A stretch of DNA of 64,000 bases from Burkholderiaceae bacterium 26 (GTDB taxonomy: Bacteria > Pseudomonadota > Gammaproteobacteria > Burkholderiales > Burkholderiaceae): contig JYOB01000016.1 in assembly GCA_000955795.1 (NCBI GenBank), positions 273,908-337,907 of the forward strand, in the 5' to 3' direction. Numbering within the stretch: the first letter of the stretch is position 1; the number at the start of each line of letters is the position of its first letter. The translations under genes were made by a program, and so were the position numbers. A model generated the notes under the pieces. The model saw only the letters and a list, made by a program, of their open reading frames with translations. It did no database searches and had not been told where the DNA came from. Shown piece after piece: positions 1 through 64,000 of this stretch.

Positions 1-185
1 AAGTCATGCTGGTGGCAGCCCACCAAGATGACCTGGCTCATGCCAGAGCGGCAGGGCTAAGGACCGCCTATATCGAAAGGCCGATGGAATATGGGCCATC
101 GCAGAAAAAAGACATCTCTGCGCACCCGGATAACACCTTTCATGCCAAGGATCTGATCGAGCTGGCAAGCCTTCTCAACTGTTGA
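1..185 (+). CDS. Haloacid dehalogenase, type II (C-terminal end, partial)
   Basis: Only the last 60 or so residues are in the window; the frame is open from base 3 and stops at TGA 183-185. The peptide begins VMLVAAHQDDLAHARAAGLR and continues with TAYIERPMEYGP, which is the typical end of type II haloacid dehalogenases (HAD superfamily), where the DDL aspartates help bind Mg and the RP-EYGP segment closes the core. The family removes halide from short 2-haloacids, although many members act on other small phosphate or halide substrates. It reads towards the opposing RidA gene and does not belong to that operon. The family call is fairly safe; the substrate is unknown. Confidence 0.75.
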   Translation, partial: VMLVAAHQDDLAHARAAGLRTAYIERPMEYGPSQKKDISAHPDNTFHAKDLIELASLLNC

Positions 186-215
186 GCGGCGGCTTCAGCT
201 GGATCACAGATAGCA

Positions 216-245
216 TCGGCTCACGGCCGAGTGCGGACTTTTTTG
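216..245 (+). terminator. Possible terminator after the dehalogenase
   Basis: A short hairpin, TCGGC (216-220) with GCCGA (226-230), is followed eight bases later by a run of six T. It lies 30 bases after the dehalogenase stop and reads in its direction. The stem is only five pairs, so the call is weak. Confidence 0.35.
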
Positions 246-271
246 TATGCCGTCAGTGGTGCTAAAAGCGT

Positions 272-664
272 CTAATCCGGCACCACCGCCGTCACCTCAA
301 TCTCCACCTTGGCCCGGTCCTCGACCAGCGCCGCCACCTCCACTGCCGTCATCGCAATGCTGAAGCTGCCGATCAGCTCTCGGAACGCCTTGCCGATCTC
401 TGGGTAGGCCTCCACGTAAGCCTTCTTGTCGGTCACGTACCACGTCATGCGCACGATGTGTTCGGGCTTGGCATCGCCGGCGGCAAGTACCTCGACGATG
501 TTCTGCAGTGCCTGGCGGACCTGGCCGGCCAAATCATCCGTGTGGAACACGCCCTGCGCGTCCCAGCCGATCATGCCGGCCACGAACACCATGCGCCCGC
601 GCGCGGATACACCGTTGGCGTAGCCCTTGGGGCGCGGCCAGTTAGGGGGGAGGAGTACTTCCAT
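272..664 (-). CDS. RidA family deaminase (YjgF/UK114)
   Basis: A 130-residue protein starting MEVLLPPNWPRPKGYANG, with the family pattern of an N-terminal NG turn, then VFVAGMIGWDAQG, a middle segment with AGDAKPEHIVRMTWYVTD and a C-terminal VEIEVTAVVP. RidA proteins are trimeric enzymes that hydrolyse reactive imine/enamine intermediates to ketones and ammonia. The start at 664 is chosen because it follows AAGGAA at good spacing and begins the conserved fold; an upstream extension gives only low-complexity residues. It is the last gene of the operon running from 8531. In a pathway whose substrate is an amino-aryl-CoA, an imine hydrolase makes chemical sense, but that role is inferred. Confidence 0.85.
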   Translation of the reverse strand: MEVLLPPNWPRPKGYANGVSARGRMVFVAGMIGWDAQGVFHTDDLAGQVRQALQNIVEVLAAGDAKPEHIVRMTWYVTDKKAYVEAYPEIGKAFRELIGSFSIAMTAVEVAALVEDRAKVEIEVTAVVPD

Positions 665-683
665 GATGCGATTCCTTCTAGTT

Positions 684-1109
684 CTATCGGGACTGTTGAA
701 CGCTCGCCTCGATCGCCTGCCGCACATCGGGCGGCATCGGCATCGCGCGATGCGTATTGAGATCGGTAAACACCAGTACCTGTTGGGAGCGCACGCGCTG
801 TTCGTCACCCGCCCAGCAATCCAGGCCTAACGTGAGCGACGCGTTGCCGAGCCGCTCCAGCTTCAACTTGAACTGCACGTCGTCGCCCATGCGGCTGATG
901 GCGCTGAACTCGCAATGCAGCTTGACGATTGGCAGGCCAATGCGGCGCGGGCCCAGCATCTGCGCGTACGAAACGCCCAGTCCATCGGTAAACCAGTCTT
1001 CGACCAGGCCGTTGAACAGCACGAGGTACTGCGGAAAGTAAACGATGCCGGCTGGGTCGCAATGCGCAAAGCGGATGCGCGCGGCGCGCTCGAAGTGGTA
1101 GCTGCTCAT
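684..1109 (-). CDS. Acyl-CoA thioesterase (4-hydroxybenzoyl-CoA thioesterase family)
   Basis: A 141-residue hot-dog fold protein. The segment RFAHCDPAGIVYFPQY near residues 12-27 is the catalytic signature of the 4HBT family, with the aspartate of HCDPAGIV acting as nucleophile or general base. It should hydrolyse aryl- or acyl-CoA esters in the cytoplasm. The ATG overlaps the stop of the upstream ligase gene (ATGA), so the two are translationally coupled. Within this operon it may rescue CoA from dead-end thioesters or release an intermediate. Length matches the family. Family confident; substrate inferred from neighbours. Confidence 0.85.
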   Translation of the reverse strand: MSSYHFERAARIRFAHCDPAGIVYFPQYLVLFNGLVEDWFTDGLGVSYAQMLGPRRIGLPIVKLHCEFSAISRMGDDVQFKLKLERLGNASLTLGLDCWAGDEQRVRSQQVLVFTDLNTHRAMPMPPDVRQAIEASVQQSR

Positions 1110-2722
1110 GATTTATCGTGCTCGCGCAGGCGATAGCGCAGCAGCTTGCCAACTTCACTGCGCGGCAGGTTCGTGCGGAACTCGATGGCGCGCGGGTACT
1201 TGTACGGCGCGACGGTCTGCTTCACAAAGTCCTGCAGCGTCTTGACCATCTCCGGCCCCGCCGTGTGGCCAGCGTGCAATACAACGAAGGCCTTCACGAT
1301 CTGCCCGCGCTCTTCGTCGGGCTCGCCAATCACGCCGCACTCGGCCACGGCCGGATGCTGCATCAGCGCGTCTTCCACCTCGGGCGCGGCAATGTTGTAG
1401 CCCGACGAGATGATCATGTCGTCCGTGCGCGAGTGGTAGTGGAAGTAGCCTTCCTCGTCCATCACGTAGGCATCCCCCGTGAGGTTCCAGCCGTTGCGCA
1501 CGTAGGCACGCTGGCGGTCATCGGCCAGGTAGCGGCAGCCGGTCGGGCCCTGGACTGCCAGGCGGCCCACCGTGCCCGGCGGCACGGGGTTGCCGGCATC
1601 GTCCACAACCCGTGCGACATAGCCGGGGACGGCCTTGCCGGTGGCGCCGGGGCGCACGTCGGCATCGGCGGCGGAGATGAAGATATGCAGCATCTCGGTC
1701 GCGCCAATGCCGTCGATCAACTCGATGCCGGTGGCGTTCTTCCACAGCGTGCGTGTGGCGACCGGCAGCGCCTCGCCCGCTGACACACAACGGCGCAGCG
1801 GCGTGGCACGAAGCTCGTCTCCGCGCGCCGCGATGTTGCGGTACGTGGTCGGGGCCGTGAACAGCACCGTCGCGCCAAACGTGCGGATGCCATCGACCAG
1901 ATCGTTTGGCGATGCCTTCTCCAGCAGCACCGTCGACGCACCCACGCTCATCGGAAACAGCAGCAGGCCGCCGAGCCCGAACGTAAACGCCATCGGCGGG
2001 CTGCCAATGAAGATGTCGTCCGCGCGCGGCTGCAACACATGCGGCGGCCAGCACGCGCAGATGGCCAGGATGTCGCGATGAAAGTGCATCGTCGCTTTCG
2101 GCACGCCCGTCGTGCCCGACGTGAAGGCGAGCAGGCACGTGTCATCTGCTGCCGTATCGACGTTGCTGAAGGTGGCCGGCTGGCGCGCCATGGCGGCCTC
2201 CAGGCCTTCCGGCGTGTCATCGTGAAAACACAGCATCTGCACCGGCTTGGTCGCTTGCGCCACGGCATCGCGCAACTCGTCGACGAGCCGCGCATCGCAC
2301 AGCGCAAAGCCAATCTCAGCCTTGCCCAGGATCTGCCCAAGCTCTTTGGCGCGCAGCAACGGCATGGTCGTCACCGCAATCGCGCCCACCTTCATCACCG
2401 CAAACCAGCACGCCGCCAGCATCGGGCTGTTGGGCGAGCGCAGCAGCACGCGGTTGCCCGGCACCACGCCCATTTCATTGACCAACACATTGGCGATGCG
2501 GTTGGCGTGCGCCTGCAGGTCGGCATACGTCCAGCGGATGCCGGGCGCCTGGATGCAGAGCCGACCGCCCTCGCCTGCGGCAACGCGGCGGTCGAGCAGT
2601 TCGGTTGCGCAGTTGAGCTGCGGCGGAAACTGCAGCGCCGGCAGGTCGAAGCGGTACACCGGTTGCAACTCCGCCGGCGGCAGCCGGTCGCGGGCGAAGG
2701 TGTCGATATGGGCGCTGGGCAT
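1106..2722 (-). CDS. 2-aminobenzoate/benzoate-CoA ligase
   Basis: A 538-residue ANL-superfamily acyl-CoA synthetase. Visible landmarks are the P-loop AFTSGTTGVPKATMHFHRDI (about 200-219), the acyl-pocket segment SAGEALP, the adenylation motif GATEMLHIF, the hinge region TGDAYVMDEEGYFHYHSRTDD and the C-terminal catalytic lysine in RSEVGKLLRYRL. It is of the benzoate-CoA ligase type, which activates aromatic acids with ATP and CoA. Beside the monooxygenase/reductase fusion at 6168-8531 the most likely substrate is 2-aminobenzoate (anthranilate), with salicylate as the alternative. It lies 31 bases after the acyl-CoA dehydrogenase gene and overlaps the thioesterase start. Confidence 0.88.
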   Translation of the reverse strand: MPSAHIDTFARDRLPPAELQPVYRFDLPALQFPPQLNCATELLDRRVAAGEGGRLCIQAPGIRWTYADLQAHANRIANVLVNEMGVVPGNRVLLRSPNSPMLAACWFAVMKVGAIAVTTMPLLRAKELGQILGKAEIGFALCDARLVDELRDAVAQATKPVQMLCFHDDTPEGLEAAMARQPATFSNVDTAADDTCLLAFTSGTTGVPKATMHFHRDILAICACWPPHVLQPRADDIFIGSPPMAFTFGLGGLLLFPMSVGASTVLLEKASPNDLVDGIRTFGATVLFTAPTTYRNIAARGDELRATPLRRCVSAGEALPVATRTLWKNATGIELIDGIGATEMLHIFISAADADVRPGATGKAVPGYVARVVDDAGNPVPPGTVGRLAVQGPTGCRYLADDRQRAYVRNGWNLTGDAYVMDEEGYFHYHSRTDDMIISSGYNIAAPEVEDALMQHPAVAECGVIGEPDEERGQIVKAFVVLHAGHTAGPEMVKTLQDFVKQTVAPYKYPRAIEFRTNLPRSEVGKLLRYRLREHDKS

Positions 2723-2753
2723 GGCGAGCTCTCCGTCTCTGGGCTAGGCAGTG

Positions 2754-3929
2754 TCAGTGCGTTGCCGGCGTGGCCGCGCGCAGCAATTCGCGCGCGATGA
2801 TGAGTTGCTGCACTTCAGTCGCGCCTTCGTAGATCCGCAGCGAGCGGATCTCGCGGTACAGGCGCTCCACCGGCTGCTCGCTCACCACACCCAGGCCGCC
2901 CCACATCTGCACGGCGGCGTCGATCACCTGCTGCGCGTTCTCGGTGGCGGTCAACTTGGCCATGGCGGCCTCGCGCGTCACGTTGCGGCCCTGGTCGCGC
3001 TGCCACGCGGCGCGGTAGGTCAGCAGCGCAGCGCTGTCGATGGCGGTCGCCATCTGCGCGAGCTTGGCCTGCGTCAGCTGGAAATCCGCCAGCACGCCGC
3101 TGAACATCTTGCGGGTGGTGGCGCGCGCAAGCGCTTCGTCCAGCGCACGGCGCGCAAAGCCCAGCGCGGCTGCGGCCACCGACGTGCGGAACACATCCAG
3201 CGTGCGCATTGCCACCTTGAAGCCCTCGCCTGCCGCGCCCACGCGCTGGCTGGCCGGAATGCGGCAATTGGTAAAGCGCAGGCGCGCGAGCGGGTGCGGT
3301 GCAATCACGTTGATGCGCTCTGCAATCTCAAAGCCGGGTGTACCGGCCTCGACGATGAACGCACTGATGCCGCGCGAGCCCGGCGCCTCGCCGGTGCGGG
3401 CAAACACGACGTAGAAGTCGGCGATGCCGCCGTTGGAAATCCACGTTTTCTCGCCGTCGAGCACGTAATCAGTGCCGTCCTCACGCGCGGCGCAAGCCAT
3501 GGCCGCGACATCGGAGCCGGCATCGGGTTCGGACAGCGCAAACGCAGAGATGGCCTCACCACGCGCCACCTTCGTCAGATAGCGCTCGCGCTGCTCGGGC
3601 GTGCCGTGCAACGAGATGGCGCCCGAGCCCAGCCCCTGCATCGCAAAGGCAAAGTCGGCCAGGCCGGAATGGCGCGCCAGCGTCTCGCGGATCAGGCAGA
3701 TGGCGCGCGTGTCGATGGTCTCGCCCGCGCCGCCGTGCGCCGTACCGCCAACGGCGTGGCGCAGCCAACCAGCTTGCCCGAGCGACTTGACCAGCGCACG
3801 GCACTCGGCATCAACATCGGGGCCGTGGTCATGCGCGATGTGCTTCGTGGCCCAGGCGTCCAGCTCGGCTTCAAGCTGCCGGTGCTTGTCGTCAAAGAAC
3901 GGCCATTGCAGATAGTCCTTGTCGCTCAT
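2754..3929 (-). CDS. Acyl-CoA dehydrogenase
   Basis: A 391-residue flavoprotein of the acyl-CoA dehydrogenase family. It shows the FAD/substrate signatures [15 protein letters not shown] and [15 protein letters not shown] in the middle beta domain and [18 protein letters not shown] near the C-terminus, where the glutamate is at the usual catalytic-base site. It should introduce a double bond into an alicyclic or aliphatic acyl-CoA and pass electrons to ETF. One base separates it from the enoyl-CoA hydratase upstream, so it belongs to the operon that finishes the ring after reductive hydroxylation. Exact substrate not readable from sequence. Confidence 0.88.
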
Positions 3930-3930
3930 C

Positions 3931-4782
3931 TCAGTTGCCCTCGAATACCGGTTTTTGCTTGGCGACGAACGCGTGATAGGCCCGTGAGAAGTCTTCGGTC
4001 AGCATGCAGATGGCCTGCGCCTGGGCTTCGGCCTCGATCGCCTGCTCGATCGTCATCGTCCATTCCTGATGCAGCATCGTCTTGGTGATGCCATTGGCAA
4101 AGGTCGGCCCGGCGGCCAGGTCAGCGGCCAAGGCTTGCGCTTGGCTCCGCACCTCGGCCGGCTCACACAGGCGGTTGAAGAAGCCCCAGCGCTCGCCCTC
4201 TTCGCCGCTCATCGAGCGGCCGGTATAGAGCAACTCGCTCGCGCGGCCCTGGCCGATGATGCGCGGCAGGATCGCGCAGGCGCCCATGTCGCAGCCGGCC
4301 AAGCCAACGCGGTTGAAGAGGAAAGCGGTCTTACTGCGCGCGGTGCCCAGGCGCAGGTCGGAAGACATCGCCAGGATGGCGCCCGCGCCCGCGCACACGC
4401 CGTCAATGGCAGCGACGATCGGCTGCGGGCACGCACGCATCGTCTTCACCAGTTCGCCTGTCATGCGCGTGAACATCAGCAGCTCGGGCGCCTTCAATTG
4501 CACCAGCGGGCCGATGATCTCGTGCACGTCACCGCCGGAGCAGAAGTTGTCGCCCGCGCCCGCCAGCACGATGGCCTTGACGTCATCCGCCCACTTGAGC
4601 TGATGGAACAGGTCACGCAGCTCGGCATACGAATCGAACGTGAGCGGGTTCTTGCGCTCGGGCCGGTTGAGCGTGATGGTGGCAACACCGCCTTCCACGC
4701 TCCACAGAAAATGCTTGGCTTGATAACCCGCCAGCGGGCGGCGGTTGCCGGCCAGCAGGGCCGGGTCAATGCGGTCGGTCAT
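3931..4782 (-). CDS. Enoyl-CoA hydratase/isomerase family protein
   Basis: A 283-residue crotonase-fold protein. The oxyanion-hole segments are visible: [11 protein letters not shown] (about 106-116) and [20 protein letters not shown] (about 154-173), followed by [16 protein letters not shown] 20-residue N-terminal extension precedes the core. It would hydrate or open an unsaturated acyl-CoA in the beta-oxidation-like part of the pathway. Its start codon overlaps the stop of the MarR gene (ATGA), and the acyl-CoA dehydrogenase begins right after it. Crotonase members catalyse several reactions, so the precise step is inferred. Confidence 0.86.
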
Positions 4783-5387
4783 GGTTTGGTCGGGTTCGTT
4801 TGAAGTTGTTCGTCGCGCGCGTCCAGCTCGGTCTCACGCTGTGCAAGGTGCACGCGCAGGTGGCCGAGCTGCGCATATAGCGCGTCTTTGTTGGCAACGC
4901 CCAGGCCATCGAACATCTCGATCAGCCAGCGTTCGTGCTCGGCAGCCATCTCGGCAAAGTGGCGGCGGCCGGCATCAGTCAGCAGCACGCGAAAGGACCG
5001 GCGATCATCCGGATCCGCCTCGCGTTTGACAAGCCCTTCCTTCTCCAACTGGTCGGTCAGGCCGGTGACGTTGCCGCCCGTCACCATCAGGTAGCGCGAC
5101 AGCACGTTCATGCGCAGGCCGTCCGGATGCCGGTCAAGCTGCGCCAGATAGTCGAAGCGCGGCAGCGTGGTGTTGAAGCGCGTGCGCAAGCGCTGGCGAA
5201 TCTGCTGCTCGATCTGCGTGCTGCAGGCCAGCAGGCGCAGCCAGATCTTCACGTCCATGTGGTCGTCGACATGCGCACGGGCCTCCAGGCCGATGCGTTC
5301 ATCGCCCAGCGCTTGCGCCACGGCGTGGTAGCCGGACGTGCCGGATGGACGTACTGCGGCCAATGCGGTCTTGCGCGGCTTGCTCAC
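4779..5387 (-). CDS. MarR family transcriptional regulator
   Basis: A 202-residue winged-helix protein. The DNA-binding core runs roughly from residue 75 to 140 ([20 protein letters not shown], then [25 protein letters not shown] and the wing [19 protein letters not shown]), a standard MarR arrangement. Long N- and C-terminal tails are unusual but common in regulators of CoA-dependent aromatic pathways, which often sense an aryl-CoA. It sits inside the operon it presumably controls, overlapping both neighbours by four bases. Repression relieved by the CoA-thioester substrate is the likely mode; this is inference from family and place. Confidence 0.85.
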
Positions 5388-6166
5388 ATCACCTCCCCGC
5401 CAGAGACCGAGATGGCCTGCCCAGTGATGGAAGACGCGCCGTCAGAGCACAGCCACGCCACGGCGTTTGCTACTTCATCGGGTGTGATGAGCCGGCCTTG
5501 CGGGTTGCCCTTCACCAACTCGGCCAACGCTTCTTCTGCGCTGCGTCCAGTGCGCGCGACGATGCGGTCGATGCTCTCGCGCACGATGTCGGTTTCCGTA
5601 TAGCCGGGGCACACCGCGTTGACGGTGACGCCGCGCGCCGCCATCTCCAGCGCCAGCGAGCGTGTGAGGCCGATCACGCCATGCTTGGCCGCCACATACG
5701 CCGACACATACGCATAACCGCGCTGCCCCGCCGTGCTGGCAATGTTCACGATGCGGCCACGGCCGCTGGCTTGCACATCCGCCAGCGCCGCCTGCGTGCA
5801 CAGGAACGTGCCGGTCAGGTTGACGGCCAGCATGCGCTGCCATTGCGCAAGCGTTGTCTTCGCAAACGGTGCGCTCTCGGCCTGCCCCGCGTTGTTGACA
5901 AGGATGGAGATGGGGCCGAGCCCCGCGCGTGCTGATTCGAATGCCGCTGACACACTCGCTTCCTCAGTCACATCGCACGTAACGACCTGCGCGCGGGCGC
6001 TGTCGGGCAACGTCCTGGCGGTGGCTTCCAGCACGTCGGCATTGCGGCCCATCAGCGTGAGCGTGGCGCCTTGCGCGGCGAGTTGCGTGGCAATCGCAGC
6101 GCCAATCCCGCGCCCTGCGCCGGTAACAACGGCGTGGTGTCCGGTGAGCATCGCAGGCGTCGCCAT
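5384..6166 (-). CDS. SDR family NAD(P)-dependent oxidoreductase
   Basis: A 260-residue short-chain dehydrogenase. The Rossmann motif TGAGRGIGAAIA is at residues 15-26, the NNAG motif near 91, and the catalytic YxxxK is in SAYVAAKHGVIG around 155-166, with the preceding serine in NIASTAGQRG. It would oxidise a 3-hydroxyacyl-CoA or a ring alcohol in the degradation route. One base separates it from the large monooxygenase gene upstream and it overlaps the MarR gene by four bases. Classical length for the family. Confidence 0.88.
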   Translation of the reverse strand: MATPAMLTGHHAVVTGAGRGIGAAIATQLAAQGATLTLMGRNADVLEATARTLPDSARAQVVTCDVTEEASVSAAFESARAGLGPISILVNNAGQAESAPFAKTTLAQWQRMLAVNLTGTFLCTQAALADVQASGRGRIVNIASTAGQRGYAYVSAYVAAKHGVIGLTRSLALEMAARGVTVNAVCPGYTETDIVRESIDRIVARTGRSAEEALAELVKGNPQGRLITPDEVANAVAWLCSDGASSITGQAISVSGGEVM

Positions 6167-6167
6167 C

Positions 6168-8531
6168 TCAAACCCCCTGCATGCGGTTGGCCTGCTCCAG
6201 CGGTGACAACCCTGCCGCCTGCGCCGCCATGGCGCGCTCGCGCTCCAGGTTGCGCTCCAGCTGCAGCTTGCCTGCGCGGTATTGCTTGGGCCACGGCATG
6301 TCGATATAACCGATGCGCGCGGCTTCGTTCAGCGTCCAGGCCGGGTTGGCCAGATGCGGACGCGCCACGGCGCACAGGTCGGCACGGCCGGCAGCAATGA
6401 TGCTGTTGACGTGGTCCGCCTCGGAGATGGCGCCCACGGCGATGGTGGCGATGCCCGCCTCGTTGCGCACGCGGTCGGCAAAGGGCGTCTGAAACATGCG
6501 GCCGTACACCGGCTGTTCCTTCTTGCTGACTTGGCCCGACGAGCAATCGATCATGTCCGCGCCTGCGGCCTTGAAGATGCGCGCGATCTCGACCGCATCG
6601 TCCGGCGTGATACCGCCTTCCACCCAGTCGTGCGCGGAAATACGCACCGACATCGGCTTGTTGCTCGGCCACACCTCACGCACCGCGTGGAAGACTTCAA
6701 GCGGAAAGCGCAGCCGGTTTTCCAGCGCGCCGCCATATTCGTCATTGCGCTGGTTCGTCAGCGGAGAGATGAACGACGACAGCAGATAGCCGTGCGCGCA
6801 GTGCAGCTCCAGCCAGTCAAACCCGGCTTCTGCCGCCAGGCGCGCCGAATGGACGAAGTCGTCCCGCACGCGGTCCATGTCGTCGCGCGTCATGGCGTGC
6901 GACCACTGGCTCACGCCGTCCAGATACTGCTGTGGCGATGCGGAGATCAACGGCCAGTTCTGCCCGTCTTCCAGCGGCAGATCGATGCCCTCCCACGCCA
7001 CGCGCGTCGAGCCCTTGGCACCCGCGTGGCCGAGCTGAATCCCCAGCTTCGCATCGCTGTTGGCATGCACGAACTGCACGATGCGCGCCCAGCCATCACG
7101 GTGTTCGGTGTTCCACAAACCCGGGCAGCCCGGGGTGATGCGCGCATCGGGCGATACGCAGGTCATCTCGGCCATCACCAGGCCCGCACCGCCCATGGCG
7201 CGGGCGCCCAGGTGCACGAGGTGATAGTCCGCCGGTTGGCCGTCTTCGCACGAGTACTGCGCCATGGGCGACACCACCACGCGGTTCTTGAGCGTGACGC
7301 CACGCACCGTGAACGGCGTGAACATCGGCGGCACCGGGCCGTGCTGCGGGCCGCGCGGTGCGCCTGCCTGCTCGGCAATCCAGTCTTCAAACTGTTCGAG
7401 ATAGCGCTTGTCGCGCTGGCGCAGGTTTTCGTGGCTGATGCGCTGGCTGCGCGTGAGCAACGAATACGCAAACTGCTCGGTCGGCAGGTTGGCGTACCGG
7501 TCTACGTTTTCAAACCATTCCGTCGAGTTGCGCGCCGCGTTCTGGATGCGCAGCACTTCCACGCTGCGCACCGCCTCGTAGTGCTCAAGCGCGGCACGCA
7601 AATCGCCAGGGTGCTGGCCGATGCTGCGCGCCAGTTCAATCGAATCTTCCAGCGCCAGCTTGGTCCCGGAGCCGATCGAGAAGTGCGCCGTGTGCGCAGC
7701 GTCGCCCATCAGCACCACGGGCGTGTTGTACGTATTGATATGCACCCAGTGCCGGCAAACCACGCGCGGAAACCGAATCCACTGCGCCGAGCCCCGCAGG
7801 TGCGTGGCGTTGGAAATCAGCTTGTTGCCGTCGAGATACTTGGCGAAGAGCCGCTCGCAATAGGCGATGGCCTCTTCCTTCTCCATGGTCTCCAGCCCGG
7901 CGGCACGCCACACCTCTTCGGGCGCCTCGACAATGAAGGTGGAGGTTTCGTCATCAAAGCGGTACGCATGCGCCTGGAACCAGCCGTGCTCGGTTTCTTC
8001 AAACGCAAAGGTGAAGGCGTCGAACAGCTTGTGCGTGCCAAGCCAGACAAAGCGGCAGCGGCGCGTGTCGATATCGGGTTGATACGTGGCGGCGTACTTG
8101 GTGCGGATGCGGCTGTTCAGGCCGTCGCTGGCAATGATGAGATCCGCATCGGCATAGGCGGTGTCATCTTGCACGTCGGTTTCGAAGACGAGTTTGACGC
8201 CCTCTTCTTCGCAGCGCGCCTGCAGGATGTTCAGCAGCCGCTTGCGCCCGATGCCGCAGAAGCCATGGCCGCCCGAGCGCACCACCTGGCCGCGGATGTG
8301 GACTTCAATGTCGTCCCAGTGGTTGAAGGCGTCGAGGATCTGCGCGGCGCTCTTGGCGTCGGCGCGCTGCAGGTTGCCCAGCGTCTGGTCAGAGAAGACC
8401 ACGCCCCAGCCGAAGGTGTCGTACGGGCGGTTGCGCTCCACCACCGTGATGTCGTGCGACGGGTCCTGCAACTTCATCAGCAGGGCAAAGTACAGGCCAG
8501 CCGGCCCACCACCAATACAGACAATCTTCAT
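6168..8531 (-). CDS. Bifunctional 2-aminobenzoyl-CoA (or salicylyl-CoA) monooxygenase/reductase
   Basis: A 787-residue fusion of two flavoproteins. Residues 1-400 are a class A FAD monooxygenase: [13 protein letters not shown] at 7-19 binds FAD and [20 protein letters not shown] near 280 is the second flavin motif. Residues about 405-780 form an old-yellow-enzyme domain, beginning [20 protein letters not shown], with [20 protein letters not shown] and [14 protein letters not shown] as TIM-barrel landmarks. In Azoarcus evansii this architecture hydroxylates and reduces 2-aminobenzoyl-CoA, breaking aromaticity without ring-cleavage dioxygenase. Databases also name the family salicylyl-CoA 5-hydroxylase. 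It is the first gene of the operon. The accompanying RidA gene makes me favour the amino substrate. Confidence 0.88.
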
Positions 8532-8640
8532 GACAACGGCTCCGCGTTCGATGCGGTATTACCTTAGTCATGAATAGTTTAGTTGTAAAGCAATTTGCTC
8601 AGACGACGCCCCGGGGTTTACACCAAACCGGGCGGCGCCA
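8532..8640 (-). promoter_or_regulatory. Promoter region of the aminobenzoyl-CoA operon
   Basis: The 136 bases between the operon start and the dienelactone hydrolase stop contain a clearly AT-rich stretch (about 8560-8605) in GC-rich surroundings. On the minus strand a TTGCTT and a TATTC element are visible but not at consensus spacing, and GCAATTTGC (8590-8598) is a near-palindrome that a MarR dimer could read. I cannot fix a transcription start. Confidence 0.35.
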
Positions 8641-8667
8641 AGCTCACACCCGCATGTGAGTCCCCGC

Positions 8668-9483
8668 TCAGCTCAAGCGCTGCCGGAAGAACGCGAGGAT
8701 CTCGTCACGGGCCGCGAGCGTGGGCTCCCCGGCTGCGTCGATCAGGTGGGCGGTCACCACGCTATGCGGACAAGGCACATGCTGGGCAAAGAACGACGGC
8801 GGGTGCGGGTGCGCGGCGCTGTCGGGCAGCACACGCCCCACAAAGCGGCTGCCCAGCGCATCCGCATACGCCGCAAAGCGCTGGGCACGGCAGAAGCGGT
8901 CACCCTCAAAACGGTAGGCCAACACGGTCAGGTCTTCCTGCTCCAGCCGCTGGCGCACGGCAGCGGCATCCTCCGGCGCAATCTCGATCCCGCCCGGCTC
9001 GTTCAACGGCAAAGACGGCTGGCACAGCACGGGCGCCAGCATGGCCGGCTCCAACATCATCGTCAGCGCAAAATTGCCTGTGAAGCACATGCCGATGGCC
9101 CCCACGCCCGGGCCACCGCACTCCGCATGGGCCAGCCGCGACAGCGCGCGCAGCCATTGCGTGACCGGGCCCGACTGGTTGGCCGCAAATGCGCGGAACT
9201 CCGCGCTCACGCACGCGTGGCGGAAGACCTCCGCGCCGGCGTCCGCCTCGGGCACTGCGCCATCACGCCCAAACAACGACGGCATGTAGACCGTCAGCCC
9301 CGCATCGCGCACCCAGCGCGCAAACCGCGCCACGTGCGGGCTGATGCCCGGCATCTCGGCCATGACGATCACGCCCGGGCCTGCGCCAGCCACGTACACG
9401 GTTTTTGTAATGCCATCCAAGGTGATCTGGCGGCGCGTGAAGTCTTCCAGGCGGTCGTCCTGCTGCGGGGGCTGGGTTGTCAT
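8668..9483 (-). CDS. Dienelactone hydrolase family protein
   Basis: A 271-residue alpha/beta hydrolase of the dienelactone hydrolase family. The nucleophile elbow is GMCFTGNFAL (about 143-152), with cysteine in the nucleophile place as in true dienelactone hydrolases, and a late HLIDAAGEPT segment supplies the histidine. Such enzymes hydrolyse lactones in aromatic ring-cleavage pathways, though many relatives have other esters as substrates. It is 27 bases downstream of the tautomerase gene and likely co-transcribed with it. Slightly longer than the classical 236-residue enzyme. Confidence 0.83.
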   Translation of the reverse strand: MTTQPPQQDDRLEDFTRRQITLDGITKTVYVAGAGPGVIVMAEMPGISPHVARFARWVRDAGLTVYMPSLFGRDGAVPEADAGAEVFRHACVSAEFRAFAANQSGPVTQWLRALSRLAHAECGGPGVGAIGMCFTGNFALTMMLEPAMLAPVLCQPSLPLNEPGGIEIAPEDAAAVRQRLEQEDLTVLAYRFEGDRFCRAQRFAAYADALGSRFVGRVLPDSAAHPHPPSFFAQHVPCPHSVVTAHLIDAAGEPTLAARDEILAFFRQRLS

Positions 9484-9510
9484 GCATGGGCTCCGTTGGA
9501 ATGGCTTGGC

Positions 9511-9963
9511 TCAGGCGACGAGGTGCTGCAGGTGCGCATAACCCGCCGCCTTGGCGAAATCCGGCAGCGTCCACAGGGCACCGTTCACGCCCCAGGTGCC
9601 GTCGGCCACGTCATGCAGCATCACGGAGGTCACCACGCGCCGGCCATCGGCCGCAGGCAATGCCTGCGAGAAGGCCTCGTGCATCTGCTGAACGAAGCGC
9701 GCACGTGCATCGGCATCCAGCACACCCGCCGGCACGTGGGCGACGACCAGACAGGGCACCATCTGCCTTGCCACGTCCACCCCGCCGCACCACCAGGAGG
9801 CGGCCGGCACGTCTTCCATCACCACCCAGGTTGTCGCGCGCCGGCGAGGATCATCGGGAATCTGCTCGGCCTGCGCGGCAGCCTCGGTGATGTGGCGTGC
9901 GAGCGCCGCGCGTGCGTCGCCGTCAAAGGTGTTTGCAGGAATCTTGACGAGGATGTTTGGCAT
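9511..9963 (-). CDS. Tautomerase superfamily protein
   Basis: I choose the start at 9963 because it gives MPNILVKIPANTF, placing proline directly after the initiator methionine. Tautomerase enzymes use an N-terminal proline (Pro-1) as catalytic base, exposed when methionine is removed. An in-frame ATG at 9990 would add nine residues and bury Pro-1; neither start has a convincing ribosome binding site. The 150-residue protein is about twice the length of 4-oxalocrotonate tautomerase, consistent with a fused two-unit member. Together with the dienelactone hydrolase it suggests handling of a ring-cleavage product. Confidence 0.7.
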   Translation of the reverse strand: MPNILVKIPANTFDGDARAALARHITEAAAQAEQIPDDPRRRATTWVVMEDVPAASWWCGGVDVARQMVPCLVVAHVPAGVLDADARARFVQQMHEAFSQALPAADGRRVVTSVMLHDVADGTWGVNGALWTLPDFAKAAGYAHLQHLVA

Positions 9964-10060
9964 GTGGGCAATCGTCGGCGTTGTTGACATACCTGCATTG
10001 AACGCCTTGGACCGCTAGACTGGCAGTGTCGATTTCGACATCTTTCGGGCAACTTTGGTC

Positions 10061-11032
10061 ATGGCCGATTTCACCATCCTCGTACTCTCGGGCGCCTACG
10101 CCACCAGCGTGGCGGCCACGCTGGACATCTTGCAGGCCGCGTCGACACTCGCCCCGCGCATCAAAGCCGCACGCCCCACGTGGCGCGTACTCTCAGCCGA
10201 CGCACCCAGCGTGCAGCTCAGCAACGGCATGCAGGTGGAGGCCAGCGCGCTGCCACAACGCCCACGCCCCGATGGCAGCACCTGGATCGTGCCCGGCCTG
10301 GGCCTGGACCATGCCGAGATGATTGCCACGCGCCTGGCACAAGACGATGCCCAGCGGGCCGCGCGCGCCCTGGCCGCTCACGTGGCGGCGGGCGGGCAGG
10401 TGGCGGCATCGTGCTCGGCGGTGTTTCTGTTGCAGGCAGCGGGGTTGCTGCCTGGGCGCTGTGTCACCACATCCTGGTGGTTGGCCGCGACGTTGCGGCA
10501 GTGGGAACCCGCATGCACCGTCGACGCAGACCGCATGGTGTGCGCCGACGGCCCGATCACCACCGCCGGCGCCGCCTTTGCGCAGACCGACCTGATGCTG
10601 CACCTGCTGCGCACGCGCTTTGGCGTGGCGCTGGCCGATGCCGTGGGCCGCGTGCTGCTGATCGACGGCCGCCACGCGCAAGCGCCGTTCGTGGTGCCCG
10701 CCATGCTGGCCAACGGCAACGCGCTGATTGCCCGGCTGGTGGCGCGCATTGAAGCCGCCCTGCCCGACCCGCCCAGCGTGCAGACGCTGGCCGACGAGCT
10801 GGCCATGTCGCAACGCACGCTGTCGCGGCACGTGCGCGAGGCCACCGGCAGAAGCACCCTGGCCCTGGTGCAGAGCGTGCGCCTGAACCGCGCCCGCATG
10901 CTGATCGAATCCAGCCGCATGACGATCGACAGCGTGGCCGAAGCCGTAGGCTACGAAGACGCCACCGCGCTGCGGCGCCTGATGCGCAAGGTGTCGGGCA
11001 CCAACCCCAGCCAATACCGCCCGGCCCCCTAG
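10061..11032 (+). CDS. GlxA-type AraC family transcriptional regulator
   Basis: A 323-residue regulator with an N-terminal DJ-1/PfpI (glutamine-amidotransferase-like) domain, seen in FTILVLSGAYATSVAATLDI and the nucleophile-elbow-like VAASCSAVFLLQAAGLLPG near residues 115-135, and a C-terminal AraC helix-turn-helix (LADELAMSQRTLSRHVREAT, then SVAEAVGYEDATALRRLMRK). It is divergent from the tautomerase/dienelactone hydrolase pair, separated by about 100 bases, so it is their likely regulator. ATG 10061 is preferred to a TTG two codons upstream. Confidence 0.87.
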   Translation: MADFTILVLSGAYATSVAATLDILQAASTLAPRIKAARPTWRVLSADAPSVQLSNGMQVEASALPQRPRPDGSTWIVPGLGLDHAEMIATRLAQDDAQRAARALAAHVAAGGQVAASCSAVFLLQAAGLLPGRCVTTSWWLAATLRQWEPACTVDADRMVCADGPITTAGAAFAQTDLMLHLLRTRFGVALADAVGRVLLIDGRHAQAPFVVPAMLANGNALIARLVARIEAALPDPPSVQTLADELAMSQRTLSRHVREATGRSTLALVQSVRLNRARMLIESSRMTIDSVAEAVGYEDATALRRLMRKVSGTNPSQYRPAP

Positions 11033-11142
11033 GGGCCTGGGGTTACAGGCCGTTACACAAGAAGCTGCAGGACTTTAATTTTCGTTTAAGACTTGACGCC
11101 TACCTTGGTCACGTCGCACCCACCCAGACAGGAACTCACACC

Positions 11143-11835
11143 ATGTCACCGCAAGAACAGCAAGCGCTGGAGAACTTCCTAGCCCAACTGACGCAAGCCC
11201 GCGCCGCAGCCAAGGACCCGCAGGCCGAAGCTCGCATCCTCGATGCCGTGGCGCGCCAGCCAGACGCGGCCTATCTGCTCGTGCAGCGCGCCATGCTGCT
11301 CGACGGGGCGCTGGCATCGGCGCAAGCGCAAATCGCCTCGCTGCAAAACCAGTTGCAGGCAGCGCAAGCCGGCCGCGGCACGTCGTTCATGGATTCGGCC
11401 AACAACTGGGGCAGCCACGCCAACAGCCCAGCGCCCAACCCCGCCTACGCCCCGCAGCAGGCCGCCCCCATGCAGATGCCGCCGCAGGCGCAGCCGGCTC
11501 CAGCGCAACCCGCGCGCTCGGGCTTCTTTAGCGGCGGCCTGGGCAGCACGCTCGGCAGCGTCGCGACCACGGCAGCCGGCGTGGCCGGCGGCGCGCTGCT
11601 GTTCCAGGGCATCGAAAACATGTTCCACCACAACAGCGGCGGTGGCGGCTTCTTCGGCCAGCAGCCGGTGATGGGCGGCACCACGGAAACCGTCATCAAC
11701 AACTATTACGACAACGACAGCAGCGGTAACAGCGGCAATACCAACACGGCCTCGCGTGACGACAGCCTCGGCCTGATGGACGACAGCGACCTGGGCGGCA
11801 GTGATTATTCGGATGACGATTCGATGTTGAGCTAG
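11143..11835 (+). CDS. DUF2076 domain-containing protein
   Basis: A 230-residue protein whose N-terminal 75 residues (MSPQEQQALENFLAQLTQAR, then DAVARQPDAAYLLVQRAMLL) form the helical DUF2076 region. A Gln/Pro/Ala-rich linker follows, then a glycine-rich segment with one hydrophobic stretch (GSTLGSVATTAAGVAGGALL, about 132-151), and an acidic, asparagine-rich tail ending in DDDSMLS. Members are thought to be periplasmic or membrane-associated ligand-binding proteins, but no function is established. It stands alone with its own upstream region. Confidence 0.8.
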   Translation: MSPQEQQALENFLAQLTQARAAAKDPQAEARILDAVARQPDAAYLLVQRAMLLDGALASAQAQIASLQNQLQAAQAGRGTSFMDSANNWGSHANSPAPNPAYAPQQAAPMQMPPQAQPAPAQPARSGFFSGGLGSTLGSVATTAAGVAGGALLFQGIENMFHHNSGGGGFFGQQPVMGGTTETVINNYYDNDSSGNSGNTNTASRDDSLGLMDDSDLGGSDYSDDDSMLS

Positions 11836-11844
11836 GCACGCGAC

Positions 11845-11925
11845 GCCCGCCGCGCAGACTCCGGTCCGAGGGCGCGCGGCGGAGGCGTTTCTTCGATTGG
11901 AGTAGAGCATTCCGGCCCGGAATGC
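11845..11925. terminator. Hairpins between convergent genes
   Basis: Two inverted repeats fill the gap between the DUF2076 gene and the orphan gene that runs against it: a GC-rich one pairing CCGCCGCGC (from 11848) with GCGCGCGGCGG, and GCATTCCG/CGGAATGC at 11907-11914 and 11918-11925 around a three-base loop. Neither has a clean T run. They may stop transcription from both sides. Confidence 0.35.
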
Positions 11926-11937
11926 CTTCATCCGTCG

Positions 11938-12291
11938 TTACTGCTCGCTATAGCCGCGCCGCTCGATGGCGGCCAGCACATCCCACGCTTGCGGATCGAC
12001 GTCGTGACCCCCTAGCGACATCGACACATACACATCGATCGCGTCAACAAAGCCCTTCACGAATACGGCTGGAAAGCTGTGAGCCGAGAAACTCTGGAGC
12101 TGCTCGCGCAGCATGCCAGGCCGGCATTGGCCATGCGTGCACATCGCGGTGCGCGTGCGCTTGAGATAGGCCTGGCCCGCGAGCGCGCCGTTCAGGTAAA
12201 TGCGATTCTTGGTGAGCTTGCCCGCTGCCGCTGACATGGCGTCGGCGCGAGGGGCGGAAGGTGGTGGCGAGGGGTATGAAGCGATTGGCAT
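11938..12291 (-). CDS. Orphan 117-residue protein behind a P4-like leader
   Basis: I do not recognise this protein. The start at 12291 follows a strong AAGGAGG at seven-base spacing; a longer frame exists upstream but would run through the structured leader. The protein begins MPIASYPSPPPSAPRADAM, has a basic middle (KLTKNRIYLNGALAGQAYLK, then RTRTAMCTHGQCRPGML) and a helical C-terminal half ending RRGYSEQ. Two cysteines lie close together (CTHGQC). No signal peptide or membrane segment is visible. Its leader at 12292-12530 can sequester the ribosome binding site in a 12-pair helix. Genes behind such leaders in enterobacteria are usually phage-satellite cargo, so this may be a phage-derived effector; this is inference. 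Confidence 0.65.
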   Translation of the reverse strand: MPIASYPSPPPSAPRADAMSAAAGKLTKNRIYLNGALAGQAYLKRTRTAMCTHGQCRPGMLREQLQSFSAHSFPAVFVKGFVDAIDVYVSMSLGGHDVDPQAWDVLAAIERRGYSEQ

Positions 12292-12530
12292 AGAGCCTCC
12301 TTGGGTAATTGGAGACCCGCCGCTCATTTCCACGTGAGGGTGGCGGGCCCGACAGCGGAGGTGGAAAACTGACACCCAAGGAAGCCAGCCAGCCCGTAGG
12401 CTGCTCCGCCCGGCCCGCCATAAAACAGGCGTGCGTAAGCGTCTCGGACAAAATGCTGTCCGCCTTGGGTCAATGTCGGGTTTCCACGCCCGGCTGCCGT
12501 TGGTCCGGCAGCGGAGGGATTATAGCGACG
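12292..12530 (-). promoter_or_regulatory. Structured leader with P4-type A/B/C repeat logic
   Basis: On the minus strand the leader starts near a TATAAT (12524-12519). Block A (about 12463-12513) holds CTCCGCTGCCGG, GTGGAAA and ACCCAAGG in that order. Block C (12296-12363) repeats the same order with CTCCGCTGTCGG, GTGGAAA and ACCCAAGGAGG, the last being the ribosome binding site of the orphan gene. Between them, segment B carries GCTTCCTTGGGT (12374-12385) and TTTCCAC (12361-12367), complementary to both A and C. B:C pairing is 12 pairs with one G.U and masks the binding site; A:B pairing competes. See the finding for the comparison with phage P4. Confidence 0.6.
12361..12445 (-). ncRNA. Candidate CI-like immunity RNA (segment B)
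   Basis: The central part of the leader would fold into a GC-rich stem (AGCC-TACG-GGCT) and ends with the two antisense elements TTCCTTGGGT and TTTTCCAC. In phage P4 the corresponding segment is processed from the leader transcript into a roughly 70-base CI RNA that acts on the flanking repeats. Position and pairing are seen here; processing into a separate RNA is inference. Confidence 0.4.
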
Positions 12531-12581
12531 GGGCCGGCAGCCGAGGTCTGATTTGTCTTTGTCGGGGCCCGGCGCTACACG

Positions 12582-12985
12582 TCCCACCCCCAAACCCTCG
12601 CGCCCCACTCCCAGACACCCAAGCTCGACCCTCAGACACCCAAGCGCCAACCCCAAAGCCCCACGCTCGACCCTCAAACACTCGATCTCGACCCTCCGAG
12701 CGTCGAGCCTCACCGTCAAACACTCGCGCGCCACAGTCTGAGCCTCGCGCTCGACTCTTCGAGCTTCAAATTTTCGACCTCGGAGAGCCGCGTTCCAGCC
12801 TCGAACAGTCGATCGCCACGGTTGTAGGCTGGCGCTCGACAGTTTGACCCTGACGCACGACTCTCGGAGGTCGAAAATTTCGAGCGAAAACAGTGGCGTT
12901 CCACTGTTTGAGTACCGTGGGCGGGCCTCCGACTGTGGAACACGAGTCTTTGAGGCCCAAACGCCGCGCTCAAACCTCCAAGCTC
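12582..12985. repeat. Degenerate seven-base periodic sequence
   Basis: From 12582 to about 12770 the plus strand can be cut into roughly 27 consecutive heptamers in one register, such as CTCGACC, CTCAGAC, ACCCAAG, CGCCAAC, CTCAAAC, CCTCACC, CTCGACT and CTTCGAG, with pyrimidines at positions 2-3 and purines around 5-6. The pattern continues with slips and decay to about 12985 (for example CCTCGAA, CAGTCGA, GCTCGAC, GGTCGAA). A period of seven cannot be a simple codon repeat and no convincing gene lies here. It separates the phage-like leader from the hybrid kinase gene. Confidence 0.7.
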
Positions 12986-12987
12986 GG

Positions 12988-15378
12988 TTATGTATCGGTG
13001 GTCATCTGCTCAAGCGCCATCATCGATTGCAGTGCGTGCTGCAATTGATCGAGCGTGTACGGCTTGCGAAGCGCCGTCCACTTGAACGCAAAGCTGTCGT
13101 GGTCTGGGATGGGGTTGCCAGAAGCGAAGACCACCCGTAGCTCCGGATCCAATTCAGACGCCCGCTGCGCGAGTTCAATGCCGGACATGTCAGGCATGAC
13201 GATGTCGGTAAACAGAACGTCGAAAGAGCCTGCGCGCAGGGTGGCGAGGGCCTGCGCGCCGCTGGCCGCCTGCTGGGGCGTGATCCCGATCAGCGTCAAC
13301 AGCTCGCATACCGCGCCACGCAATGAAGCGTCGTCCTCCACCACGAGAATGCGCAAGCGCGCGGGCTCCCATACCGCGCCTGCGTCGGGGTCGAATTGCG
13401 TGACGTCTTCCTCGGCTGCCGTCGCGTCCACCCCATCATTTCCGAGCACCTGGCGAATCTTGAATGCAAGCTGCTGGCGGCTGTAAGGCTTGCTCAGTAA
13501 CTCGACACCCGGATCGAGCCGCCCGCCATGGACGATGGCGTTCTGCGTGTAGCCAGACGTGTACAGCACCTTCAGGGCGGGCAGCGTCTGAACCGCCCTG
13601 CGCACCATCTCCGGACTGCGCAGTGCCCCCGGCATGACCACGTCGGTAAAGAGCATGTCGATATGCACGCCGCTCTCGACCACGGCCAACGCCTGCTCTG
13701 CGTTGTTGGCCTTGAGCACGGCATAGCCGAGGCCGCTCAACAGATCGACCACGGTTTCGCGAACCTTTGCGTCGTCTTCCACGACGAGGATCGTCTCGTT
13801 GCCGTGCTTGAGCCCGCTGGCCTTGGAGCGTGCGGGCTCGACCGCCATGCCGGTGGAACGGGGCAGATAGACCCGCACGGTCGTGCCCTCCCCATCCTCG
13901 CTGTAGAGCCGGATATGGCCGCCGCTCTGCTTGACGAATCCGTAAGCCATGCTGAGCCCGAGCCCCGTTCCCTCTCCCTCGGGCTTGGTGCTGAAGAACG
14001 GATCGAACGCCTGCTCCAGCACTTGGGGGCTCATGCCCGTGCCGGTATCCGTGACGGCCAGCATGACGTACTGCCCCGCCGGCACATCGGGCAGCGCTAC
14101 TACATAGTCATCGTCCAGCGTGGCATTGGAGAGTTCGAGCGTGAGCTTGCCGCCTTCGGGCATCGCATCCCGCGCGTTGATCGCCAGATTCAGGATGACG
14201 TTTTCCAGCTGATGCGGATCGACCGCAATATTCCAAAGGCCGCCCGCAACCACCGATTCGATCTCGACCGCTTCGCCCAGTGCCCGGCGCAACAAGTCGT
14301 CCATGGCGCGCAGTTGGCGCGCGGGGTTGATCACGACAGGCGCGAGCGGTTGCTGACGGCCGAAGGCAAGCAACTGGGCGGCGAGCTTGGCGCCACGATC
14401 AACGGCGTCGATGGCGTTACTGAGCCGCTCGGCGCTCCAGCCATCACGGCCGTGCCGGCTTTCGAGCAGTTCGAGATTGCCCCGAAGCACCTGCAGTACG
14501 TTGTTGAAGTCATGCGCAACGCCGCCGGTGAGTTTGCCCAGCGCTTCCATCTTCTGGGCCTGGAACAGCGCCCTTTGCGTTTGCTCGAGCTGCTCGCTGG
14601 CGCGTCGCCGCTCCGTAATGTCGCGGGTGATCTTCGCAAACCCGACCAGCACACCCTCTTCGTAGATGGCATCGATGATGACGTGCGCGAAGAAACGGCT
14701 TCCATCACGCCGTACGCGCCAGCCTTCTGCCTCGAAGCGCCCGTCGCGCCGGGCGGTCTCCAGGCCCCGGAACGGTACGCCGGCCGCGACATCCTCTGGC
14801 GTATAAAAGCGCGAAAAATGCGAACCGATGATCTCGGCCTCGGTATAGCCCTTGATGCGCCGCGCCCCGGCATTCCAACTGCTGATGTGCCCGTCGGTCG
14901 ACAGCATGAAGATGGCGTAGTCCGTCACGCCCTGAACGAGCAGGCGGAAGTTGCGCTCGCTCTTCAGCACGGCGTCGTGCGCGGCCTTCTTGTCACTCAC
15001 ATCGCTGATCACGGTACCGAACCCGATCAACGCGTTGGTGCTGTCACGGAGTGCCGTCATGGCGACGTTCGCCCAGAACAGCGAACCGTCCTTGCGCATG
15101 CGCCATCCCTCCTCGACATGCCGGCCTGTCTTGGCGGCGGCATGCAGCGCGGCTTCGGGCGCACCTGAGGCTCGGCCCTCCGGCGGATACAAAAGTGCGA
15201 ACGGCTGGCCAATAATCTCGTCCGGCCGATAGCCCTGCATGCATTCGCCGCCCGGATTCCACGTTGAAACAATGCCCTGTATCGACAGTGCAAAGATGGA
15301 GTAATCGGAGGTCAATTCAGCCCACAGCCGAAGCCATGTAGAGCCAAATTCGGAGGACGGAGAAGCGGCGTCGTTCAT
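12988..15378 (-). CDS. Hybrid sensor histidine kinase (PAS-PAS-HisKA-HATPase-REC-REC)
   Basis: A 796-residue cytoplasmic hybrid kinase with no membrane segments. Two PAS domains (about 20-135 and 145-262) are followed by HisKA with the phospho-accepting histidine in GKLTGGVAHDFNNVLQVLRG (about 288), an HATPase domain with NLAINARDAMPEGG and GEGTGLGLSMAYGFVKQSGG, and two receiver domains with aspartates in DMLFTDVVMPG (about 576) and DVLFTDIVMPD (about 726). Paired PAS domains point to sensing of redox, light or a small ligand. No response regulator with an output domain is adjacent. It is divergent from another kinase gene at 15644. Confidence 0.9.
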   Translation of the reverse strand: MNDAASPSSEFGSTWLRLWAELTSDYSIFALSIQGIVSTWNPGGECMQGYRPDEIIGQPFALLYPPEGRASGAPEAALHAAAKTGRHVEEGWRMRKDGSLFWANVAMTALRDSTNALIGFGTVISDVSDKKAAHDAVLKSERNFRLLVQGVTDYAIFMLSTDGHISSWNAGARRIKGYTEAEIIGSHFSRFYTPEDVAAGVPFRGLETARRDGRFEAEGWRVRRDGSRFFAHVIIDAIYEEGVLVGFAKITRDITERRRASEQLEQTQRALFQAQKMEALGKLTGGVAHDFNNVLQVLRGNLELLESRHGRDGWSAERLSNAIDAVDRGAKLAAQLLAFGRQQPLAPVVINPARQLRAMDDLLRRALGEAVEIESVVAGGLWNIAVDPHQLENVILNLAINARDAMPEGGKLTLELSNATLDDDYVVALPDVPAGQYVMLAVTDTGTGMSPQVLEQAFDPFFSTKPEGEGTGLGLSMAYGFVKQSGGHIRLYSEDGEGTTVRVYLPRSTGMAVEPARSKASGLKHGNETILVVEDDAKVRETVVDLLSGLGYAVLKANNAEQALAVVESGVHIDMLFTDVVMPGALRSPEMVRRAVQTLPALKVLYTSGYTQNAIVHGGRLDPGVELLSKPYSRQQLAFKIRQVLGNDGVDATAAEEDVTQFDPDAGAVWEPARLRILVVEDDASLRGAVCELLTLIGITPQQAASGAQALATLRAGSFDVLFTDIVMPDMSGIELAQRASELDPELRVVFASGNPIPDHDSFAFKWTALRKPYTLDQLQHALQSMMALEQMTTDT

Positions 15379-15643
15379 TCAGTTGTCCGGTAACGTGGAG
15401 CGCCGCAAGGGAGTATCAGCCTTGGTTAGCAAGTGGCGTGCCCACGGTCGCTCCCTCGTGCACCACGGCGGTTCAGAGGTGGCAAATCGGAGAGGAATCT
15501 CCGCACCCAGCTAGCGACTGGAACGCAGTTTGCATACCTTGGAGCGGTAAAACGGGGCATCGACCCTTTCCGCGGTGTGGGCAATGGCCCCCGGCGCCCC
15601 ACATCACGTCTCTACATGGCTTTCGCAACCGTCGAGGAAATCC
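15379..15643. other. Divergent intergenic region between two kinases
   Basis: These 265 bases separate oppositely oriented kinase genes and must hold both promoters. I see no clear inverted repeat, terminator or RNA gene in it. Confidence 0.3.
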
Positions 15644-16765
15644 ATGACGCTATCTGACTTTATCGAGGCAAACCTCCCCGGCATCGTCGACGACTGGACG
15701 GAATACGCGCGCACGGTCAGCAGCGGCCGCGCCGGTCTTTCCGAATCCCAGTTGCGCAATTCGATTCGTGACCTTCTCGGCCGGATTGCCGCCGACATGC
15801 GCGAGCGGCAGACGCCCGAGCAACAGCGGGCCAAATCGCAGGGCGACCGGGCGCCTTCGGAGTCCGGCTTCAATGAAGCGGCCCACGAGCATGCCGACGA
15901 CCGCCTCTCGCACGGTTTCGACATCAACGATGTGGTGGCGGAGTACCGGGCACTGCGCGCCAGCGTGCTGCGCCGGTGGCAGCAGTTTGCACAATCGGAC
16001 CCCGCGGCGTTCCAGGAGATGATCCGATTCAACGAAGCCATCGACCAGATGCTCGCAGAGTCAGTGCGACAGCACGCGCAGCGCACGGAGCGCACGCGCG
16101 ACCTGTTTGCCGGCGTGCTCGCGCATGACCTGCGCTCCCCCCTTGGCGCGATCCTGGCCTCTGCGGAAACGCTGCTGCACGACGAAGGGCTGTCGTCGCG
16201 CAGCGTGCGCGCGGTCGCATTCATACAGCGCGGTGCGATGCGCGTGCAACAGATGATCGATGATCTGCTCGTCTTCACACGCACCCGCTTGGGCGACTTT
16301 CTGCCCACGACGTTCAGCCCCCAGGATATGGGGCGGCTGTGCAGCGATGCCATCGACGAAGTGTGCGCGTCTTACCCCGATGCGCAGATCGATCTGCGCC
16401 TTGCGGGCGAACTTCGTGGCACCTGGGACGGCAGCCGCATCGGCCAGTTGCTGGTCAATCTATTGGCCAACGCGGTGCGTTACGGATCGGGGCGCGTCGC
16501 CATCGAAGCCGCTGGACGCGAGGGGCAGATGACGGTTGCCGTTTCAAACGAGGGCAGCCCCATACCGCCCTCCGCTTTCCCAACACTGTTCGATCCGCTC
16601 ACCCGCGCCAAACAGCCCGACCACAGCGGGAGCGCCGCCGGCATCGGGCTTGGCCTGTATATCTGCCGCTGCATTGTGCAGGCGCATCGCGGAACGATCG
16701 ACGTGCAATCGTCGGAACACGGCACGACGTTTACGGTGCGGATTCCCCGCTCGGTGGCGGCTTGA
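15644..16765 (+). CDS. Sensor histidine kinase with RsbR-like N-terminal domain
   Basis: A 373-residue soluble kinase. The start at 15644 follows GAGGAA and begins MTLSDFIEANLPGIVDDWTE; a longer frame adds unlikely residues. Residues 1-150 are all-helical and resemble RsbR/RsbT-co-antagonist sensor domains. HisKA has its histidine in GVLAHDLRSPLGAILASAET (about 160), and the ATPase has NLLANAVRYGSG, FPTLFDPL and GIGLGLYICRCIVQAHRG. No partner regulator is adjacent; its partner may be elsewhere or the hybrid kinase's receivers. It converges on the MctP gene across a shared terminator. Confidence 0.85.
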   Translation: MTLSDFIEANLPGIVDDWTEYARTVSSGRAGLSESQLRNSIRDLLGRIAADMRERQTPEQQRAKSQGDRAPSESGFNEAAHEHADDRLSHGFDINDVVAEYRALRASVLRRWQQFAQSDPAAFQEMIRFNEAIDQMLAESVRQHAQRTERTRDLFAGVLAHDLRSPLGAILASAETLLHDEGLSSRSVRAVAFIQRGAMRVQQMIDDLLVFTRTRLGDFLPTTFSPQDMGRLCSDAIDEVCASYPDAQIDLRLAGELRGTWDGSRIGQLLVNLLANAVRYGSGRVAIEAAGREGQMTVAVSNEGSPIPPSAFPTLFDPLTRAKQPDHSGSAAGIGLGLYICRCIVQAHRGTIDVQSSEHGTTFTVRIPRSVAA

Positions 16766-16796
16766 CACGGCCGGCTGCGGGGCCGGTCGCGCAGCA

Positions 16797-16838
16797 AGAA
16801 AAAAAGCCGGCACCCTGAGGTACCGGCTCTTTCTCTTC
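16797..16838. terminator. Bidirectional terminator
   Basis: AGCCGGCACC (16805-16814) pairs with GGTACCGGCT (16819-16828) with one mismatch and a CTGA loop. A-rich sequence precedes and T-rich sequence follows, so it can end both the kinase transcript and the symporter transcript. Confidence 0.75.
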
Positions 16839-16860
16839 CTTTTGCGAATCGCAGCGTCGA

Positions 16861-18372
16861 TCAGCCTGCCTGACGCAGCGTAGCGGCTTCCTCCCCATGC
16901 TTGCCCATCAGCAACTGCACCACCACCGCAACGATGATGTTGAAGGCCAGTGCCGCCAGGCCCGTGTAGATGGTGTACTTGTCTGCGCCAATCACAAAGG
17001 TGTGCACCGGCTTGATGCCGTCGGAGAACGCCAGCCAGCTGCCGGCAATCATGCCCGCCGCCCAGCCGGACAGCAGCGCGGGTGCGCGGAAGCGGTTCGA
17101 GATGTTGAACAGCCCGAACACGACCGACGGGAACGTCTGCACGATCCACACGCCGCCCAGCAGCTGCAGGTCCAGCGCGAACTTGGTCGGCAGGAACAAG
17201 ATGAACACCAGGGCGCCCGCCTTGACGATCAACGAGATCACCTTGGCAACCTTCTCCTCACCAGCGTGCGTGAGGTCCGGGGCCACGTAGGGCTTCCAGA
17301 AGTTGCGCGTGAACAGGTTGGCCGCACCAATCGACATGACCGCCGCCGGCACCAGTGCACCAATGGCGATGGCCGAGAACGCAAAGCCCGTGAACCAGCT
17401 CGGGAACAGCGCGTTGAACAGCGCAGGCACGACGTCGTTGTTGTTGGTGACCTTGATGCCTGCCGCATAAGCCATGAAGCCCAGCAGCGCGATCAGGCCC
17501 AGCAGCACCGTATAAGCCGGCAGGAAGACGGCGTTCTTGCGGATGGTGTCTGCACTGCGCGCGGCAAAGATGCCCGTGAGCGTGTGCGGATACATGAACG
17601 CCGCCAGTGCCGAGCCAATTGCCAGCGTGGCGAACGGCAGGAACTGCGCAGGCTTGAGCGTGAGGCCCGTGGCGCCGCCCTTCAAGGCAAACGCATCATG
17701 CGCGGTGGCAAACACCGCACCGTAGCCGCCCAGCTTGGCCGGCACCAGCACCACCGCTACCAGCACCACGATGTAGATCATGATGTCTTTGACGAAGGCG
17801 ATGAGCGCAGGCGCCCGCAAGCCAGCGGAGTACGTGTACAGCGCCAGGATGACGAACGCGGCTGCCAGCGGCAGCTCGCCCGTCAAACCCAGTGCCTTGA
17901 TCACGACTTCCATGCCGATGAGCTGCAGGGCGATGTAGGGCATCGTCGCCACCACGCCCGTAAGCGCCACCGCAAACTCCAGCGAGCGCGAGCCGTAGCG
18001 GCCGTACACGGCATCAGCCGCCGTGACGTGGCCGTTGGCATGCGCCACCTTCCACAGCTTGGGCATGATCAGGAAGACGATCGGGTACACCAGGATCGTG
18101 TACGGCAGCGCGAAGAAGCCATACGCGCCCACCGCATACACGAGTGCCGGCACGGCGATGACGGTGTAGGCGGTGTAAAAATCGCCGCCCACCAGGAACC
18201 ACGTGATCCAGGTGCCGAAGTTGCGGCCGCCCAGGCCCCACTCTTCAATGTGGGCGCCCTTGTCGGAGTTGCCCCGCTGCCAGCGCGAGGCGATGAAACC
18301 CATCACCGTGACCAGCGCGAAGAAGAAGATGAAGACTGCCAGCGCAGTCCAGTTGATTTGTCCGCCCATCAT
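16861..18372 (-). CDS. Sodium:solute symporter, MctP-like monocarboxylate permease
   Basis: A 503-residue SSS-family membrane protein with about 13 hydrophobic segments, beginning MMGGQINWTALAVFIFFFAL. Visible family landmarks are the long TM2 region GTWITWFLVGGDFYTAYTVI, TAADAVYGRYGSRSLEFAVA, and the helix QLLGGVWIVQTFPSVVFGLF. The MctP branch imports short monocarboxylates such as lactate, pyruvate or acetate with Na+ or H+. The start overlaps the stop of the upstream DUF3311 gene, the usual partner of this branch. The exact substrate is inferred from that pairing. Confidence 0.85.
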   Translation of the reverse strand: MMGGQINWTALAVFIFFFALVTVMGFIASRWQRGNSDKGAHIEEWGLGGRNFGTWITWFLVGGDFYTAYTVIAVPALVYAVGAYGFFALPYTILVYPIVFLIMPKLWKVAHANGHVTAADAVYGRYGSRSLEFAVALTGVVATMPYIALQLIGMEVVIKALGLTGELPLAAAFVILALYTYSAGLRAPALIAFVKDIMIYIVVLVAVVLVPAKLGGYGAVFATAHDAFALKGGATGLTLKPAQFLPFATLAIGSALAAFMYPHTLTGIFAARSADTIRKNAVFLPAYTVLLGLIALLGFMAYAAGIKVTNNNDVVPALFNALFPSWFTGFAFSAIAIGALVPAAVMSIGAANLFTRNFWKPYVAPDLTHAGEEKVAKVISLIVKAGALVFILFLPTKFALDLQLLGGVWIVQTFPSVVFGLFNISNRFRAPALLSGWAAGMIAGSWLAFSDGIKPVHTFVIGADKYTIYTGLAALAFNIIVAVVVQLLMGKHGEEAATLRQAG

Positions 18373-18548
18373 TCTTCTCCTTTGCTCTGACCGTTCTTGA
18401 AGACGATCCAGATCAGCAGCGAGGTGATCGGCACCCAGAGGAACTGGTACCAGTAGAAGAACGGAAAGCCGAAGAGCGCCGGCATTTCCTGGTTGTAGAA
18501 CGGCACCCACAGCAGGCCGATGAAAGGCAGTGCGAGCAAGAACTTCAT
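18369..18548 (-). CDS. DUF3311 small membrane protein
   Basis: A 59-residue protein, MKFLLALPFIGLLWVPFYNQ onwards, with two predicted membrane helices (about 2-18 and 32-50) separated by a PALFGFPFFYW segment, and a charged end NGQSKGEE. It follows a good GGAGA ribosome binding site. DUF3311 proteins are encoded directly upstream of SSS permeases and are thought to be accessory subunits. Its stop overlaps the permease start by four bases. Confidence 0.85.
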   Translation of the reverse strand: MKFLLALPFIGLLWVPFYNQEMPALFGFPFFYWYQFLWVPITSLLIWIVFKNGQSKGEE

Positions 18549-18720
18549 GGGTTGTCTCCTAGTTCGGGGACTTCGGATGTTGTTTTGAACAGGTGAGGTG
18601 CCACGCCCGATGCGCGGCCAGACGGATGTCTGAGGGAGTGCTTTCCGCCTTTGTTGTTATCCGGCGCACTCTGATCGCGCGCCCTCCGGAAAACCATCCG
18701 CACCTGTACGCAGCAGCCAC

Positions 18721-18738
18721 ACGTAGTACTACGTAGTA
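18721..18738. promoter_or_regulatory. Overlapping palindromes upstream of the symporter operon
   Basis: ACGTAGTACTACGT (18721-18734) and TACTACGTAGTA (18727-18738) are perfect, overlapping palindromes, about 175 bases before the DUF3311 start. TACTACGTAGTA-like sites are a form used by LuxR-type response regulators that control acetate and monocarboxylate genes in some proteobacteria. This is the likely activator site for the operon. Confidence 0.5.
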
Positions 18739-18882
18739 AGCGTAGACTTTTCGCATGAAATAACCAATCGCTAAGGTGGGCGCGGGTTTCCTAGGGTTTT
18801 CACGAATTCCGGTCATGACAGACAACCGAAAAACGCGTGAGCAAAACTCGCAAGCCACCACGGTGCCGCATGGCACCAAGCA

Positions 18883-18912
18883 CAACGGGGGAGCCGCAGT
18901 GGCTCCCCGTTG
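18883..18912. terminator. Terminator hairpin after the autotransporter
   Basis: CAACGGGGGAGCC pairs with GGCTCCCCGTTG around a GCAGT loop, leaving one bulged G. It sits 76 bases beyond the autotransporter stop. Another small perfect hairpin (GGTGCC-GCAT-GGCACC) precedes it on the plus strand. There is no long T run on either side. Confidence 0.55.
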
Positions 18913-18987
18913 ATTGTTGTGACGCAGCATAAGCCCTGGCGTGCCCAGGGTTTCTGCACGGTGCAGCACTGCCGCGTTGCGGCCGGC

Positions 18988-21900
18988 TTACCAGTTCCAG
19001 CGCATGCCGAGCTTGCCGTCGTAGCCGTGCAGGCGGCCGTCCGAGCTGATCTGATAACCCACGCTGGCATAGAACGATGCCGTGCGCGTGAACTGCGCCG
19101 TCACGCCGGCCTGCATGTCGAGCACGGTGGCGGGCATGCTGGATGTGAACGGCACCCAGCCGTTGGCCGACGAGAACGACGTCGTGCTCGTGCCGCGAAA
19201 CTCCTGCCACACGCTCGCCCGGAACCACGTTGAGCGCGGACGCTCGGGCATGTCGCCCCAGTCTTTCGCCACGCGCACGCCCACGCGGCCCAGCAGCGAT
19301 TGCGCATTGCCAAAGCGCACCTGAGCGGCCGGGTCGGTGCCATCGGCCAGGCCAATGCTCTGGTAGATCAACTGCGCTTGCGGCTCGACGCGCCAGCGGT
19401 TTTCCAGCGCAATCGGGTAGCCCGTCTCCAGCGACAGCGCATAGCCCAAGCCATGCGAAGTCAGGCCCGCCATGCGCGCGGGCGATGCCTTGACGTCGTA
19501 GCGCGTGCCCTGCGCGACCGCATCGACGTACCAGTCGTTCGGGCCGAAGTGCGTCCAATACACGCCGACGGCCGTGGCGTTGATGCCGTTGCTGCCGGCG
19601 TTGGCGCCATCTGCGTGTGTGACATCTCCGGTGATGCGGCCGGTGGAGAACATCACGCCGGCGTGGTCGCGGCTGTTGTCGGCGTTCTGCGCGCGGTACA
19701 GGTCGCCGCCGAGCTGCACGGCCGCGAGCTGGTAATCGAAAGCCGGGCCGTCGACACCATAGATGCCGCCGTCCGACATGCGGCTGCCCTTCTGGCCGAT
19801 CACGCGTGCCCATGCGCCATTGAACGCCTTGCTGCCGTCTTTGCCGGCATTCGGCACACCGGTGCGCAGCAGGGTCTCGTCGCCCACGCGCTCGTGCAGC
19901 GTGTCGAGCAGTGCGCGGCTGACCATGAGCGCCATCGACGGCACGGCGGTGTACAGCGATACCTCCGGGCGGTAGTTCGGCACCTCGCGCGGGGGCGGCG
20001 TCACCGGATTGACCGTGTTGTTGTTCGGGTCGGCGCTCTCGTTGGGCGTGCGCGGGTCTGGATTGGGGTTCGGATTCGGATTTGGCGTGGGGTCCGGCTC
20101 GGGCATCTGACGAGTCGAACGCAAGTACCAGCTGTCGGCCGAGCCCGTGCCGCCACGGTACAGCGTGTACTCATACGGGCCAGCCACCACCGGCGCGGCC
20201 AGCGTAAAGGCCCCCGCCTGCGTGGTCGCGCCATTCACAGCCGCGATGACCTGGATGCCATTGCCCGTGGTCTGCGCCCCCGCGCCGCCCACGTTGGTCA
20301 CACGCACGCCGGTGTTGCCTGCGGCGGCGCCGCCCGAGAGCACAAGGCGGTCGGTCGGCGAGTTGTCGGCGCCCAGTTGCGTGTTGAGGGCCAGCGTGCC
20401 GCCCGCGCCCATCAAGCTGCCGTTGACTGCCAGCGTGTTGCCCACCCCCGCACCACCCACCTGCATGACGCCCGTGTTGAACAGCGCCCCGTTGATGGTG
20501 AACGTGCCCGTGCCGGCGCCCGCGAGTGCCGGTACGGCATCCGCCACGGCCAGCGTGCCATCGTTGCGCACGCTGCCGCGCACGTTGCCAAAACCGCCCA
20601 GCGTGGCGCCGCTATTGACCAGCGTCGAACCCGCCAGCGAGGCACCAGCGTGCGTGGCATCGCCCACCACCAGCGTGCCGGCCGCAACCGTCATACCACC
20701 GCCAACGCTGTTGGTGCCGTTCAAGGTCAGCACACCGCTGCCAAGCTTGGTCAGGGCGCCGCTGCCTGTGATGCCTTGCGACAGCGTCGACGTAAAGCCT
20801 TGTGTATCGATCGTGCCACCGCCCGCGTTGAGCGTGACGGCGCGCGTGGCCGCCAGATCCAGGTTCTGCGTGAGCTGCAGCGTGCCGCCGTCAAACGACA
20901 CACCGCCGGTGGCTGCGCCGAGCGCGTTGTCGGCGCCAATGGCCACCGTACCACCGTTGATGCGCGTGCCGCCGGCATAGGTGTTGCCGCCCACGGCCGT
21001 GGGCGCCAGCGTGAGCGTGCCTGCGCCGGTTTTTTCCACGGCGCCCGTACCCGAGATCAAACCCGTGAAGGTGCCGGCATCCGGCTGGTCGAAGCGGACG
21101 AGGCCGTTGTTGACGATGGTGGGCATCAGGCTCTGCGCGCGCCCCTGCAGCGTGCCCGCCGCGTCCACGGTGATGTTGCCGGTGTAGGCGGCGTTGTCGC
21201 CGGTCAGGACGAGCGTGCCCTGCTGCACGGTGGCGTTCTTTACGCCGCTTACCGTGCCCGTCAGCGTCCAGGTGCCGGTGTCGTTCTTGATGAGCGTCTG
21301 GAAGTTGCTGATGTTGCCGGGCAAGGCGCTGTCGCCCGTGCCGCTCAGGTAGATCGTGTTGGCGCCACCACCGCCGTCGAAATTGCCCGTGATGGTCGAG
21401 CCCGTGAACAGGCGCAGCGTGTCGTTGCCGCCGGCAAACACAAGATTGCCGACCACCCGGCCCTTGTTGGTGAAATCCACGCTCGCGTTGCCCGCGCTGC
21501 CGATCACGTTGCCGTTGGCCTGAATGACGCCGGTCTCGTTGTTGATGATCGTGTTGCTGCCGCTGAGGTTGTCAAACCAGATGGCCGCGGCGGTGCTTGA
21601 TCGGATCGTGCCGTTGTTGATGACGGTATTGCCCGCGCCCATCACGTTGACGGCCTCGCCATTCTGCTGGCGGCCATTGGACAGCACACTGCCGCCCCGG
21701 TCCACCGTGAGCGTGCCATTGCTGCGGAACTCGATGGTGTTGTTGCCGGTGCCGAACAGGCCCGGGCCGCTGATCGCGTTGTTGCTGACGGTGGCGCCGT
21801 TCTGCACGCGGATGTTGGCGTTGTCGCGCAGGCTGATCGCGTTGGCGCTGCCCACATTGATCGTGCTGCCGGTCTGGACCATGACCGTGCGGTTGTCTTC

Positions 21901-22089
21901 AGCGGCGTTGTTGCCGGTGCCAACTGTTTGTGACCACGGGTTGGGGGCAGTGGCGCCACACAGGGTGGTGGCGCCCGAGGTAACGCATGCAGCCTTGGCA
22001 GCCAAGGCGAACAGCGTCAGGGGCGACGCGACCAGCGCCATGGAAAGCATGCGTTGCCGCTCGCGGCGGCGTTGAGATGTCGTCGGCAT
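18988..22089 (-). CDS. Autotransporter (type Va) with beta-strand-repeat passenger
   Basis: A 1033-residue protein starting MPTTSQRRRERQRMLSMALV, with a signal peptide probably cleaved after AAKA (about 32). The passenger is rich in Gly, Thr and Asn and contains autotransporter-associated strand repeats such as GAGTLTLAPTAVGGNTYAGG and KLGSGVLTLNGTNSVGGGMT. A low-complexity PNPNPNPNPDP linker lies near residue 665. From about 755 the protein forms the outer-membrane barrel, ending MRWNW with the expected terminal aromatic. Likely a surface adhesin. The start is chosen for the signal peptide; an upstream start adds 15 atypical residues. Confidence 0.88.
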   Translation of the reverse strand: MPTTSQRRRERQRMLSMALVASPLTLFALAAKAACVTSGATTLCGATAPNPWSQTVGTGNNAAEDNRTVMVQTGSTINVGSANAISLRDNANIRVQNGATVSNNAISGPGLFGTGNNTIEFRSNGTLTVDRGGSVLSNGRQQNGEAVNVMGAGNTVINNGTIRSSTAAAIWFDNLSGSNTIINNETGVIQANGNVIGSAGNASVDFTNKGRVVGNLVFAGGNDTLRLFTGSTITGNFDGGGGANTIYLSGTGDSALPGNISNFQTLIKNDTGTWTLTGTVSGVKNATVQQGTLVLTGDNAAYTGNITVDAAGTLQGRAQSLMPTIVNNGLVRFDQPDAGTFTGLISGTGAVEKTGAGTLTLAPTAVGGNTYAGGTRINGGTVAIGADNALGAATGGVSFDGGTLQLTQNLDLAATRAVTLNAGGGTIDTQGFTSTLSQGITGSGALTKLGSGVLTLNGTNSVGGGMTVAAGTLVVGDATHAGASLAGSTLVNSGATLGGFGNVRGSVRNDGTLAVADAVPALAGAGTGTFTINGALFNTGVMQVGGAGVGNTLAVNGSLMGAGGTLALNTQLGADNSPTDRLVLSGGAAAGNTGVRVTNVGGAGAQTTGNGIQVIAAVNGATTQAGAFTLAAPVVAGPYEYTLYRGGTGSADSWYLRSTRQMPEPDPTPNPNPNPNPDPRTPNESADPNNNTVNPVTPPPREVPNYRPEVSLYTAVPSMALMVSRALLDTLHERVGDETLLRTGVPNAGKDGSKAFNGAWARVIGQKGSRMSDGGIYGVDGPAFDYQLAAVQLGGDLYRAQNADNSRDHAGVMFSTGRITGDVTHADGANAGSNGINATAVGVYWTHFGPNDWYVDAVAQGTRYDVKASPARMAGLTSHGLGYALSLETGYPIALENRWRVEPQAQLIYQSIGLADGTDPAAQVRFGNAQSLLGRVGVRVAKDWGDMPERPRSTWFRASVWQEFRGTSTTSFSSANGWVPFTSSMPATVLDMQAGVTAQFTRTASFYASVGYQISSDGRLHGYDGKLGMRWNW

Positions 22090-22776
22090 ATTGATTTCCC
22101 GTGCCCGCACGCCGCCGACGACATCTCCGCACACCGCATCACGCTAGACCTACCGCGCTGGACCCGACACACAAAGCTCCGCCCGCGGAGCAGACACCGC
22201 TCCGAGAAACAATGGTGGATGGATGGAAAAAACGAACTTCCCCGTTCGTTGCCGCCTTTCACCGGGCCGCAGGCGCGCGCGTCCGGTGGGGCTTCGGGCT
22301 GCTCTATCGGCGGCTCCGGCCCCGCAAACGATTCAGCTGCACTGTCCCGTTGGGACGTACATGGCGACATTGCCTTCGTTGCTGGCGTGAATTCTGGGCG
22401 GCGGACGCGCACCAAAATTCAACAAATGCAAATGCCTGCTCAGGCAGGGCTCAGCGTGCCGAACGGCTTTTGACACCCAATATGCGTGGCCGGATTCGAC
22501 AATTAAAGATGGAATGGATTGATTCACCATCCCGATCAATTCAATCAAAACAAAGCGCTTTTATTGATATGTTTCACCTTGTTTTTTTATTTGAAAAACA
22601 ACCTCCTTTGAATTCAACCCATCAAAAGGAAATCGTTTGCCAGCACCCAGAAGATGGCTTGGCTATAAGGAAAACCCGTACACCGGCGTCCTATTCAAGC
22701 GCTCGTTTCTTTAGAGCAAACACTCAAAACCGTGTGGTGTTTTGAATTTGTTTTCAATCTGACAAAAGAAATACTT

Positions 22777-22845
22777 GTAAGGTGGCCCTGTCGCACGAAT
22801 TCACATCCCACTTAGCCCGGCAATCCCCTCGCCGGGTATTTTTTT
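22777..22845 (+). ncRNA. Candidate small RNA ending in a strong terminator
   Basis: CCCGGC (22816-22821) and GCCGGG (22831-22836) form a hairpin followed by TATTTTTTT, a textbook intrinsic terminator reading plus. No plus-strand gene precedes it. TTGTTT (22748-22753) and AATACT (22770-22775), 16 bases apart, could form a promoter, giving a transcript of about 70 bases. Existence of the RNA is inferred. Confidence 0.35.
22816..22845 (+). terminator. Intrinsic terminator
   Basis: Six-pair GC stem with a nine-base loop and a T run of seven, reading plus. It ends whatever transcript crosses 22480-22815 in that direction. Confidence 0.75.
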
Positions 22846-22922
22846 GGCAGTGCATCCGATGGCCTCGTCTTCGGTCACGCACTGTTAAAGAACCGAGGGC
22901 ATTGGAAAGCGCTCAGTGGCGA

Positions 22923-24299
22923 TCAGTGGCGATCAGCGCCATGCCGCCACGCCACGGTGGCGCATGCGAGCTGTACCGCGCCACCGCACAACATGGCCAC
23001 GCGCAGCCCCGATGCGCCGCTGCCGCACACGGCGTACACCGCCCCCAGGATTGCCACGCCCAGCGTCGCCCCGGTCATGCGCGCCACGTTGACGAGTGCC
23101 GATGCCGTGCCGGAACGCTCCGGCCCCACGGCGCCTACCGCCGCGCCCATCAGCGGCCCGGTGGCAAAGCCCATGCCGAGTCCCGTGAGTGCCAGCCCGA
23201 TGGCCGACGGCACCACCGATGCCGCATCGGCAAAGGCGCCCAACGTAAGCAGCCCCAGCGCGATGATGCCCACCCCGCCCGCCGTGGCCAGCCGCACGCC
23301 ATGGCGGCGCGCCACCGTGCCCGACATGGGCGACACCGCCATGAAGACCAGCGCCATCGGCATCAGCGCAAGGCCTGCGCCAATGACGTTGAAGCGCCCG
23401 GTGCTCTGCCACATGAGCGGCAGCAGAAAGAGTGCGCCGTACATGCCGAACGTCATGCCCGCCGTGGCGACAATGGCGCCGCGAAACTCCCGCACGCGAA
23501 AGAGATCCAGCGGCACCAGCGCCTCGCCGCCATGGCGCGCCTCTACGCGGATGAACCACACCAGTGCGATGAGCGCGACGGCCAGCACAGCCGCCGCCAC
23601 AACGGGCGCCTGATGCGCTTCGATAGCGGCAAAAGCCAGGCCGCCCAGCGTGATGGCGCCCAACACCTGGGCCAGCGCATCGAAGCGGCGATGCGCGGCG
23701 TCGGACGATTCCGGCACCACGCGCACGGCCAACGCCATGATGGCCACGCTCACCGGCACCACCACCCAGAACACGGCGCGCCAGCCGAAGTGCGTGACCA
23801 GCACGCCGCCGGCCGTCGGCCCAATCGCCATGGCCAGGCCGTTGCATGCGGCCCAGACGCCCAGTGCATGCGCACGTTCGCCCGGGTCGCGCCACACCAC
23901 CCGCAGAATCGCCAGCGACGCCGGCAGCAGCAACGACGCACCCACACCTGCCATCGCACGCGCCCCGATCAGCCATCCGATCGACGGCGCCAGCGCGCAC
24001 AGCACCGATGCCACTGAGAACACCGCCGCACCCGACACAAATGCCCGCCGCCGGCCATACAAGTCGGCCAGCAGGCCGCCGCTGAGCAGCAATGCGGCAT
24101 AGGCGAGGTTGTAAGCGTCGATCACCCACTGCAGCGGGCCGACCGCCGCGTGGAAGAACTGGCCAATCGGGCGCACGGCCAAGTTGACGACGGCGGTGTC
24201 GATCTGCGCGACCAACACGGCCATCGACAGCACGCACAGCACCAGACGCTTATGTGTCGCGGTGTTGGCATGCACTGGTTGCATCGTGATTCCATCCAT
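22923..24299 (-). CDS. MFS transporter, DHA2 (14-helix) drug efflux family
   Basis: A 458-residue membrane protein. Motifs of the family are visible: motif C-like GPTAGGVLVTHFGWRAVFWV, the loop LADLYGRRRAFVSG after TM2 (motif A), and VLVAQIDTAVVNLAVRPIGQ in TM1 with the acidic residue typical of DHA2 pumps. It should export hydrophobic compounds by proton antiport. It is divergent from an ArsR-type regulator with a palindromic operator between them, a common efflux arrangement. The start at 24299 is preferred; ATG 24284 is a possible alternative. Confidence 0.85.
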   Translation of the reverse strand: MDGITMQPVHANTATHKRLVLCVLSMAVLVAQIDTAVVNLAVRPIGQFFHAAVGPLQWVIDAYNLAYAALLLSGGLLADLYGRRRAFVSGAAVFSVASVLCALAPSIGWLIGARAMAGVGASLLLPASLAILRVVWRDPGERAHALGVWAACNGLAMAIGPTAGGVLVTHFGWRAVFWVVVPVSVAIMALAVRVVPESSDAAHRRFDALAQVLGAITLGGLAFAAIEAHQAPVVAAAVLAVALIALVWFIRVEARHGGEALVPLDLFRVREFRGAIVATAGMTFGMYGALFLLPLMWQSTGRFNVIGAGLALMPMALVFMAVSPMSGTVARRHGVRLATAGGVGIIALGLLTLGAFADAASVVPSAIGLALTGLGMGFATGPLMGAAVGAVGPERSGTASALVNVARMTGATLGVAILGAVYAVCGSGASGLRVAMLCGGAVQLACATVAWRHGADRH

Positions 24300-24367
24300 C
24301 TCGGGGCCTTTGGCTTTTGGCTTTTGCAAGCGATGGCCCCAGCGTAGTGCCGGCACCGTGGGCAACG

Positions 24368-24390
24368 CTTCGATGCGTGTCGAAGCATCG
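24368..24390. promoter_or_regulatory. Interlocked palindromes between efflux pump and ArsR gene
   Basis: CTTCGA (24368-24373) is mirrored by TCGAAG (24380-24385), and CGATGC (24371-24376) by GCATCG (24385-24390), all perfect. The element lies 45 bases before the regulator gene and 69 before the pump gene, a likely operator for the ArsR-type repressor. Confidence 0.55.
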
Positions 24391-24434
24391 CGGCGCGTGG
24401 GTCCCTAGAATGGCCACATGACAAGGAGTCGGAC

Positions 24435-25160
24435 ATGTCGCATCCGAACAGTTTTTCCGGCACGGCCTTCCTGATTGCAGACCCGGCACGGGCGGCCATG
24501 CTGACGGCGTTGCTTGATGGGCGCGCGCTGCCTGCGGGCGAGTTGGCGCATGCAGCGGGCGTCACCGCGCAGACGGCCAGCACGCATCTGGCCAAGTTGC
24601 TCGACGGTGGCTTGGTGGTGGTGGAAACCGAGGGGCGGCACAAGTACTTTCGTCTGGCCGGGGCACATGTGGCGCAAGCGCTGGAACACCTGGCGGCCAT
24701 CACGCCCGCAGCAGCTGTGCGGCGCACCACGCCCAGCCCAAAGGCGCGAGAGCTTGGCTTCTGCCGCTGCTGCTATGACCACCTTGCCGGGCAGGTGGGC
24801 GTGGCCGTCACGCACGCGCTGCAATCACGCGGCTATCTGCTGCCGATGCCAGACAAGCAATACGAGATCACGCCCGCCGGCATCACCTGGTTTGGCGACG
24901 TGGGGCTTGATGTGCACACCATTCGCCCGACGCGGCGCGGGCTGGCGAGGCAATGCCTGGACTGGACGGAGCGCACGCATCACCTGGCGGGGCCGCTTGG
25001 GGTGCAGTTCCTACGTCGCCTGTGCGATGTCGGCTGGATGCTGCGCGCACGCGATTCGCGCGCCGTGCTGGTCACGCCCAAGGGCTGGCAGGAGTTGCAT
25101 CAGCGCCTGGGCGTGGATGAAGCAACGGTGCGCAGCGAGGCCGACCACCGTCACGCATAA
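24435..25160 (+). CDS. ArsR family transcriptional regulator
   Basis: A 241-residue winged-helix regulator. The N-terminal 90 residues are an ArsR domain (LIADPARAAMLTALLDGRAL, ELAHAAGVTAQTASTHLAKL, wing VVETEGRHKYFRLAG). The C-terminal half is longer than in metal-sensing ArsR proteins and contains a cysteine cluster ELGFCRCCYDHLAG near 112-125 which could bind a metal or react with thiols. Divergent from the DHA2 pump, which it probably represses. It converges on the beta-lactamase gene with nine bases between stops. Confidence 0.85.
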   Translation: MSHPNSFSGTAFLIADPARAAMLTALLDGRALPAGELAHAAGVTAQTASTHLAKLLDGGLVVVETEGRHKYFRLAGAHVAQALEHLAAITPAAAVRRTTPSPKARELGFCRCCYDHLAGQVGVAVTHALQSRGYLLPMPDKQYEITPAGITWFGDVGLDVHTIRPTRRGLARQCLDWTERTHHLAGPLGVQFLRRLCDVGWMLRARDSRAVLVTPKGWQELHQRLGVDEATVRSEADHRHA

Positions 25161-25169
25161 CGCCGTCGA

Positions 25170-25997
25170 TCAGTGCCCTGCAAAGGCGAGTACTTCGGGC
25201 AGGCGCGCGAGCAACGCATCGCGCGAGCGGATGCCGCCCGAGGTCGGCTCCACCTTGTCGTCCTGGATCAGGTTGGCAAATACGTAAGTCTTGTCACCCT
25301 TCTTGGCCCAGCCGACAAACCAGCCATAAGCGTGCGCCTGATCCCACGTGCCATCAGGTGACGTGTTGCCCGGCGCCGGGCCCGCCGTGCCCGTCTTGCC
25401 CTGCACGGCCCAGCCGCCCGGCACCTGCCAGGTCTGCACGGTACGGTCGACCATCTCGTAGGTGCGCGCCGACACCGGCAACTGCCGGTTGACGATCCTG
25501 CGCATAAAGCCGACCTGCTCCTCCGGCGAGATCTTCAGCGACGAGGTGATCCACGAACGGTCCATGCCGTTGCTCTTGCCCGGGTCACCGCTCACATCCA
25601 TGTTGCCGTAGCCCAGCTTGCGCACGTATGCCTGGAACGCTTGCGCGCCCATCGCATGCGTAATGCGCTGCGAATACCAGACCACCGAATACTTGAGCCA
25701 CAGCGCCGGGTCGATGGGCTGGTGCCACGCTTCGCCGCCCCAGTCGGGGTCACCACGCTTGAAGTGCTCGACCGGGGTGTGATCGTCTTTGAGGAAGCCG
25801 TGGTCAAAACCCATGACCGCGAGTGCGAGCTTGAAGGTGGAAGCGGGGGTCACGCGCTCGTCGCACTTGCCTTCGTGCAAGACGGCCTTGCCGGTGGCGG
25901 CGTCGGCCACGATCGTGCAGATCGGGTGCGCGGCGTGCGCAAAGGTGGCAAGCGCGGCTAGCATGGCGCCGGTGGCGGCGCGGCGGAGTTTCATCAT
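25170..25997 (-). CDS. Class D beta-lactamase, OXA-22-like
   Basis: A 275-residue secreted serine beta-lactamase. The signal peptide ends at AHA (about residue 23). Active-site motifs are in order: STFK (serine nucleophile and carboxylated lysine, about 53-56), SVVWYS near 103, YGN in KLGYGNMD (about 129), and KTGTAG near 202. The sequence reads almost residue for residue like OXA-22 of Ralstonia pickettii as I remember it, and the length is identical. OXA-22 is chromosomal and inducible; the regulator is not adjacent here. GAGG lies seven bases before the start. Confidence 0.93.
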   Translation of the reverse strand: MMKLRRAATGAMLAALATFAHAAHPICTIVADAATGKAVLHEGKCDERVTPASTFKLALAVMGFDHGFLKDDHTPVEHFKRGDPDWGGEAWHQPIDPALWLKYSVVWYSQRITHAMGAQAFQAYVRKLGYGNMDVSGDPGKSNGMDRSWITSSLKISPEEQVGFMRRIVNRQLPVSARTYEMVDRTVQTWQVPGGWAVQGKTGTAGPAPGNTSPDGTWDQAHAYGWFVGWAKKGDKTYVFANLIQDDKVEPTSGGIRSRDALLARLPEVLAFAGH

Positions 25998-26134
25998 CGA
26001 TCAACCTCATGTTGGGGGGAATGCAAATAGCTGCGTGGCAGCGTAGCAGCGAGGTTGCCGTCCTGCTGACCACCACACGCGTAACGGCTGTAACGCTGGC
26101 GCGCCGGTGGAATAGCCGAGCAGAAAAGAAGGGC

Positions 26135-26162
26135 TTGCAAATTTTTTGGCGGTCGGTAAAAT
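26135..26162 (+). promoter_or_regulatory. Promoter of the leucine tRNA
   Basis: TTGCAA (26135-26140) and TAAAAT (26157-26162) are 16 bases apart, and the tRNA begins 15 bases after the -10 element. A T run fills the spacer. Confidence 0.65.
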
Positions 26163-26176
26163 GCGCCGCTCACCTA

Positions 26177-26261
<85 letters not shown>

Positions 26262-26292
26262 AACACAGTCCCAAGCAGTTCAGGGGCGACAA

Positions 26293-26328
26293 AAAACCCG
26301 CGTGGCGATGAGCCTCGCGGGTTTTTTG
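26293..26328 (+). terminator. Terminator of the tRNA transcript
   Basis: AAAACCCGCG pairs with CGCGGGTTTT around a 14-base loop and continues into a T run. It is 32 bases after the tRNA. Reading the other way it would also stop the kinase transcript arriving from 26428. Confidence 0.8.
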
Positions 26329-26427
26329 TTTGTCCGATTCAAACCGTCCTGGATCGCCTCACATTGCTCTGGTGACGCCCGGCGCCACCGATTCCATGCA
26401 AGGCAGAGCACGAATGCGCCCGCTGCA

Positions 26428-28158
26428 TCAACGGCTTTGCAGCGGCAACACGAGCCGAAAACACGTGCCGCGGCCAACTTCGCTACGCACGTCGATCTGG
26501 CCACCATGCTTGCGCACGATGCCGTAAGAGACGGACAGGCCGAGCCCCGTCCCCAGGCCAACGGGCTTGGTGGTGAAGAACGGGTCGAAGATGCGGCTGA
26601 GATGCTCGGGCCGGATACCGCCCCCGGTATCTTCCACCTCCACCCAGACGTTGTCCGCGTCGCAGCCGGTTCGCAGCGTGATGCGTCCGTGGTCCTGAAT
26701 GGCTTGTCCGGCATTGACCAGCAGGTTCATGAACACCTGGCTCAGTTGGGTGGGCCTGCACTCGATGTCTGGGACTCCGCCATATTCGCGCACCAGCTCC
26801 ACCTTGTACTTCAGCTCATTCCAGACGATCTTGATTGTTGTTTCCAGACACGTTTCAAGATTGGCAGGTTGCGGCTGCGCTTCTTCCACATGGGAGAAAT
26901 CCTTGAGACCCTGCACGATTGTCTTGACCCGCTGCAACCCCTCCTGGGATTCCGCCAACAGCCCCGGCACATCTTCGCGCACGTACTCGAGATCAGCCGC
27001 CAGCTTGACCTGCGCAAGCGCAGCCCGCGTGGCGGGCGCCAACTCTGCCTCGTGGGATTCGTAGGCTGACAGCGCGTCGAGCAATCCTCCAACGTAGCGC
27101 TGCAAACTGCCCAGATTGGCTTTGACGAACGAGACGGGATTGTTGATCTCATGGGCCACGCCGGCAGCGAGCTGGCCGATCGACGCCATCTTTTCCGATT
27201 GCAGCAGTTGCCCCTGCGTTTGGGCCAGTTCGTGCAGCAGTTGCTCCTGGCGCGCACGCTCGGCCTGCAGTGCCTCGTGGGCCAAGGCAAGCTGCCATCG
27301 GTCACGCTGGAATTGTTCGACCGCGCGCGCCATCTGGCCGATCTCGTCGTCGCCATCGACGGGTACCGCACTGGGCGCCCCGTCCGAATGTCCTGCGCGC
27401 AAGCTGCGGCTGACCTGCAGCAAGCGCTGAAGCACATGGCGCCCGAGCAGCCCGTAAGCCGCCAGGCAGGCAAATACCACGCTGGTGGCGAGCAGCGCTG
27501 TCACCCAGCGCTGATTGCGCTCGGAAACAACCGCCAACGCCTGCATCGCCTGCTGAAACGCCCGCGTGTGCTGCTCCGACACCTGCTGTGCCGAAACCAC
27601 CATGGCGCCGGCCTGCATGTAAAGCGCATCCAAGGACCGGCGCCCGGCAAGGCTGCGTTCGGATGCCGGCGCCTGTGCAGCCGCGCCGGCAGTTCCGGCA
27701 TGCTGCAGCTCGCTTTCCCACCACTGCGCGACGATATTGACGACGTTGCGAAACAGCTGCGTCGACTGATGCAGATCGAGCACTTCAATGTCGTCGTCGG
27801 TTGCAGCAAGCCGTTCGGACAACTGCTCGAACGCCTCCAGGTTGCGCAAGATCTCGGCATAGTGCCGGCGCAGGGCTTCCACCGACGAGGTCTTTTCCAA
27901 CTGCGCCGATTCGCGCTCAATCAACAACGTGCGCTGAACGAGTTCCTGCGCCTCGCGCAATTGCATGAGCTGCTCGCTGGCGAGCCTGCGGGTGGCTTCC
28001 GCCGAGGTGCGCAGCGCATAGACCGCCGTGATGCCGCCTGCCGAGATCAGCAGCGCCAGCATGGCGACGACCAATATGAATTGACGCCCAAGCGATCTGG
28101 GCCACAGACCGTACCGCGGCATGCGCGCACAGCGGATAGCAGCGGCTGCGCTGAACAT
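26428..28158 (-). CDS. Membrane sensor histidine kinase
   Basis: A 576-residue kinase with a first membrane helix [20 protein letters not shown] (about 28-47), a helical periplasmic domain of about 165 residues, a second helix [20 protein letters not shown] (about 217-236) and a HAMP linker. HisKA carries its histidine in [20 protein letters not shown] (about 353) and the ATPase has [14 protein letters not shown] and [20 protein letters not shown]. It is the last gene of a six-gene operon and directly follows a periplasmic binding protein, which suggests that protein feeds its ligand state into the kinase, as LuxP does for LuxQ. That link is inference. Confidence 0.88.
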
Positions 28159-29304
28159 TCAACGGCCCCATATCCGGCGATACACGGCCCGGTAGCCGTT
28201 GTCCGGGTCGTATTGCCCGAGTGGTCCGCCATCGAAAGCGACGTTCTTGACCGTCACAAGGTGCACGGGGGCCACATACCCGGTGACCACATGATGGGCC
28301 AGCAGCCGGTTCACCTCGTCCACCAGTTGCCAGCCTTGCAGGTTCAACGGCTCGGCCACCGTGCTCGTCTGAAACGCTCCAGCCTGGATGCGCAGGAACG
28401 CCGCGGCGCTGCCGTCGCCGGCAGACAGCATGTGGATGCCGTCGGGCTTGCCCGCGCGGGTCAGCTCGGCGGCGGCGTAATCGAAGTAGATGTCGTTGAT
28501 GGCCAGCGCATGCGTCCACACGCGGCCATACCGCTCCAGCAGACGTCGCATGACGGCGGGCATGGCCTGCGCACTGCCCGAGATAGGTACGTCCTCGACA
28601 GCCAGCAAGCGGCAGCCCTTGCATGCGCCGATCACCTCAGCCATCGCCGCAGCCTTTGCGCTGGCGATCTGGAAATTGGAGTCGGTAAAGATGACCACGT
28701 TGGCGTGGCCCGCCGATTCCACTACAGCCGCCATGGCCGTGAGCCGGGCAACTGCCATCGGGTCGGTGGAAACATTGATGGCGATAGGACTGTCCGTGAT
28801 GGCGCCGGCCGTTGCGGCAACGTGCCAGCCGACCACGGGCCTGCCCTGCCGCACGAAGGGCAACAGCGCTGCCTGCATCTCGCGCGCGTCACCCCCGACG
28901 AGCACGACGCCGTCCGGTTGCAGCGCCCGGGCCGATTCCATCGCACGCTTGCGGCCCTCCGGCGTCCCGCCGGCGTCATAGACGCGGATCTTCCAGCCGA
29001 TGGCCCCAGCGGCCTCCTTGATGCCTTTCGCAACACCCAGAATGCCGCCGTTGCGCAAGTCTTCACTCACGACGGCCAGCGTGATGCCGACCTGCGCACG
29101 AGGACCTGCCTGGGGACCATCCCAAGGGGCCCCGTGTTCGCTGGCGCGCGCGACGATCTGCTGCATGCGTGCGTCGTCGGCGATGCCGCCGGAGGCCATC
29201 GCCTGGCCTGCCATCGCTCCCCACCCGAATGCGCACAGCAGGTATGCCAGCATTCGCTTGCCGCTGCTTGGGACCATCGCCGCCTCCCGAAGGTCATCCT
29301 TCAC
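28159..29304 (-). CDS. Periplasmic sugar-binding-like sensor protein
   Basis: A 381-residue type I periplasmic binding protein (RbsB/LuxP fold) with a signal sequence around RMLAYLLCAFGWGAMAGQAM. Landmarks are GITLAVVSEDLRNGGILGVA, ALQPDGVVLVGGDAREMQAA, and AINDIYFDYAAAELTRAGKP in the hinge region. No ABC transporter permease or ATPase is near; instead the gene lies between a receiver protein and a membrane kinase, so a sensory role is more likely than uptake. Its start overlaps the preceding stop (ATGA). Ligand unknown. Confidence 0.82.
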   Translation of the reverse strand: MKDDLREAAMVPSSGKRMLAYLLCAFGWGAMAGQAMASGGIADDARMQQIVARASEHGAPWDGPQAGPRAQVGITLAVVSEDLRNGGILGVAKGIKEAAGAIGWKIRVYDAGGTPEGRKRAMESARALQPDGVVLVGGDAREMQAALLPFVRQGRPVVGWHVAATAGAITDSPIAINVSTDPMAVARLTAMAAVVESAGHANVVIFTDSNFQIASAKAAAMAEVIGACKGCRLLAVEDVPISGSAQAMPAVMRRLLERYGRVWTHALAINDIYFDYAAAELTRAGKPDGIHMLSAGDGSAAAFLRIQAGAFQTSTVAEPLNLQGWQLVDEVNRLLAHHVVTGYVAPVHLVTVKNVAFDGGPLGQYDPDNGYRAVYRRIWGR

Positions 29305-30722
29305 GCTGCTGGTGGCACATCTGCCGCATCCGTGGGATTGGGCACAGGCGCATAGACGAGAATCGCGAACGGCACATCCTCATGGGTTTCGAAGCGCCTG
29401 ATCTGCAAGACCTGATGCGCACTGACGATGCTGTCCCGTGTAATGAGCAGCACACCGCGTCGCGTCAGCAGATCGTCGGCCAACCGCATGCCCTCCCGCA
29501 GTTCGGCCGCAGAGATCTGCCGCACAGGCATCACCTCGCCCTGCTGCCTGAGCACGGCCACGAAGCGCACGACCACGTCGGGGTCATAGCGCAGGCCCGA
29601 TTGCGCCTTGACCATCTCCATGGCTTGATCGCCCGAGACGTGGTCCTTGATGATCTCGCCCGTCAGAAGCCCCTCGAAATCGCGTGCGACAGCCACGATG
29701 CGTGCGCCGATCGGGATCGCCGTTCCGGCCAATCGGTCGGGAGTGCCGCGGCCATTGAAGCGTTCGTACTGGTGCCGGATGATTTGCGCCACATGCTCGA
29801 GCTGCGGCACGGGTGTGAGCACCATCTGAGCACGCAGCGGATGCTGATAGAACTGCTGTGCCTGTTCAGCCGAAAGCCTGTCGAGCGACGTATTCAGCAG
29901 GGCATCGGGCAGCGACAACTTGCCAATGCCGTGCAGCAGACCGGCGTGAAAGATGTCCTGCACCTGCAGCCCCGTCAACCCGCATTCGATGGCAATGCGG
30001 CGCGCCAGATCGGCCACGCGCAGCGACTGGCGCGCCATGGCACCACAGCGCATCTCGATCATGCTGGCGCATACCTTGACCATATTCGTGAAGTTCGCTT
30101 TCTGGTCACGCTGAGCACCTTCCAGGAACATCACGGTCTGGCGAATTTCTTCGGTGCGCGCCAGCACCTGGGTTTCCAGCCCGGCATTCAATTGCTGCAG
30201 CGTTTCGTTCTGCCGCTGCGTCAACTCGCTCAGGCGGCGCGCCTCGCATGCGAGCGTGCGCTGCTCGATCGCGTGCTTGACGGTGAGCAACAGGTCCTGG
30301 TCATCCCACGGCTTGTTGAGGTAGCGATAGACGCCGCCCTCGTTGATGGCACGCACAGCCGAGTCGACTTCGGAGTAGCCGGTCAGCAGGATCCGCATGA
30401 TGTCCGGATAACGCTCACGAGCACGTGCCAGGAACTCGGCGCCGTTCATGCCGGGCATGCGCATGTCGGAAATGACCAGATCCACCGGATACACCGACAG
30501 CATGTCGAGCGCCGCCGCACCGCTCTCGGCAGTGATCACGCGGTAACCCGTGGGCCTCAGCAACCGGCGCAGCGACGAGAGCACGCCTGGCTCATCGTCC
30601 ACCAGCAGGATCAACGGCGTGGCGTCCGCAGGCGTTGCAGAAGCGGGCGCGCTTTCTGGCTGCGCGGCGGCTTTGATGTCGGGCGCGCTCGCTTGCGCGG
30701 TGTCTTCGTCGTAAACAAGCAT
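29301..30722 (-). CDS. Response regulator with degenerate HD-GYP-like domain
   Basis: A 473-residue protein: Pro/Ala-rich N-terminus, a receiver domain (about 37-155) with its aspartate in DLVISDMRMPGMNG and the lysine in YLNKPW, a coiled linker, then an HD-type helical domain (about 215-400). In active HD-GYP phosphodiesterases the motif is HDIGK; here it is HAGLLHGIGKLSLP, the metal-binding aspartate replaced by glycine, and the GYP stretch reads RGTP. It is therefore probably not an active cyclic-di-GMP phosphodiesterase and may act as a binding or scaffold protein. Central gene of the signalling operon. Confidence 0.82.
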   Translation of the reverse strand: MLVYDEDTAQASAPDIKAAAQPESAPASATPADATPLILLVDDEPGVLSSLRRLLRPTGYRVITAESGAAALDMLSVYPVDLVISDMRMPGMNGAEFLARARERYPDIMRILLTGYSEVDSAVRAINEGGVYRYLNKPWDDQDLLLTVKHAIEQRTLACEARRLSELTQRQNETLQQLNAGLETQVLARTEEIRQTVMFLEGAQRDQKANFTNMVKVCASMIEMRCGAMARQSLRVADLARRIAIECGLTGLQVQDIFHAGLLHGIGKLSLPDALLNTSLDRLSAEQAQQFYQHPLRAQMVLTPVPQLEHVAQIIRHQYERFNGRGTPDRLAGTAIPIGARIVAVARDFEGLLTGEIIKDHVSGDQAMEMVKAQSGLRYDPDVVVRFVAVLRQQGEVMPVRQISAAELREGMRLADDLLTRRGVLLITRDSIVSAHQVLQIRRFETHEDVPFAILVYAPVPNPTDAADVPPAA

Positions 30723-30761
30723 GGCTGGCGTCTCACGGTTCGATGGCTGGCGGGGCGCGTC

Positions 30762-31373
30762 TCAAAGCGCCTGCAGGAATTGCTCCAGCGCGTGCTTCAT
30801 TTTTCGGATGGCGGTTTCAGGTAGCAGCATCACCAACTGGGCCACAAAGCCGCCGCGCTCAAGGGTGAAGCGCACTTCCAGCAACAGCGCCACATCCCAA
30901 CGATGGAACTGTTCGCCCGACAAGGCTTGCTGCAGCACCGCAGCCGGAACAAAGCTTGGCCGCGAGAACGACAGATTGCGGCCGAGCTGCTCGAAGACGC
31001 TGCGCACACACGCACCCACGAGCAAGTTGGCGATGTCGGACAGGGCCTCGCTTTCGCTGTGCACGTCGGCATCGCCGTAGCCCATCAGCTCTTCGAGTTC
31101 TTCGCGGCCGTCCTTGCCGAACAGCACGATCGCCTCGCCCGAAATGTCGGACTGAAACGCCTGCCGCACCGGCGAGGGTGCGTCGCCGGCCACGTCGCGG
31201 CCCAGCAGCTCTGCCATCAGTTGTGCCGCGTTGACAAGCTTGATGTCCGGCACCGAGAGCGTCACAAAGGCGCCCAGCAGTTCGGCCAGTGCCGCCCCCG
31301 CTTTGCCCATCCCGATATTGGCGATTTCCTGCAGAGCGTCGCGCTGGTCTTCGTTCAGTGTCAGGTCATTCAT
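30762..31373 (-). CDS. CheC-like phosphatase
   Basis: A 203-residue protein beginning MNDLTLNEDQRDALQEIANI. Two CheC signature helices are present: DALQEIANIGMGKAGAALAE (about 12-31) and EALSDIANLLVGACVRSVFE (about 110-129), each with the E/D-x2-N catalytic pair. CheC/CheX/FliY proteins remove phosphate from CheY-type receivers. It overlaps the end of the single-domain receiver gene, its likely substrate. The start is placed at 31373, where the family fold begins. No chemotaxis genes are near, so it seems to serve this signalling operon. Confidence 0.85.
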   Translation of the reverse strand: MNDLTLNEDQRDALQEIANIGMGKAGAALAELLGAFVTLSVPDIKLVNAAQLMAELLGRDVAGDAPSPVRQAFQSDISGEAIVLFGKDGREELEELMGYGDADVHSESEALSDIANLLVGACVRSVFEQLGRNLSFSRPSFVPAAVLQQALSGEQFHRWDVALLLEVRFTLERGGFVAQLVMLLPETAIRKMKHALEQFLQAL

Positions 31374-31734
31374 AAAGACCGTACCCCCGCAGGATCGGAA
31401 CAATGCGCTCGGCCGATACGGGCTTCGCAATGAAGCCGATGGCGCCGAGGTCCTTGACGCGCTCGACGGCACCCGACTGGATGTCAGCGGACACCACGAT
31501 GACGAAGGCGTCGTCGCCGGCCTTGCGGATGTGTTCGAGCACCTGGAAGCCGTCCATGTCCGGCATGGTCAGATCAAGAAAAACGACCGTGCCCTTACCG
31601 GCACGAAACAGCTCCAGCGCCTGCGCACCGTTGGCTGCCTGCGTGACCTCGACATCCCAGTCGTCAGGCAAGGCGTTGATCAGAAGCTTGCGCGCCAACG
31701 ATGAATCGTCGGCAACGAGCACAGGTAGCGCCAT
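31366..31734 (-). CDS. Single-domain response regulator (CheY-like)
   Basis: A 122-residue receiver without output domain. Key residues are the acidic pair in VLVADDSSLARKLL, the phospho-accepting aspartate in GTVVFLDLTMPDMDG (about 57), the threonine/serine in VIVVSADIQSGA and the lysine in GFIAKPVSAERI. It would relay phosphate between the two kinases of this operon or act by protein contact. The next gene encodes a CheC phosphatase and overlaps it by eight bases. Confidence 0.9.
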   Translation of the reverse strand: MALPVLVADDSSLARKLLINALPDDWDVEVTQAANGAQALELFRAGKGTVVFLDLTMPDMDGFQVLEHIRKAGDDAFVIVVSADIQSGAVERVKDLGAIGFIAKPVSAERIVPILRGYGLYE

Positions 31735-31767
31735 GATGTGTCCCCCTCCAGGCGTAAAGCGTGAGGC

Positions 31768-33168
31768 TTACGTTATGGCCAGCGCGGTATCGGCCGGCGG
31801 TTGTTGTTCGACAGGTGGGGCTTCCGGCCTGCATCGTGGCAACGTCACGCGGAAGGTCGTGCCCAGGCCCACCGCGCTCGACACGTCGATGCGCCCGCCA
31901 TGCGCCCTGACAATGCCGTAGGTGAGAGACAGCCCCAGCCCGGTGCCCTTGCCGACCGGCTTGGTGGTGAAGAACGGGTCGAAGATGCGCTTCAGGTTTT
32001 CGGGCGCGATGCCGCTGCCGGCGTCTGCTACCTCAAACCAGATCGATGCAGCGTCGGTCGCGTCAGTTCCGGTGCGGACGGTGATGGTGCCGCGCCCGCC
32101 GCCTTGCGTGCTTTTGCCCGCATACGACTGCGCCGCGTTGACCACCAGGTTCAGCACCACCTGATTGATCTGCGACGGGATGCAGGTCACGGCCGGCAGT
32201 TCGCTGTACTCGCGCACGAGGTCAGCCTGGTATTTGATCTCGTTGTTGACGATGTTGAGCGTCGACTCGATGCAGCGGTGAATGTCCACCTGATCCCACT
32301 GGTGGGCGCTGTCGACGCGTGAGAAATCGCGCAAGTCCACCACAATGTCGCGCACCCGGGTCAGGCCTTCCTGCGATTCGGCCACGAGCGCGGGAGCGTC
32401 TTCGGCCAGAAACTCGATGTCGGCCGCCTGCGCAAGCGCCAAGAGCTGTGCGTCGAGTGACGGCGCATGCTGGCCGATCAGCTGATCCAGGGTACGTGCG
32501 TAATCGAGCAGCGTGTTCATGTAGCGCTGCAGGCTGTTCAGGTTCGAGAGCACGAACCCCACGGGGTTATTGATCTCGTGCGCAATGCCGGCGGCGAGCT
32601 GGCCAATGGCGGCGAGCTTTTCAGACTGCAGCAGCTGCTGATGCGCCTGGGCCAGCTCTTCGTTCAGCGCAGAGAGTTGGGCGTTACGCACAGTGAGTTC
32701 CTGAAGCGCATCGGTTACGGTTTTTTCGCGCTTCTTCAGCTCGCCATATGCAAGGCACACGTCCGTCGCATCGAGCAACGTAATCCCCACCGCGATGACC
32801 ACACCATTTCCATCTTCGATCGGAATAAAGCTGCAGTTCTGCTGCATCCATTCAATCGTGTCGGTAATGGGCCGCGTATGACGAAAACGAAACAAATACG
32901 GGCGGTGCTCCCAAGATGTGTACGCAGAGACACCCAGAACGAATACGCTTTCGATTTTCTTGCGCAGCCATTTTTCCGGCAGTTCCGGAAACAGCGCGAA
33001 CATGTCCTTGCCGATCACATCCTCGCCGGAAAAACCGCTGTGATATTGCATGAAGCGGTTCCACGACAGGATGTGCATTTGACGATCCACGGAGAACACG
33101 CCGCAACTTACCAATTCCGCAATGGCATCAGATAACTGGGGCTCGGTAATGTCTGCCATGTTTGACAT
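31768..33168 (-). CDS. PAS sensor histidine kinase
   Basis: A 466-residue soluble kinase. I place the start at 33168 (MSNMADITEPQLSDAIAELV), which follows AGGA, rather than at a GTG 12 codons upstream. A PAS domain covers about 15-150 (VFSVDRQMHILSWNRFMQYH, then GEDVIGKDMFALFP). HisKA carries the histidine in [20 protein letters not shown], and the ATPase has NLVVNAAQSYAGKS and GKGTGLGLSLTYGIVRAHGG. Its kinase core closely resembles that of the membrane kinase at 26428-28158, suggesting duplication. First gene of the six-gene operon. Confidence 0.88.
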   Translation of the reverse strand: MSNMADITEPQLSDAIAELVSCGVFSVDRQMHILSWNRFMQYHSGFSGEDVIGKDMFALFPELPEKWLRKKIESVFVLGVSAYTSWEHRPYLFRFRHTRPITDTIEWMQQNCSFIPIEDGNGVVIAVGITLLDATDVCLAYGELKKREKTVTDALQELTVRNAQLSALNEELAQAHQQLLQSEKLAAIGQLAAGIAHEINNPVGFVLSNLNSLQRYMNTLLDYARTLDQLIGQHAPSLDAQLLALAQAADIEFLAEDAPALVAESQEGLTRVRDIVVDLRDFSRVDSAHQWDQVDIHRCIESTLNIVNNEIKYQADLVREYSELPAVTCIPSQINQVVLNLVVNAAQSYAGKSTQGGGRGTITVRTGTDATDAASIWFEVADAGSGIAPENLKRIFDPFFTTKPVGKGTGLGLSLTYGIVRAHGGRIDVSSAVGLGTTFRVTLPRCRPEAPPVEQQPPADTALAIT

Positions 33169-33341
33169 GGTTCCTGCGGGACAATGGTGTTCGCTATCAG
33201 CCACTTGAATTGCGAGGCCGTCCCTCTATTTATCGACCAGATTTTGCCCAGGCAGATGAGTACAAATCCCTATTAACAGTTGAATATCTGGATCGCCACG
33301 CTAAAACCGGATCTCATCATTTTTTTTGGTAGGTGGGATTC

Positions 33342-33380
33342 AAGCAAAAGGCCCGCAGGAACGCTGCGGGCCTTTTGCTT
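33342..33380. terminator. Perfect bidirectional terminator
   Basis: AGCAAAAGGCCCGCAG is mirrored perfectly by CTGCGGGCCTTTTGCT around a GAACG loop. Reading minus it ends the D-threonine aldolase operon, 23 bases after its stop. Confidence 0.85.
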
Positions 33381-33402
33381 TTCGGCATATCAGGTGCACG
33401 AG

Positions 33403-34551
33403 TCACCACCCGTGAAACCGCCCCCACGTCTGCACCATGCCCCGCGACGACACCGCCTGATACTCCGGAAACTGGGCCCCCGTGGCGCACGCATGGTTCG
33501 GCAGTACACGCAGCTTCGTGCCGACCGGAAAGCGCGCCACCAGGTCGTCTCGTACCGAGCCATCGCTGGCCGCCAGAATGCCGTGCTCCTGGTTCGCGCC
33601 GATCAGCATGAGCCCGTCGAGTGGCGTGCCGTCAAGCGCGCACGGCAGCCCGTAGCCGAAGTCATGCGACTGCTTGGCGGTGCCGCGGTCACGGCTCATC
33701 GCCATCCATCCGGCGTCGACAATCACCCAGCCTTTGTCGGGCTGATGGCCAATCACGGTAGTCAGCACGCTCAGTGCGATTTCATCCAGCGCGCACACGC
33801 CCACGTTGTGCATGACGAGATCGAAGAATACGTAGACCCCCGCGCGCACCTCCGTCACGCCTTCGAGGTGCTCGGTGGCCAACGCGGTGGGCGTGGAGCC
33901 CACGCTCACCGCTGCACACGGCACACCGGCATCACGCAGGCGCTGCGCGGCGCGCACACAACCGGCGCGCTCCCGCTCGGCCAATACGGCCAGCGCGGCG
34001 CGGTCGTTCAGGTCGTAGCTGGAACCGGCGTGCGTCATCACGCCGCCCACGTCGATGCCGCCGTCTTTCAGGATGCGGCCGACTTCCAGCAGCGCATCCT
34101 GCTCGGGCGTGATGCCGGAGCGGTGCCCATCAGTGTCGACTTCGATCCACACTTCACAGCGCTCACCGTGTGCGCGGGCGTGGTCGACCACAGCGTGGGC
34201 GGCCTCTGCGTTATCGACCACGAGCTTCAGATCGCAGCCCCGCTTGTGCAGCGCCATCGCACGCGGCAGCTTGGTGGCGACAATGCCCACCGCGTACAGG
34301 ATGTCCTGGATACCGGCGGCAAAGAAGGCCTCGGCTTCCTTCAACGTCGATACGGTGATGCCTTGCGCGCCGGCTGCCATCTGTGCGCGCACGACATCAA
34401 GGCACTTGGTGGTCTTCACGTGCGGGCGGAATTTCACGCCCAGCGCGTTCATGCGATGTTGCATGCGGGCGATGTTGTGCTGCATGCGCGGCAGGTCAAT
34501 CAGCGCAGCCGGCGTGTCGATGGTTTCAAGCGAGTGCGTGTCAGGGGTCAT
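33403..34551 (-). CDS. D-threonine aldolase/D-serine dehydratase-like PLP enzyme
   Basis: A 382-residue fold III (alanine racemase-like) enzyme. The PLP lysine lies in KFRPHVKTTKCLDVV (about residue 38), and the C-terminal metal site H...C is in LPNHACATGAQFPE, as in metal-dependent D-threonine aldolase and DSD1-type D-serine dehydratase. HAGSSYDL and GSTPTAL form the phosphate-binding region. It would cleave D-3-hydroxy amino acids to glycine plus aldehyde, or deaminate D-serine. The start at 34551 follows GAGG; ATGs nine and fifteen bases upstream overlap the dehalogenase stop. Confidence 0.83.
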   Translation of the reverse strand: MTPDTHSLETIDTPAALIDLPRMQHNIARMQHRMNALGVKFRPHVKTTKCLDVVRAQMAAGAQGITVSTLKEAEAFFAAGIQDILYAVGIVATKLPRAMALHKRGCDLKLVVDNAEAAHAVVDHARAHGERCEVWIEVDTDGHRSGITPEQDALLEVGRILKDGGIDVGGVMTHAGSSYDLNDRAALAVLAERERAGCVRAAQRLRDAGVPCAAVSVGSTPTALATEHLEGVTEVRAGVYVFFDLVMHNVGVCALDEIALSVLTTVIGHQPDKGWVIVDAGWMAMSRDRGTAKQSHDFGYGLPCALDGTPLDGLMLIGANQEHGILAASDGSVRDDLVARFPVGTKLRVLPNHACATGAQFPEYQAVSSRGMVQTWGRFHGW

Positions 34552-34562
34552 GGTTTGCATCC

Positions 34563-35258
34563 TCATGCGGCAAAACGGCGGGCCCAGGGCAACAGATCGT
34601 CGAGCGCGGGCGAGGTGATTTCCGGCAACTGGGCGCCCTCCACCGGCGTCAGGCCGACGCGGTTGTGCCAATACGTGCGCAGGCCTACGGCCGCTGTGCC
34701 GAACATGTCGTAGCTGGAGCCCGCAACAAATGCCGCGTCAGCCGCGTCCACGCCAAGCTGTTCAAGCGCCATGCGATAGGGCTTCGGATCGGGCTTGTAC
34801 ACGCCAGCCTGCTCGGCCGTGACAATGACATCCCACGTGACGGGCAACAGCGCGGCGGCTTGCCGGCCCAGCCGTTCCGAGCAGTTGGTAACAACGGCCA
34901 GCTTGCAGTGCGGCTGGAGCTGGGCCAGCGCTTGCGCAGCGCCGCTCCACGGTGCGAGGTGCAACCAGTTGGCTTCCAACGCGTCAGGGGCGGACGCTGA
35001 TAAGCCGACGTTCTGCGCGGCCTGCCGAACCATCGTTTCATAAGGGACGTATGTACCGCAGCCGTACGTGAGCCGCAGATACTCGGCGCGCCACGTGCGG
35101 CCTGCCTGTTCAGAGCCAGCGGCGCGGTTCCACAGCGACCACGAATCGAGCAGCGCGGTCAGCAGATCGAACAGGATGGCCTTGGGATAGCCGGCGTCGG
35201 GAGAAACCGTGGAAGCGTTCACGCTGGTCACCTGCAAATCGGTAGAGATCGATGCCAC
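34563..35258 (-). CDS. HAD superfamily hydrolase (haloacid dehalogenase type II)
   Basis: A 231-residue HAD protein. Motif I is AILFDLLTALLDSW (nucleophile aspartate about residue 31), motif II VVTNCSERLG, motif III lysine in AGVYKPDPKPYRMAL, and motif IV SSYDMFGTAAVGLRTYW. The N-terminal 20 residues before the core are variable, so the true start could be slightly downstream. It lies directly upstream of the D-threonine aldolase-like gene and is probably co-transcribed. Substrate unknown: haloacid or small phosphate ester. Confidence 0.8.
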   Translation of the reverse strand: MASISTDLQVTSVNASTVSPDAGYPKAILFDLLTALLDSWSLWNRAAGSEQAGRTWRAEYLRLTYGCGTYVPYETMVRQAAQNVGLSASAPDALEANWLHLAPWSGAAQALAQLQPHCKLAVVTNCSERLGRQAAALLPVTWDVIVTAEQAGVYKPDPKPYRMALEQLGVDAADAAFVAGSSYDMFGTAAVGLRTYWHNRVGLTPVEGAQLPEITSPALDDLLPWARRFAA

Positions 35259-35325
35259 CGATTGTAGGTACCGCGCACTGGCTTTCGGTGAAGCCGGTTT
35301 GAATCAAAGATTCAGTGAAGCTGCA

Positions 35326-36231
35326 TCATGCGCGCCACGGCGGCTGCGGCTTGAAGCGGTTCTGCAGTGCCTGCATGAAGTGACGCGTACGTTGCGGCAA
35401 CCCGGCGCGGTTGTGCGTAAGCGCGATCACGTTGGCGTCGGGCGCTTTCCAGCCGGGCAGGAGGCGCACCAGCCGGCCCGCGCGCAGATCGTCCGCCACA
35501 TCCCATTCGGAACGCAGGATCACGCCACGCCCTTCGCACGCCCACTGGCGGATGACATCGCCGTCGTTGCAGATGAGCTGCCTCGGCACGCGCACGCTGC
35601 GGCTCGTGCGGCCCTTGCTGAAGTGCCAGAGCGACACGTCTTCCTTGTTCTCGCGCAGCACGATGCAAGGCAGCGCGGCAAGGTCATCGGGCGTTTCCGG
35701 CATGCCGAACCGCTTCACCAACGCGGGCGACGCGCAGACAAAGCGCGCATTCGGTGCAATTGCGTAACCGACCAGGTTCGACACCTGCAACGCGCCGATA
35801 TGCACCACCACATCAAAGCGGTCCGCCGCCTCGACAAGGGGTGCATCGGACAGCGCCAATTCAATGTCGACATCAGGATGCTGCAGCTGAAAATCGGCAA
35901 TGACGGGTGCCACGTAGCGTCGCCCAAACCCGAGCGGCGCATTCACCTTGAGCGTGCCGACCAGGCCGCCCCGGCGCGTGTGCAAGTCCTCTGACAGTGC
36001 GTCGAGTTGGCGGATCAGCTCTGCCCCGCGCTCGCACAGCAACATGCCTTCCTGCGTAAAGCGCAAGCTGCGCGCCGTGCGATCGACCAGACGTGTGCCC
36101 AGCTTCTTCTCCAGCTGCTGCAGCCGCTGCGACACGGCGGATGGCGTCAGATCCAACGCGCGCGCCGTCGCCACCAGGCTGCCGTTGTTCTGGATGGCGA
36201 GCAGGAAGCGCAGGTCGGCGGAATCCGTCAT
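35326..36231 (-). CDS. LysR family transcriptional regulator
   Basis: A 301-residue LysR protein. The helix-turn-helix is at residues 5-65 (FLLAIQNNGSLVATARALDL, then TPSAVSQRLQQLEKKLGTRL) and the effector-binding domain follows (GTLKVNAPLGFGRRYVAPVI). The start codon lies just beyond the proline iminopeptidase stop, so it may be read from the same transcript, an unusual place for a LysR gene. It probably controls the dehalogenase and D-threonine aldolase genes downstream. Confidence 0.88.
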   Translation of the reverse strand: MTDSADLRFLLAIQNNGSLVATARALDLTPSAVSQRLQQLEKKLGTRLVDRTARSLRFTQEGMLLCERGAELIRQLDALSEDLHTRRGGLVGTLKVNAPLGFGRRYVAPVIADFQLQHPDVDIELALSDAPLVEAADRFDVVVHIGALQVSNLVGYAIAPNARFVCASPALVKRFGMPETPDDLAALPCIVLRENKEDVSLWHFSKGRTSRSVRVPRQLICNDGDVIRQWACEGRGVILRSEWDVADDLRAGRLVRLLPGWKAPDANVIALTHNRAGLPQRTRHFMQALQNRFKPQPPWRA

Positions 36232-36234
36232 GGG

Positions 36235-37290
<1,056 letters not shown>

Positions 37291-37308
37291 ACAAATGGTG
37301 TGCCCGTC

Positions 37309-37938
37309 ATGTCGTCCACCCCGATTCCCATTGAAGCCGGCCGCCGCGAGCGCAAGCGCAACCAGACGCTGGACCATCTGGCGGCCACCGCCTTCTCCCT
37401 GTTCGAGCAGCACGGTTACGACGCGGTGACGATGGAGCAGATTGCCGCGCAGGCCGATGTGTCCAAGGGCACGCTGTACAACCACTTTCCGGTCAAAGAA
37501 GCGCTGCTGGCGCACCAGTTCCACGCCGAGCTGGCGGCTGGCGGCGCCCAATTGCGTGCGCAGATCGAGGCACAGCCGGATTTCGCCTCGCGCCTGGCGG
37601 TGCTGCTTTCGGCCTCGGCCGACTGGTGCAACGTGCGCCGGCCCTATCTGGCCGCGTATTTCCGCTACCGTTTTGCCAGCGCCGACCTGGCCGCCCGCAA
37701 CCGCGACAGCGACAAGCGCAGCGGGCTCGAAGCGGTGTTCATGGCACTTATCGACGCGGCGCAGCGCTCGGGCGAGCTCGATACCCGATTCGATGCCGAG
37801 CAGCTCGCAGGGCTGTTCGAGTACTTGTATCTCGGCGCGCTCATGCGCTGGCTGGCACGTCCCGAAACAGACCTGCACGCGGGTTTCTCCGCCGTCATCG
37901 ACCTGTTCCTGCACGGCATGGTCCGCAAGGAGGCGTGA
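37309..37938 (+). CDS. TetR/AcrR family transcriptional regulator
   Basis: A 209-residue regulator with the TetR helix-turn-helix near residues 20-65 (AATAFSLFEQHGYDAVTMEQ, IAAQADVSKGTLYNHFPVKE) and a helical ligand domain. ATG 37309 is used; a GTG nine bases upstream is possible. The stop overlaps the start of the phosphotransferase-like gene (TGATG), so the two form an operon and the regulator probably controls the enzyme. Confidence 0.88.
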   Translation: MSSTPIPIEAGRRERKRNQTLDHLAATAFSLFEQHGYDAVTMEQIAAQADVSKGTLYNHFPVKEALLAHQFHAELAAGGAQLRAQIEAQPDFASRLAVLLSASADWCNVRRPYLAAYFRYRFASADLAARNRDSDKRSGLEAVFMALIDAAQRSGELDTRFDAEQLAGLFEYLYLGALMRWLARPETDLHAGFSAVIDLFLHGMVRKEA

Positions 37939-40466
37939 TGAACCCGCTCGTGCTCGATTGGCCGGCTGCAGCGGCGGCTGGTGCCGCAGTGGCGGGCGGC
38001 AAGGGCTGGCAGCTTGGCCGGATGGCGAAACTCGGCGTGCCGGTGCCCGATGGTTTCGTGCTGGCCGCAAATGCCAGCCGCGGGCGGAATCACGGCGATG
38101 CGGTGCCCGATACGGTGCTGGCTTCCATCGCGCAGGCGCTGGCCGAGCGCGGCTGGCAAAACACGCCGCTGGCTGTGCGCTCCTCCGCGCCGCAGGAAGA
38201 TTCCGCGCGACGCTCGTTCGCGGGCATTCACGAGACGCGCCTGAATGTGATTGGCGTGCAGGCGCTGGCGGAAGCGGTGCGCGCCGTGTGGGACTCGGCG
38301 CACGCACCGCAAGCGCTGGCATACCGCGAGCGCTTTGGCATCGACACCTCCGACCTGGCGATGGCCGTGGTCATCATGCCGATGCTGCCGGCACTGGCCG
38401 CAGGCATCGCGTTCACCGGCGACCCGCTGAGCGGCCGCGACGACCACATCGTCATCAACGCACACTGGGGCCTGGGCGAAGCGCTGGTGGGCGGCCACGC
38501 CGATGGCGACGTCGACCGACTGGAAGTTGCGCCGCAAGACGACACGCTGCATGTGGTCGAACGCCGGATCGGCACGAAGCACCGCATGACGCGCGCGCTG
38601 GCCGAAGGCGGCACCGCACTCGCTGATACCGCCACCGAAGATGCGCGCCGCACCGTGCTGGAAGACGCCCAGCTCATCGCACTTGCCACGGTGGCGCGCG
38701 ACACGGCACGCGCACTGGACTTTGCGCAGCCGCGCTATGACATCGAATGGGTCTGGGACGGGCAACGCTTCTGGATCGTGCAGGCTCGCCCGATCACCAC
38801 GACCGCGCGCCAGACCTACGCCGCCCTGCAAACCCAGCCAACGTTCTGGACGCGCGGCAACACGCGCGAGGTGTTTCCCGCGCCGCTGTCGCCCATCGAC
38901 TGGACGCTCTACGGTCACGCGGCCAATCGCATGCTGATGCTGGCGTACTCGCTGGCGGGCTATGCGTTGCTGCCGGGGCTCGCGCGCGCCAAACTGTTTG
39001 GCGGCTGCGTGTACCTCGATGTCTCGTTGATGCAGTGGGAGGCATTTGACGCGTTCGGCATTGCGCCGGAGGCCATTAACCGCATGCTCGGCGGCACGCA
39101 GCCCGAGATTGCGCTGCCGCGCGCCACATGGCCGCAGCGGCTGGCACGCGGTGCGCGGCTCGTACGTTATTTGTGCAGTGCCGGGGCCGCGCGCCGCCAT
39201 GCACAGAGCGATCTGAATCGCGCCCGCAAACAAGCCGCGCAATGGCGTGAAGACACGTGGCCGGAAGCAACAGCGGAGCTGGCCACCTGCCTGCGTGAAC
39301 GCTTCAACATCGCGCGCCGCGCAGACGGCCTGTTCTTCCTGCAGGGCTCGGCGGGCGGTTCCGTTTCGGGCCTGGTCGACGTGATCGAAAAACAGTGCCC
39401 CGGCGAGGGCCACGCGCTGGCCGCCGCGCTCATGGCAGGCGCAGAACCCAGCGTCACCGCGCAGCAAAGCTACGACCTGATGGCTCTGGCGCAAACCGCC
39501 ACCGCCGACGCCGAAGCCCTCGCCTGGCTTCGCGCCGACAACCGCATCGGCACGCAATGGGCGCTGCAACTGCCGGCGCACAGCGCGTTCCGCCAGCACT
39601 TCAGTACGTTTCTGGAGCGCTACGGGCACCGCGCCATTGAAGAGAGCTACTTCCGCCGCCCGCGCTGGCGCGAGCAACCCGACTATTTGCTCGACCTCGT
39701 CGTCGGCCTGATCGGCAGCGACGCGAATGCAGTGCGGCAACGACAGTTGGCGGCATCTGAGCGTGCGTGGGCGCGCCTGCCGTTCTGGCTGCGCCCAATC
39801 GTGCGAGGGATGCTCAAGGGTGCCGTGCGCGATAGCAACCAGCGCGAAGCCGCGCGCAGCGCGCTGGTGGCGTATCTGGAAGCGCTGCGCATCGGTCTGC
39901 TAAAGCTGGCTGACAGGCTTGTCGGCGAGGAAGGACTCGATACGCCTGAAGACATCTTCAACCTGACGCTGGACGAATGCGTGGCCGCGGCCACCGGCAC
40001 GTTACCCCTGCGCTTCGCCGCCCAGCGCGCGCGTGAACGCCGCCAGCAGTTGGAAGATTGGGCCGCTGCGCAGGAGCCGGACATCCTCACCGAACATGGC
40101 GAGGCACCGGTCGTGGCCAGCACGCCATTCGCCCTCCCAGGAGATGCCTGGAGCGGCACCGCCGTGGGCGCTGGCTCGGCACAGGGGCAGGCACGTCTGG
40201 TTGACCACGCTGCCGCCGGCACGGCGCTGCAAGCGGGCGATATCCTGGTCGCCCCCAGCACCGACCCGGCCTGGACGCCTCTTTTCCTGAAGGCCGGTGG
40301 GCTCGTTATGGAAACCGGCGGCTACCTCTCGCATGGCGCCATCGTGGCGCGGGAGTTCGGGATTCCGGCCGTGGTGAACCTGCCCGGCATCCGGGCACAG
40401 TTGGAGGACGGCGAGACGATCTGCGTTGACGGCAATGCCGGCACGGTCAGCAGAGTGGCGGGTTAG
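37938..40466 (+). CDS. PEP-synthase family enzyme, rifampicin phosphotransferase-like
   Basis: An 842-residue enzyme. The N-terminal 300 residues are a PPDK_N ATP-grasp domain (GGKGWQLGRMAKLGVPVPDG, AVRSSAPQEDSARRSFAGIH, GLGEALVGGHADGD, VQARPITTT). A central domain of about 380 residues follows, and the C-terminal swivelling domain holds the phospho-carrier histidine in ETGGYLSHGAIVAREFGIPA (about 795). Order and length match rifamycin phosphotransferases (about 865 residues) better than PEP synthase, which has a C-terminal PEP-binding barrel missing here. AAGGAGG precedes the start. True substrate unproven. Confidence 0.72.
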   Translation: MNPLVLDWPAAAAAGAAVAGGKGWQLGRMAKLGVPVPDGFVLAANASRGRNHGDAVPDTVLASIAQALAERGWQNTPLAVRSSAPQEDSARRSFAGIHETRLNVIGVQALAEAVRAVWDSAHAPQALAYRERFGIDTSDLAMAVVIMPMLPALAAGIAFTGDPLSGRDDHIVINAHWGLGEALVGGHADGDVDRLEVAPQDDTLHVVERRIGTKHRMTRALAEGGTALADTATEDARRTVLEDAQLIALATVARDTARALDFAQPRYDIEWVWDGQRFWIVQARPITTTARQTYAALQTQPTFWTRGNTREVFPAPLSPIDWTLYGHAANRMLMLAYSLAGYALLPGLARAKLFGGCVYLDVSLMQWEAFDAFGIAPEAINRMLGGTQPEIALPRATWPQRLARGARLVRYLCSAGAARRHAQSDLNRARKQAAQWREDTWPEATAELATCLRERFNIARRADGLFFLQGSAGGSVSGLVDVIEKQCPGEGHALAAALMAGAEPSVTAQQSYDLMALAQTATADAEALAWLRADNRIGTQWALQLPAHSAFRQHFSTFLERYGHRAIEESYFRRPRWREQPDYLLDLVVGLIGSDANAVRQRQLAASERAWARLPFWLRPIVRGMLKGAVRDSNQREAARSALVAYLEALRIGLLKLADRLVGEEGLDTPEDIFNLTLDECVAAATGTLPLRFAAQRARERRQQLEDWAAAQEPDILTEHGEAPVVASTPFALPGDAWSGTAVGAGSAQGQARLVDHAAAGTALQAGDILVAPSTDPAWTPLFLKAGGLVMETGGYLSHGAIVAREFGIPAVVNLPGIRAQLEDGETICVDGNAGTVSRVAG

Positions 40467-40539
40467 GCACCCATATGTGGCGACGAGGCGACACTGGCGA
40501 ATGCGGCTTTGCTGCGTCGCAATATTCGGACTAACATTC

Positions 40540-40566
40540 GGGTATTCCCTACTAGGGTTATCCCTA
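40540..40566 (+). promoter_or_regulatory. Palindrome before the small gene
   Basis: TAGGG (40553-40557) and CCCTA (40562-40566) are a perfect inverted repeat with a four-base spacer, preceded by GGGTATTCCC, itself nearly symmetric. The element ends 24 bases before the 48-residue gene, and could be an operator. Confidence 0.4.
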
Positions 40567-40590
40567 AATCAGTCCTCAGAAGGAATCGCC

Positions 40591-40737
40591 ATGAACACCG
40601 TCGCTCTCAAAGCCGCCCCCGCCTCGCGCCTCGCCCGTTTCTGGCAAATCGTGCGCCGTGAAGCCAGCCGCGCCGTTGCACTGCACGTGGAAAGCTGCGG
40701 CATGATGGCCGAGCTGTATCGCCGTTCGGGCCACTAA
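40591..40737 (+). CDS. Small 48-residue conserved-looking protein
   Basis: A 48-residue protein starting MNTVALKAAPASRLARFWQI and ending YRRSGH, with a good AAGGA six bases before the ATG. It is basic and helical, reminiscent in size and amphipathic arginine-rich character of DUF1127-type small proteins, but I do not recognise it as such. A distinct palindromic element lies in its upstream region, which supports a real regulated gene. No function can be assigned. Confidence 0.55.
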   Translation: MNTVALKAAPASRLARFWQIVRREASRAVALHVESCGMMAELYRRSGH

Positions 40738-40803
40738 GCCGAAGCGCACAGTTCGTGCGAATACTGCGCCCCACCTTCCTCGGAGTGGCGCTGCAGACGC
40801 GGA

Positions 40804-41490
40804 TCAGGTCTCGCTCCACTGCCGCATCAGGTTGTGATACACGCCGATGAGCGTGCGGCGCGCGGTGGCATCCGCGTCGGTCTGGTTGAGCGTTTGGATG
40901 GCGTTGTCCAAGTCGAACAGCATGGCGCGTTGCGCGTCATCGCGAATCAAACTCTGGATCCAGAAGAAGCTCGCCACGCGCACCCCGCGCGTGATGGGCG
41001 TCACCTGGTGCAGGCTCGTTGCCGGGTAGATGACCAAGTCACCGGCATTGAGCTTGACGCTGTGCATGCCATAGGTGTCTTCAATCTGCAGTTCGCCGCC
41101 GTCGTAGCTGGCAGGGTCTGACAGAAACAGCGTGGCCGAGATATCGGTGCGCAGCTTTGTGCCGTTGTGCGGATGGATACGCACGCTGCCATCGACATGC
41201 GCGCCGAACGTCATGCCCTCGCCGTAGCGGTTGAACATCGGCGGGTACACCACGTTCGGCAGCGCCGCGCTGATGAAGCGCGGGTGCCGCTCCAGCACGC
41301 TCAGGATGAGCTGCTGGCACTGCAGGGCCACTTCCGCGCGCTCATCAATCTGCTGGTTGACCTTGACCGGCGCCCCCGAATACCCGGCTGACACGCGGCC
41401 ATCGACCCAGGCATCGCCTGCGCTATCGAGCAGACCGCGCAGCGCAGCCACCTGCGCGGCGTTGAAGACGTTGGGAATGCAGACGAGCAT
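40804..41490 (-). CDS. PKHD-type Fe(II)/2-oxoglutarate hydroxylase (PiuC/YbiX)
   Basis: A 228-residue dioxygenase. The iron ligands are HxD in FGAHVDGSVRIHP (about 98-100) and the distal histidine in ATSLHQVTPITRGVR (about 161), followed by the 2-oxoglutarate arginine. It begins MLVCIPNVFNAAQVAALRGL, typical of PiuC. These enzymes are encoded beside TonB-dependent siderophore receptors, as here, and are induced by iron shortage. 48 bases separate it from the receptor gene, and the two probably share the Fur-controlled promoter. Function in siderophore processing is presumed. Confidence 0.9.
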   Translation of the reverse strand: MLVCIPNVFNAAQVAALRGLLDSAGDAWVDGRVSAGYSGAPVKVNQQIDERAEVALQCQQLILSVLERHPRFISAALPNVVYPPMFNRYGEGMTFGAHVDGSVRIHPHNGTKLRTDISATLFLSDPASYDGGELQIEDTYGMHSVKLNAGDLVIYPATSLHQVTPITRGVRVASFFWIQSLIRDDAQRAMLFDLDNAIQTLNQTDADATARRTLIGVYHNLMRQWSET

Positions 41491-41538
41491 GGCGATGGAA
41501 GGAAACGAGGATGCAGCCGAGGGCCCATCCCCCGGCCA

Positions 41539-43767
41539 TTACATCCGATACACCACCGACAGCATCGCCGCACGGCCGGTGCCCGGCACGGCACGACCGC
41601 CATCGGACGGAATCAGCGCATCGTAATACGTCTTGTTGAACAGGTTGAACAGGTTCAGCCGCACGTCGTATTTCGGCTGGTGGTAGGCCAGCATCGCATC
41701 CCAGCGCACGAAGCCGCCCACCTGCACCGTGTCGGTGTTGTTGGCGTAGCGCTGCGACATGTAGAACGCGCCCGCGCCCGCCTCCCAGTTCGGCAGGAAG
41801 GTGTAGCTCGTCCACACCGTGGCAGCGTGCTTGGGCGTGTTGGCCGGCGTCATGCCCTGCGTGCCCGCGGCGATGCCATTGACGATCTGTGCATCCAGGT
41901 AGGTATAGCCCGCAAAGATCTGCAGCTTGTCGGTCACGTGGCCCGTGGCACCCAGGCGCGCACCGCGCACGCGGATCTTGCCGGCCGACGTGTACGTCGT
42001 GCTGTCGATCTGCGTGCGGGCGTTGTCCTTGGTGATCTGGAACAGCGCCGAGCTGACCGACAGATCGCCGTTGAGCAGATCCCACTTGCCACCCGCTTCA
42101 TACGACTTGTTCTTCTCCGGGTCCAGGTTCTGCTGGCCGGTGGTGCCTACGAGTTGCTCCAATGACGGGTTGAACGACGTGCCGTACGACACGTAGTACG
42201 ACTGCCAGTCCGTCGGCTGCCAGATGCCGCCCAGGCGCGTGCTGACAAAGTTCACGCTCTGCTGCGCATACGGCAGCGCGGTGATCTTGGCCGACGCCGG
42301 CGTGTTCGCCGAATTCAACGAATTGGAAATGCTCGCCACGTAGCGGTCATAGCGCAGGCCGGCCACCGCCTTCCACTGCTTGGTGAATTCGATCGAGTCG
42401 TTGAAATACGCAGCCACCGTGTTGGCCGAGCCGCCCTGCAGGTTGCCCAGGCTCGACGGCGTGCTGGCTGGCGACGTGGTGTAGCTCGGGCTGACCAGCG
42501 GCTCGCACGAGACGAAGCCGCTCGTCATGCTCGACTGCGCGAGCGGCGTGCCGTTGCACGAGCCGTTGCGGTAATAGTTTTGGTTGTCGTAACCGTCGTG
42601 GCCAAACTCGGTGCCAACCAGCAGCGTGTGCTTGACCGAACCCGTATCGAACTTGGCCGTCAGCTCGGTCTGGTTGAACAGCGAATAGTCACGGATGCGG
42701 CGGTCATGGCTTTGCAAACGCACCGACAGCGCCGAGAGCGGCAAGTTGCTGTTGGCGAGCGCCGTGAACACGCCCGACGAATTGACCGTACCCACAGCGT
42801 TGGGCGCCGTCTCCCGCGCGTCGGTCTGCACGTAATTGAACTGCGTCTGGTTGCGCAGGCGCAGGTTGGGCGAGAACTTGTGATCGATATTGGCCGCGAA
42901 CGACGCCACGTCCTGCGTGGTGCGGTCATCGGTGTAGCCGTAGTACGTCTTGGGGCTCACGTTGACCGGGCGGCCGTTGAGGTTCGGCACGCCGTAATCG
43001 GGCATGTCGCGGTTGTGCTGCAGCAGCGCGGACAGCGTCACCTCGGTCGGTGTGCCGATGCCGAAACGCCACGACGGCGCGATGCCGAAATCCTGCGCGG
43101 TCATCTCGTCGCGCGTGCTGGTCTTGCCGTTCTGCGCCATCGCGGCGATGCGGAAGGCAGAAGTGTCGGACGTCGGTGTGTTGACGTCGGCGGTCGCGCG
43201 CACCAGGCCGTTGGTCGTGATCGAACCGGTGATTTCCGTGGCCGCCTTCAGCTTCGGCTTCTTCGTCACCTGATTGATGACGCCGCCGGTCGAGCCGCGG
43301 CCGAACAGCATCGACGACGGGCCCATCAGCACTTCCACCGAATCGAGGGCGAACAAGTCGCGGTAGTACTGGCCGCGATCACGGAAGCCGTCGAGGTAGA
43401 TGTCGGTGCGCGCCGAGAACCCATTCAGGTTGATGTTGTTGCCGATCTGCCCGCCTTCGGCCGCGCCGATGGTGATGCCAGGCACGTTGCGCAGCGCATC
43501 GGCCAGCGAGCTGCCGCCTTGCGCATCGGTCAGGGCCTTGGGCACGACCGTCACCGATTGCGGCACATCGCGCAGGTTTTCAGGCAGCTTGGAGATGGAG
43601 CTCTTGGCGGCGTTGTAGTCGTCGCGCGGGGCAGAGCCCTTCACAACGGCTTCCGGCAACGTGGCGGTGGCCGGTGCCTGGGCAAGCGTGGCCTGCTGGG
43701 CAAGTGCGACGGCGGGGGTGGCAAACAGAGCCAACAGGGCGCTGGCGACGGGCGTGCGGCGGTTCAT
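41539..43767 (-). CDS. TonB-dependent siderophore receptor (Fiu-like)
   Basis: A 742-residue outer-membrane receptor. After a signal peptide ending near ALAQQ come a plug domain (ENLRDVPQSVTVVPKALTDA, LADALRNVPGITIGAAEGGQ, then GFSARTDIYLDGFRDRGQYY) and a 22-strand barrel finishing LNLFNLFNKTYYDAL and AAMLSVVYRM. Layout and key strings match the catecholate receptor Fiu/BfrD group. It imports ferric siderophores using TonB energy. A Fur-box-like sequence lies about 110 bases upstream, and the PiuC hydroxylase gene follows. Confidence 0.9.
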   Translation of the reverse strand: MNRRTPVASALLALFATPAVALAQQATLAQAPATATLPEAVVKGSAPRDDYNAAKSSISKLPENLRDVPQSVTVVPKALTDAQGGSSLADALRNVPGITIGAAEGGQIGNNINLNGFSARTDIYLDGFRDRGQYYRDLFALDSVEVLMGPSSMLFGRGSTGGVINQVTKKPKLKAATEITGSITTNGLVRATADVNTPTSDTSAFRIAAMAQNGKTSTRDEMTAQDFGIAPSWRFGIGTPTEVTLSALLQHNRDMPDYGVPNLNGRPVNVSPKTYYGYTDDRTTQDVASFAANIDHKFSPNLRLRNQTQFNYVQTDARETAPNAVGTVNSSGVFTALANSNLPLSALSVRLQSHDRRIRDYSLFNQTELTAKFDTGSVKHTLLVGTEFGHDGYDNQNYYRNGSCNGTPLAQSSMTSGFVSCEPLVSPSYTTSPASTPSSLGNLQGGSANTVAAYFNDSIEFTKQWKAVAGLRYDRYVASISNSLNSANTPASAKITALPYAQQSVNFVSTRLGGIWQPTDWQSYYVSYGTSFNPSLEQLVGTTGQQNLDPEKNKSYEAGGKWDLLNGDLSVSSALFQITKDNARTQIDSTTYTSAGKIRVRGARLGATGHVTDKLQIFAGYTYLDAQIVNGIAAGTQGMTPANTPKHAATVWTSYTFLPNWEAGAGAFYMSQRYANNTDTVQVGGFVRWDAMLAYHQPKYDVRLNLFNLFNKTYYDALIPSDGGRAVPGTGRAAMLSVVYRM

Positions 43768-43877
43768 TGCGTGGTTTCTCCGGCGGCACTCTTCTATTGG
43801 GTGTCAGCCGCTCCGGAACGCCCTCCTGCGCCCGTGCCGCCGTGCACGAGAGCGCACTACGAATTGCGGACGCAAAT

Positions 43878-43896
43878 ATAAATGATAACGATTCGC
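43878..43896. promoter_or_regulatory. Fur box of the siderophore receptor operon
   Basis: The 15-mer ATGATAACGATTCGC (43882-43896) matches the Fur consensus ATGATAATCATTATC at 11 of 15 places, in an otherwise AT-rich promoter. It is in the expected place for iron repression of the receptor. Confidence 0.65.
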
Positions 43897-44042
43897 AACA
43901 GCAACAAAATGTCGCAATAACTCCCGAAAGTTCCCGGAAACGCACAATTTAAAGAGACTTATCGAGCGCTTTTCCTTGGATTTAGCTGATTAGGCAAGCT
44001 CGTCCACAAGGAATATCTGTGGCCAGGCACCTCCCAACCAGC

Positions 44043-44062
44043 AAAGCGTACCTATTTCTGCG
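44043..44062 (-). repeat. Dispersed 20-bp repeat, copy 1
   Basis: On the minus strand this reads GCAGAAATAGGTACGCTTTG. Its third to fifth variable bases supply the stop codon TAG (44054-44052) of the chloride channel gene, whose last residues STQK are encoded by the repeat and its flank. Confidence 0.8.
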
Positions 44063-45455
44063 TGCTCTCTGAGGGCGATGGAAGGTGCTGCGCATCGTCG
44101 CCAGCATCTGCACGGTTGCGCGCCAGCGCACGCGCATACACCGACGGCGCACCGGCTGCATGTGCCGTCACATAGCCGGTAATACACGCCAACATGAGTG
44201 GCAGCACCACCTGATACGACAGCGTCATCTCGAAGATCATCAGGATCGACATGAGCGGCGCATGCGTGGTGGCTGCCAGCAGCGCGCCCATGCCGACCAC
44301 CGCGTAGCTGACCGGCACCGGCGCAACACCTGGCAGCAGCGCGTGCATGCCCGTGCCGTACAGCAAACCGAGCGCCGCACCACAGAACAGCGTGGGCGTG
44401 AACACACCACCCACCGCGCCAGAGCCCGCGCTCGACGCCGTCGCCACCACCTTGCAGATCAGCACCAGCGCCACCGTCTGCCACAGCCACGGCTCGTGCA
44501 GAAAGCTATTGACCACGCTGTAGCCGTTGCCCCAGACCTCGGGCACGCCCGTGGACAGCGCACCGACGATCAATCCGCCAGCGGCCAATCGCAGCGTGAG
44601 CGGCAGCTTGGTCTGTGCGAACGCATCACGCGCGCGGTCAATCAGCCCCAGCAGCAGCGGCCCCACCATCCCCGCCGCCAAACCAAGGCCCAGATACGTC
44701 AACACTTCCCAGCCGGAAACGAAATCGAAGTGCGGCATCTCGTAGACCGCCCCGTACCCGAAGAACTGGCGCACCACGATATCGGCGGTGACAGCGGCCA
44801 CCAGCAGCGGCCCGAGCGTTGCCGTGGTGATGACGCCAAACACGATTTCACAGACAAACACGGCGCCAGAGATGGGCGCGTTATAAGCGGAGGTGATGCC
44901 AGCGGCCGCACCGCAGGCGACCAGCAGACGCAGTTGCTCGACTGGCACGGGCGTCCAGTGCCGCAACACGCGGCCGACCAGCGAGCCGCACATTGCCGCC
45001 AATTGCACCATCGGCCCTTCGCGCCCGATCGACGCGCCGCTGGCCACCGAGCACAACGACGACGCACTGCGCACCAGGCTCTGGCGCGCGCTAAGCACGC
45101 CATGGCCCACGGCAATGGCTTCCATATAGTCTTCCGAGCCTTTTCGGGGGATCCACTTCAGGCCCACTTGCAACGTGATGCCTGCCAGCAGCCCACCTGC
45201 GGTCGGCACCAGCAGGCGCGCCCACCACGGCAACGCGCGTGCCGTGGCCACCAAACCCTGGTCCGTACCCGAGAGCCACCATTGCAGATGGCGCAGGCAC
45301 TCGCGAAACAGGATCGTCGACAAGGCGCCCGCGCAGCCGATCACCCCGGCAATCACGAACACCAGATGCTCGCGACCGAACGGCAGCCGGGCAGTCGCGC
45401 GCCGCCACCGTGGCTGGCGCGGCACTTCAGATTGAGGCGGCGGCGTGTCGGTCAT
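44052..45455 (-). CDS. ClC family chloride channel/transporter (ClcB-like)
   Basis: A 467-residue membrane protein with ClC signatures: GASIGREGPMVQLAAMCGSL (about 150-169, containing the GREGP anion-binding loop), the fragment SAYNAPISGAVFVCEI, and GSGAVGGVFTPTLFCGAALG. It moves chloride, or exchanges it for protons. The start at 45455 (MTDTPPPQSEVPRQ) is chosen since the family fold begins shortly after; a longer frame exists but is atypical. No strong ribosome binding site is visible. The C-terminal end is formed by a copy of the dispersed repeat. Confidence 0.86.
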   Translation of the reverse strand: MTDTPPPQSEVPRQPRWRRATARLPFGREHLVFVIAGVIGCAGALSTILFRECLRHLQWWLSGTDQGLVATARALPWWARLLVPTAGGLLAGITLQVGLKWIPRKGSEDYMEAIAVGHGVLSARQSLVRSASSLCSVASGASIGREGPMVQLAAMCGSLVGRVLRHWTPVPVEQLRLLVACGAAAGITSAYNAPISGAVFVCEIVFGVITTATLGPLLVAAVTADIVVRQFFGYGAVYEMPHFDFVSGWEVLTYLGLGLAAGMVGPLLLGLIDRARDAFAQTKLPLTLRLAAGGLIVGALSTGVPEVWGNGYSVVNSFLHEPWLWQTVALVLICKVVATASSAGSGAVGGVFTPTLFCGAALGLLYGTGMHALLPGVAPVPVSYAVVGMGALLAATTHAPLMSILMIFEMTLSYQVVLPLMLACITGYVTAHAAGAPSVYARALARNRADAGDDAQHLPSPSESTQK

Positions 45456-45507
45456 GTCGGTTCGTGCAAGGACAAGCCGACATGATAGCGGCGGCGCCGC
45501 ACCGGCT

Positions 45508-45825
45508 TTAAGTCGATGTTGCGACCAGGGCGTCTGGCAACCACGCCTGCGGTGTGTCAGCGCTGCGACGATTCGGGCCCCAGGCAATGACGCGCACCTC
45601 TACGAGGTTTTCGATCACGAAAGGGTCGCGCCCAACAATGGCGTCGATCTCTTCGCGGGATTCGGCACGCGCCAGGATGCCACCGCCCTCCCGCGGGAAG
45701 AACGGCCCCGACATCAGAAAGTGGCCGCTCGCATAGTGAGCGTCCAGATGCGCTCGGTGCGCAGGGAGCACCCGATCAAGTGCTTCGAGCGGTGCGGTGT
45801 AGTTGAAAAGAATCAGGTACAGCAT
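45508..45825 (-). CDS. YciI family protein
   Basis: A 105-residue protein, MLYLILFNYTAPLEALDRVL onwards. The YciI core has the conserved histidines in PAHRAHLDAHYASGHFLMSG and the segment AIVGRDPFVIENLVEVRVIA, a dimeric alpha/beta barrel fold related to muconolactone isomerase and dehydrochlorinases. AGGAG lies nine bases before the start at 45825; a much longer in-frame extension overlaps the quinone oxidoreductase gene and is not real. Function unknown, probably a small enzyme. Confidence 0.85.
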   Translation of the reverse strand: MLYLILFNYTAPLEALDRVLPAHRAHLDAHYASGHFLMSGPFFPREGGGILARAESREEIDAIVGRDPFVIENLVEVRVIAWGPNRRSADTPQAWLPDALVATST

Positions 45826-45904
45826 GCGACGGCTCCTTGTGGGATGAGGTGAAACCTTCGAAACGCGAGACCCGGCAGCGTGAAGCAACGACGCTGAGTG
45901 TCCC

Positions 45905-45924
45905 GCAGAAACGGGTACGCTTTG
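45905..45924 (+). repeat. Dispersed 20-bp repeat, copy 2
   Basis: GCAGAAACGGGTACGCTTTG, between the YciI start and the quinone oxidoreductase stop. 19 of 20 bases match the consensus. Confidence 0.85.
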
Positions 45925-45952
45925 CACGGAAACCCTTCGGCGCGCAGGGTTC

Positions 45953-46951
45953 TCAAGGGCGCAAGAGCAGTGCGCCCGAGGTCTGTCCGGCTTCCAGTGC
46001 GGTATGCGCGGCGGCCGCATCTTCCAGCGCATAGGTGCCGCCCACCGGCACGCGCACGCCATCCAGCATGCGCTGCAATGCCGCCTGCGCCCCCGTCCGG
46101 TAGTTCGACAGATCGGCCATGTAGCGGAATACGCCTGGCCGCGCCAGCGCAATCGAGCGCGACGGTCCAAGCGCCGCAAGATCGACGACATCCGTTTGGG
46201 CGTTGCCCACATCGCCCGCCTGACCGATGCTGGCCACCATGCCGAACGGCCGCGTCACCGCCAACGACGTCTGCAGCATCGTGCCGCCAATCCCATCGAT
46301 CACATAGTCGACGCCTTCTCCGCCGGTGAGCTGCAGCACGGCTTCGCGCACGTCCTGCTGGCGATGCAGCACGACGTGGTCTGCGCCATGGCCCAGCGCG
46401 ACGGCGGCCTTGGCTTCGGTGCCAACCGTACCGATCACGCGCGCACCCTGGCGCTTGGCCCACTGCACCAGCAACACACCCAGGCCGCCGGCAGCGGCGT
46501 GCACGAGCACCGTATCGCCGGCGCGCATCTGCCGTACACGCGTCAGCAGCATGTGCGCGGTAATGCCGCGAACCAACGTGGCCGCGACGGTTTGGTCATC
46601 AAGCGCATCCGGCAAGGCAATCGCCCGTTCGGCCGGGATGTTGCGATGGCTGCTGTAGCCACCGGGCGCGCCGTCCATGAGGCCGGCCCAGGCCACGCGC
46701 TGGCCAACCACAAAACCGCGTACATCCGTACCCACGGCTTCCACCACGCCCACGCCCTCCACCCCGAGCACCGCCGGGAATGCCGGCACCGGGTACAGCC
46801 CGACACGGTGATACACGTCGACAAAGTTCACGCCGACGGCGGTATGCCGCACAGTCAACGCATTCGGGCCGGGGGGCGCCAACATCAGGCTGGCGGGCCG
46901 CAAACCCAATGCCGGTCCGGGTTCGCGCAGTTGGATCACCTTGGCATGCAT
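45953..46951 (-). CDS. NAD(P)H:quinone oxidoreductase (zinc-free MDR family)
   Basis: A 332-residue medium-chain reductase. Landmarks are the N-terminal barrel GVNFVDVYHRVGLYPVPAFP, the nucleotide-binding segment VLVHAAAGGLGVLLVQWAKR (AxxGGxG), and VDYVIDGIGGTMLQTSL. It lacks structural zinc cysteines, as in QorA. It reduces quinones or enones using NADPH. AGGA lies eight bases before the ATG, and a copy of the dispersed repeat ends fourteen bases before the start. Divergent from the LysR gene at 47082, which may regulate it. Confidence 0.88.
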   Translation of the reverse strand: MHAKVIQLREPGPALGLRPASLMLAPPGPNALTVRHTAVGVNFVDVYHRVGLYPVPAFPAVLGVEGVGVVEAVGTDVRGFVVGQRVAWAGLMDGAPGGYSSHRNIPAERAIALPDALDDQTVAATLVRGITAHMLLTRVRQMRAGDTVLVHAAAGGLGVLLVQWAKRQGARVIGTVGTEAKAAVALGHGADHVVLHRQQDVREAVLQLTGGEGVDYVIDGIGGTMLQTSLAVTRPFGMVASIGQAGDVGNAQTDVVDLAALGPSRSIALARPGVFRYMADLSNYRTGAQAALQRMLDGVRVPVGGTYALEDAAAAHTALEAGQTSGALLLRP

Positions 46952-46964
46952 GGCAAAAATCCTC

Positions 46965-46984
46965 GCAGAAATGGGTACGCTTTT
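46965..46984 (+). repeat. Dispersed 20-bp repeat, copy 3
   Basis: GCAGAAATGGGTACGCTTTT, one mismatch to consensus, in the divergent promoter between the quinone oxidoreductase and LysR genes, immediately upstream of the former. Confidence 0.85.
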
Positions 46985-47081
46985 CGGTTTTGGTGATGAC
47001 GGGTACCGCGTTCGTCACGTTGTGAAACAAGCGTAATCCGTTCATAATCACCCGGGAATTCACAAAAACCGATCAGCTTCT

Positions 47082-48029
47082 GTGCAAAAAAGCCCAGGTC
47101 GACCAAAAAATGTGCGTGCCCTGGCGCGTGCGGCGGCGGCCGAACCTTCCTCTTCCTTGCAATGGGATGACGTACGCTACTTTCTCGTGCTGGCGCGCGA
47201 GGGCAGCTTGTCGGCCGCTGCGCGGCGGCTGGCGGTGGAACACACCACGGTAGCGCGGCGTGCCGATGCGTTGGAGCAGTCGTTGGGCGTGCGCTTGTTC
47301 GACCGCCTGCCGCGCGGCTGGCGCCTGACCGCTGAAGGCAACGCACTGGCCGAGCGCGCTGAACGCATGGAGCAGGAAGCCGCCGGCTTTGCGCGTGCGG
47401 CAGCTGGGGCGGGCAGCTTGCGCGGGACGGTGCGTATCTCCGCGCCGCCCACGGTGGCCAGCCACATCATTGCGCCAAACCTGGCGACACTGCGCCGGCA
47501 ATGGCCCGGCATCGACCTCGTGCTGCTCGGAGAAAAGCGCAACGCCAACCTGATGGCGCACGAAGCTGACCTGGCAGTGCGCTTGTCACGCCCGACGTCA
47601 TCTACTTTGGCGACACGGCCGCTGGGCGACCTCGGCTACGGCCTGTACGCCACCGCAGAAGTGCTCGCACGCCCCGAATCAGAGTGGGAATTCATCGGCT
47701 ACGACGAAAACCTGCGCCACGTCCCGCAACAGCGCTGGCTGGACAACTACGCAGGCGAACGTCGCGTGGTCTTACGTTGCAGCGATCTGGCGGCGATGCA
47801 TCAGGCGGCGCTGGCCGGACTGGGTGTCGCGGCGCTGCCTCACCTGCTTGGCGCGCCCGCAGAAACGGGTACGCTTTTGCGCCGGTTGCCCGTCGACGAT
47901 CCTGGGTTGCATCGAGAAATCTGGCTGGTGATCCACCCCGACGTTCGACGATCACCGCGCGTGCGGGCCGTGGCCGACGCATTGATCGCGCTGTTCGACG
48001 CACAGCGACACGTATTGGCGGGCATTTGA
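47082..48029 (+). CDS. LysR family transcriptional regulator
   Basis: A 315-residue LysR regulator with an N-terminal extension of about 28 residues, a helix-turn-helix (VRYFLVLAREGSLSAAARRL, EHTTVARRADALEQSLGVRL) and an effector domain. The start is taken as GTG 47082; downstream GTGs are possible. Near residue 262 the protein contains AETGTLL, encoded exactly by copy 4 of the dispersed repeat, so the repeat is tolerated within an otherwise normal domain. It diverges from the quinone oxidoreductase gene, its likely target. Confidence 0.86.
   Translation: MQKSPGRPKNVRALARAAAAEPSSSLQWDDVRYFLVLAREGSLSAAARRLAVEHTTVARRADALEQSLGVRLFDRLPRGWRLTAEGNALAERAERMEQEAAGFARAAAGAGSLRGTVRISAPPTVASHIIAPNLATLRRQWPGIDLVLLGEKRNANLMAHEADLAVRLSRPTSSTLATRPLGDLGYGLYATAEVLARPESEWEFIGYDENLRHVPQQRWLDNYAGERRVVLRCSDLAAMHQAALAGLGVAALPHLLGAPAETGTLLRRLPVDDPGLHREIWLVIHPDVRRSPRVRAVADALIALFDAQRHVLAGI
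47859..47878 (+). repeat. Dispersed 20-bp repeat, copy 4 (inside LysR gene)
   Basis: Perfect match to GCAGAAACGGGTACGCTTTT, followed by GC which makes a 22-base imperfect dyad. In the gene it is read as Ala-Glu-Thr-Gly-Thr-Leu. Confidence 0.9.
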
Positions 48030-48035
48030 ACGTAC

Positions 48036-48055
48036 GCAGAAACGGGTACGCTTTT
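48036..48055 (+). repeat. Dispersed 20-bp repeat, copy 5
   Basis: Perfect consensus copy, beginning seven bases after the LysR stop codon and only 157 bases from copy 4. Confidence 0.9.
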
Positions 48056-48066
48056 GGATGAAAATG

Positions 48067-48123
48067 AACCGCAAACCCAATGGATATGCGGTTCTTACAC
48101 CTCGGCAATATTGCATGCCGAGG
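48067..48123. terminator. Two hairpins between convergent LysR and livF genes
   Basis: AACCGCA (48067-48073) pairs with TGCGGTT (48087-48093), and CCTCGGCA (48100-48107) with TGCCGAGG (48116-48123), both perfect. Neither is followed by a T run, but they occupy the gap where both transcripts must end. Confidence 0.5.
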
Positions 48124-48137
48124 CGTGCAAAAAACAC

Positions 48138-48859
<722 letters not shown>

Positions 48860-48863
<4 letters not shown>

Positions 48864-49657
48864 GCCGTCTCCTTCTGCGCGGCATCGCCGTTCGCTTCAT
48901 CGTCATCATCGCGGCCCAGGTACGCCTCGATGACTTGCGGATCGTTGCGGATCGCCTCGGGCGGCCCCTCGGCAATGATGCGGCCGAAGTTGAGCACCGC
49001 AATGCGCTCGCACAGGCCCATCACAAAGCGCATGTCGTGCTCGATCATGAAGATCGTGTAGCCGCGCGCCTTGATGTTCTCGATCTCGGCCATCAGGTCG
49101 ACCTTCTCGCCCGTATTCATGCCGGCGACGGGCTCGTCGAGCAACAGCAGTTTGGGTTCGGTGGCCAGCGCCCGCGCGAGTTCAAGCTTGCGCTGGTCGC
49201 CGTACGAGAGGTTGTCGGCAATGTCGTGTGCCTTGTGATCGAGCTTGACCCACGAGAGCAACTCCAGCGCACGGTCGCGCGCGCGGCGCTCGGCAGCACG
49301 GTACTTGGGCAGCGACAGCAGCAGGCCCGGCGCGCCGTAGTCCAGATGCCGGTGCATGCCGACCACCACGTTTTCCAGCAGCGTCATCTCCTTGAAGATG
49401 CGGATGTTCTGGAAGGTGCGCGCAATGCCCATCTTCGTGATCTGGTGCGGCTTCTTGCCAACGAGATTTTCGCCGTTGAACGTGAGCGAGCCGCCCGTGG
49501 GTGCCAGCAGGCCGGTGATCAGGTTGAACACCGTCGTCTTGCCGGCGCCGTTCGGGCCGATCAAGCCGAAGATGCTGCCTTGCGGCACTTCAATGTTGAC
49601 GTCCTGCAAAACCGACAGGCCGCCAAAGCGCTTGGAAATGGATGTGAGCTTCAGCAT
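48860..49657 (-). CDS. livG: Branched-chain amino acid ABC transporter ATPase LivG
   Basis: A 265-residue ABC ATPase starting MLKLTSISKRFGGLSVLQDV. Walker A is GPNGAGKTTVFNLI, the LivG-specific region IARTFQNIRIFKEMTLLENV follows, then NLSYGDQRKLELARALATEP and Walker B LLLLDEPVAGMN. The C-terminal tail is acidic (DDDDEANGD). GAGG precedes the chosen start; an earlier ATG would overlap livM. Confidence 0.93.
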
Positions 49658-49664
49658 GGCGGCC

Positions 49665-50573
49665 TCAGTGCGATTCATTGGAAGCAGCTCGGGTGCCGCC
49701 CGTGCCCGGCATGGTGCCGCCGCGCTTCATGCCGAACCAGCGCGCGAAACGCGCCGGATCCCAGATGCCCTTGGGCAGGAACAGCACGATCACCATCAGG
49801 ATCACGCCGTTGACGACCAAGCGGAAATCCTTGAACGCACGCAGCAGCTCGGGCAGCAGCGACAGGATCAGGCTGCCGAGCACCGGGCCCGCCAGGCCGT
49901 TGGTGCCGCCCAGAATCGTCATCGTGAGAATTTCAACGCCGCGATCGAAGCCGAATTCGTTCGGGCCGATGAAGAACGTCAGGTGCGCATTGAGTGCGCC
50001 CGCGAGCCCGGCGATGGCCGCACCCAGCGTGAACGCCAGCAGCTTGGTGCCGGCCACGTTGATGCCCATGAGGCCCGCGGCGGTTTCGTCTTCCTTGATG
50101 GCCTCGAATGCGCGGCCAACCTTGGACCGCCGCATGCGCGCCAGCACGAACAGCGTGGCCAATACGGCCAGCGCCACGTGCCACCACTCGGTCAGCTGCG
50201 GAATGCCGTTCAGGCCCAGCGCGCCGCCGGTCCAGTCTTCGGTGTTCAGGATCAGCACGCGCACGACTTCGCCAAAACCAAGCGTGGCCATGGCCAGATA
50301 CACGCCGGAAAGACGCAGCGTCGGCCGGCCGATGACAACGGCCACCACGGCGGGCGCCACCATGCCACCCAGCAGCGCGACCGAAAACGGCATGTCCGCA
50401 TTCATCGTCAGCAGCGCGGAGGTATACGCGCCGATGCCCATGAAAGCCGCATTCGCCATCGCCAGAAGGCCGCACGACAGCGTGAGATAAATGGACAGCG
50501 CCAGCAACGCGTTGATGCCCAGCGTAAGCACCAGGTTGCTGTAGACCGGCCAGAAGTTGTCGAACCATTCCAT
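49665..50573 (-). CDS. livM: Branched-chain amino acid ABC transporter permease LivM
   Basis: A 302-residue inner-membrane permease with about nine hydrophobic segments. The family stretch LSCGLLAMANAAFMGIGAYT and the coupling loop EDETAAGLMGINVAGTKLLA (EAA-like) are present, as is GGTNGLAGPVLGSLILSLLP. It starts MEWFDNFWPVYSNLVLTLGI. Ten bases separate it from livH. Confidence 0.92.
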   Translation of the reverse strand: MEWFDNFWPVYSNLVLTLGINALLALSIYLTLSCGLLAMANAAFMGIGAYTSALLTMNADMPFSVALLGGMVAPAVVAVVIGRPTLRLSGVYLAMATLGFGEVVRVLILNTEDWTGGALGLNGIPQLTEWWHVALAVLATLFVLARMRRSKVGRAFEAIKEDETAAGLMGINVAGTKLLAFTLGAAIAGLAGALNAHLTFFIGPNEFGFDRGVEILTMTILGGTNGLAGPVLGSLILSLLPELLRAFKDFRLVVNGVILMVIVLFLPKGIWDPARFARWFGMKRGGTMPGTGGTRAASNESH

Positions 50574-50583
50574 GTCGGTCTCC

Positions 50584-51465
50584 TTATGCCTTGCGTTCGA
50601 GCACCTTGCCGAACAGCCCTTGCGGCCGCACCAGCAGGATCAGGAACAGCAGACCGAACGCCACGGCGTCGCGCATGGTCGAGCCGATGTAGGCCACTGA
50701 CAGCACCTCGGCAAAGCCGAGGAACAGCCCGCCGAGCATTGCGCCGCGAATATCGCCCAGGCCGCCCAGGATGATGACCGCGATACCCTTGTGCAGCATC
50801 GGCTGGCCCATCAGCGGGAACACGGCGTTGGAGTACAGGCCGATCAGCACGCCCGACAACCCGCCCAGCGCTGCGGCTGCAAACGAGGTCAGCAGGAACA
50901 GCCCTTCGACATTGATGCCGAGCAGCGCCGCTGCCTTGGGCGACTCCGCAATCGCGCGCAGCGCGCGGCCGAGTTGCGTGCGCTTGAGCAGCAGCATAAG
51001 CGCGCCCATCAGCACGAACGACAGCACGATGATGCCCAGCTCCAGCGGCGTGAGATGGATGCCGCCCAGGTCCAGCGAGGCGTCCGACACGAGCCCGGCC
51101 GGGAAGCGCAGGTTCTCGGCGCCAAACGCGCCTTGCATGGCGTTATTGATGGCGATGCCCGCACCGATGGTGCCGATCATCGGAATCAGGTGGGGCGCGT
51201 TGCGGCGACGCAGCGGTCGCAGCAGCAGCACATCGATGATGAGGCCGGCCACGCCGCTCACGGCAAAACCGACAGCCAGCGCCGCCCACAGCGGCAGATC
51301 GAAGTGGAGGACGACCTGCAGCGCCGCATAGGCACCGAGCATGAAGACCGCGCCGTGCGACAGGTTGATCACGCCCAGGATGCCGAAAACCAGCGTGAAC
51401 CCCAGGGCGAACAACGCATACACGCAGCCGAGCGACAGCGCATTGACGAGTTGCTGTTCCAGCAT
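50584..51465 (-). CDS. livH: Branched-chain amino acid ABC transporter permease LivH
   Basis: A 293-residue permease starting MLEQQLVNALSLGCVYALFA. The family strings VINLSHGAVFMLGAYAALQV, the loop AIAESPKAAALLGINVEGLF and ILGGLGDIRGAMLGGLFLGF are seen. It is separated from the binding-protein gene by a terminator-like hairpin, so its expression may be lower than that of livK. Confidence 0.92.
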   Translation of the reverse strand: MLEQQLVNALSLGCVYALFALGFTLVFGILGVINLSHGAVFMLGAYAALQVVLHFDLPLWAALAVGFAVSGVAGLIIDVLLLRPLRRRNAPHLIPMIGTIGAGIAINNAMQGAFGAENLRFPAGLVSDASLDLGGIHLTPLELGIIVLSFVLMGALMLLLKRTQLGRALRAIAESPKAAALLGINVEGLFLLTSFAAAALGGLSGVLIGLYSNAVFPLMGQPMLHKGIAVIILGGLGDIRGAMLGGLFLGFAEVLSVAYIGSTMRDAVAFGLLFLILLVRPQGLFGKVLERKA

Positions 51466-51512
51466 GATGAATCAGAGTGAGGTGCGGCCGAATGTCACCA
51501 AAGCAGCCGCAA

Positions 51513-51546
51513 AAAAAGCGATGGGGCGTAGGTTTAGCTACGCCCC
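51513..51546 (-). terminator. Attenuating terminator between livK and livH
   Basis: Reading minus, GGGGCGTAG (51546-51538) pairs with CTACGCCCC (51531-51523) around a six-base loop, followed soon by seven T (51517-51511). It would let livK be made in excess over the permease and ATPase genes by partial read-through. Confidence 0.75.
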
Positions 51547-51574
51547 GCGTTTCGGTTTCAACGAGAACCGAAGA

Positions 51575-52735
51575 TTACTTCTCGATCGTGTACTTGCCGT
51601 TCTTGGTCACGCTCACGATCGGCGTCTGCACGGCGTCATAGCCGGCCGGCTTGCCACGTGCCGTCACCTGGCGGAACGCAAACGCCCCGGTCGCCCCAAC
51701 GTGCTTGACTGCCGGCAGCGCATCGCGGATCGCCTTGCGATCGGCTTCGAGGTTGCCGCTGAACTTCACCTTCTTCAGCGCTGTCGCCGCGATGTACATC
51801 GCGTCATACGACTGCGCCGCAAACTGATCCGGCGCTGCCTTGTACTTGGCGGTGTAGGCGGTGATGAACTTGCTGTTCTCGGCCGTGTGGTTCTCGATCG
51901 ACCACGGGCTGCCCACCCACAGGTTGTCGGACTTGTCCTTGGCCAGGTCGAACACCTTGACCGAGTTCATCCCATTGCCGCCGATGATCGGCACGTTCAG
52001 GCCGAGCTGACGCGCCTGCACCATGATCGGACCACCTTCGGCAATCAGCGCCGACAGCACGATCGCATCCGGATTCGTCGCCTTGATCTTGGTGAGTTGC
52101 GCCTTGAAGTCGACGTCGCCCTTGGCGAAGGTCTCGGTGGTCGTCACCGGGATCTTCAGGTCTTCGAGCGCCTTCTTGAAGTTGTCGTAGCCGCTCTTGG
52201 TGAAGACGTCGTCGTTGCCGTACAGCACGGCGACCTTCTTCACGCCGGCCTTCTTCACAACGGTCTGGATCGTGGCCGGCAGCACGTCGGCTTCGGTCAC
52301 GGAATTGCGGAAGACGAAATCACCAATGCTGGTGATGCCGTCTGCGGTGTTGGAAGTGCCAAAGGCAACCGTCTTGGAGGCCTGCGCGATCGGATCGGCC
52401 GCCTGTGCCGAGTTCGACAGCGTGGGGCCGAACACCATCGCCACCTTGTCCTGGAAGATCAGCTTCTTGAAGACGTTGATGGCCTCTTCCTTCTTGCCCT
52501 GCTCGTCTTCGATCACCAGCGCGATCTTGCTGCCGTTGATACCGCCCGCGGCGTTGATCTCATCAGCGGCCAGCTGGAAGCCGTTGCGGATGGCCACGCC
52601 GTACTGCGCTGCGCCGCCCGACAGCGCTTCGGCCACACCAATCTTGATGTCCTGGGCCGCGGTTGCCGCGCCCGTTGCGATTGCCGCCCCCGCAGCCACT
52701 GCCGTCAACAGCAGCCGTTTGATCATTTTTTGCAT
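51575..52735 (-). CDS. livK: Branched-chain amino acid ABC transporter binding protein LivK
   Basis: A 386-residue periplasmic binding protein, with a signal peptide MQKMIKRLLLTAVAAGAAIA and cleavage after ATAA. The Leu/Ile/Val-binding fold shows IKIGVAEALSGGAAQYG, RNGFQLAADEINAAGGINGS and LYGNDDVFTKSGYDNFKKAL. It captures branched-chain amino acids or related amides and delivers them to LivHMGF. AGGAG lies upstream of the chosen ATG. First gene of the operon. Confidence 0.92.
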   Translation of the reverse strand: MQKMIKRLLLTAVAAGAAIATGAATAAQDIKIGVAEALSGGAAQYGVAIRNGFQLAADEINAAGGINGSKIALVIEDEQGKKEEAINVFKKLIFQDKVAMVFGPTLSNSAQAADPIAQASKTVAFGTSNTADGITSIGDFVFRNSVTEADVLPATIQTVVKKAGVKKVAVLYGNDDVFTKSGYDNFKKALEDLKIPVTTTETFAKGDVDFKAQLTKIKATNPDAIVLSALIAEGGPIMVQARQLGLNVPIIGGNGMNSVKVFDLAKDKSDNLWVGSPWSIENHTAENSKFITAYTAKYKAAPDQFAAQSYDAMYIAATALKKVKFSGNLEADRKAIRDALPAVKHVGATGAFAFRQVTARGKPAGYDAVQTPIVSVTKNGKYTIEK

Positions 52736-53184
52736 GCGAACCTGCTCCTTGTTTGTCCGTCGCGATTGCTTGAATGCGATTCGTCTCGAAGATGCGCTGG
52801 CCCAACACCGTCGCTCCCCCCGCATGCGCCCTGCATCGCGTCCGGACGCTCACCTGCCGGGTTTCGCGCCACGAAGACAAACAACGTTGGCGAAACGACG
52901 GAAGACCTGCCGGGCGAGCGATGCCGGATCGGGCATGCGTGCACCGGAAGTGCGTCGGAGTGTGAAGCGAAGGCGCCATGGGTACAGCGCTCTTGTGCGA
53001 CGCGCCGGGGTGGCCGGCACGTGCAGTCAGTCGCGGGACTTTACCGGAAAGCGCACGACCGTGCGATAGGGGATTGTCCGCCGCCCGGCCTGGGGGGCGA
53101 CTGTTGCGGCGCAATATTGCCCGGCGACGCCATCAAATCGACGTGGAGCGTACCCGTTTCTGCGTGCCTTGCCGCATTGCGAAA
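52736..53184. other. Upstream region of the liv operon
   Basis: This 449-base gap holds the livK promoter and the end of the cyclase transcript. Apart from copy 6 of the dispersed repeat near its right end I see no gene, clear palindrome or RNA. Confidence 0.4.
53144..53163 (-). repeat. Dispersed 20-bp repeat, copy 6
   Basis: Minus strand reads GCAGAAACGGGTACGCTCCA: the first 17 bases match the consensus exactly. It lies 22 bases beyond the stop of the diguanylate cyclase gene. Confidence 0.85.
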
Positions 53185-55866
53185 TCAGTCCGTCGGCAGC
53201 TCGTCGGCACTGACAAACAAGCCTTTGCCGCGCGATTTGGCTTCGTACAACGCCTCGTCGGCGGCTTCGAAGACGACGCTCTGCGCCAGCGTACGCGCGT
53301 CGAAGGTTGCGATACCGATGCTCGCGCCAACCCGAACCATCGTCTCACGCAAGCGAAACGGCTTGTTGCATGCGGCGAGGATATTCGCGGCAACCGTCTT
53401 TGCGTCGCCTGGGTGCGACAGGTGTTCCAGGATGACGGCAAACTCGTCACCGCCAAAACGCGCCACGCCGTCATACGGGCGCACTGCACGCGCCAGCCGC
53501 TGCGCGAAAGTACGCAGCAGCGCATCGCCAACGGCGTGCCCGTGCGTATCGTTGACCACCTTGAAGTGGTCGAGATCGATCAGCAGGAGCGCTCCGGTCG
53601 ATCCATTCACACGTGCCTGGTCCAGCGCCGCCTGCAAACGCGCTTCAAAGCCGGCACGGTTGGCCAGGCCGGTGAGGTGGTCGGTGGTTGTCAGCGCGCG
53701 CAGGCGCAGCTCCTGCTTCTTGCGTTCCGTAATATCCAGCGTGACCGAATGCACGCCCGCCACGCGGCCTTGCGAATCGAACTGCGGAAGGTAGCTGACC
53801 TCTTCACACCGGTACTGATCGAGGGCCCCGATCTCGCGCTCGAAGACCATCGTCTCGCCGCCCAGCGCACGCTGCAACGCATCGCGCAGGTTGCTGTAAG
53901 CGTCCTCACCCACGACTTCACGCAGCGTCTGCCCGAGCATGCTCGCGGTCGATCGTCCATACGCTTTCTCGTAGGCGGCGTTCAGAAAGCGGAAGCGCTC
54001 CCCGGTATCGATGAAGGCGACCAGCGCAGGCAGCGCATCGGTCACGGTCTGCAGCGTTTCGCGGCTGCGCTGCAGCGCTTCCTTGGCGGCCTTGTCCTGC
54101 GTGATGTCGCGCATGACCGACGAGAAATACTCCATACGCCCGGCAGGATCGCGGTGCGCGATGATCATGTGGTTGATCGGCACGACCTGACCCTCGGCAC
54201 CTCGCGCGGTGGTTTCGCCAATCCATACGCCATCGCGCGAGGCTGCGGGTACGGCCACCTCGCGCAGCCAGCCCATTGTCTCGGGCGGGTAGAAATCCGC
54301 AACCGTCAGGCCTTGAAGATTGGCATCCGGCGCAATGCCGGCAAAGCGGCGGCCGGCCGGATTCATGTACGTGACATTGCCCTGTACGTCGCTCTGCGCA
54401 ACGAAGTCGGTGGTGGAGTCGAGGATCTTGGTCAGCACGCGCGAGGCCTGTTGCGCCCGCGCCCGCACGGTGATGTCTTCCATGGCCCCAACGTGGCCAA
54501 CCACGTCGCCGTCCACCCGCACCGGCGCTGTCGTGACGACCAGCAATCGCTCACCGAGGCCTGGCACGATCATGCGCTGCTCGGCGTTGTAGCCGGCCCC
54601 GCGTGCGACCGCATCGCGCCAACCGGCCATGGTGGCATCGCGGTCGTCCGGATGCAGGCGTGCGAGCCACACGTCGGCCAGGGCCTCTTCATGCGTTGCA
54701 CCGAGCAGCCGGCGATACGCCTCGTTGGTATAGACGGTCCGACCCTCCGCATCCGAGCGGAACAACCCGAGCGGCGACGCATCGTTCACAGCTTCGAGTT
54801 CGGCGCGCTGGCGGACGACCTCGCCCATCAGTTTGTGGAACGCCGTCGATACCGCGTCGATTTCCGCCGAGGTACCGCCTAGCTCAAGCGGGGGCGCATT
54901 GCGCAAGTCCGTGGCCGAAAGCTGCGTCATGGCTGCATGCAACCGGCCAAGCGGGCGCAACAGCCACAGCATCGCCGCCCACACCGATGCGCCGATCAAC
55001 GCCGCCAGCACCAGGAGCGACCAGCGAAAACGCTGGCGCATAAGGAAGAGCTGCCGGTTGGCCTCGGCGCCGGGCAACACCGCAGCGAGGGTCCAGCCGG
55101 CCGAGGTGATGTCTTGCGTGGTGACCACGTCACCACCGCGATCAGGCAGCGCATCTGGATTCGCTTGGAAGGCCGCGGCCACCGCCGGATCGGCATCGAG
55201 CGGCGCCAGCGTCTTGTCGGCCTGGGGGTGGACGATATAAACGGGGTTGTCACCTCGCGTGGCCAGGTAGACGTGGCCGGTCTGGCCCACGCGCATATCG
55301 CGCATGTCGCCCAGAAAGTTGGGCTTGAGCAGGTACAGCGACGCGCCGATCAACCCGACGAGATTGCCGTCCTGATCATGCACGGGCGCGGCCATGATGA
55401 CGATGGGCTCGCCGCCCACCCGGTTGCGCAGCGGCGCGGAGATGGTCGGCTGATCGACCACCATGACCTGCTTGAAGTAATCCCGATCCGAAATGTCGAT
55501 GCCGACTACGCCCGCGCGGCGCCGCGAGGTGGCTGTCACCTTGCCATCGGCCGAGGCCAGGAACACGCCGTCGAACAGGCCGCTGGCGGGCTGGATGGAT
55601 TGGTAGAACGCCGCTTCCTGCGCAGGCGAGTCGAAGCGCACGGTGCGCATCTGCTGCGCGGTGCGCTCGAGCACGCCCAGGTAGGTGTCCAGCCGCTGCT
55701 TGAGGTCTTCCGCCGACTCCTTGACCATGGCCGTCTGCTGCGCCTTGATCTGCGCCATCACCTCGCGGCGGATCGGCTCGCGTTGCGACCAGCCGAACAC
55801 GCTCACCACCGTCACGCTGATGACGGTCGCCATGATGGCCGCCTGCGACTTCAGGGTCAGTTTCAT
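53185..55866 (-). CDS. Diguanylate cyclase with dCache and three PAS domains
   Basis: An 893-residue membrane protein beginning MKLTLKSQAAIMATVISVTV. The first helix leads into a periplasmic double-Cache sensor (to about 275), a second helix WSLLVLAALIGASVWAAMLW, a HAMP-like segment, then three PAS domains and a C-terminal GGDEF domain. The active site is RFGGDEFAVIL and a product-inhibition RxxD motif (RPYD) lies exactly five residues before it, so it should make cyclic-di-GMP and be feedback-regulated. There is no EAL domain. ATG 55866 is preferred to a GTG six codons earlier. Confidence 0.9.
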   Translation of the reverse strand: MKLTLKSQAAIMATVISVTVVSVFGWSQREPIRREVMAQIKAQQTAMVKESAEDLKQRLDTYLGVLERTAQQMRTVRFDSPAQEAAFYQSIQPASGLFDGVFLASADGKVTATSRRRAGVVGIDISDRDYFKQVMVVDQPTISAPLRNRVGGEPIVIMAAPVHDQDGNLVGLIGASLYLLKPNFLGDMRDMRVGQTGHVYLATRGDNPVYIVHPQADKTLAPLDADPAVAAAFQANPDALPDRGGDVVTTQDITSAGWTLAAVLPGAEANRQLFLMRQRFRWSLLVLAALIGASVWAAMLWLLRPLGRLHAAMTQLSATDLRNAPPLELGGTSAEIDAVSTAFHKLMGEVVRQRAELEAVNDASPLGLFRSDAEGRTVYTNEAYRRLLGATHEEALADVWLARLHPDDRDATMAGWRDAVARGAGYNAEQRMIVPGLGERLLVVTTAPVRVDGDVVGHVGAMEDITVRARAQQASRVLTKILDSTTDFVAQSDVQGNVTYMNPAGRRFAGIAPDANLQGLTVADFYPPETMGWLREVAVPAASRDGVWIGETTARGAEGQVVPINHMIIAHRDPAGRMEYFSSVMRDITQDKAAKEALQRSRETLQTVTDALPALVAFIDTGERFRFLNAAYEKAYGRSTASMLGQTLREVVGEDAYSNLRDALQRALGGETMVFEREIGALDQYRCEEVSYLPQFDSQGRVAGVHSVTLDITERKKQELRLRALTTTDHLTGLANRAGFEARLQAALDQARVNGSTGALLLIDLDHFKVVNDTHGHAVGDALLRTFAQRLARAVRPYDGVARFGGDEFAVILEHLSHPGDAKTVAANILAACNKPFRLRETMVRVGASIGIATFDARTLAQSVVFEAADEALYEAKSRGKGLFVSADELPTD

Positions 55867-55974
55867 CGGACCGTCGGCTGGCACCGGCGCCCCTCGCGAC
55901 CGGTGTCTTGTTGTAGTGGGAGGGCAAACACCATAGTGCTATGCCCGCCAATCAATGTCGAGTCGCCGCGATGT

Positions 55975-56415
55975 CTAACGGCGGCCGCAGACATAGGCGG
56001 CCGAGCGCGCCGCGAGCGTACCGGGGCGGATGCGCATCCAGTGCGCCCCGGCTGCGGTATCGGTATCGAGCGTGGCGCCGTCGGGAGCGCGCACCACGTA
56101 GTCGATCAGGCGGATGCGCTGGCGATGGCAGTCGATCTCCTGGCGCGAGAGGATCACCGTGCCGGGCCGGTAATGGGCGCCATGGGCGCGGCGTTCACTG
56201 CGCTTGAGCACCGTGCGCGCCAAAAAAATTTTGTGGCCGGTACGGTTGGAGCGCAGCGACGTGCGATCGATGGAAGCCACGACGGACGTCGTCGTCAGGT
56301 ATTGGTGCCAGCGCGCAGCCTGGGCAGGCACCGCCATGCCGAAGGCGCCCACGCCGACACTGCATATCCAGATCCACCGCCACATCATGCGTTTCACGAA
56401 CGTCCGTCCTGCCAT
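55975..56415 (-). CDS. Secreted surface-adhesin-E-like protein
   Basis: A 146-residue protein with an N-terminal signal sequence (MMWRWIWICSVGVGAFGMAV, cleavage after AQA). The mature part begins ARWHQYLTTTSVVASIDRTS and has two cysteines (EIDCHRQR and YVCGRR) likely to form a disulphide. The pattern of a W near the start, a D-x-x-S strand and paired cysteines resembles the surface-adhesin E family, found in many beta-proteobacteria with unclear function. Start could be residue 1, 10 or 11. Confidence 0.65.
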   Translation of the reverse strand: MAGRTFVKRMMWRWIWICSVGVGAFGMAVPAQAARWHQYLTTTSVVASIDRTSLRSNRTGHKIFLARTVLKRSERRAHGAHYRPGTVILSRQEIDCHRQRIRLIDYVVRAPDGATLDTDTAAGAHWMRIRPGTLAARSAAYVCGRR

Positions 56416-56540
56416 ATCAAGAAGTCAAGAAGCGGCACTGCTGCCGCAGGCACATATTGTAACAATTGGCCCGCAAGACTCGCGCCCGCGCCCTCAGGTA
56501 GCATGCGGGCGAACTCGTCGCCCCAACTGCGCCATCCGCC

Positions 56541-57337
56541 ATGCCCACCGTCACCCTGTCTGCCCTCGTTGCCCACGCCATCGCGGCCTTGCTCATCGCA
56601 AGCGTGCCGGTCGTGGCGTGGTTCTGGTTGCGGCGGCGCTTTGACCTGGCGTGGCGCGACATCGGCGTGGGCGCGGCGGTGTTTGTCGTGTTTGCGCTGG
56701 TACTGGAACGCACGCTGCACCTGTATCTGCTGCAGCTCAACCCGATCACGGCGCACTGGCTGCGCATGCCCGTGCTGTTCGTCATCTACGGCGCGCTGAT
56801 GGCCGGTTTGTTCGAGGAAAGCGGCCGCTGGCTTGGCCTGCGTTTTCTCGTGCGCAAGCCGGGGGGTGCCGCCACACCTGTGGCCTACGCGCTCGGCCAC
56901 GCGGGCATCGAAGCCTGGCTGGTCGGTGCGGCATCGCAGGCGCAGATGGTGATGTTCGGCATTGCCGCCAACCGCGGCGAGCTGGAATCGCGCCTCGCGG
57001 CCAGCGGCGCCGATGCCATGGTCGGGACCATCCACGCCATGCTGGCGCGGCTCTCGCCGTGGCTGGCGCTCGGTGCAGTGAGCGAGCGCATTGCGGCAAT
57101 GCTGATCCAGTTCACGCTGACGCTGGTGGTGTGGCACGCGGTGCGGCAGCGGCGGCTTGTGATTGTCGTGCTGGCGGTGCTGCTGCATGCGCTGGCAGAT
57201 TTGCCCGCTGCGCTGTACCAGGTACATGTGCTGCCGCTGGCCGTGACCGAAGCGATCTATGCCGTGGCGGCCGTGCTGCTGGCAGCAACGTGCTGGCCCC
57301 CGCAAGGCGGCCGCAAGATCGGCGAATCCTCGCTGCG

Positions 57338-57341
<4 letters not shown>
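56541..57341 (+). CDS. YhfC family integral membrane protein
   Basis: A 266-residue membrane protein with about seven hydrophobic helices. The YhfC family signatures are visible: GLFEESGRWLGLRFLV (EExxR), YALGHAGIEAWLVG, and VLLHALADLPAALYQ. These match the EExxR/H/H arrangement of CPBP-type intramembrane proteases, to which the family is related. No substrate is known. Its last four bases overlap the end of the dctD-like gene running the other way. Confidence 0.82.
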
Positions 57342-58692
<1,351 letters not shown>

Positions 58693-58696
<4 letters not shown>

Positions 58697-60609
58697 GTGG
58701 GTTTCACAACGCGTTCAAGCTCGATGATGAATTCTGCGCCACCTGCATCGTCACCCGCATTGCGGCCTTCGAGCCGGCCGCCAAAGTCTTCGATGATCGC
58801 CAGCGAAATCGCCAAGCCGAGCCCCAGGCCCTGGCCATCGTCCTTGGTGGTGAAGAACGGCTCAAACAGGCGCGGCAGCACGTCGGCGGGAATGCCCGGG
58901 CCGAAGTCGCGCACGGTGATGCGTACCCATTTCTCGATGGGTTCGACGCTCACGCGCACGGTGGCCGATTCGGCTGTTGGAGCCTCGGCGGTGGCGTCAA
59001 TGGCGTTGCGGATGAGGTTGACGAGCACCTGCTCAAGCCGCACAGCATTGGCCCAGACCGCAAGATCCGCTGGGACGGGCTCTGTCACCACCGTCACACC
59101 GGCCTGGCGGCGACGGGTCTCAACCAGCATCAGTGCTTGGCGGATGGCCTCGTCCACCGACACGGCCGCGCGTGCCGCATCGCCCTTACGCGAGAACGCC
59201 TTGATGTGCGAAACGATACGCCCCATGCGCTCGGCAAGCTGGCTGATGTGTGTGAGGTTGCCGCGCACTTCGTCGATGCGGCCGCGTTCGGCAAGCTGGT
59301 TGGCGTTGTCGGATAGCGTGGTCAGTGCGGTGAGCGGTTGGTTGAGTTCATGCGTGATGCCGGCGGCCATCTGGCCGAGCACGGCGAGCTTGCCGGCCTG
59401 CACGGCGGCATCGCGCGTTTCGCGCAGGATGCGTTGCGCGGCATCGAGCGCTTCGACCTTGCCGGCCAGCGCGGTGTTGGCGGATGTCAGCTCCGCAGTG
59501 CGCTGTGCGATGCGCGCTTCCAGATCACGCTGGATTTCGCGCAGTGCGGCGCGCGCGCGGTGCTGCTCTTCGCGCCGGCGCGTACGCAAACGCAAAGCCA
59601 CGAGCACGGCGAAGATCAGCGCCATCGCAAACGCGGCACTCGCACCGGCCACCAACGCAGTGCGCTGCTCGTCGCGCGGGTCGATCAACACGGCGACCTG
59701 CCAGCCGAGCAGGCCCACCGGGCGGTACTGCACGCGCAGTGTCGACGCAGATTTTCCGGGCAACGCCACGCGCACGGTCTGCGGAGGGTGGTCCGCAGAA
59801 AAGGGTACGCTCGCGGCTTGCTCGTCGCTCATTCCGAGCGGCGTGAGGTTGTGGGGAGCGTACTGGCGCGTCGCGTCAAGTGCTGCGCGCTGGTCCGCGC
59901 TCAAGGTGCCGAGCGTGCGGTATTTCCACTCGGGTACGGACGACAGGAAGATCACGCCGTGCCGATCCACCAGCAGCACCGTATCGCCGCTGCGCGACAA
60001 CGTGGCCTCAAACGCATCGAGGTTGACCTTCACGACCACCACGCCTATCGGCTTGTTTTCTTCGCGCACGGGGGCGGCCACGAAATAGCCCGTCTCGCCG
60101 GTGGTGTTGCCGACACCGTAGAAGCGACCGAGCCCTTCGCGCATGGCCTCGACAAAGTACGGCCGGAATGCGTAGTTCTGGCCGACGAACGAGGTCGGCA
60201 GATCCCAGTTGCTGGCCGCAATCGTGAGGCCTGTCGTATTGATCAGGTGAGCGGCGGCCAAGTCGGTAGCCGCCTGGACTTCTTTCAGATAGGCGTTGGC
60301 CGCGCGACGCATGACGGCGTCGCCGGCCTGGGGATTCTCTTGCAGCGCGACGTGCAGCACGTGCTCCAGCGCCGCCAGCCTCGGCAATGATTCATAGCGG
60401 GCCAGCGTGCTGCGCAGGTTCTGTGCGTAGAAGGTGGTGCGCTGGCCGGCCTCTTCGGCGCGCGTGGCAACGTAGCGCTGCAGGGCGATGGCGTAAGCGC
60501 CCCACCCCGCTGCCGCACAGCACGCCGCCATGGCCAGTGCGACAGCCACGCGCCAGCCGCGCCCGTGTGCGGGGTGGGCAAGGTCGGCGTGGCCGTCGGT
60601 TGGCGACAT
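58693..60609 (-). CDS. dctB: Sensor histidine kinase, DctB-like
   Basis: A 638-residue kinase. The first helix WRVAVALAMAACCAAAGWGA is followed by a periplasmic double-Cache domain with the DctB-type strings NWDLPTSFVGQNYAFRPYF and GETGYFVAAPV that bind C4-dicarboxylate, a second helix near 320, a coiled coil and HisKA (GQMAAGITHELNQPLTALTT) plus ATPase (DGQGLGLGLAISLAIIEDFG). It senses dicarboxylates or a related acid. Copy 7 of the dispersed repeat lies within the sensor part and reads Ser-Val-Pro-Phe-Ser-Ala. Four bases follow the permease stop. Confidence 0.9.
59795..59814 (+). repeat. Dispersed 20-bp repeat, copy 7 (inside dctB)
   Basis: GCAGAAAAGGGTACGCTCGC: three mismatches to consensus, core GCAGAA and GGTACGCT intact. 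The gene reads the opposite strand, so the encoded peptide differs from that in copies 4 and 9. Confidence 0.75.
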
Positions 60610-60613
60610 GAGA

Positions 60614-61954
60614 TCAATGTTCGATGCGGGAATGCTCGCGAGTATCGCGCATGAACACGTAGACCAACAGCGACAGGAAGATCGTGCCCGTCACATACCA
60701 GTAGAACAGCGATTCGTGACCCGCCTGCTTGAGCCACAGCGCGATGTACTCCGCCGTGCCGCCAAAGATCGACACCGTGAGTGCATACGGCAGACCCACG
60801 CCCAGCGCGCGCACTTCCGCAGGGAACAGCTCGGCCTTCACCACCGCGTTGATCGACGTGTAGCCCGAGACGATCACCAGCGCGGCCATGATCAGGAAGA
60901 AGGCCGTCCACACGTTGGTGGTCTGGCTGATGCCGGTCATGATGGGCACGGTGAACAGCGTACCCAGCACGCCAAACGCAATCAGGATCGGACGGCGGCC
61001 AATGCGGTCGGACAGCCCGCCCACGATCGGCTGCAGCATCGCGAACAGCAGCAGCGTGGCGCCGGACACCAGCGTCGCCGTGTCCTTCGACAGCCCGACC
61101 GTGTTGGCTAGGAACTTCTGCATGTAGATCGAGTACGTGTAAAACGCCACCGTACCGCCCATCGTCAGGCCCACGACCGTCGCAACAGCACGCGGATGCT
61201 TGGCCAGTTCCGACAGCGTGCCGCGCTTCTTGTTTGCCTTTGCGGCGGTAAAAGACTGCGTTTCCTCCATGTGCGAGCGCATAGCCATTGCCACCAGCGC
61301 ACACAGCGCGCCGACAAAGAACGGAATGCGCCAGCCCCACGCCTCAAGCTGCGCCGGCGACAGCACGAACTGCTGCAGCACGATCAGCAGCGCCAGCGCC
61401 GTCAGTTGGCCGGCGATGAGCGTGACGTACTGGAAGCTCGAGTAGAAGCCGCGGTTTTCCTTGTTGGCAACTTCGCTCAGGTACGTGGCCGAGGTGCCGT
61501 ATTCCCCGCCGACCGACAGCCCCTGCAGCAGACGAGCCAGTACCAGCATCACGGGTGCCGCAACGCCGATGGTCGCGTAGCTCGGCGTGAGCGCAATGAT
61601 GAGCGAGCCCGCGCACATGAGCACCACCGAGAAGAACAGCGCGCGCTTGCGGCCATAGCGATCGGCGTAGATGCCCATCAACCAGCCGCCCACCGGACGC
61701 GCCAGGAAGCCGACCGCAAACACCGCCGCCGTATTGAGCAGTTGCGCGGTCTGGTCGCCCTTCGGGAAGAACGACTTGGCAAAGTACAGGGCAAACGCCG
61801 AGTACACGTACCAGTCGTACCACTCGACCAGGTTGCCAATCGAACCGGAGAAGATGGAACGCAGACGACGGCGTACGTCTGCGGGGGTGTCTTTGGTGGG
61901 GGCCTGCGCGGGCGAAAAGTCGCCCGTGACCGCACCAGCCTGGGGCTGCGTCAT
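60614..61954 (-). CDS. MFS dicarboxylate/2-oxoglutarate permease (KgtP-like)
   Basis: A 446-residue major facilitator of the metabolite:H+ symporter family. The string NLVEWYDWYVYSAFALYFAK in the first helix, motif A GIYADRYGRKRALFFSVVLM, and RLLQGLSVGGEYGTSATYLS are typical of KgtP/ShiA/ProP relatives. It imports an organic acid with protons. It heads an operon with the DctB/DctD pair, so the substrate is probably a dicarboxylate or 2-oxoglutarate, although DctB systems elsewhere control DctA-type carriers. AAGGAG precedes the start. Confidence 0.86.
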   Translation of the reverse strand: MTQPQAGAVTGDFSPAQAPTKDTPADVRRRLRSIFSGSIGNLVEWYDWYVYSAFALYFAKSFFPKGDQTAQLLNTAAVFAVGFLARPVGGWLMGIYADRYGRKRALFFSVVLMCAGSLIIALTPSYATIGVAAPVMLVLARLLQGLSVGGEYGTSATYLSEVANKENRGFYSSFQYVTLIAGQLTALALLIVLQQFVLSPAQLEAWGWRIPFFVGALCALVAMAMRSHMEETQSFTAAKANKKRGTLSELAKHPRAVATVVGLTMGGTVAFYTYSIYMQKFLANTVGLSKDTATLVSGATLLLFAMLQPIVGGLSDRIGRRPILIAFGVLGTLFTVPIMTGISQTTNVWTAFFLIMAALVIVSGYTSINAVVKAELFPAEVRALGVGLPYALTVSIFGGTAEYIALWLKQAGHESLFYWYVTGTIFLSLLVYVFMRDTREHSRIEH

Positions 61955-61996
61955 GGTGTCTCCTTGGAGCGTTGCGGCGGCCTTTGCTGGTGACAA

Positions 61997-62022
61997 GTCG
62001 CACACCAAGCTGCGTGTGCGAC
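61997..62022. promoter_or_regulatory. Perfect inverted repeat upstream of the permease
   Basis: GTCGCACAC (61997-62005) is mirrored exactly by GTGTGCGAC (62014-62022) with eight bases between. It lies 43 bases before the permease start. The half-site TGTGCG is shared with the sites at 62165-62213, so it may bind the same DctD-like regulator or mark a promoter-proximal repressor site. Confidence 0.5.
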
Positions 62023-62163
62023 GTCCAAGCGGTCCGCCGGTTTATGGGTGGTCGCTCTTACTCAAGAAGCATTCCATGCAGAAAACAGACGCGTCGATCC
62101 GCCACAAACGCCCATGGCACCGGGCTTTGCGGGAAATCGACGGAACAACGGGAGATCGGAGAA

Positions 62164-62213
62164 GTGTGCGGTTTCTCAGAATCGGCCGGGCAGCCTGTGC
62201 GGAAACCCGCACG
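62164..62213. promoter_or_regulatory. Likely DctD upstream activator sites
   Basis: TGTGCGGAAACCCGCACG (62196-62213) contains a perfect six-base inverted repeat (GTGCGG/CCGCAC). A second TGTGCGG half-site starts at 62165, 31 bases away, about three helical turns. This matches the tandem arrangement of DctD sites known from rhizobia, as I recall it. They lie about 210-260 bases before the permease gene. I found no perfect -24/-12 sigma-54 promoter between. Confidence 0.5.
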
Positions 62214-62224
62214 ACCGATTCTGA
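62176..62224. terminator. Long inverted repeat after galU
   Basis: TCAGAATCGG (62176-62185) pairs perfectly with CCGATTCTGA (62215-62224), enclosing the DctD-type palindrome. It begins 13 bases after the galU stop and may end that transcript, though no T run follows. Confidence 0.45.
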
Positions 62225-62236
62225 AAGAGGCGAAGC

Positions 62237-63187
62237 TCAGGCGGCCACGCTCAACGGAATGGTGTCGCGGACCAACGAATCCATCTCGGCAGACACATCT
62301 TCATGCGTTTGGGACAGGCCCAGACGCTCATGCAGATACGCCTCAAAGTCAGCACGCACTTCCGGATGGCGCAGCGCAAACTCGACCGTCGCCTGCAGGT
62401 AACCGAACTTGCTGCCGCAATCGAAACGCTGACCACGGTAGCGATACGCCAGGATCTGCTCTTCAGCGAGCAGACTCTGGATGGCGTCCGTCAACTGCAG
62501 CTCGCCGCCCGCGCCAGGCTTCAGATTGCGCAGATGATCGAAGATGCGCGGCGTCAGGATGTAGCGCCCGACCACTCCCAAGTTGGATGGCGCATCCTTC
62601 GGCGCCGGCTTTTCGACAATGGCATCGAGCTTGACCAAGCGGTCATCCCATTCACGGCCGGCAACCACGCCATACGACCGCGAGGCTTCCGGCGCAATCG
62701 TTTCGACGCCGACGATGGAGCAACGGTAGTGATCGTAAAGCTCCGTCATCTGCTGCATGACGGGCGGCTGGTTGTCCAGCAAGTCATCAGCCAGGATCAC
62801 GGCGAAAGGCTCGTCGCGTACCAGTTTCTGCGCGCACAACACTGCGTGGCCAAGGCCCAGCGTCTCGGGCTGACGCACGTAGAAGCACTCGACGCCGGGC
62901 GGCTTGATCGACTGCACCATCTCCAGCAGCGCATGCTTGTTCTTGGCGGCCAGCTCAGTTTCAAGCTCGTAGGCCTTGTCGAAATGGTCTTCGATAGCGC
63001 GCTTGGCGCGGCCCGTGATGAAGATCATTTCCGTGATACCCGCGGCGGCAGCCTCTTCCACCGCATATTGGATCAGCGGCTTATCGACGATCGGCAGCAT
63101 CTCTTTCGGGCTGGCCTTGGTGGCGGGTAGAAAACGTGTACCGAGCCCCGCCACGGGAAACACGGCCTTGGTGATCTTCTCGTTCAT
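62237..63187 (-). CDS. galU: UTP-glucose-1-phosphate uridylyltransferase
   Basis: A 316-residue GalU. It begins MNEKITKAVFPVAGLGTRFL, whose GLGTRFLPATKASPKEML is the nucleotide-binding signature; VEKPAPKDAPSNLGVVGRYI and GGELQLTDAIQSL are further family landmarks. It makes UDP-glucose for surface polysaccharides. GGAG lies seven bases before the start at 63187. It appears monocistronic. Confidence 0.94.
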   Translation of the reverse strand: MNEKITKAVFPVAGLGTRFLPATKASPKEMLPIVDKPLIQYAVEEAAAAGITEMIFITGRAKRAIEDHFDKAYELETELAAKNKHALLEMVQSIKPPGVECFYVRQPETLGLGHAVLCAQKLVRDEPFAVILADDLLDNQPPVMQQMTELYDHYRCSIVGVETIAPEASRSYGVVAGREWDDRLVKLDAIVEKPAPKDAPSNLGVVGRYILTPRIFDHLRNLKPGAGGELQLTDAIQSLLAEEQILAYRYRGQRFDCGSKFGYLQATVEFALRHPEVRADFEAYLHERLGLSQTHEDVSAEMDSLVRDTIPLSVAA

Positions 63188-63370
63188 GACAACTCCATTG
63201 GTGAGACGTAGCGTCATGAGCAAGTCATATGCCAGCGCAAATTAAAGGGGTCGACCCTTTGATGGAGCACCATCTGGCGCGCCCCCGCCGCAACGTCGCG
63301 AGCACGGCATCGGCACCTTTCCTACAACGGGTTGAAACTCCGTCGCACCAACTTTCAGCGCCGAAAGTCG

Positions 63371-63390
63371 AAAAGCGTACCCAATTCTGC
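63371..63390 (-). repeat. Dispersed 20-bp repeat, copy 8
   Basis: Minus strand reads GCAGAATTGGGTACGCTTTT, two mismatches to consensus, in the gap between galU and the coiled-coil gene. Confidence 0.85.
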
Positions 63391-63455
63391 GTGCCGTTCT
63401 GAGCCAACTCGCGGTCGACCAGACCAGTAAGCACCCGCTAACAGTGATTGTAAAA

Positions 63456-64000
63456 TCAGGAAGATGGCTTGACCCAGCCGCGCGAGACCGGCGCGGTGCG
63501 CTCGGGCGTGCGCCGGTAGGCATCGATCTGGGCGTTCAGTTGCGCGACCTCGGCTTCCAGGGTGCGGATGCGCTGGCGCAGTTGATCCGCTTCGTTTTGC
63601 GTCTGCTGGCGCACCGCATCGTTCTGCAAGCGTAGAAAGCGCTCGGTACCCGCCAGCGCGCTGGCCGCGCCCTCCAGGCGGGTCACGGTTTCCATGGTCT
63701 GTTCCAGGCGCTCGAGGGTCGCGTCGGTCAACTTGGGCGGGACGGCAGGCGCCGTGGCAAGCGCCTCGCCGAGACGGCGTTCCAAGTCGGCCATGGCGGC
63801 CTGCAATTGCCGATTGCGCGCGGCTTCGTGTTCCAGCGCGCGCTCCGCCACCTCAGCTCGGATGCGCGCTTCCATCCATTCGGCGCCCGCTCCCGGCGCA
63901 CCAATGGCGCGCGAGGCAATGCGGTTGCGCTCGTCACGTGCCGAAAGCGTACCCGTTTCTGCGTGCGCCAACGGGATCGGCCACGGCTCGACCGCATCCG
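63456..64000 (-). CDS. Coiled-coil protein of unknown function (5' end outside window)
   Basis: The frame is open to the window edge, so the start is not seen; at least 180 residues are encoded. Most of the visible protein is charged and helical (EVAERALEHEAARNRQLQAA, LRQRIRTLEAEVAQLNAQID), suggesting a long coiled coil that ends in a short proline/serine tail VSRGWVKPSS. Near the left of the visible part AHAETGTLSA is encoded by copy 9 of the dispersed repeat. I do not recognise the family. Confidence 0.65.
   Translation of the reverse strand, partial: DAVEPWPIPLAHAETGTLSARDERNRIASRAIGAPGAGAEWMEARIRAEVAERALEHEAARNRQLQAAMADLERRLGEALATAPAVPPKLTDATLERLEQTMETVTRLEGAASALAGTERFLRLQNDAVRQQTQNEADQLRQRIRTLEAEVAQLNAQIDAYRRTPERTAPVSRGWVKPSS
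63943..63962 (-). repeat. Dispersed 20-bp repeat, copy 9 (inside coiled-coil gene)
   Basis: Minus strand reads GCAGAAACGGGTACGCTTTC, 19 of 20 matching, and is translated in the same frame as copy 4 (Ala-Glu-Thr-Gly-Thr-Leu). Confidence 0.88.

Follow-up and report, generated by a model that had tools for sequence, protein, structure and literature searches.

The CI RNA of satellite phage P4 is a single RNA with two complementary target sites that confers immunity and has been described as ending transcription. Multi-copy families of type I toxin-antitoxin systems, such as ibs/sib and ldr/rdl, rely on an antisense RNA made from the opposite strand. In phages P1 and P7, the C4 RNA is described as being cut from a longer RNA, after which its b' segment pairs with a ribosome-binding site and its a' segment with a site upstream (PMC5320573, PMC12197685). 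C4 of P1 and P7 silences the antirepressor, and the two RNAs, 4 nt apart in the target-setting region, are described as showing no cross-reaction (PMC5320573). The nearest precedent for the locus discussed here, to the extent covered by the excerpts of the source used, is formed by the Group 1 C4-like sRNAs of A. baumannii. These are numerous, highly expressed and apparently processed from longer transcripts, and a role against incoming phages or on host mRNAs has been proposed (PMC5320573). The prediction of C4 in Burkholderiales goes back to Weinberg et al. 2010 (PMC5320573, PMC2864571). No paper on C4 antisense RNA in Ralstonia was found in the literature searched; most subscription papers lie outside that scope, and absence there is not proof.

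The window analysed here is the whole stretch of 64,000 nucleotides. On its minus strand, a gene for 117 residues follows a leader whose parts are ordered as TATAAT, a1 and b1, C4, a2, b2 on the Shine-Dalgarno sequence and then ATG (Table 1). The RNA around segment B is, as judged by the Rfam covariance model, a C4 antisense RNA: the segment lies inside a match to RF01695 of 72.3 bits, against a curated cut-off of 45. Two-sided compensatory change was seen in at least one of 26 sequences for 17 of the 22 predicted C4 pairs (alignment A2). Furthermore, the stem begins with GG, which is also given for the published RNase P cleavage site (PMC5320573). The c4-a1b1 model RF03163 scores 32 bits over block A (12473-12525), under its cut-off of 46.7; the a1 and b1 runs there are 7 and 8 nt. 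A sub-threshold match to isrK RNA (33.2 bits, cut-off 50) covers the a1/b1 leader at 12448-12512 on the minus strand, as might be seen if this leader had kinship with that Salmonella prophage RNA.

Table 1. Predicted features of the C4 cassette in the window (positions counted from its first letter).
Feature	Position	Strand	Basis or remark
TATAAT, -10 promoter-like element of putative leader transcript	12519-12524	minus	sequence
a1 target word GTGGAAA (block A)	12481-12487	minus	7 nt complementary to a'
b1 target word ACCCAAGG (block A)	12463-12470	minus	8 nt complementary to b'
C4 antisense RNA	12336-12425	minus	Rfam RF01695, 72.3 bits, E 3.8e-12
b' loop of C4, the key, TTCCTTGGGT (block B)	12374-12383	minus	9 nt complementary to b2
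a' stretch of C4, TTTTCCACC (block B)	12360-12368	minus	7 nt complementary to a2 and a1
a2 target word GTGGAAA (block C)	12327-12333	minus	7 nt complementary to a'
b2 target ACCCAAGGA (block C)	12298-12306	minus	overlaps AAGGAGG; 9-nt run with b'
Ribosome-binding site AAGGAGG	12296-12302	minus	overlapped by b2
Start codon ATG of 117-residue gene	12289-12291	minus	sequence
Gene for 117 residues, paralogous family, predicted to be silenced by C4	11938-12291	minus	sequence

The sequence-only reading had taken this region for a P4-type immunity leader. An immunity-type RNA with two target sites is indeed present, but the RNA is C4 and not the P4 CI RNA; "P4-like logic" was correct in kind, and the name C4 suits the RNA better. 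The locus shares with P4 the principle of a single RNA with two complementary targets. The differences are that P4 is described as ending transcription and that no P4 replication or integrase protein was seen among the 13 flanking proteins scanned between 1.1 and 22.1 kb of the window. The same reading had placed the A, B and C words on the minus strand and segment B as complementary to A and C. Both statements agree with the computed contiguous Watson-Crick runs, which are 9 for b'-b2, 8 for b'-b1, 7 for a'-a2 and 7 for a'-a1. In 2000 dinucleotide shuffles of the flanks, these runs were reached singly by 4, 55, 69 and 212, and all four together by none. The pairing of B with C said to hide the ribosome-binding site was likewise borne out, with b2 lying over that site. 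Two details needed correction. The proposed 12-pair B:C helix is present but includes one U-G pair, and of the three words repeated in A and C, all present, the first of block C (CTCCGCTGTCGG) forms the 3' arm of C4's own stem instead of serving as a target.

These features point, with high probability, to a self-silencing cassette in which C4 from a shared transcript blocks translation of the downstream gene. One transcript from a promoter just upstream would carry a1/b1, C4, a2/b2 and the gene, and C4 would be excised from it, by analogy with P1/P7 and Acinetobacter. With the b' loop on b2 covering the ribosome-binding site and a' on a2, translation of the 117-residue protein would then stop. 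The a1/b1 words, pairing with the same keys, could hold unprocessed C4 and leave the ribosome site free. This core mechanism is strongly indicated by the C4 identity, the fold, the matching sites, the promoter-like box, the purifying selection and the genus-wide family described below.

An in-cis switch, as the sequence-only reading had proposed, would set expression by A:B versus B:C pairing within one molecule and would need no free C4. The lowest-energy fold of the leader (12280-12520) is compatible with such a switch: A is paired with B and the ribosome site is open, with a z of -2.67 and equally stable folds in 1 of 200 shuffles. In the published descriptions, as excerpted, C4 works as a processed RNA that pairs with its target mRNA at the ribosome site, and thus not only in cis (PMC5320573, PMC12197685). 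C4 also has its own closed, covarying fold, and orphan C4s that have lost the match to b1 and the ribosome site (see below) keep that fold, which suggests action in trans. A purely in-cis switch is therefore very unlikely. Under the self-silencing reading, the whole-leader fold means that a1/b1 may hold the unprocessed C4, and silencing would then need the processed RNA in trans.

Relatives of the 117-residue protein were found in 16 of 41 genomes, all of the genus Ralstonia. The gene had been regarded as an orphan; it is instead one of ten family matches within this genome. A scan of named genomes gave 61 family loci: records titled Ralstonia hold 56, a single Burkholderiaceae bin four, and an apparently mis-sorted bin labelled Wolfebacteria one. 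Neither Pfam (E up to 1) nor NCBIfam (E up to 10) has a family for the protein, its best PHROG (E 0.19) is not significant, and PDB sequences gave nothing convincing. Antirepressor identity, as in the P1/P7 operon, was considered and set aside on the lack of a Pfam or NCBIfam family and of a significant PHROG. Single family members show scattered weak Pfam matches, the best at 0.0023. The gene differs from its orthologues in G003 and G011 at 18 and 41 of 354 bases, with dN/dS of 0.08 and 0.17, and appears to be under purifying selection. All 90 C4 bases are identical across the three genomes with an intact copy at the site, these two included.

The surroundings of the cassette are those of an ordinary chromosome. 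The 13 flanking proteins include fatty-acid and flavin enzymes, a hydrolase, a tautomerase, an AraC-type regulator, DUF2076, two histidine kinases, a symporter and an autotransporter. A phage or integrase domain was found in none of these 13 (1.1-22.1 kb), in agreement with the earlier remark that no integrase or phage genes are nearby. Between the DUF2076 gene and the kinase, the cassette is present in G003 and G011. There is no cassette in that interval in G005, G009 and G010, which carry LysR-type and flavodoxin-like genes instead (named from translations), with further genes in G010. G015 has the gene at the window site, and its match to the window stops at 12358, inside C4. The match stops at the same position in Ralstonia sp. 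NFACC01 (L067/L150), whose copy of the window gene is 97% identical; there, about 325 bases of other sequence follow up to the contig end. G008 holds two C4s at the window site, one followed by a gene fragment and the other, with the window's loop, without a gene. Upstream of the cassette, degenerate 21-base tandem repeats lie at 12560-12980, of which one array was detected (12615-12696, 3.9 copies); similar repeat-like text was also seen by eye upstream of the cassettes in L025, L031 and L036.

Could such cassettes be decayed relics of prophage immunity that persist by chance and serve no present function? Phages are known to carry C4, proviral contigs contain C4s as well (with an own downstream run of at least 7 in 25 of the 37 shown), and three C4 cassettes of this genome precede genes that look alike, of which the one scanned has a Bro-N domain. 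Set against this origin are the low dN/dS values and the unchanged C4 reported above, as well as the absence of phage or integrase domains from the 13 flanking proteins. In addition, no relative of the protein was found in 50,697 phage records, in plasmids or in two viral-contig scans, where records close to this genome may be missing. Functionless relics are thus an unlikely explanation. The proviral contigs (L322-L398) hold 75 C4 matches, of which 37 were examined, and the 25 with such a run stand before Bro-N-like (by eye) or small proteins; one high-scoring C4 (L339, 92.1 bits) has an own run of only 5. Ralstonia lock matches to viral-contig targets were also considered; 3 of 37 C4s fit, loosely, in an uncontrolled comparison that is given no weight.

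C4 was found in 16 of 16 Ralstonia genomes searched, with 2-20 matches each and at least 191 in all. Outside the genus, it was found in 5 of 25 other genomes searched, with 1-3 each. Some of the C4 matches score below the family cut-off. From the at least 191, 146 C4s were examined, namely 129 among the matches listed and 17 of this genome. A match to the protein family lies at most 300 nt downstream in 104 of the 146, one of these being only a fragment. Viewed from the genes, a full C4 lies upstream on the same strand at 57 of 61 loci, and at one more it is cut by a contig end. No C4 was found at L067, L102 and L118, and L102 has only 264 nt upstream. When 14 family-gene loci without a listed C4 (some of them among the named loci) were rechecked, C4 was present in nine and absent at E 0.1 in five, two of which match only part of the protein. 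TATAAT stands 96-128 nt before C4 in 83 of the 102 gene-bearing cassettes with at least 190 nt upstream, against about 0.005 per cassette expected by base composition.

C4 also stands ahead of other genes: some encode Bro-N-like proteins (PF02498 in the one scanned), some a family whose members mostly have 131-135 residues, and some small unmatched proteins. In G000:C41 (about 8400-13500), L029, L024 and L003 form three consecutive C4-controlled genes, each with its own lock; the 220-residue one has the Bro-N domain, and the other two look alike. In a C4-linked class of 64 residues (L033, L035 and related loci), the key fits the upstream site only, or neither; G010 has two C4s of this class with an identical lock.

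The Ralstonia C4s resemble those of P1 and P7 in their fold, in the pairs of a' and b' with their targets and in the position of b' on the ribosome site. They differ in preceding a protein without known domain, found only in Ralstonia in these searches, and in lying among chromosomal genes, with up to 20 C4 matches per genome, about 60 loops and stand-alone copies. Elsewhere in this genome, a C4 lies ahead of a Bro-N gene. With type I toxin-antitoxin families they share several chromosomal copies, each with its own RNA. However, the opposite-strand antisense layout of those systems, also considered, was not found: C4 and gene lie on the same strand, with a promoter-like box upstream of both.

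While the C4 scaffold is constant, its loop is variable, and 61 distinct loops were found among non-orphan C4s. Duplex energy ranked the own site first in only 9 of 24 loops and is a poor test because the GC-rich loop flanks pair widely; it was replaced by contiguous runs with permuted partners. Five loops misread by the stem finder were assigned manually. A run of at least 7 with the own b2 was found for 43 of 61 loops, compared to 105 of 3660 non-cognate pairings, and with the own b1 for 38 of 61, compared to 86 of 3660. The mean own-site run was reached by none of 20,000 permutations in the b2 test and the b1 test alike. The covariation that the sequence-only reading expected in homologues is thus positive for most loops, in the pairs of alignment A2 and in this 61-loop run test. 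The opposite case, a segment B unmatched to A and C, which that reading had counted against itself, occurs in part: 10 of the 61 loops have no 7-nt fit to either own site, and 8 (class 2) fit only their own upstream site, b1. Since these 10 and 8 loops have no own b2 fit, a block of the ribosome site is not valid for all, and class 2 may be a second C4 class, perhaps working differently.

The fit to the own gene also bears on ordinary host sRNA regulation, by which C4s would have been recruited for other host mRNAs in trans and the local gene would be incidental. Chromosomal C4-like RNAs that are many, expressed and apparently processed are described in A. baumannii (PMC5320573), orphan C4s exist without a gene of their own, and class 2 C4s are unmatched to their own ribosome site. 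Nevertheless, for 43 of 61 loops the fit is to the ribosome-binding region of the next gene downstream, and a role elsewhere would not preserve this own fit. Recruitment for other mRNAs is improbable.

Locks that are shared between C4s were counted by treating two loops as the same when one, T-trimmed at its ends, is contained in the other. Among proteins at least 85% alike, a loop is shared in none of 42 pairs within a genome; between genomes, it is shared in 66 of 101 pairs at the same site and in 46 of 441 at other sites. The difference between 0/42 and 46/441 has a Fisher p of 0.024, although the pairs depend on one another and part of the "other site" group truly belongs to one site. In the 80-85% protein band, 2 of 10 within-genome pairs share a loop. 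For all C4s, the loop is shared in 5 of 756 within-genome pairs and 269 of 9829 between-genome pairs; four of these five differ in a', and one (G010, 64-residue class) is identical in both. These counts are no more than suggestive of lock exclusion within one genome.

The turnover of locks can be followed at one chromosomal site, recognised in eight genomes by the flanks, or at least the downstream flank, in common with G000:C6. At this site, the active lock is TCCTTGGGA in G000, G008, G009 and G015, GTTCTCTAAG in G005, TTCCTGTGAG in G003 and G011 and TTCTCGGAG in G010. Species thus carry different active locks at one chromosomal site. Behind the gene, G003, G010 and G015 each have two further C4s that lack a gene, and none was found after the gene in the other five of the eight genomes. 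The loops of these orphans are GTTCTCTAAG and TTCTCGGAG in G003, GTTCTCTAAG and TTCCTGTGAG in G010, and TTCCTGTGAG and TTCTCGGAG in G015. In alignments, the same two orphan scaffolds, with marker bases, recur in all three arrays. The b'/a' stretch of position 2 in G010 and position 1 in G015 equals that of the TTCCTGTGAG lock, and the remnant behind position 2 in G010 still resembles the TTCTCGGAG cassette. By these alignments, the b'/a' stretch of these two orphans has been overwritten by another lock. TTCCTGTGAG is thus present as an orphan key in both array genomes with another active lock (G010 and G015); the genomes without arrays hold no such record.

Altogether, 13 of the 146 C4s examined are orphans without a gene and a ribosome-site match. 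The rule was no family gene and short runs to the own sites. Two orphans were added manually, G015:C24:9473 (a2 kept, 7-nt run past the old start codon) and G008:C2:538172 (gene fragment), and two class 2 C4s of G010:C1 were removed manually because a1 is kept; two orphans retain an a1 run of 6 or 7 nt. Orphan C4 scores are 82.0-92.4 bits for the six in the three arrays, 70.7 for G010:C2:3145525, 93.9 and 74.1 in G008 and 58.5-71.2 in a second gene family. In that family, G003, G010 and G012 carry orphan C4s with three different loops after the end of a LuxR-like gene (read from translation) and ahead of the active cassette. In G000 and G005 these orphans have decayed, G009 and G015 lack them, and the site was not recognised in G008 and G002. 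Two of the three loops occur in non-orphan C4s elsewhere. For 12 of the 13 orphans, a non-orphan C4 in another genome has the same loop, and for 11, this holds for the loop together with the first 8 bases of a'. Within their own genome, two orphans have the loop, though with a different a', in common with a non-orphan C4, and none has the complete lock in common with one. TATAAT lies 104 or 105 nt upstream of the first orphan in each of the three arrays; among the others, it is nearer in two more and absent within 200 nt in eight.

How much of this pattern can be attributed to gene conversion alone, among homologous cassettes, without selection for immunity and with the orphans as passive bystanders? 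C4 scaffolds offer about 90 nt of homology, short b'/a' tracts were swapped, and conversion of the coding part is suggested by nearly identical proteins that stand behind different locks within a genome. In sister genomes, the orphans have decayed or are missing, and for 8 of 13 no TATAAT lies within 200 nt. Mere loss of the gene from orthologous cassettes accounts for part of the orphan pattern. What plain loss leaves unexplained is the surviving C4, sometimes the promoter box, and the overwritten specificity of two orphans. Against passive bystanders, the orphans keep good model scores (58.5-93.9 bits) without a gene or ribosome-site target, the first orphans of the three arrays retain TATAAT at 104 or 105 nt, and 0 of 13 duplicate a full non-orphan lock of their own genome. 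Conversion alone is a serious contender, with a probability somewhat short of even.

The broader form of the self-silencing reading goes further. If C4 acts in trans, a cassette would be silent in a cell that makes its key and briefly expressed in a cell that does not. An entering cassette would be expressed until C4 accumulates, and a cell with the key would be immune. It would follow that cassettes with the same lock exclude each other and that new locks are favoured. Orphan C4s would then represent retained immunity. Accepted only tentatively, and with the balance leaning against it, Ralstonia may have an RNA-based exclusion between selfish or harmful cassettes, in which stand-alone C4 arrays give immunity against cassettes not carried, their specificity is rewritten by b'/a' exchange and the displaced lock is kept as an orphan key. 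The A. baumannii Group 1 sRNAs are alike in that many chromosomal C4-like RNAs with a variable a' region occur per genome. As far as the excerpts of that account extend, their description includes no gene family downstream that matches the RNA, no exclusivity of locks and no exchange between active and orphan copies, and it leaves their targets open (PMC5320573).

The swapped RNA locks are an unusually direct evolutionary record. If the proposal is true, a phage RNA has given rise to about 60 antisense keys that diversified in nature on a single scaffold, a set which would be useful for studying how RNA specificity evolves without cross-talk. The swaps between active and orphan locks at one site make it testable whether a stand-alone C4 protects against cassettes that are not carried. 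Furthermore, the proposal would provide a concrete hypothesis for the many C4-like RNAs seen to be expressed in Acinetobacter.
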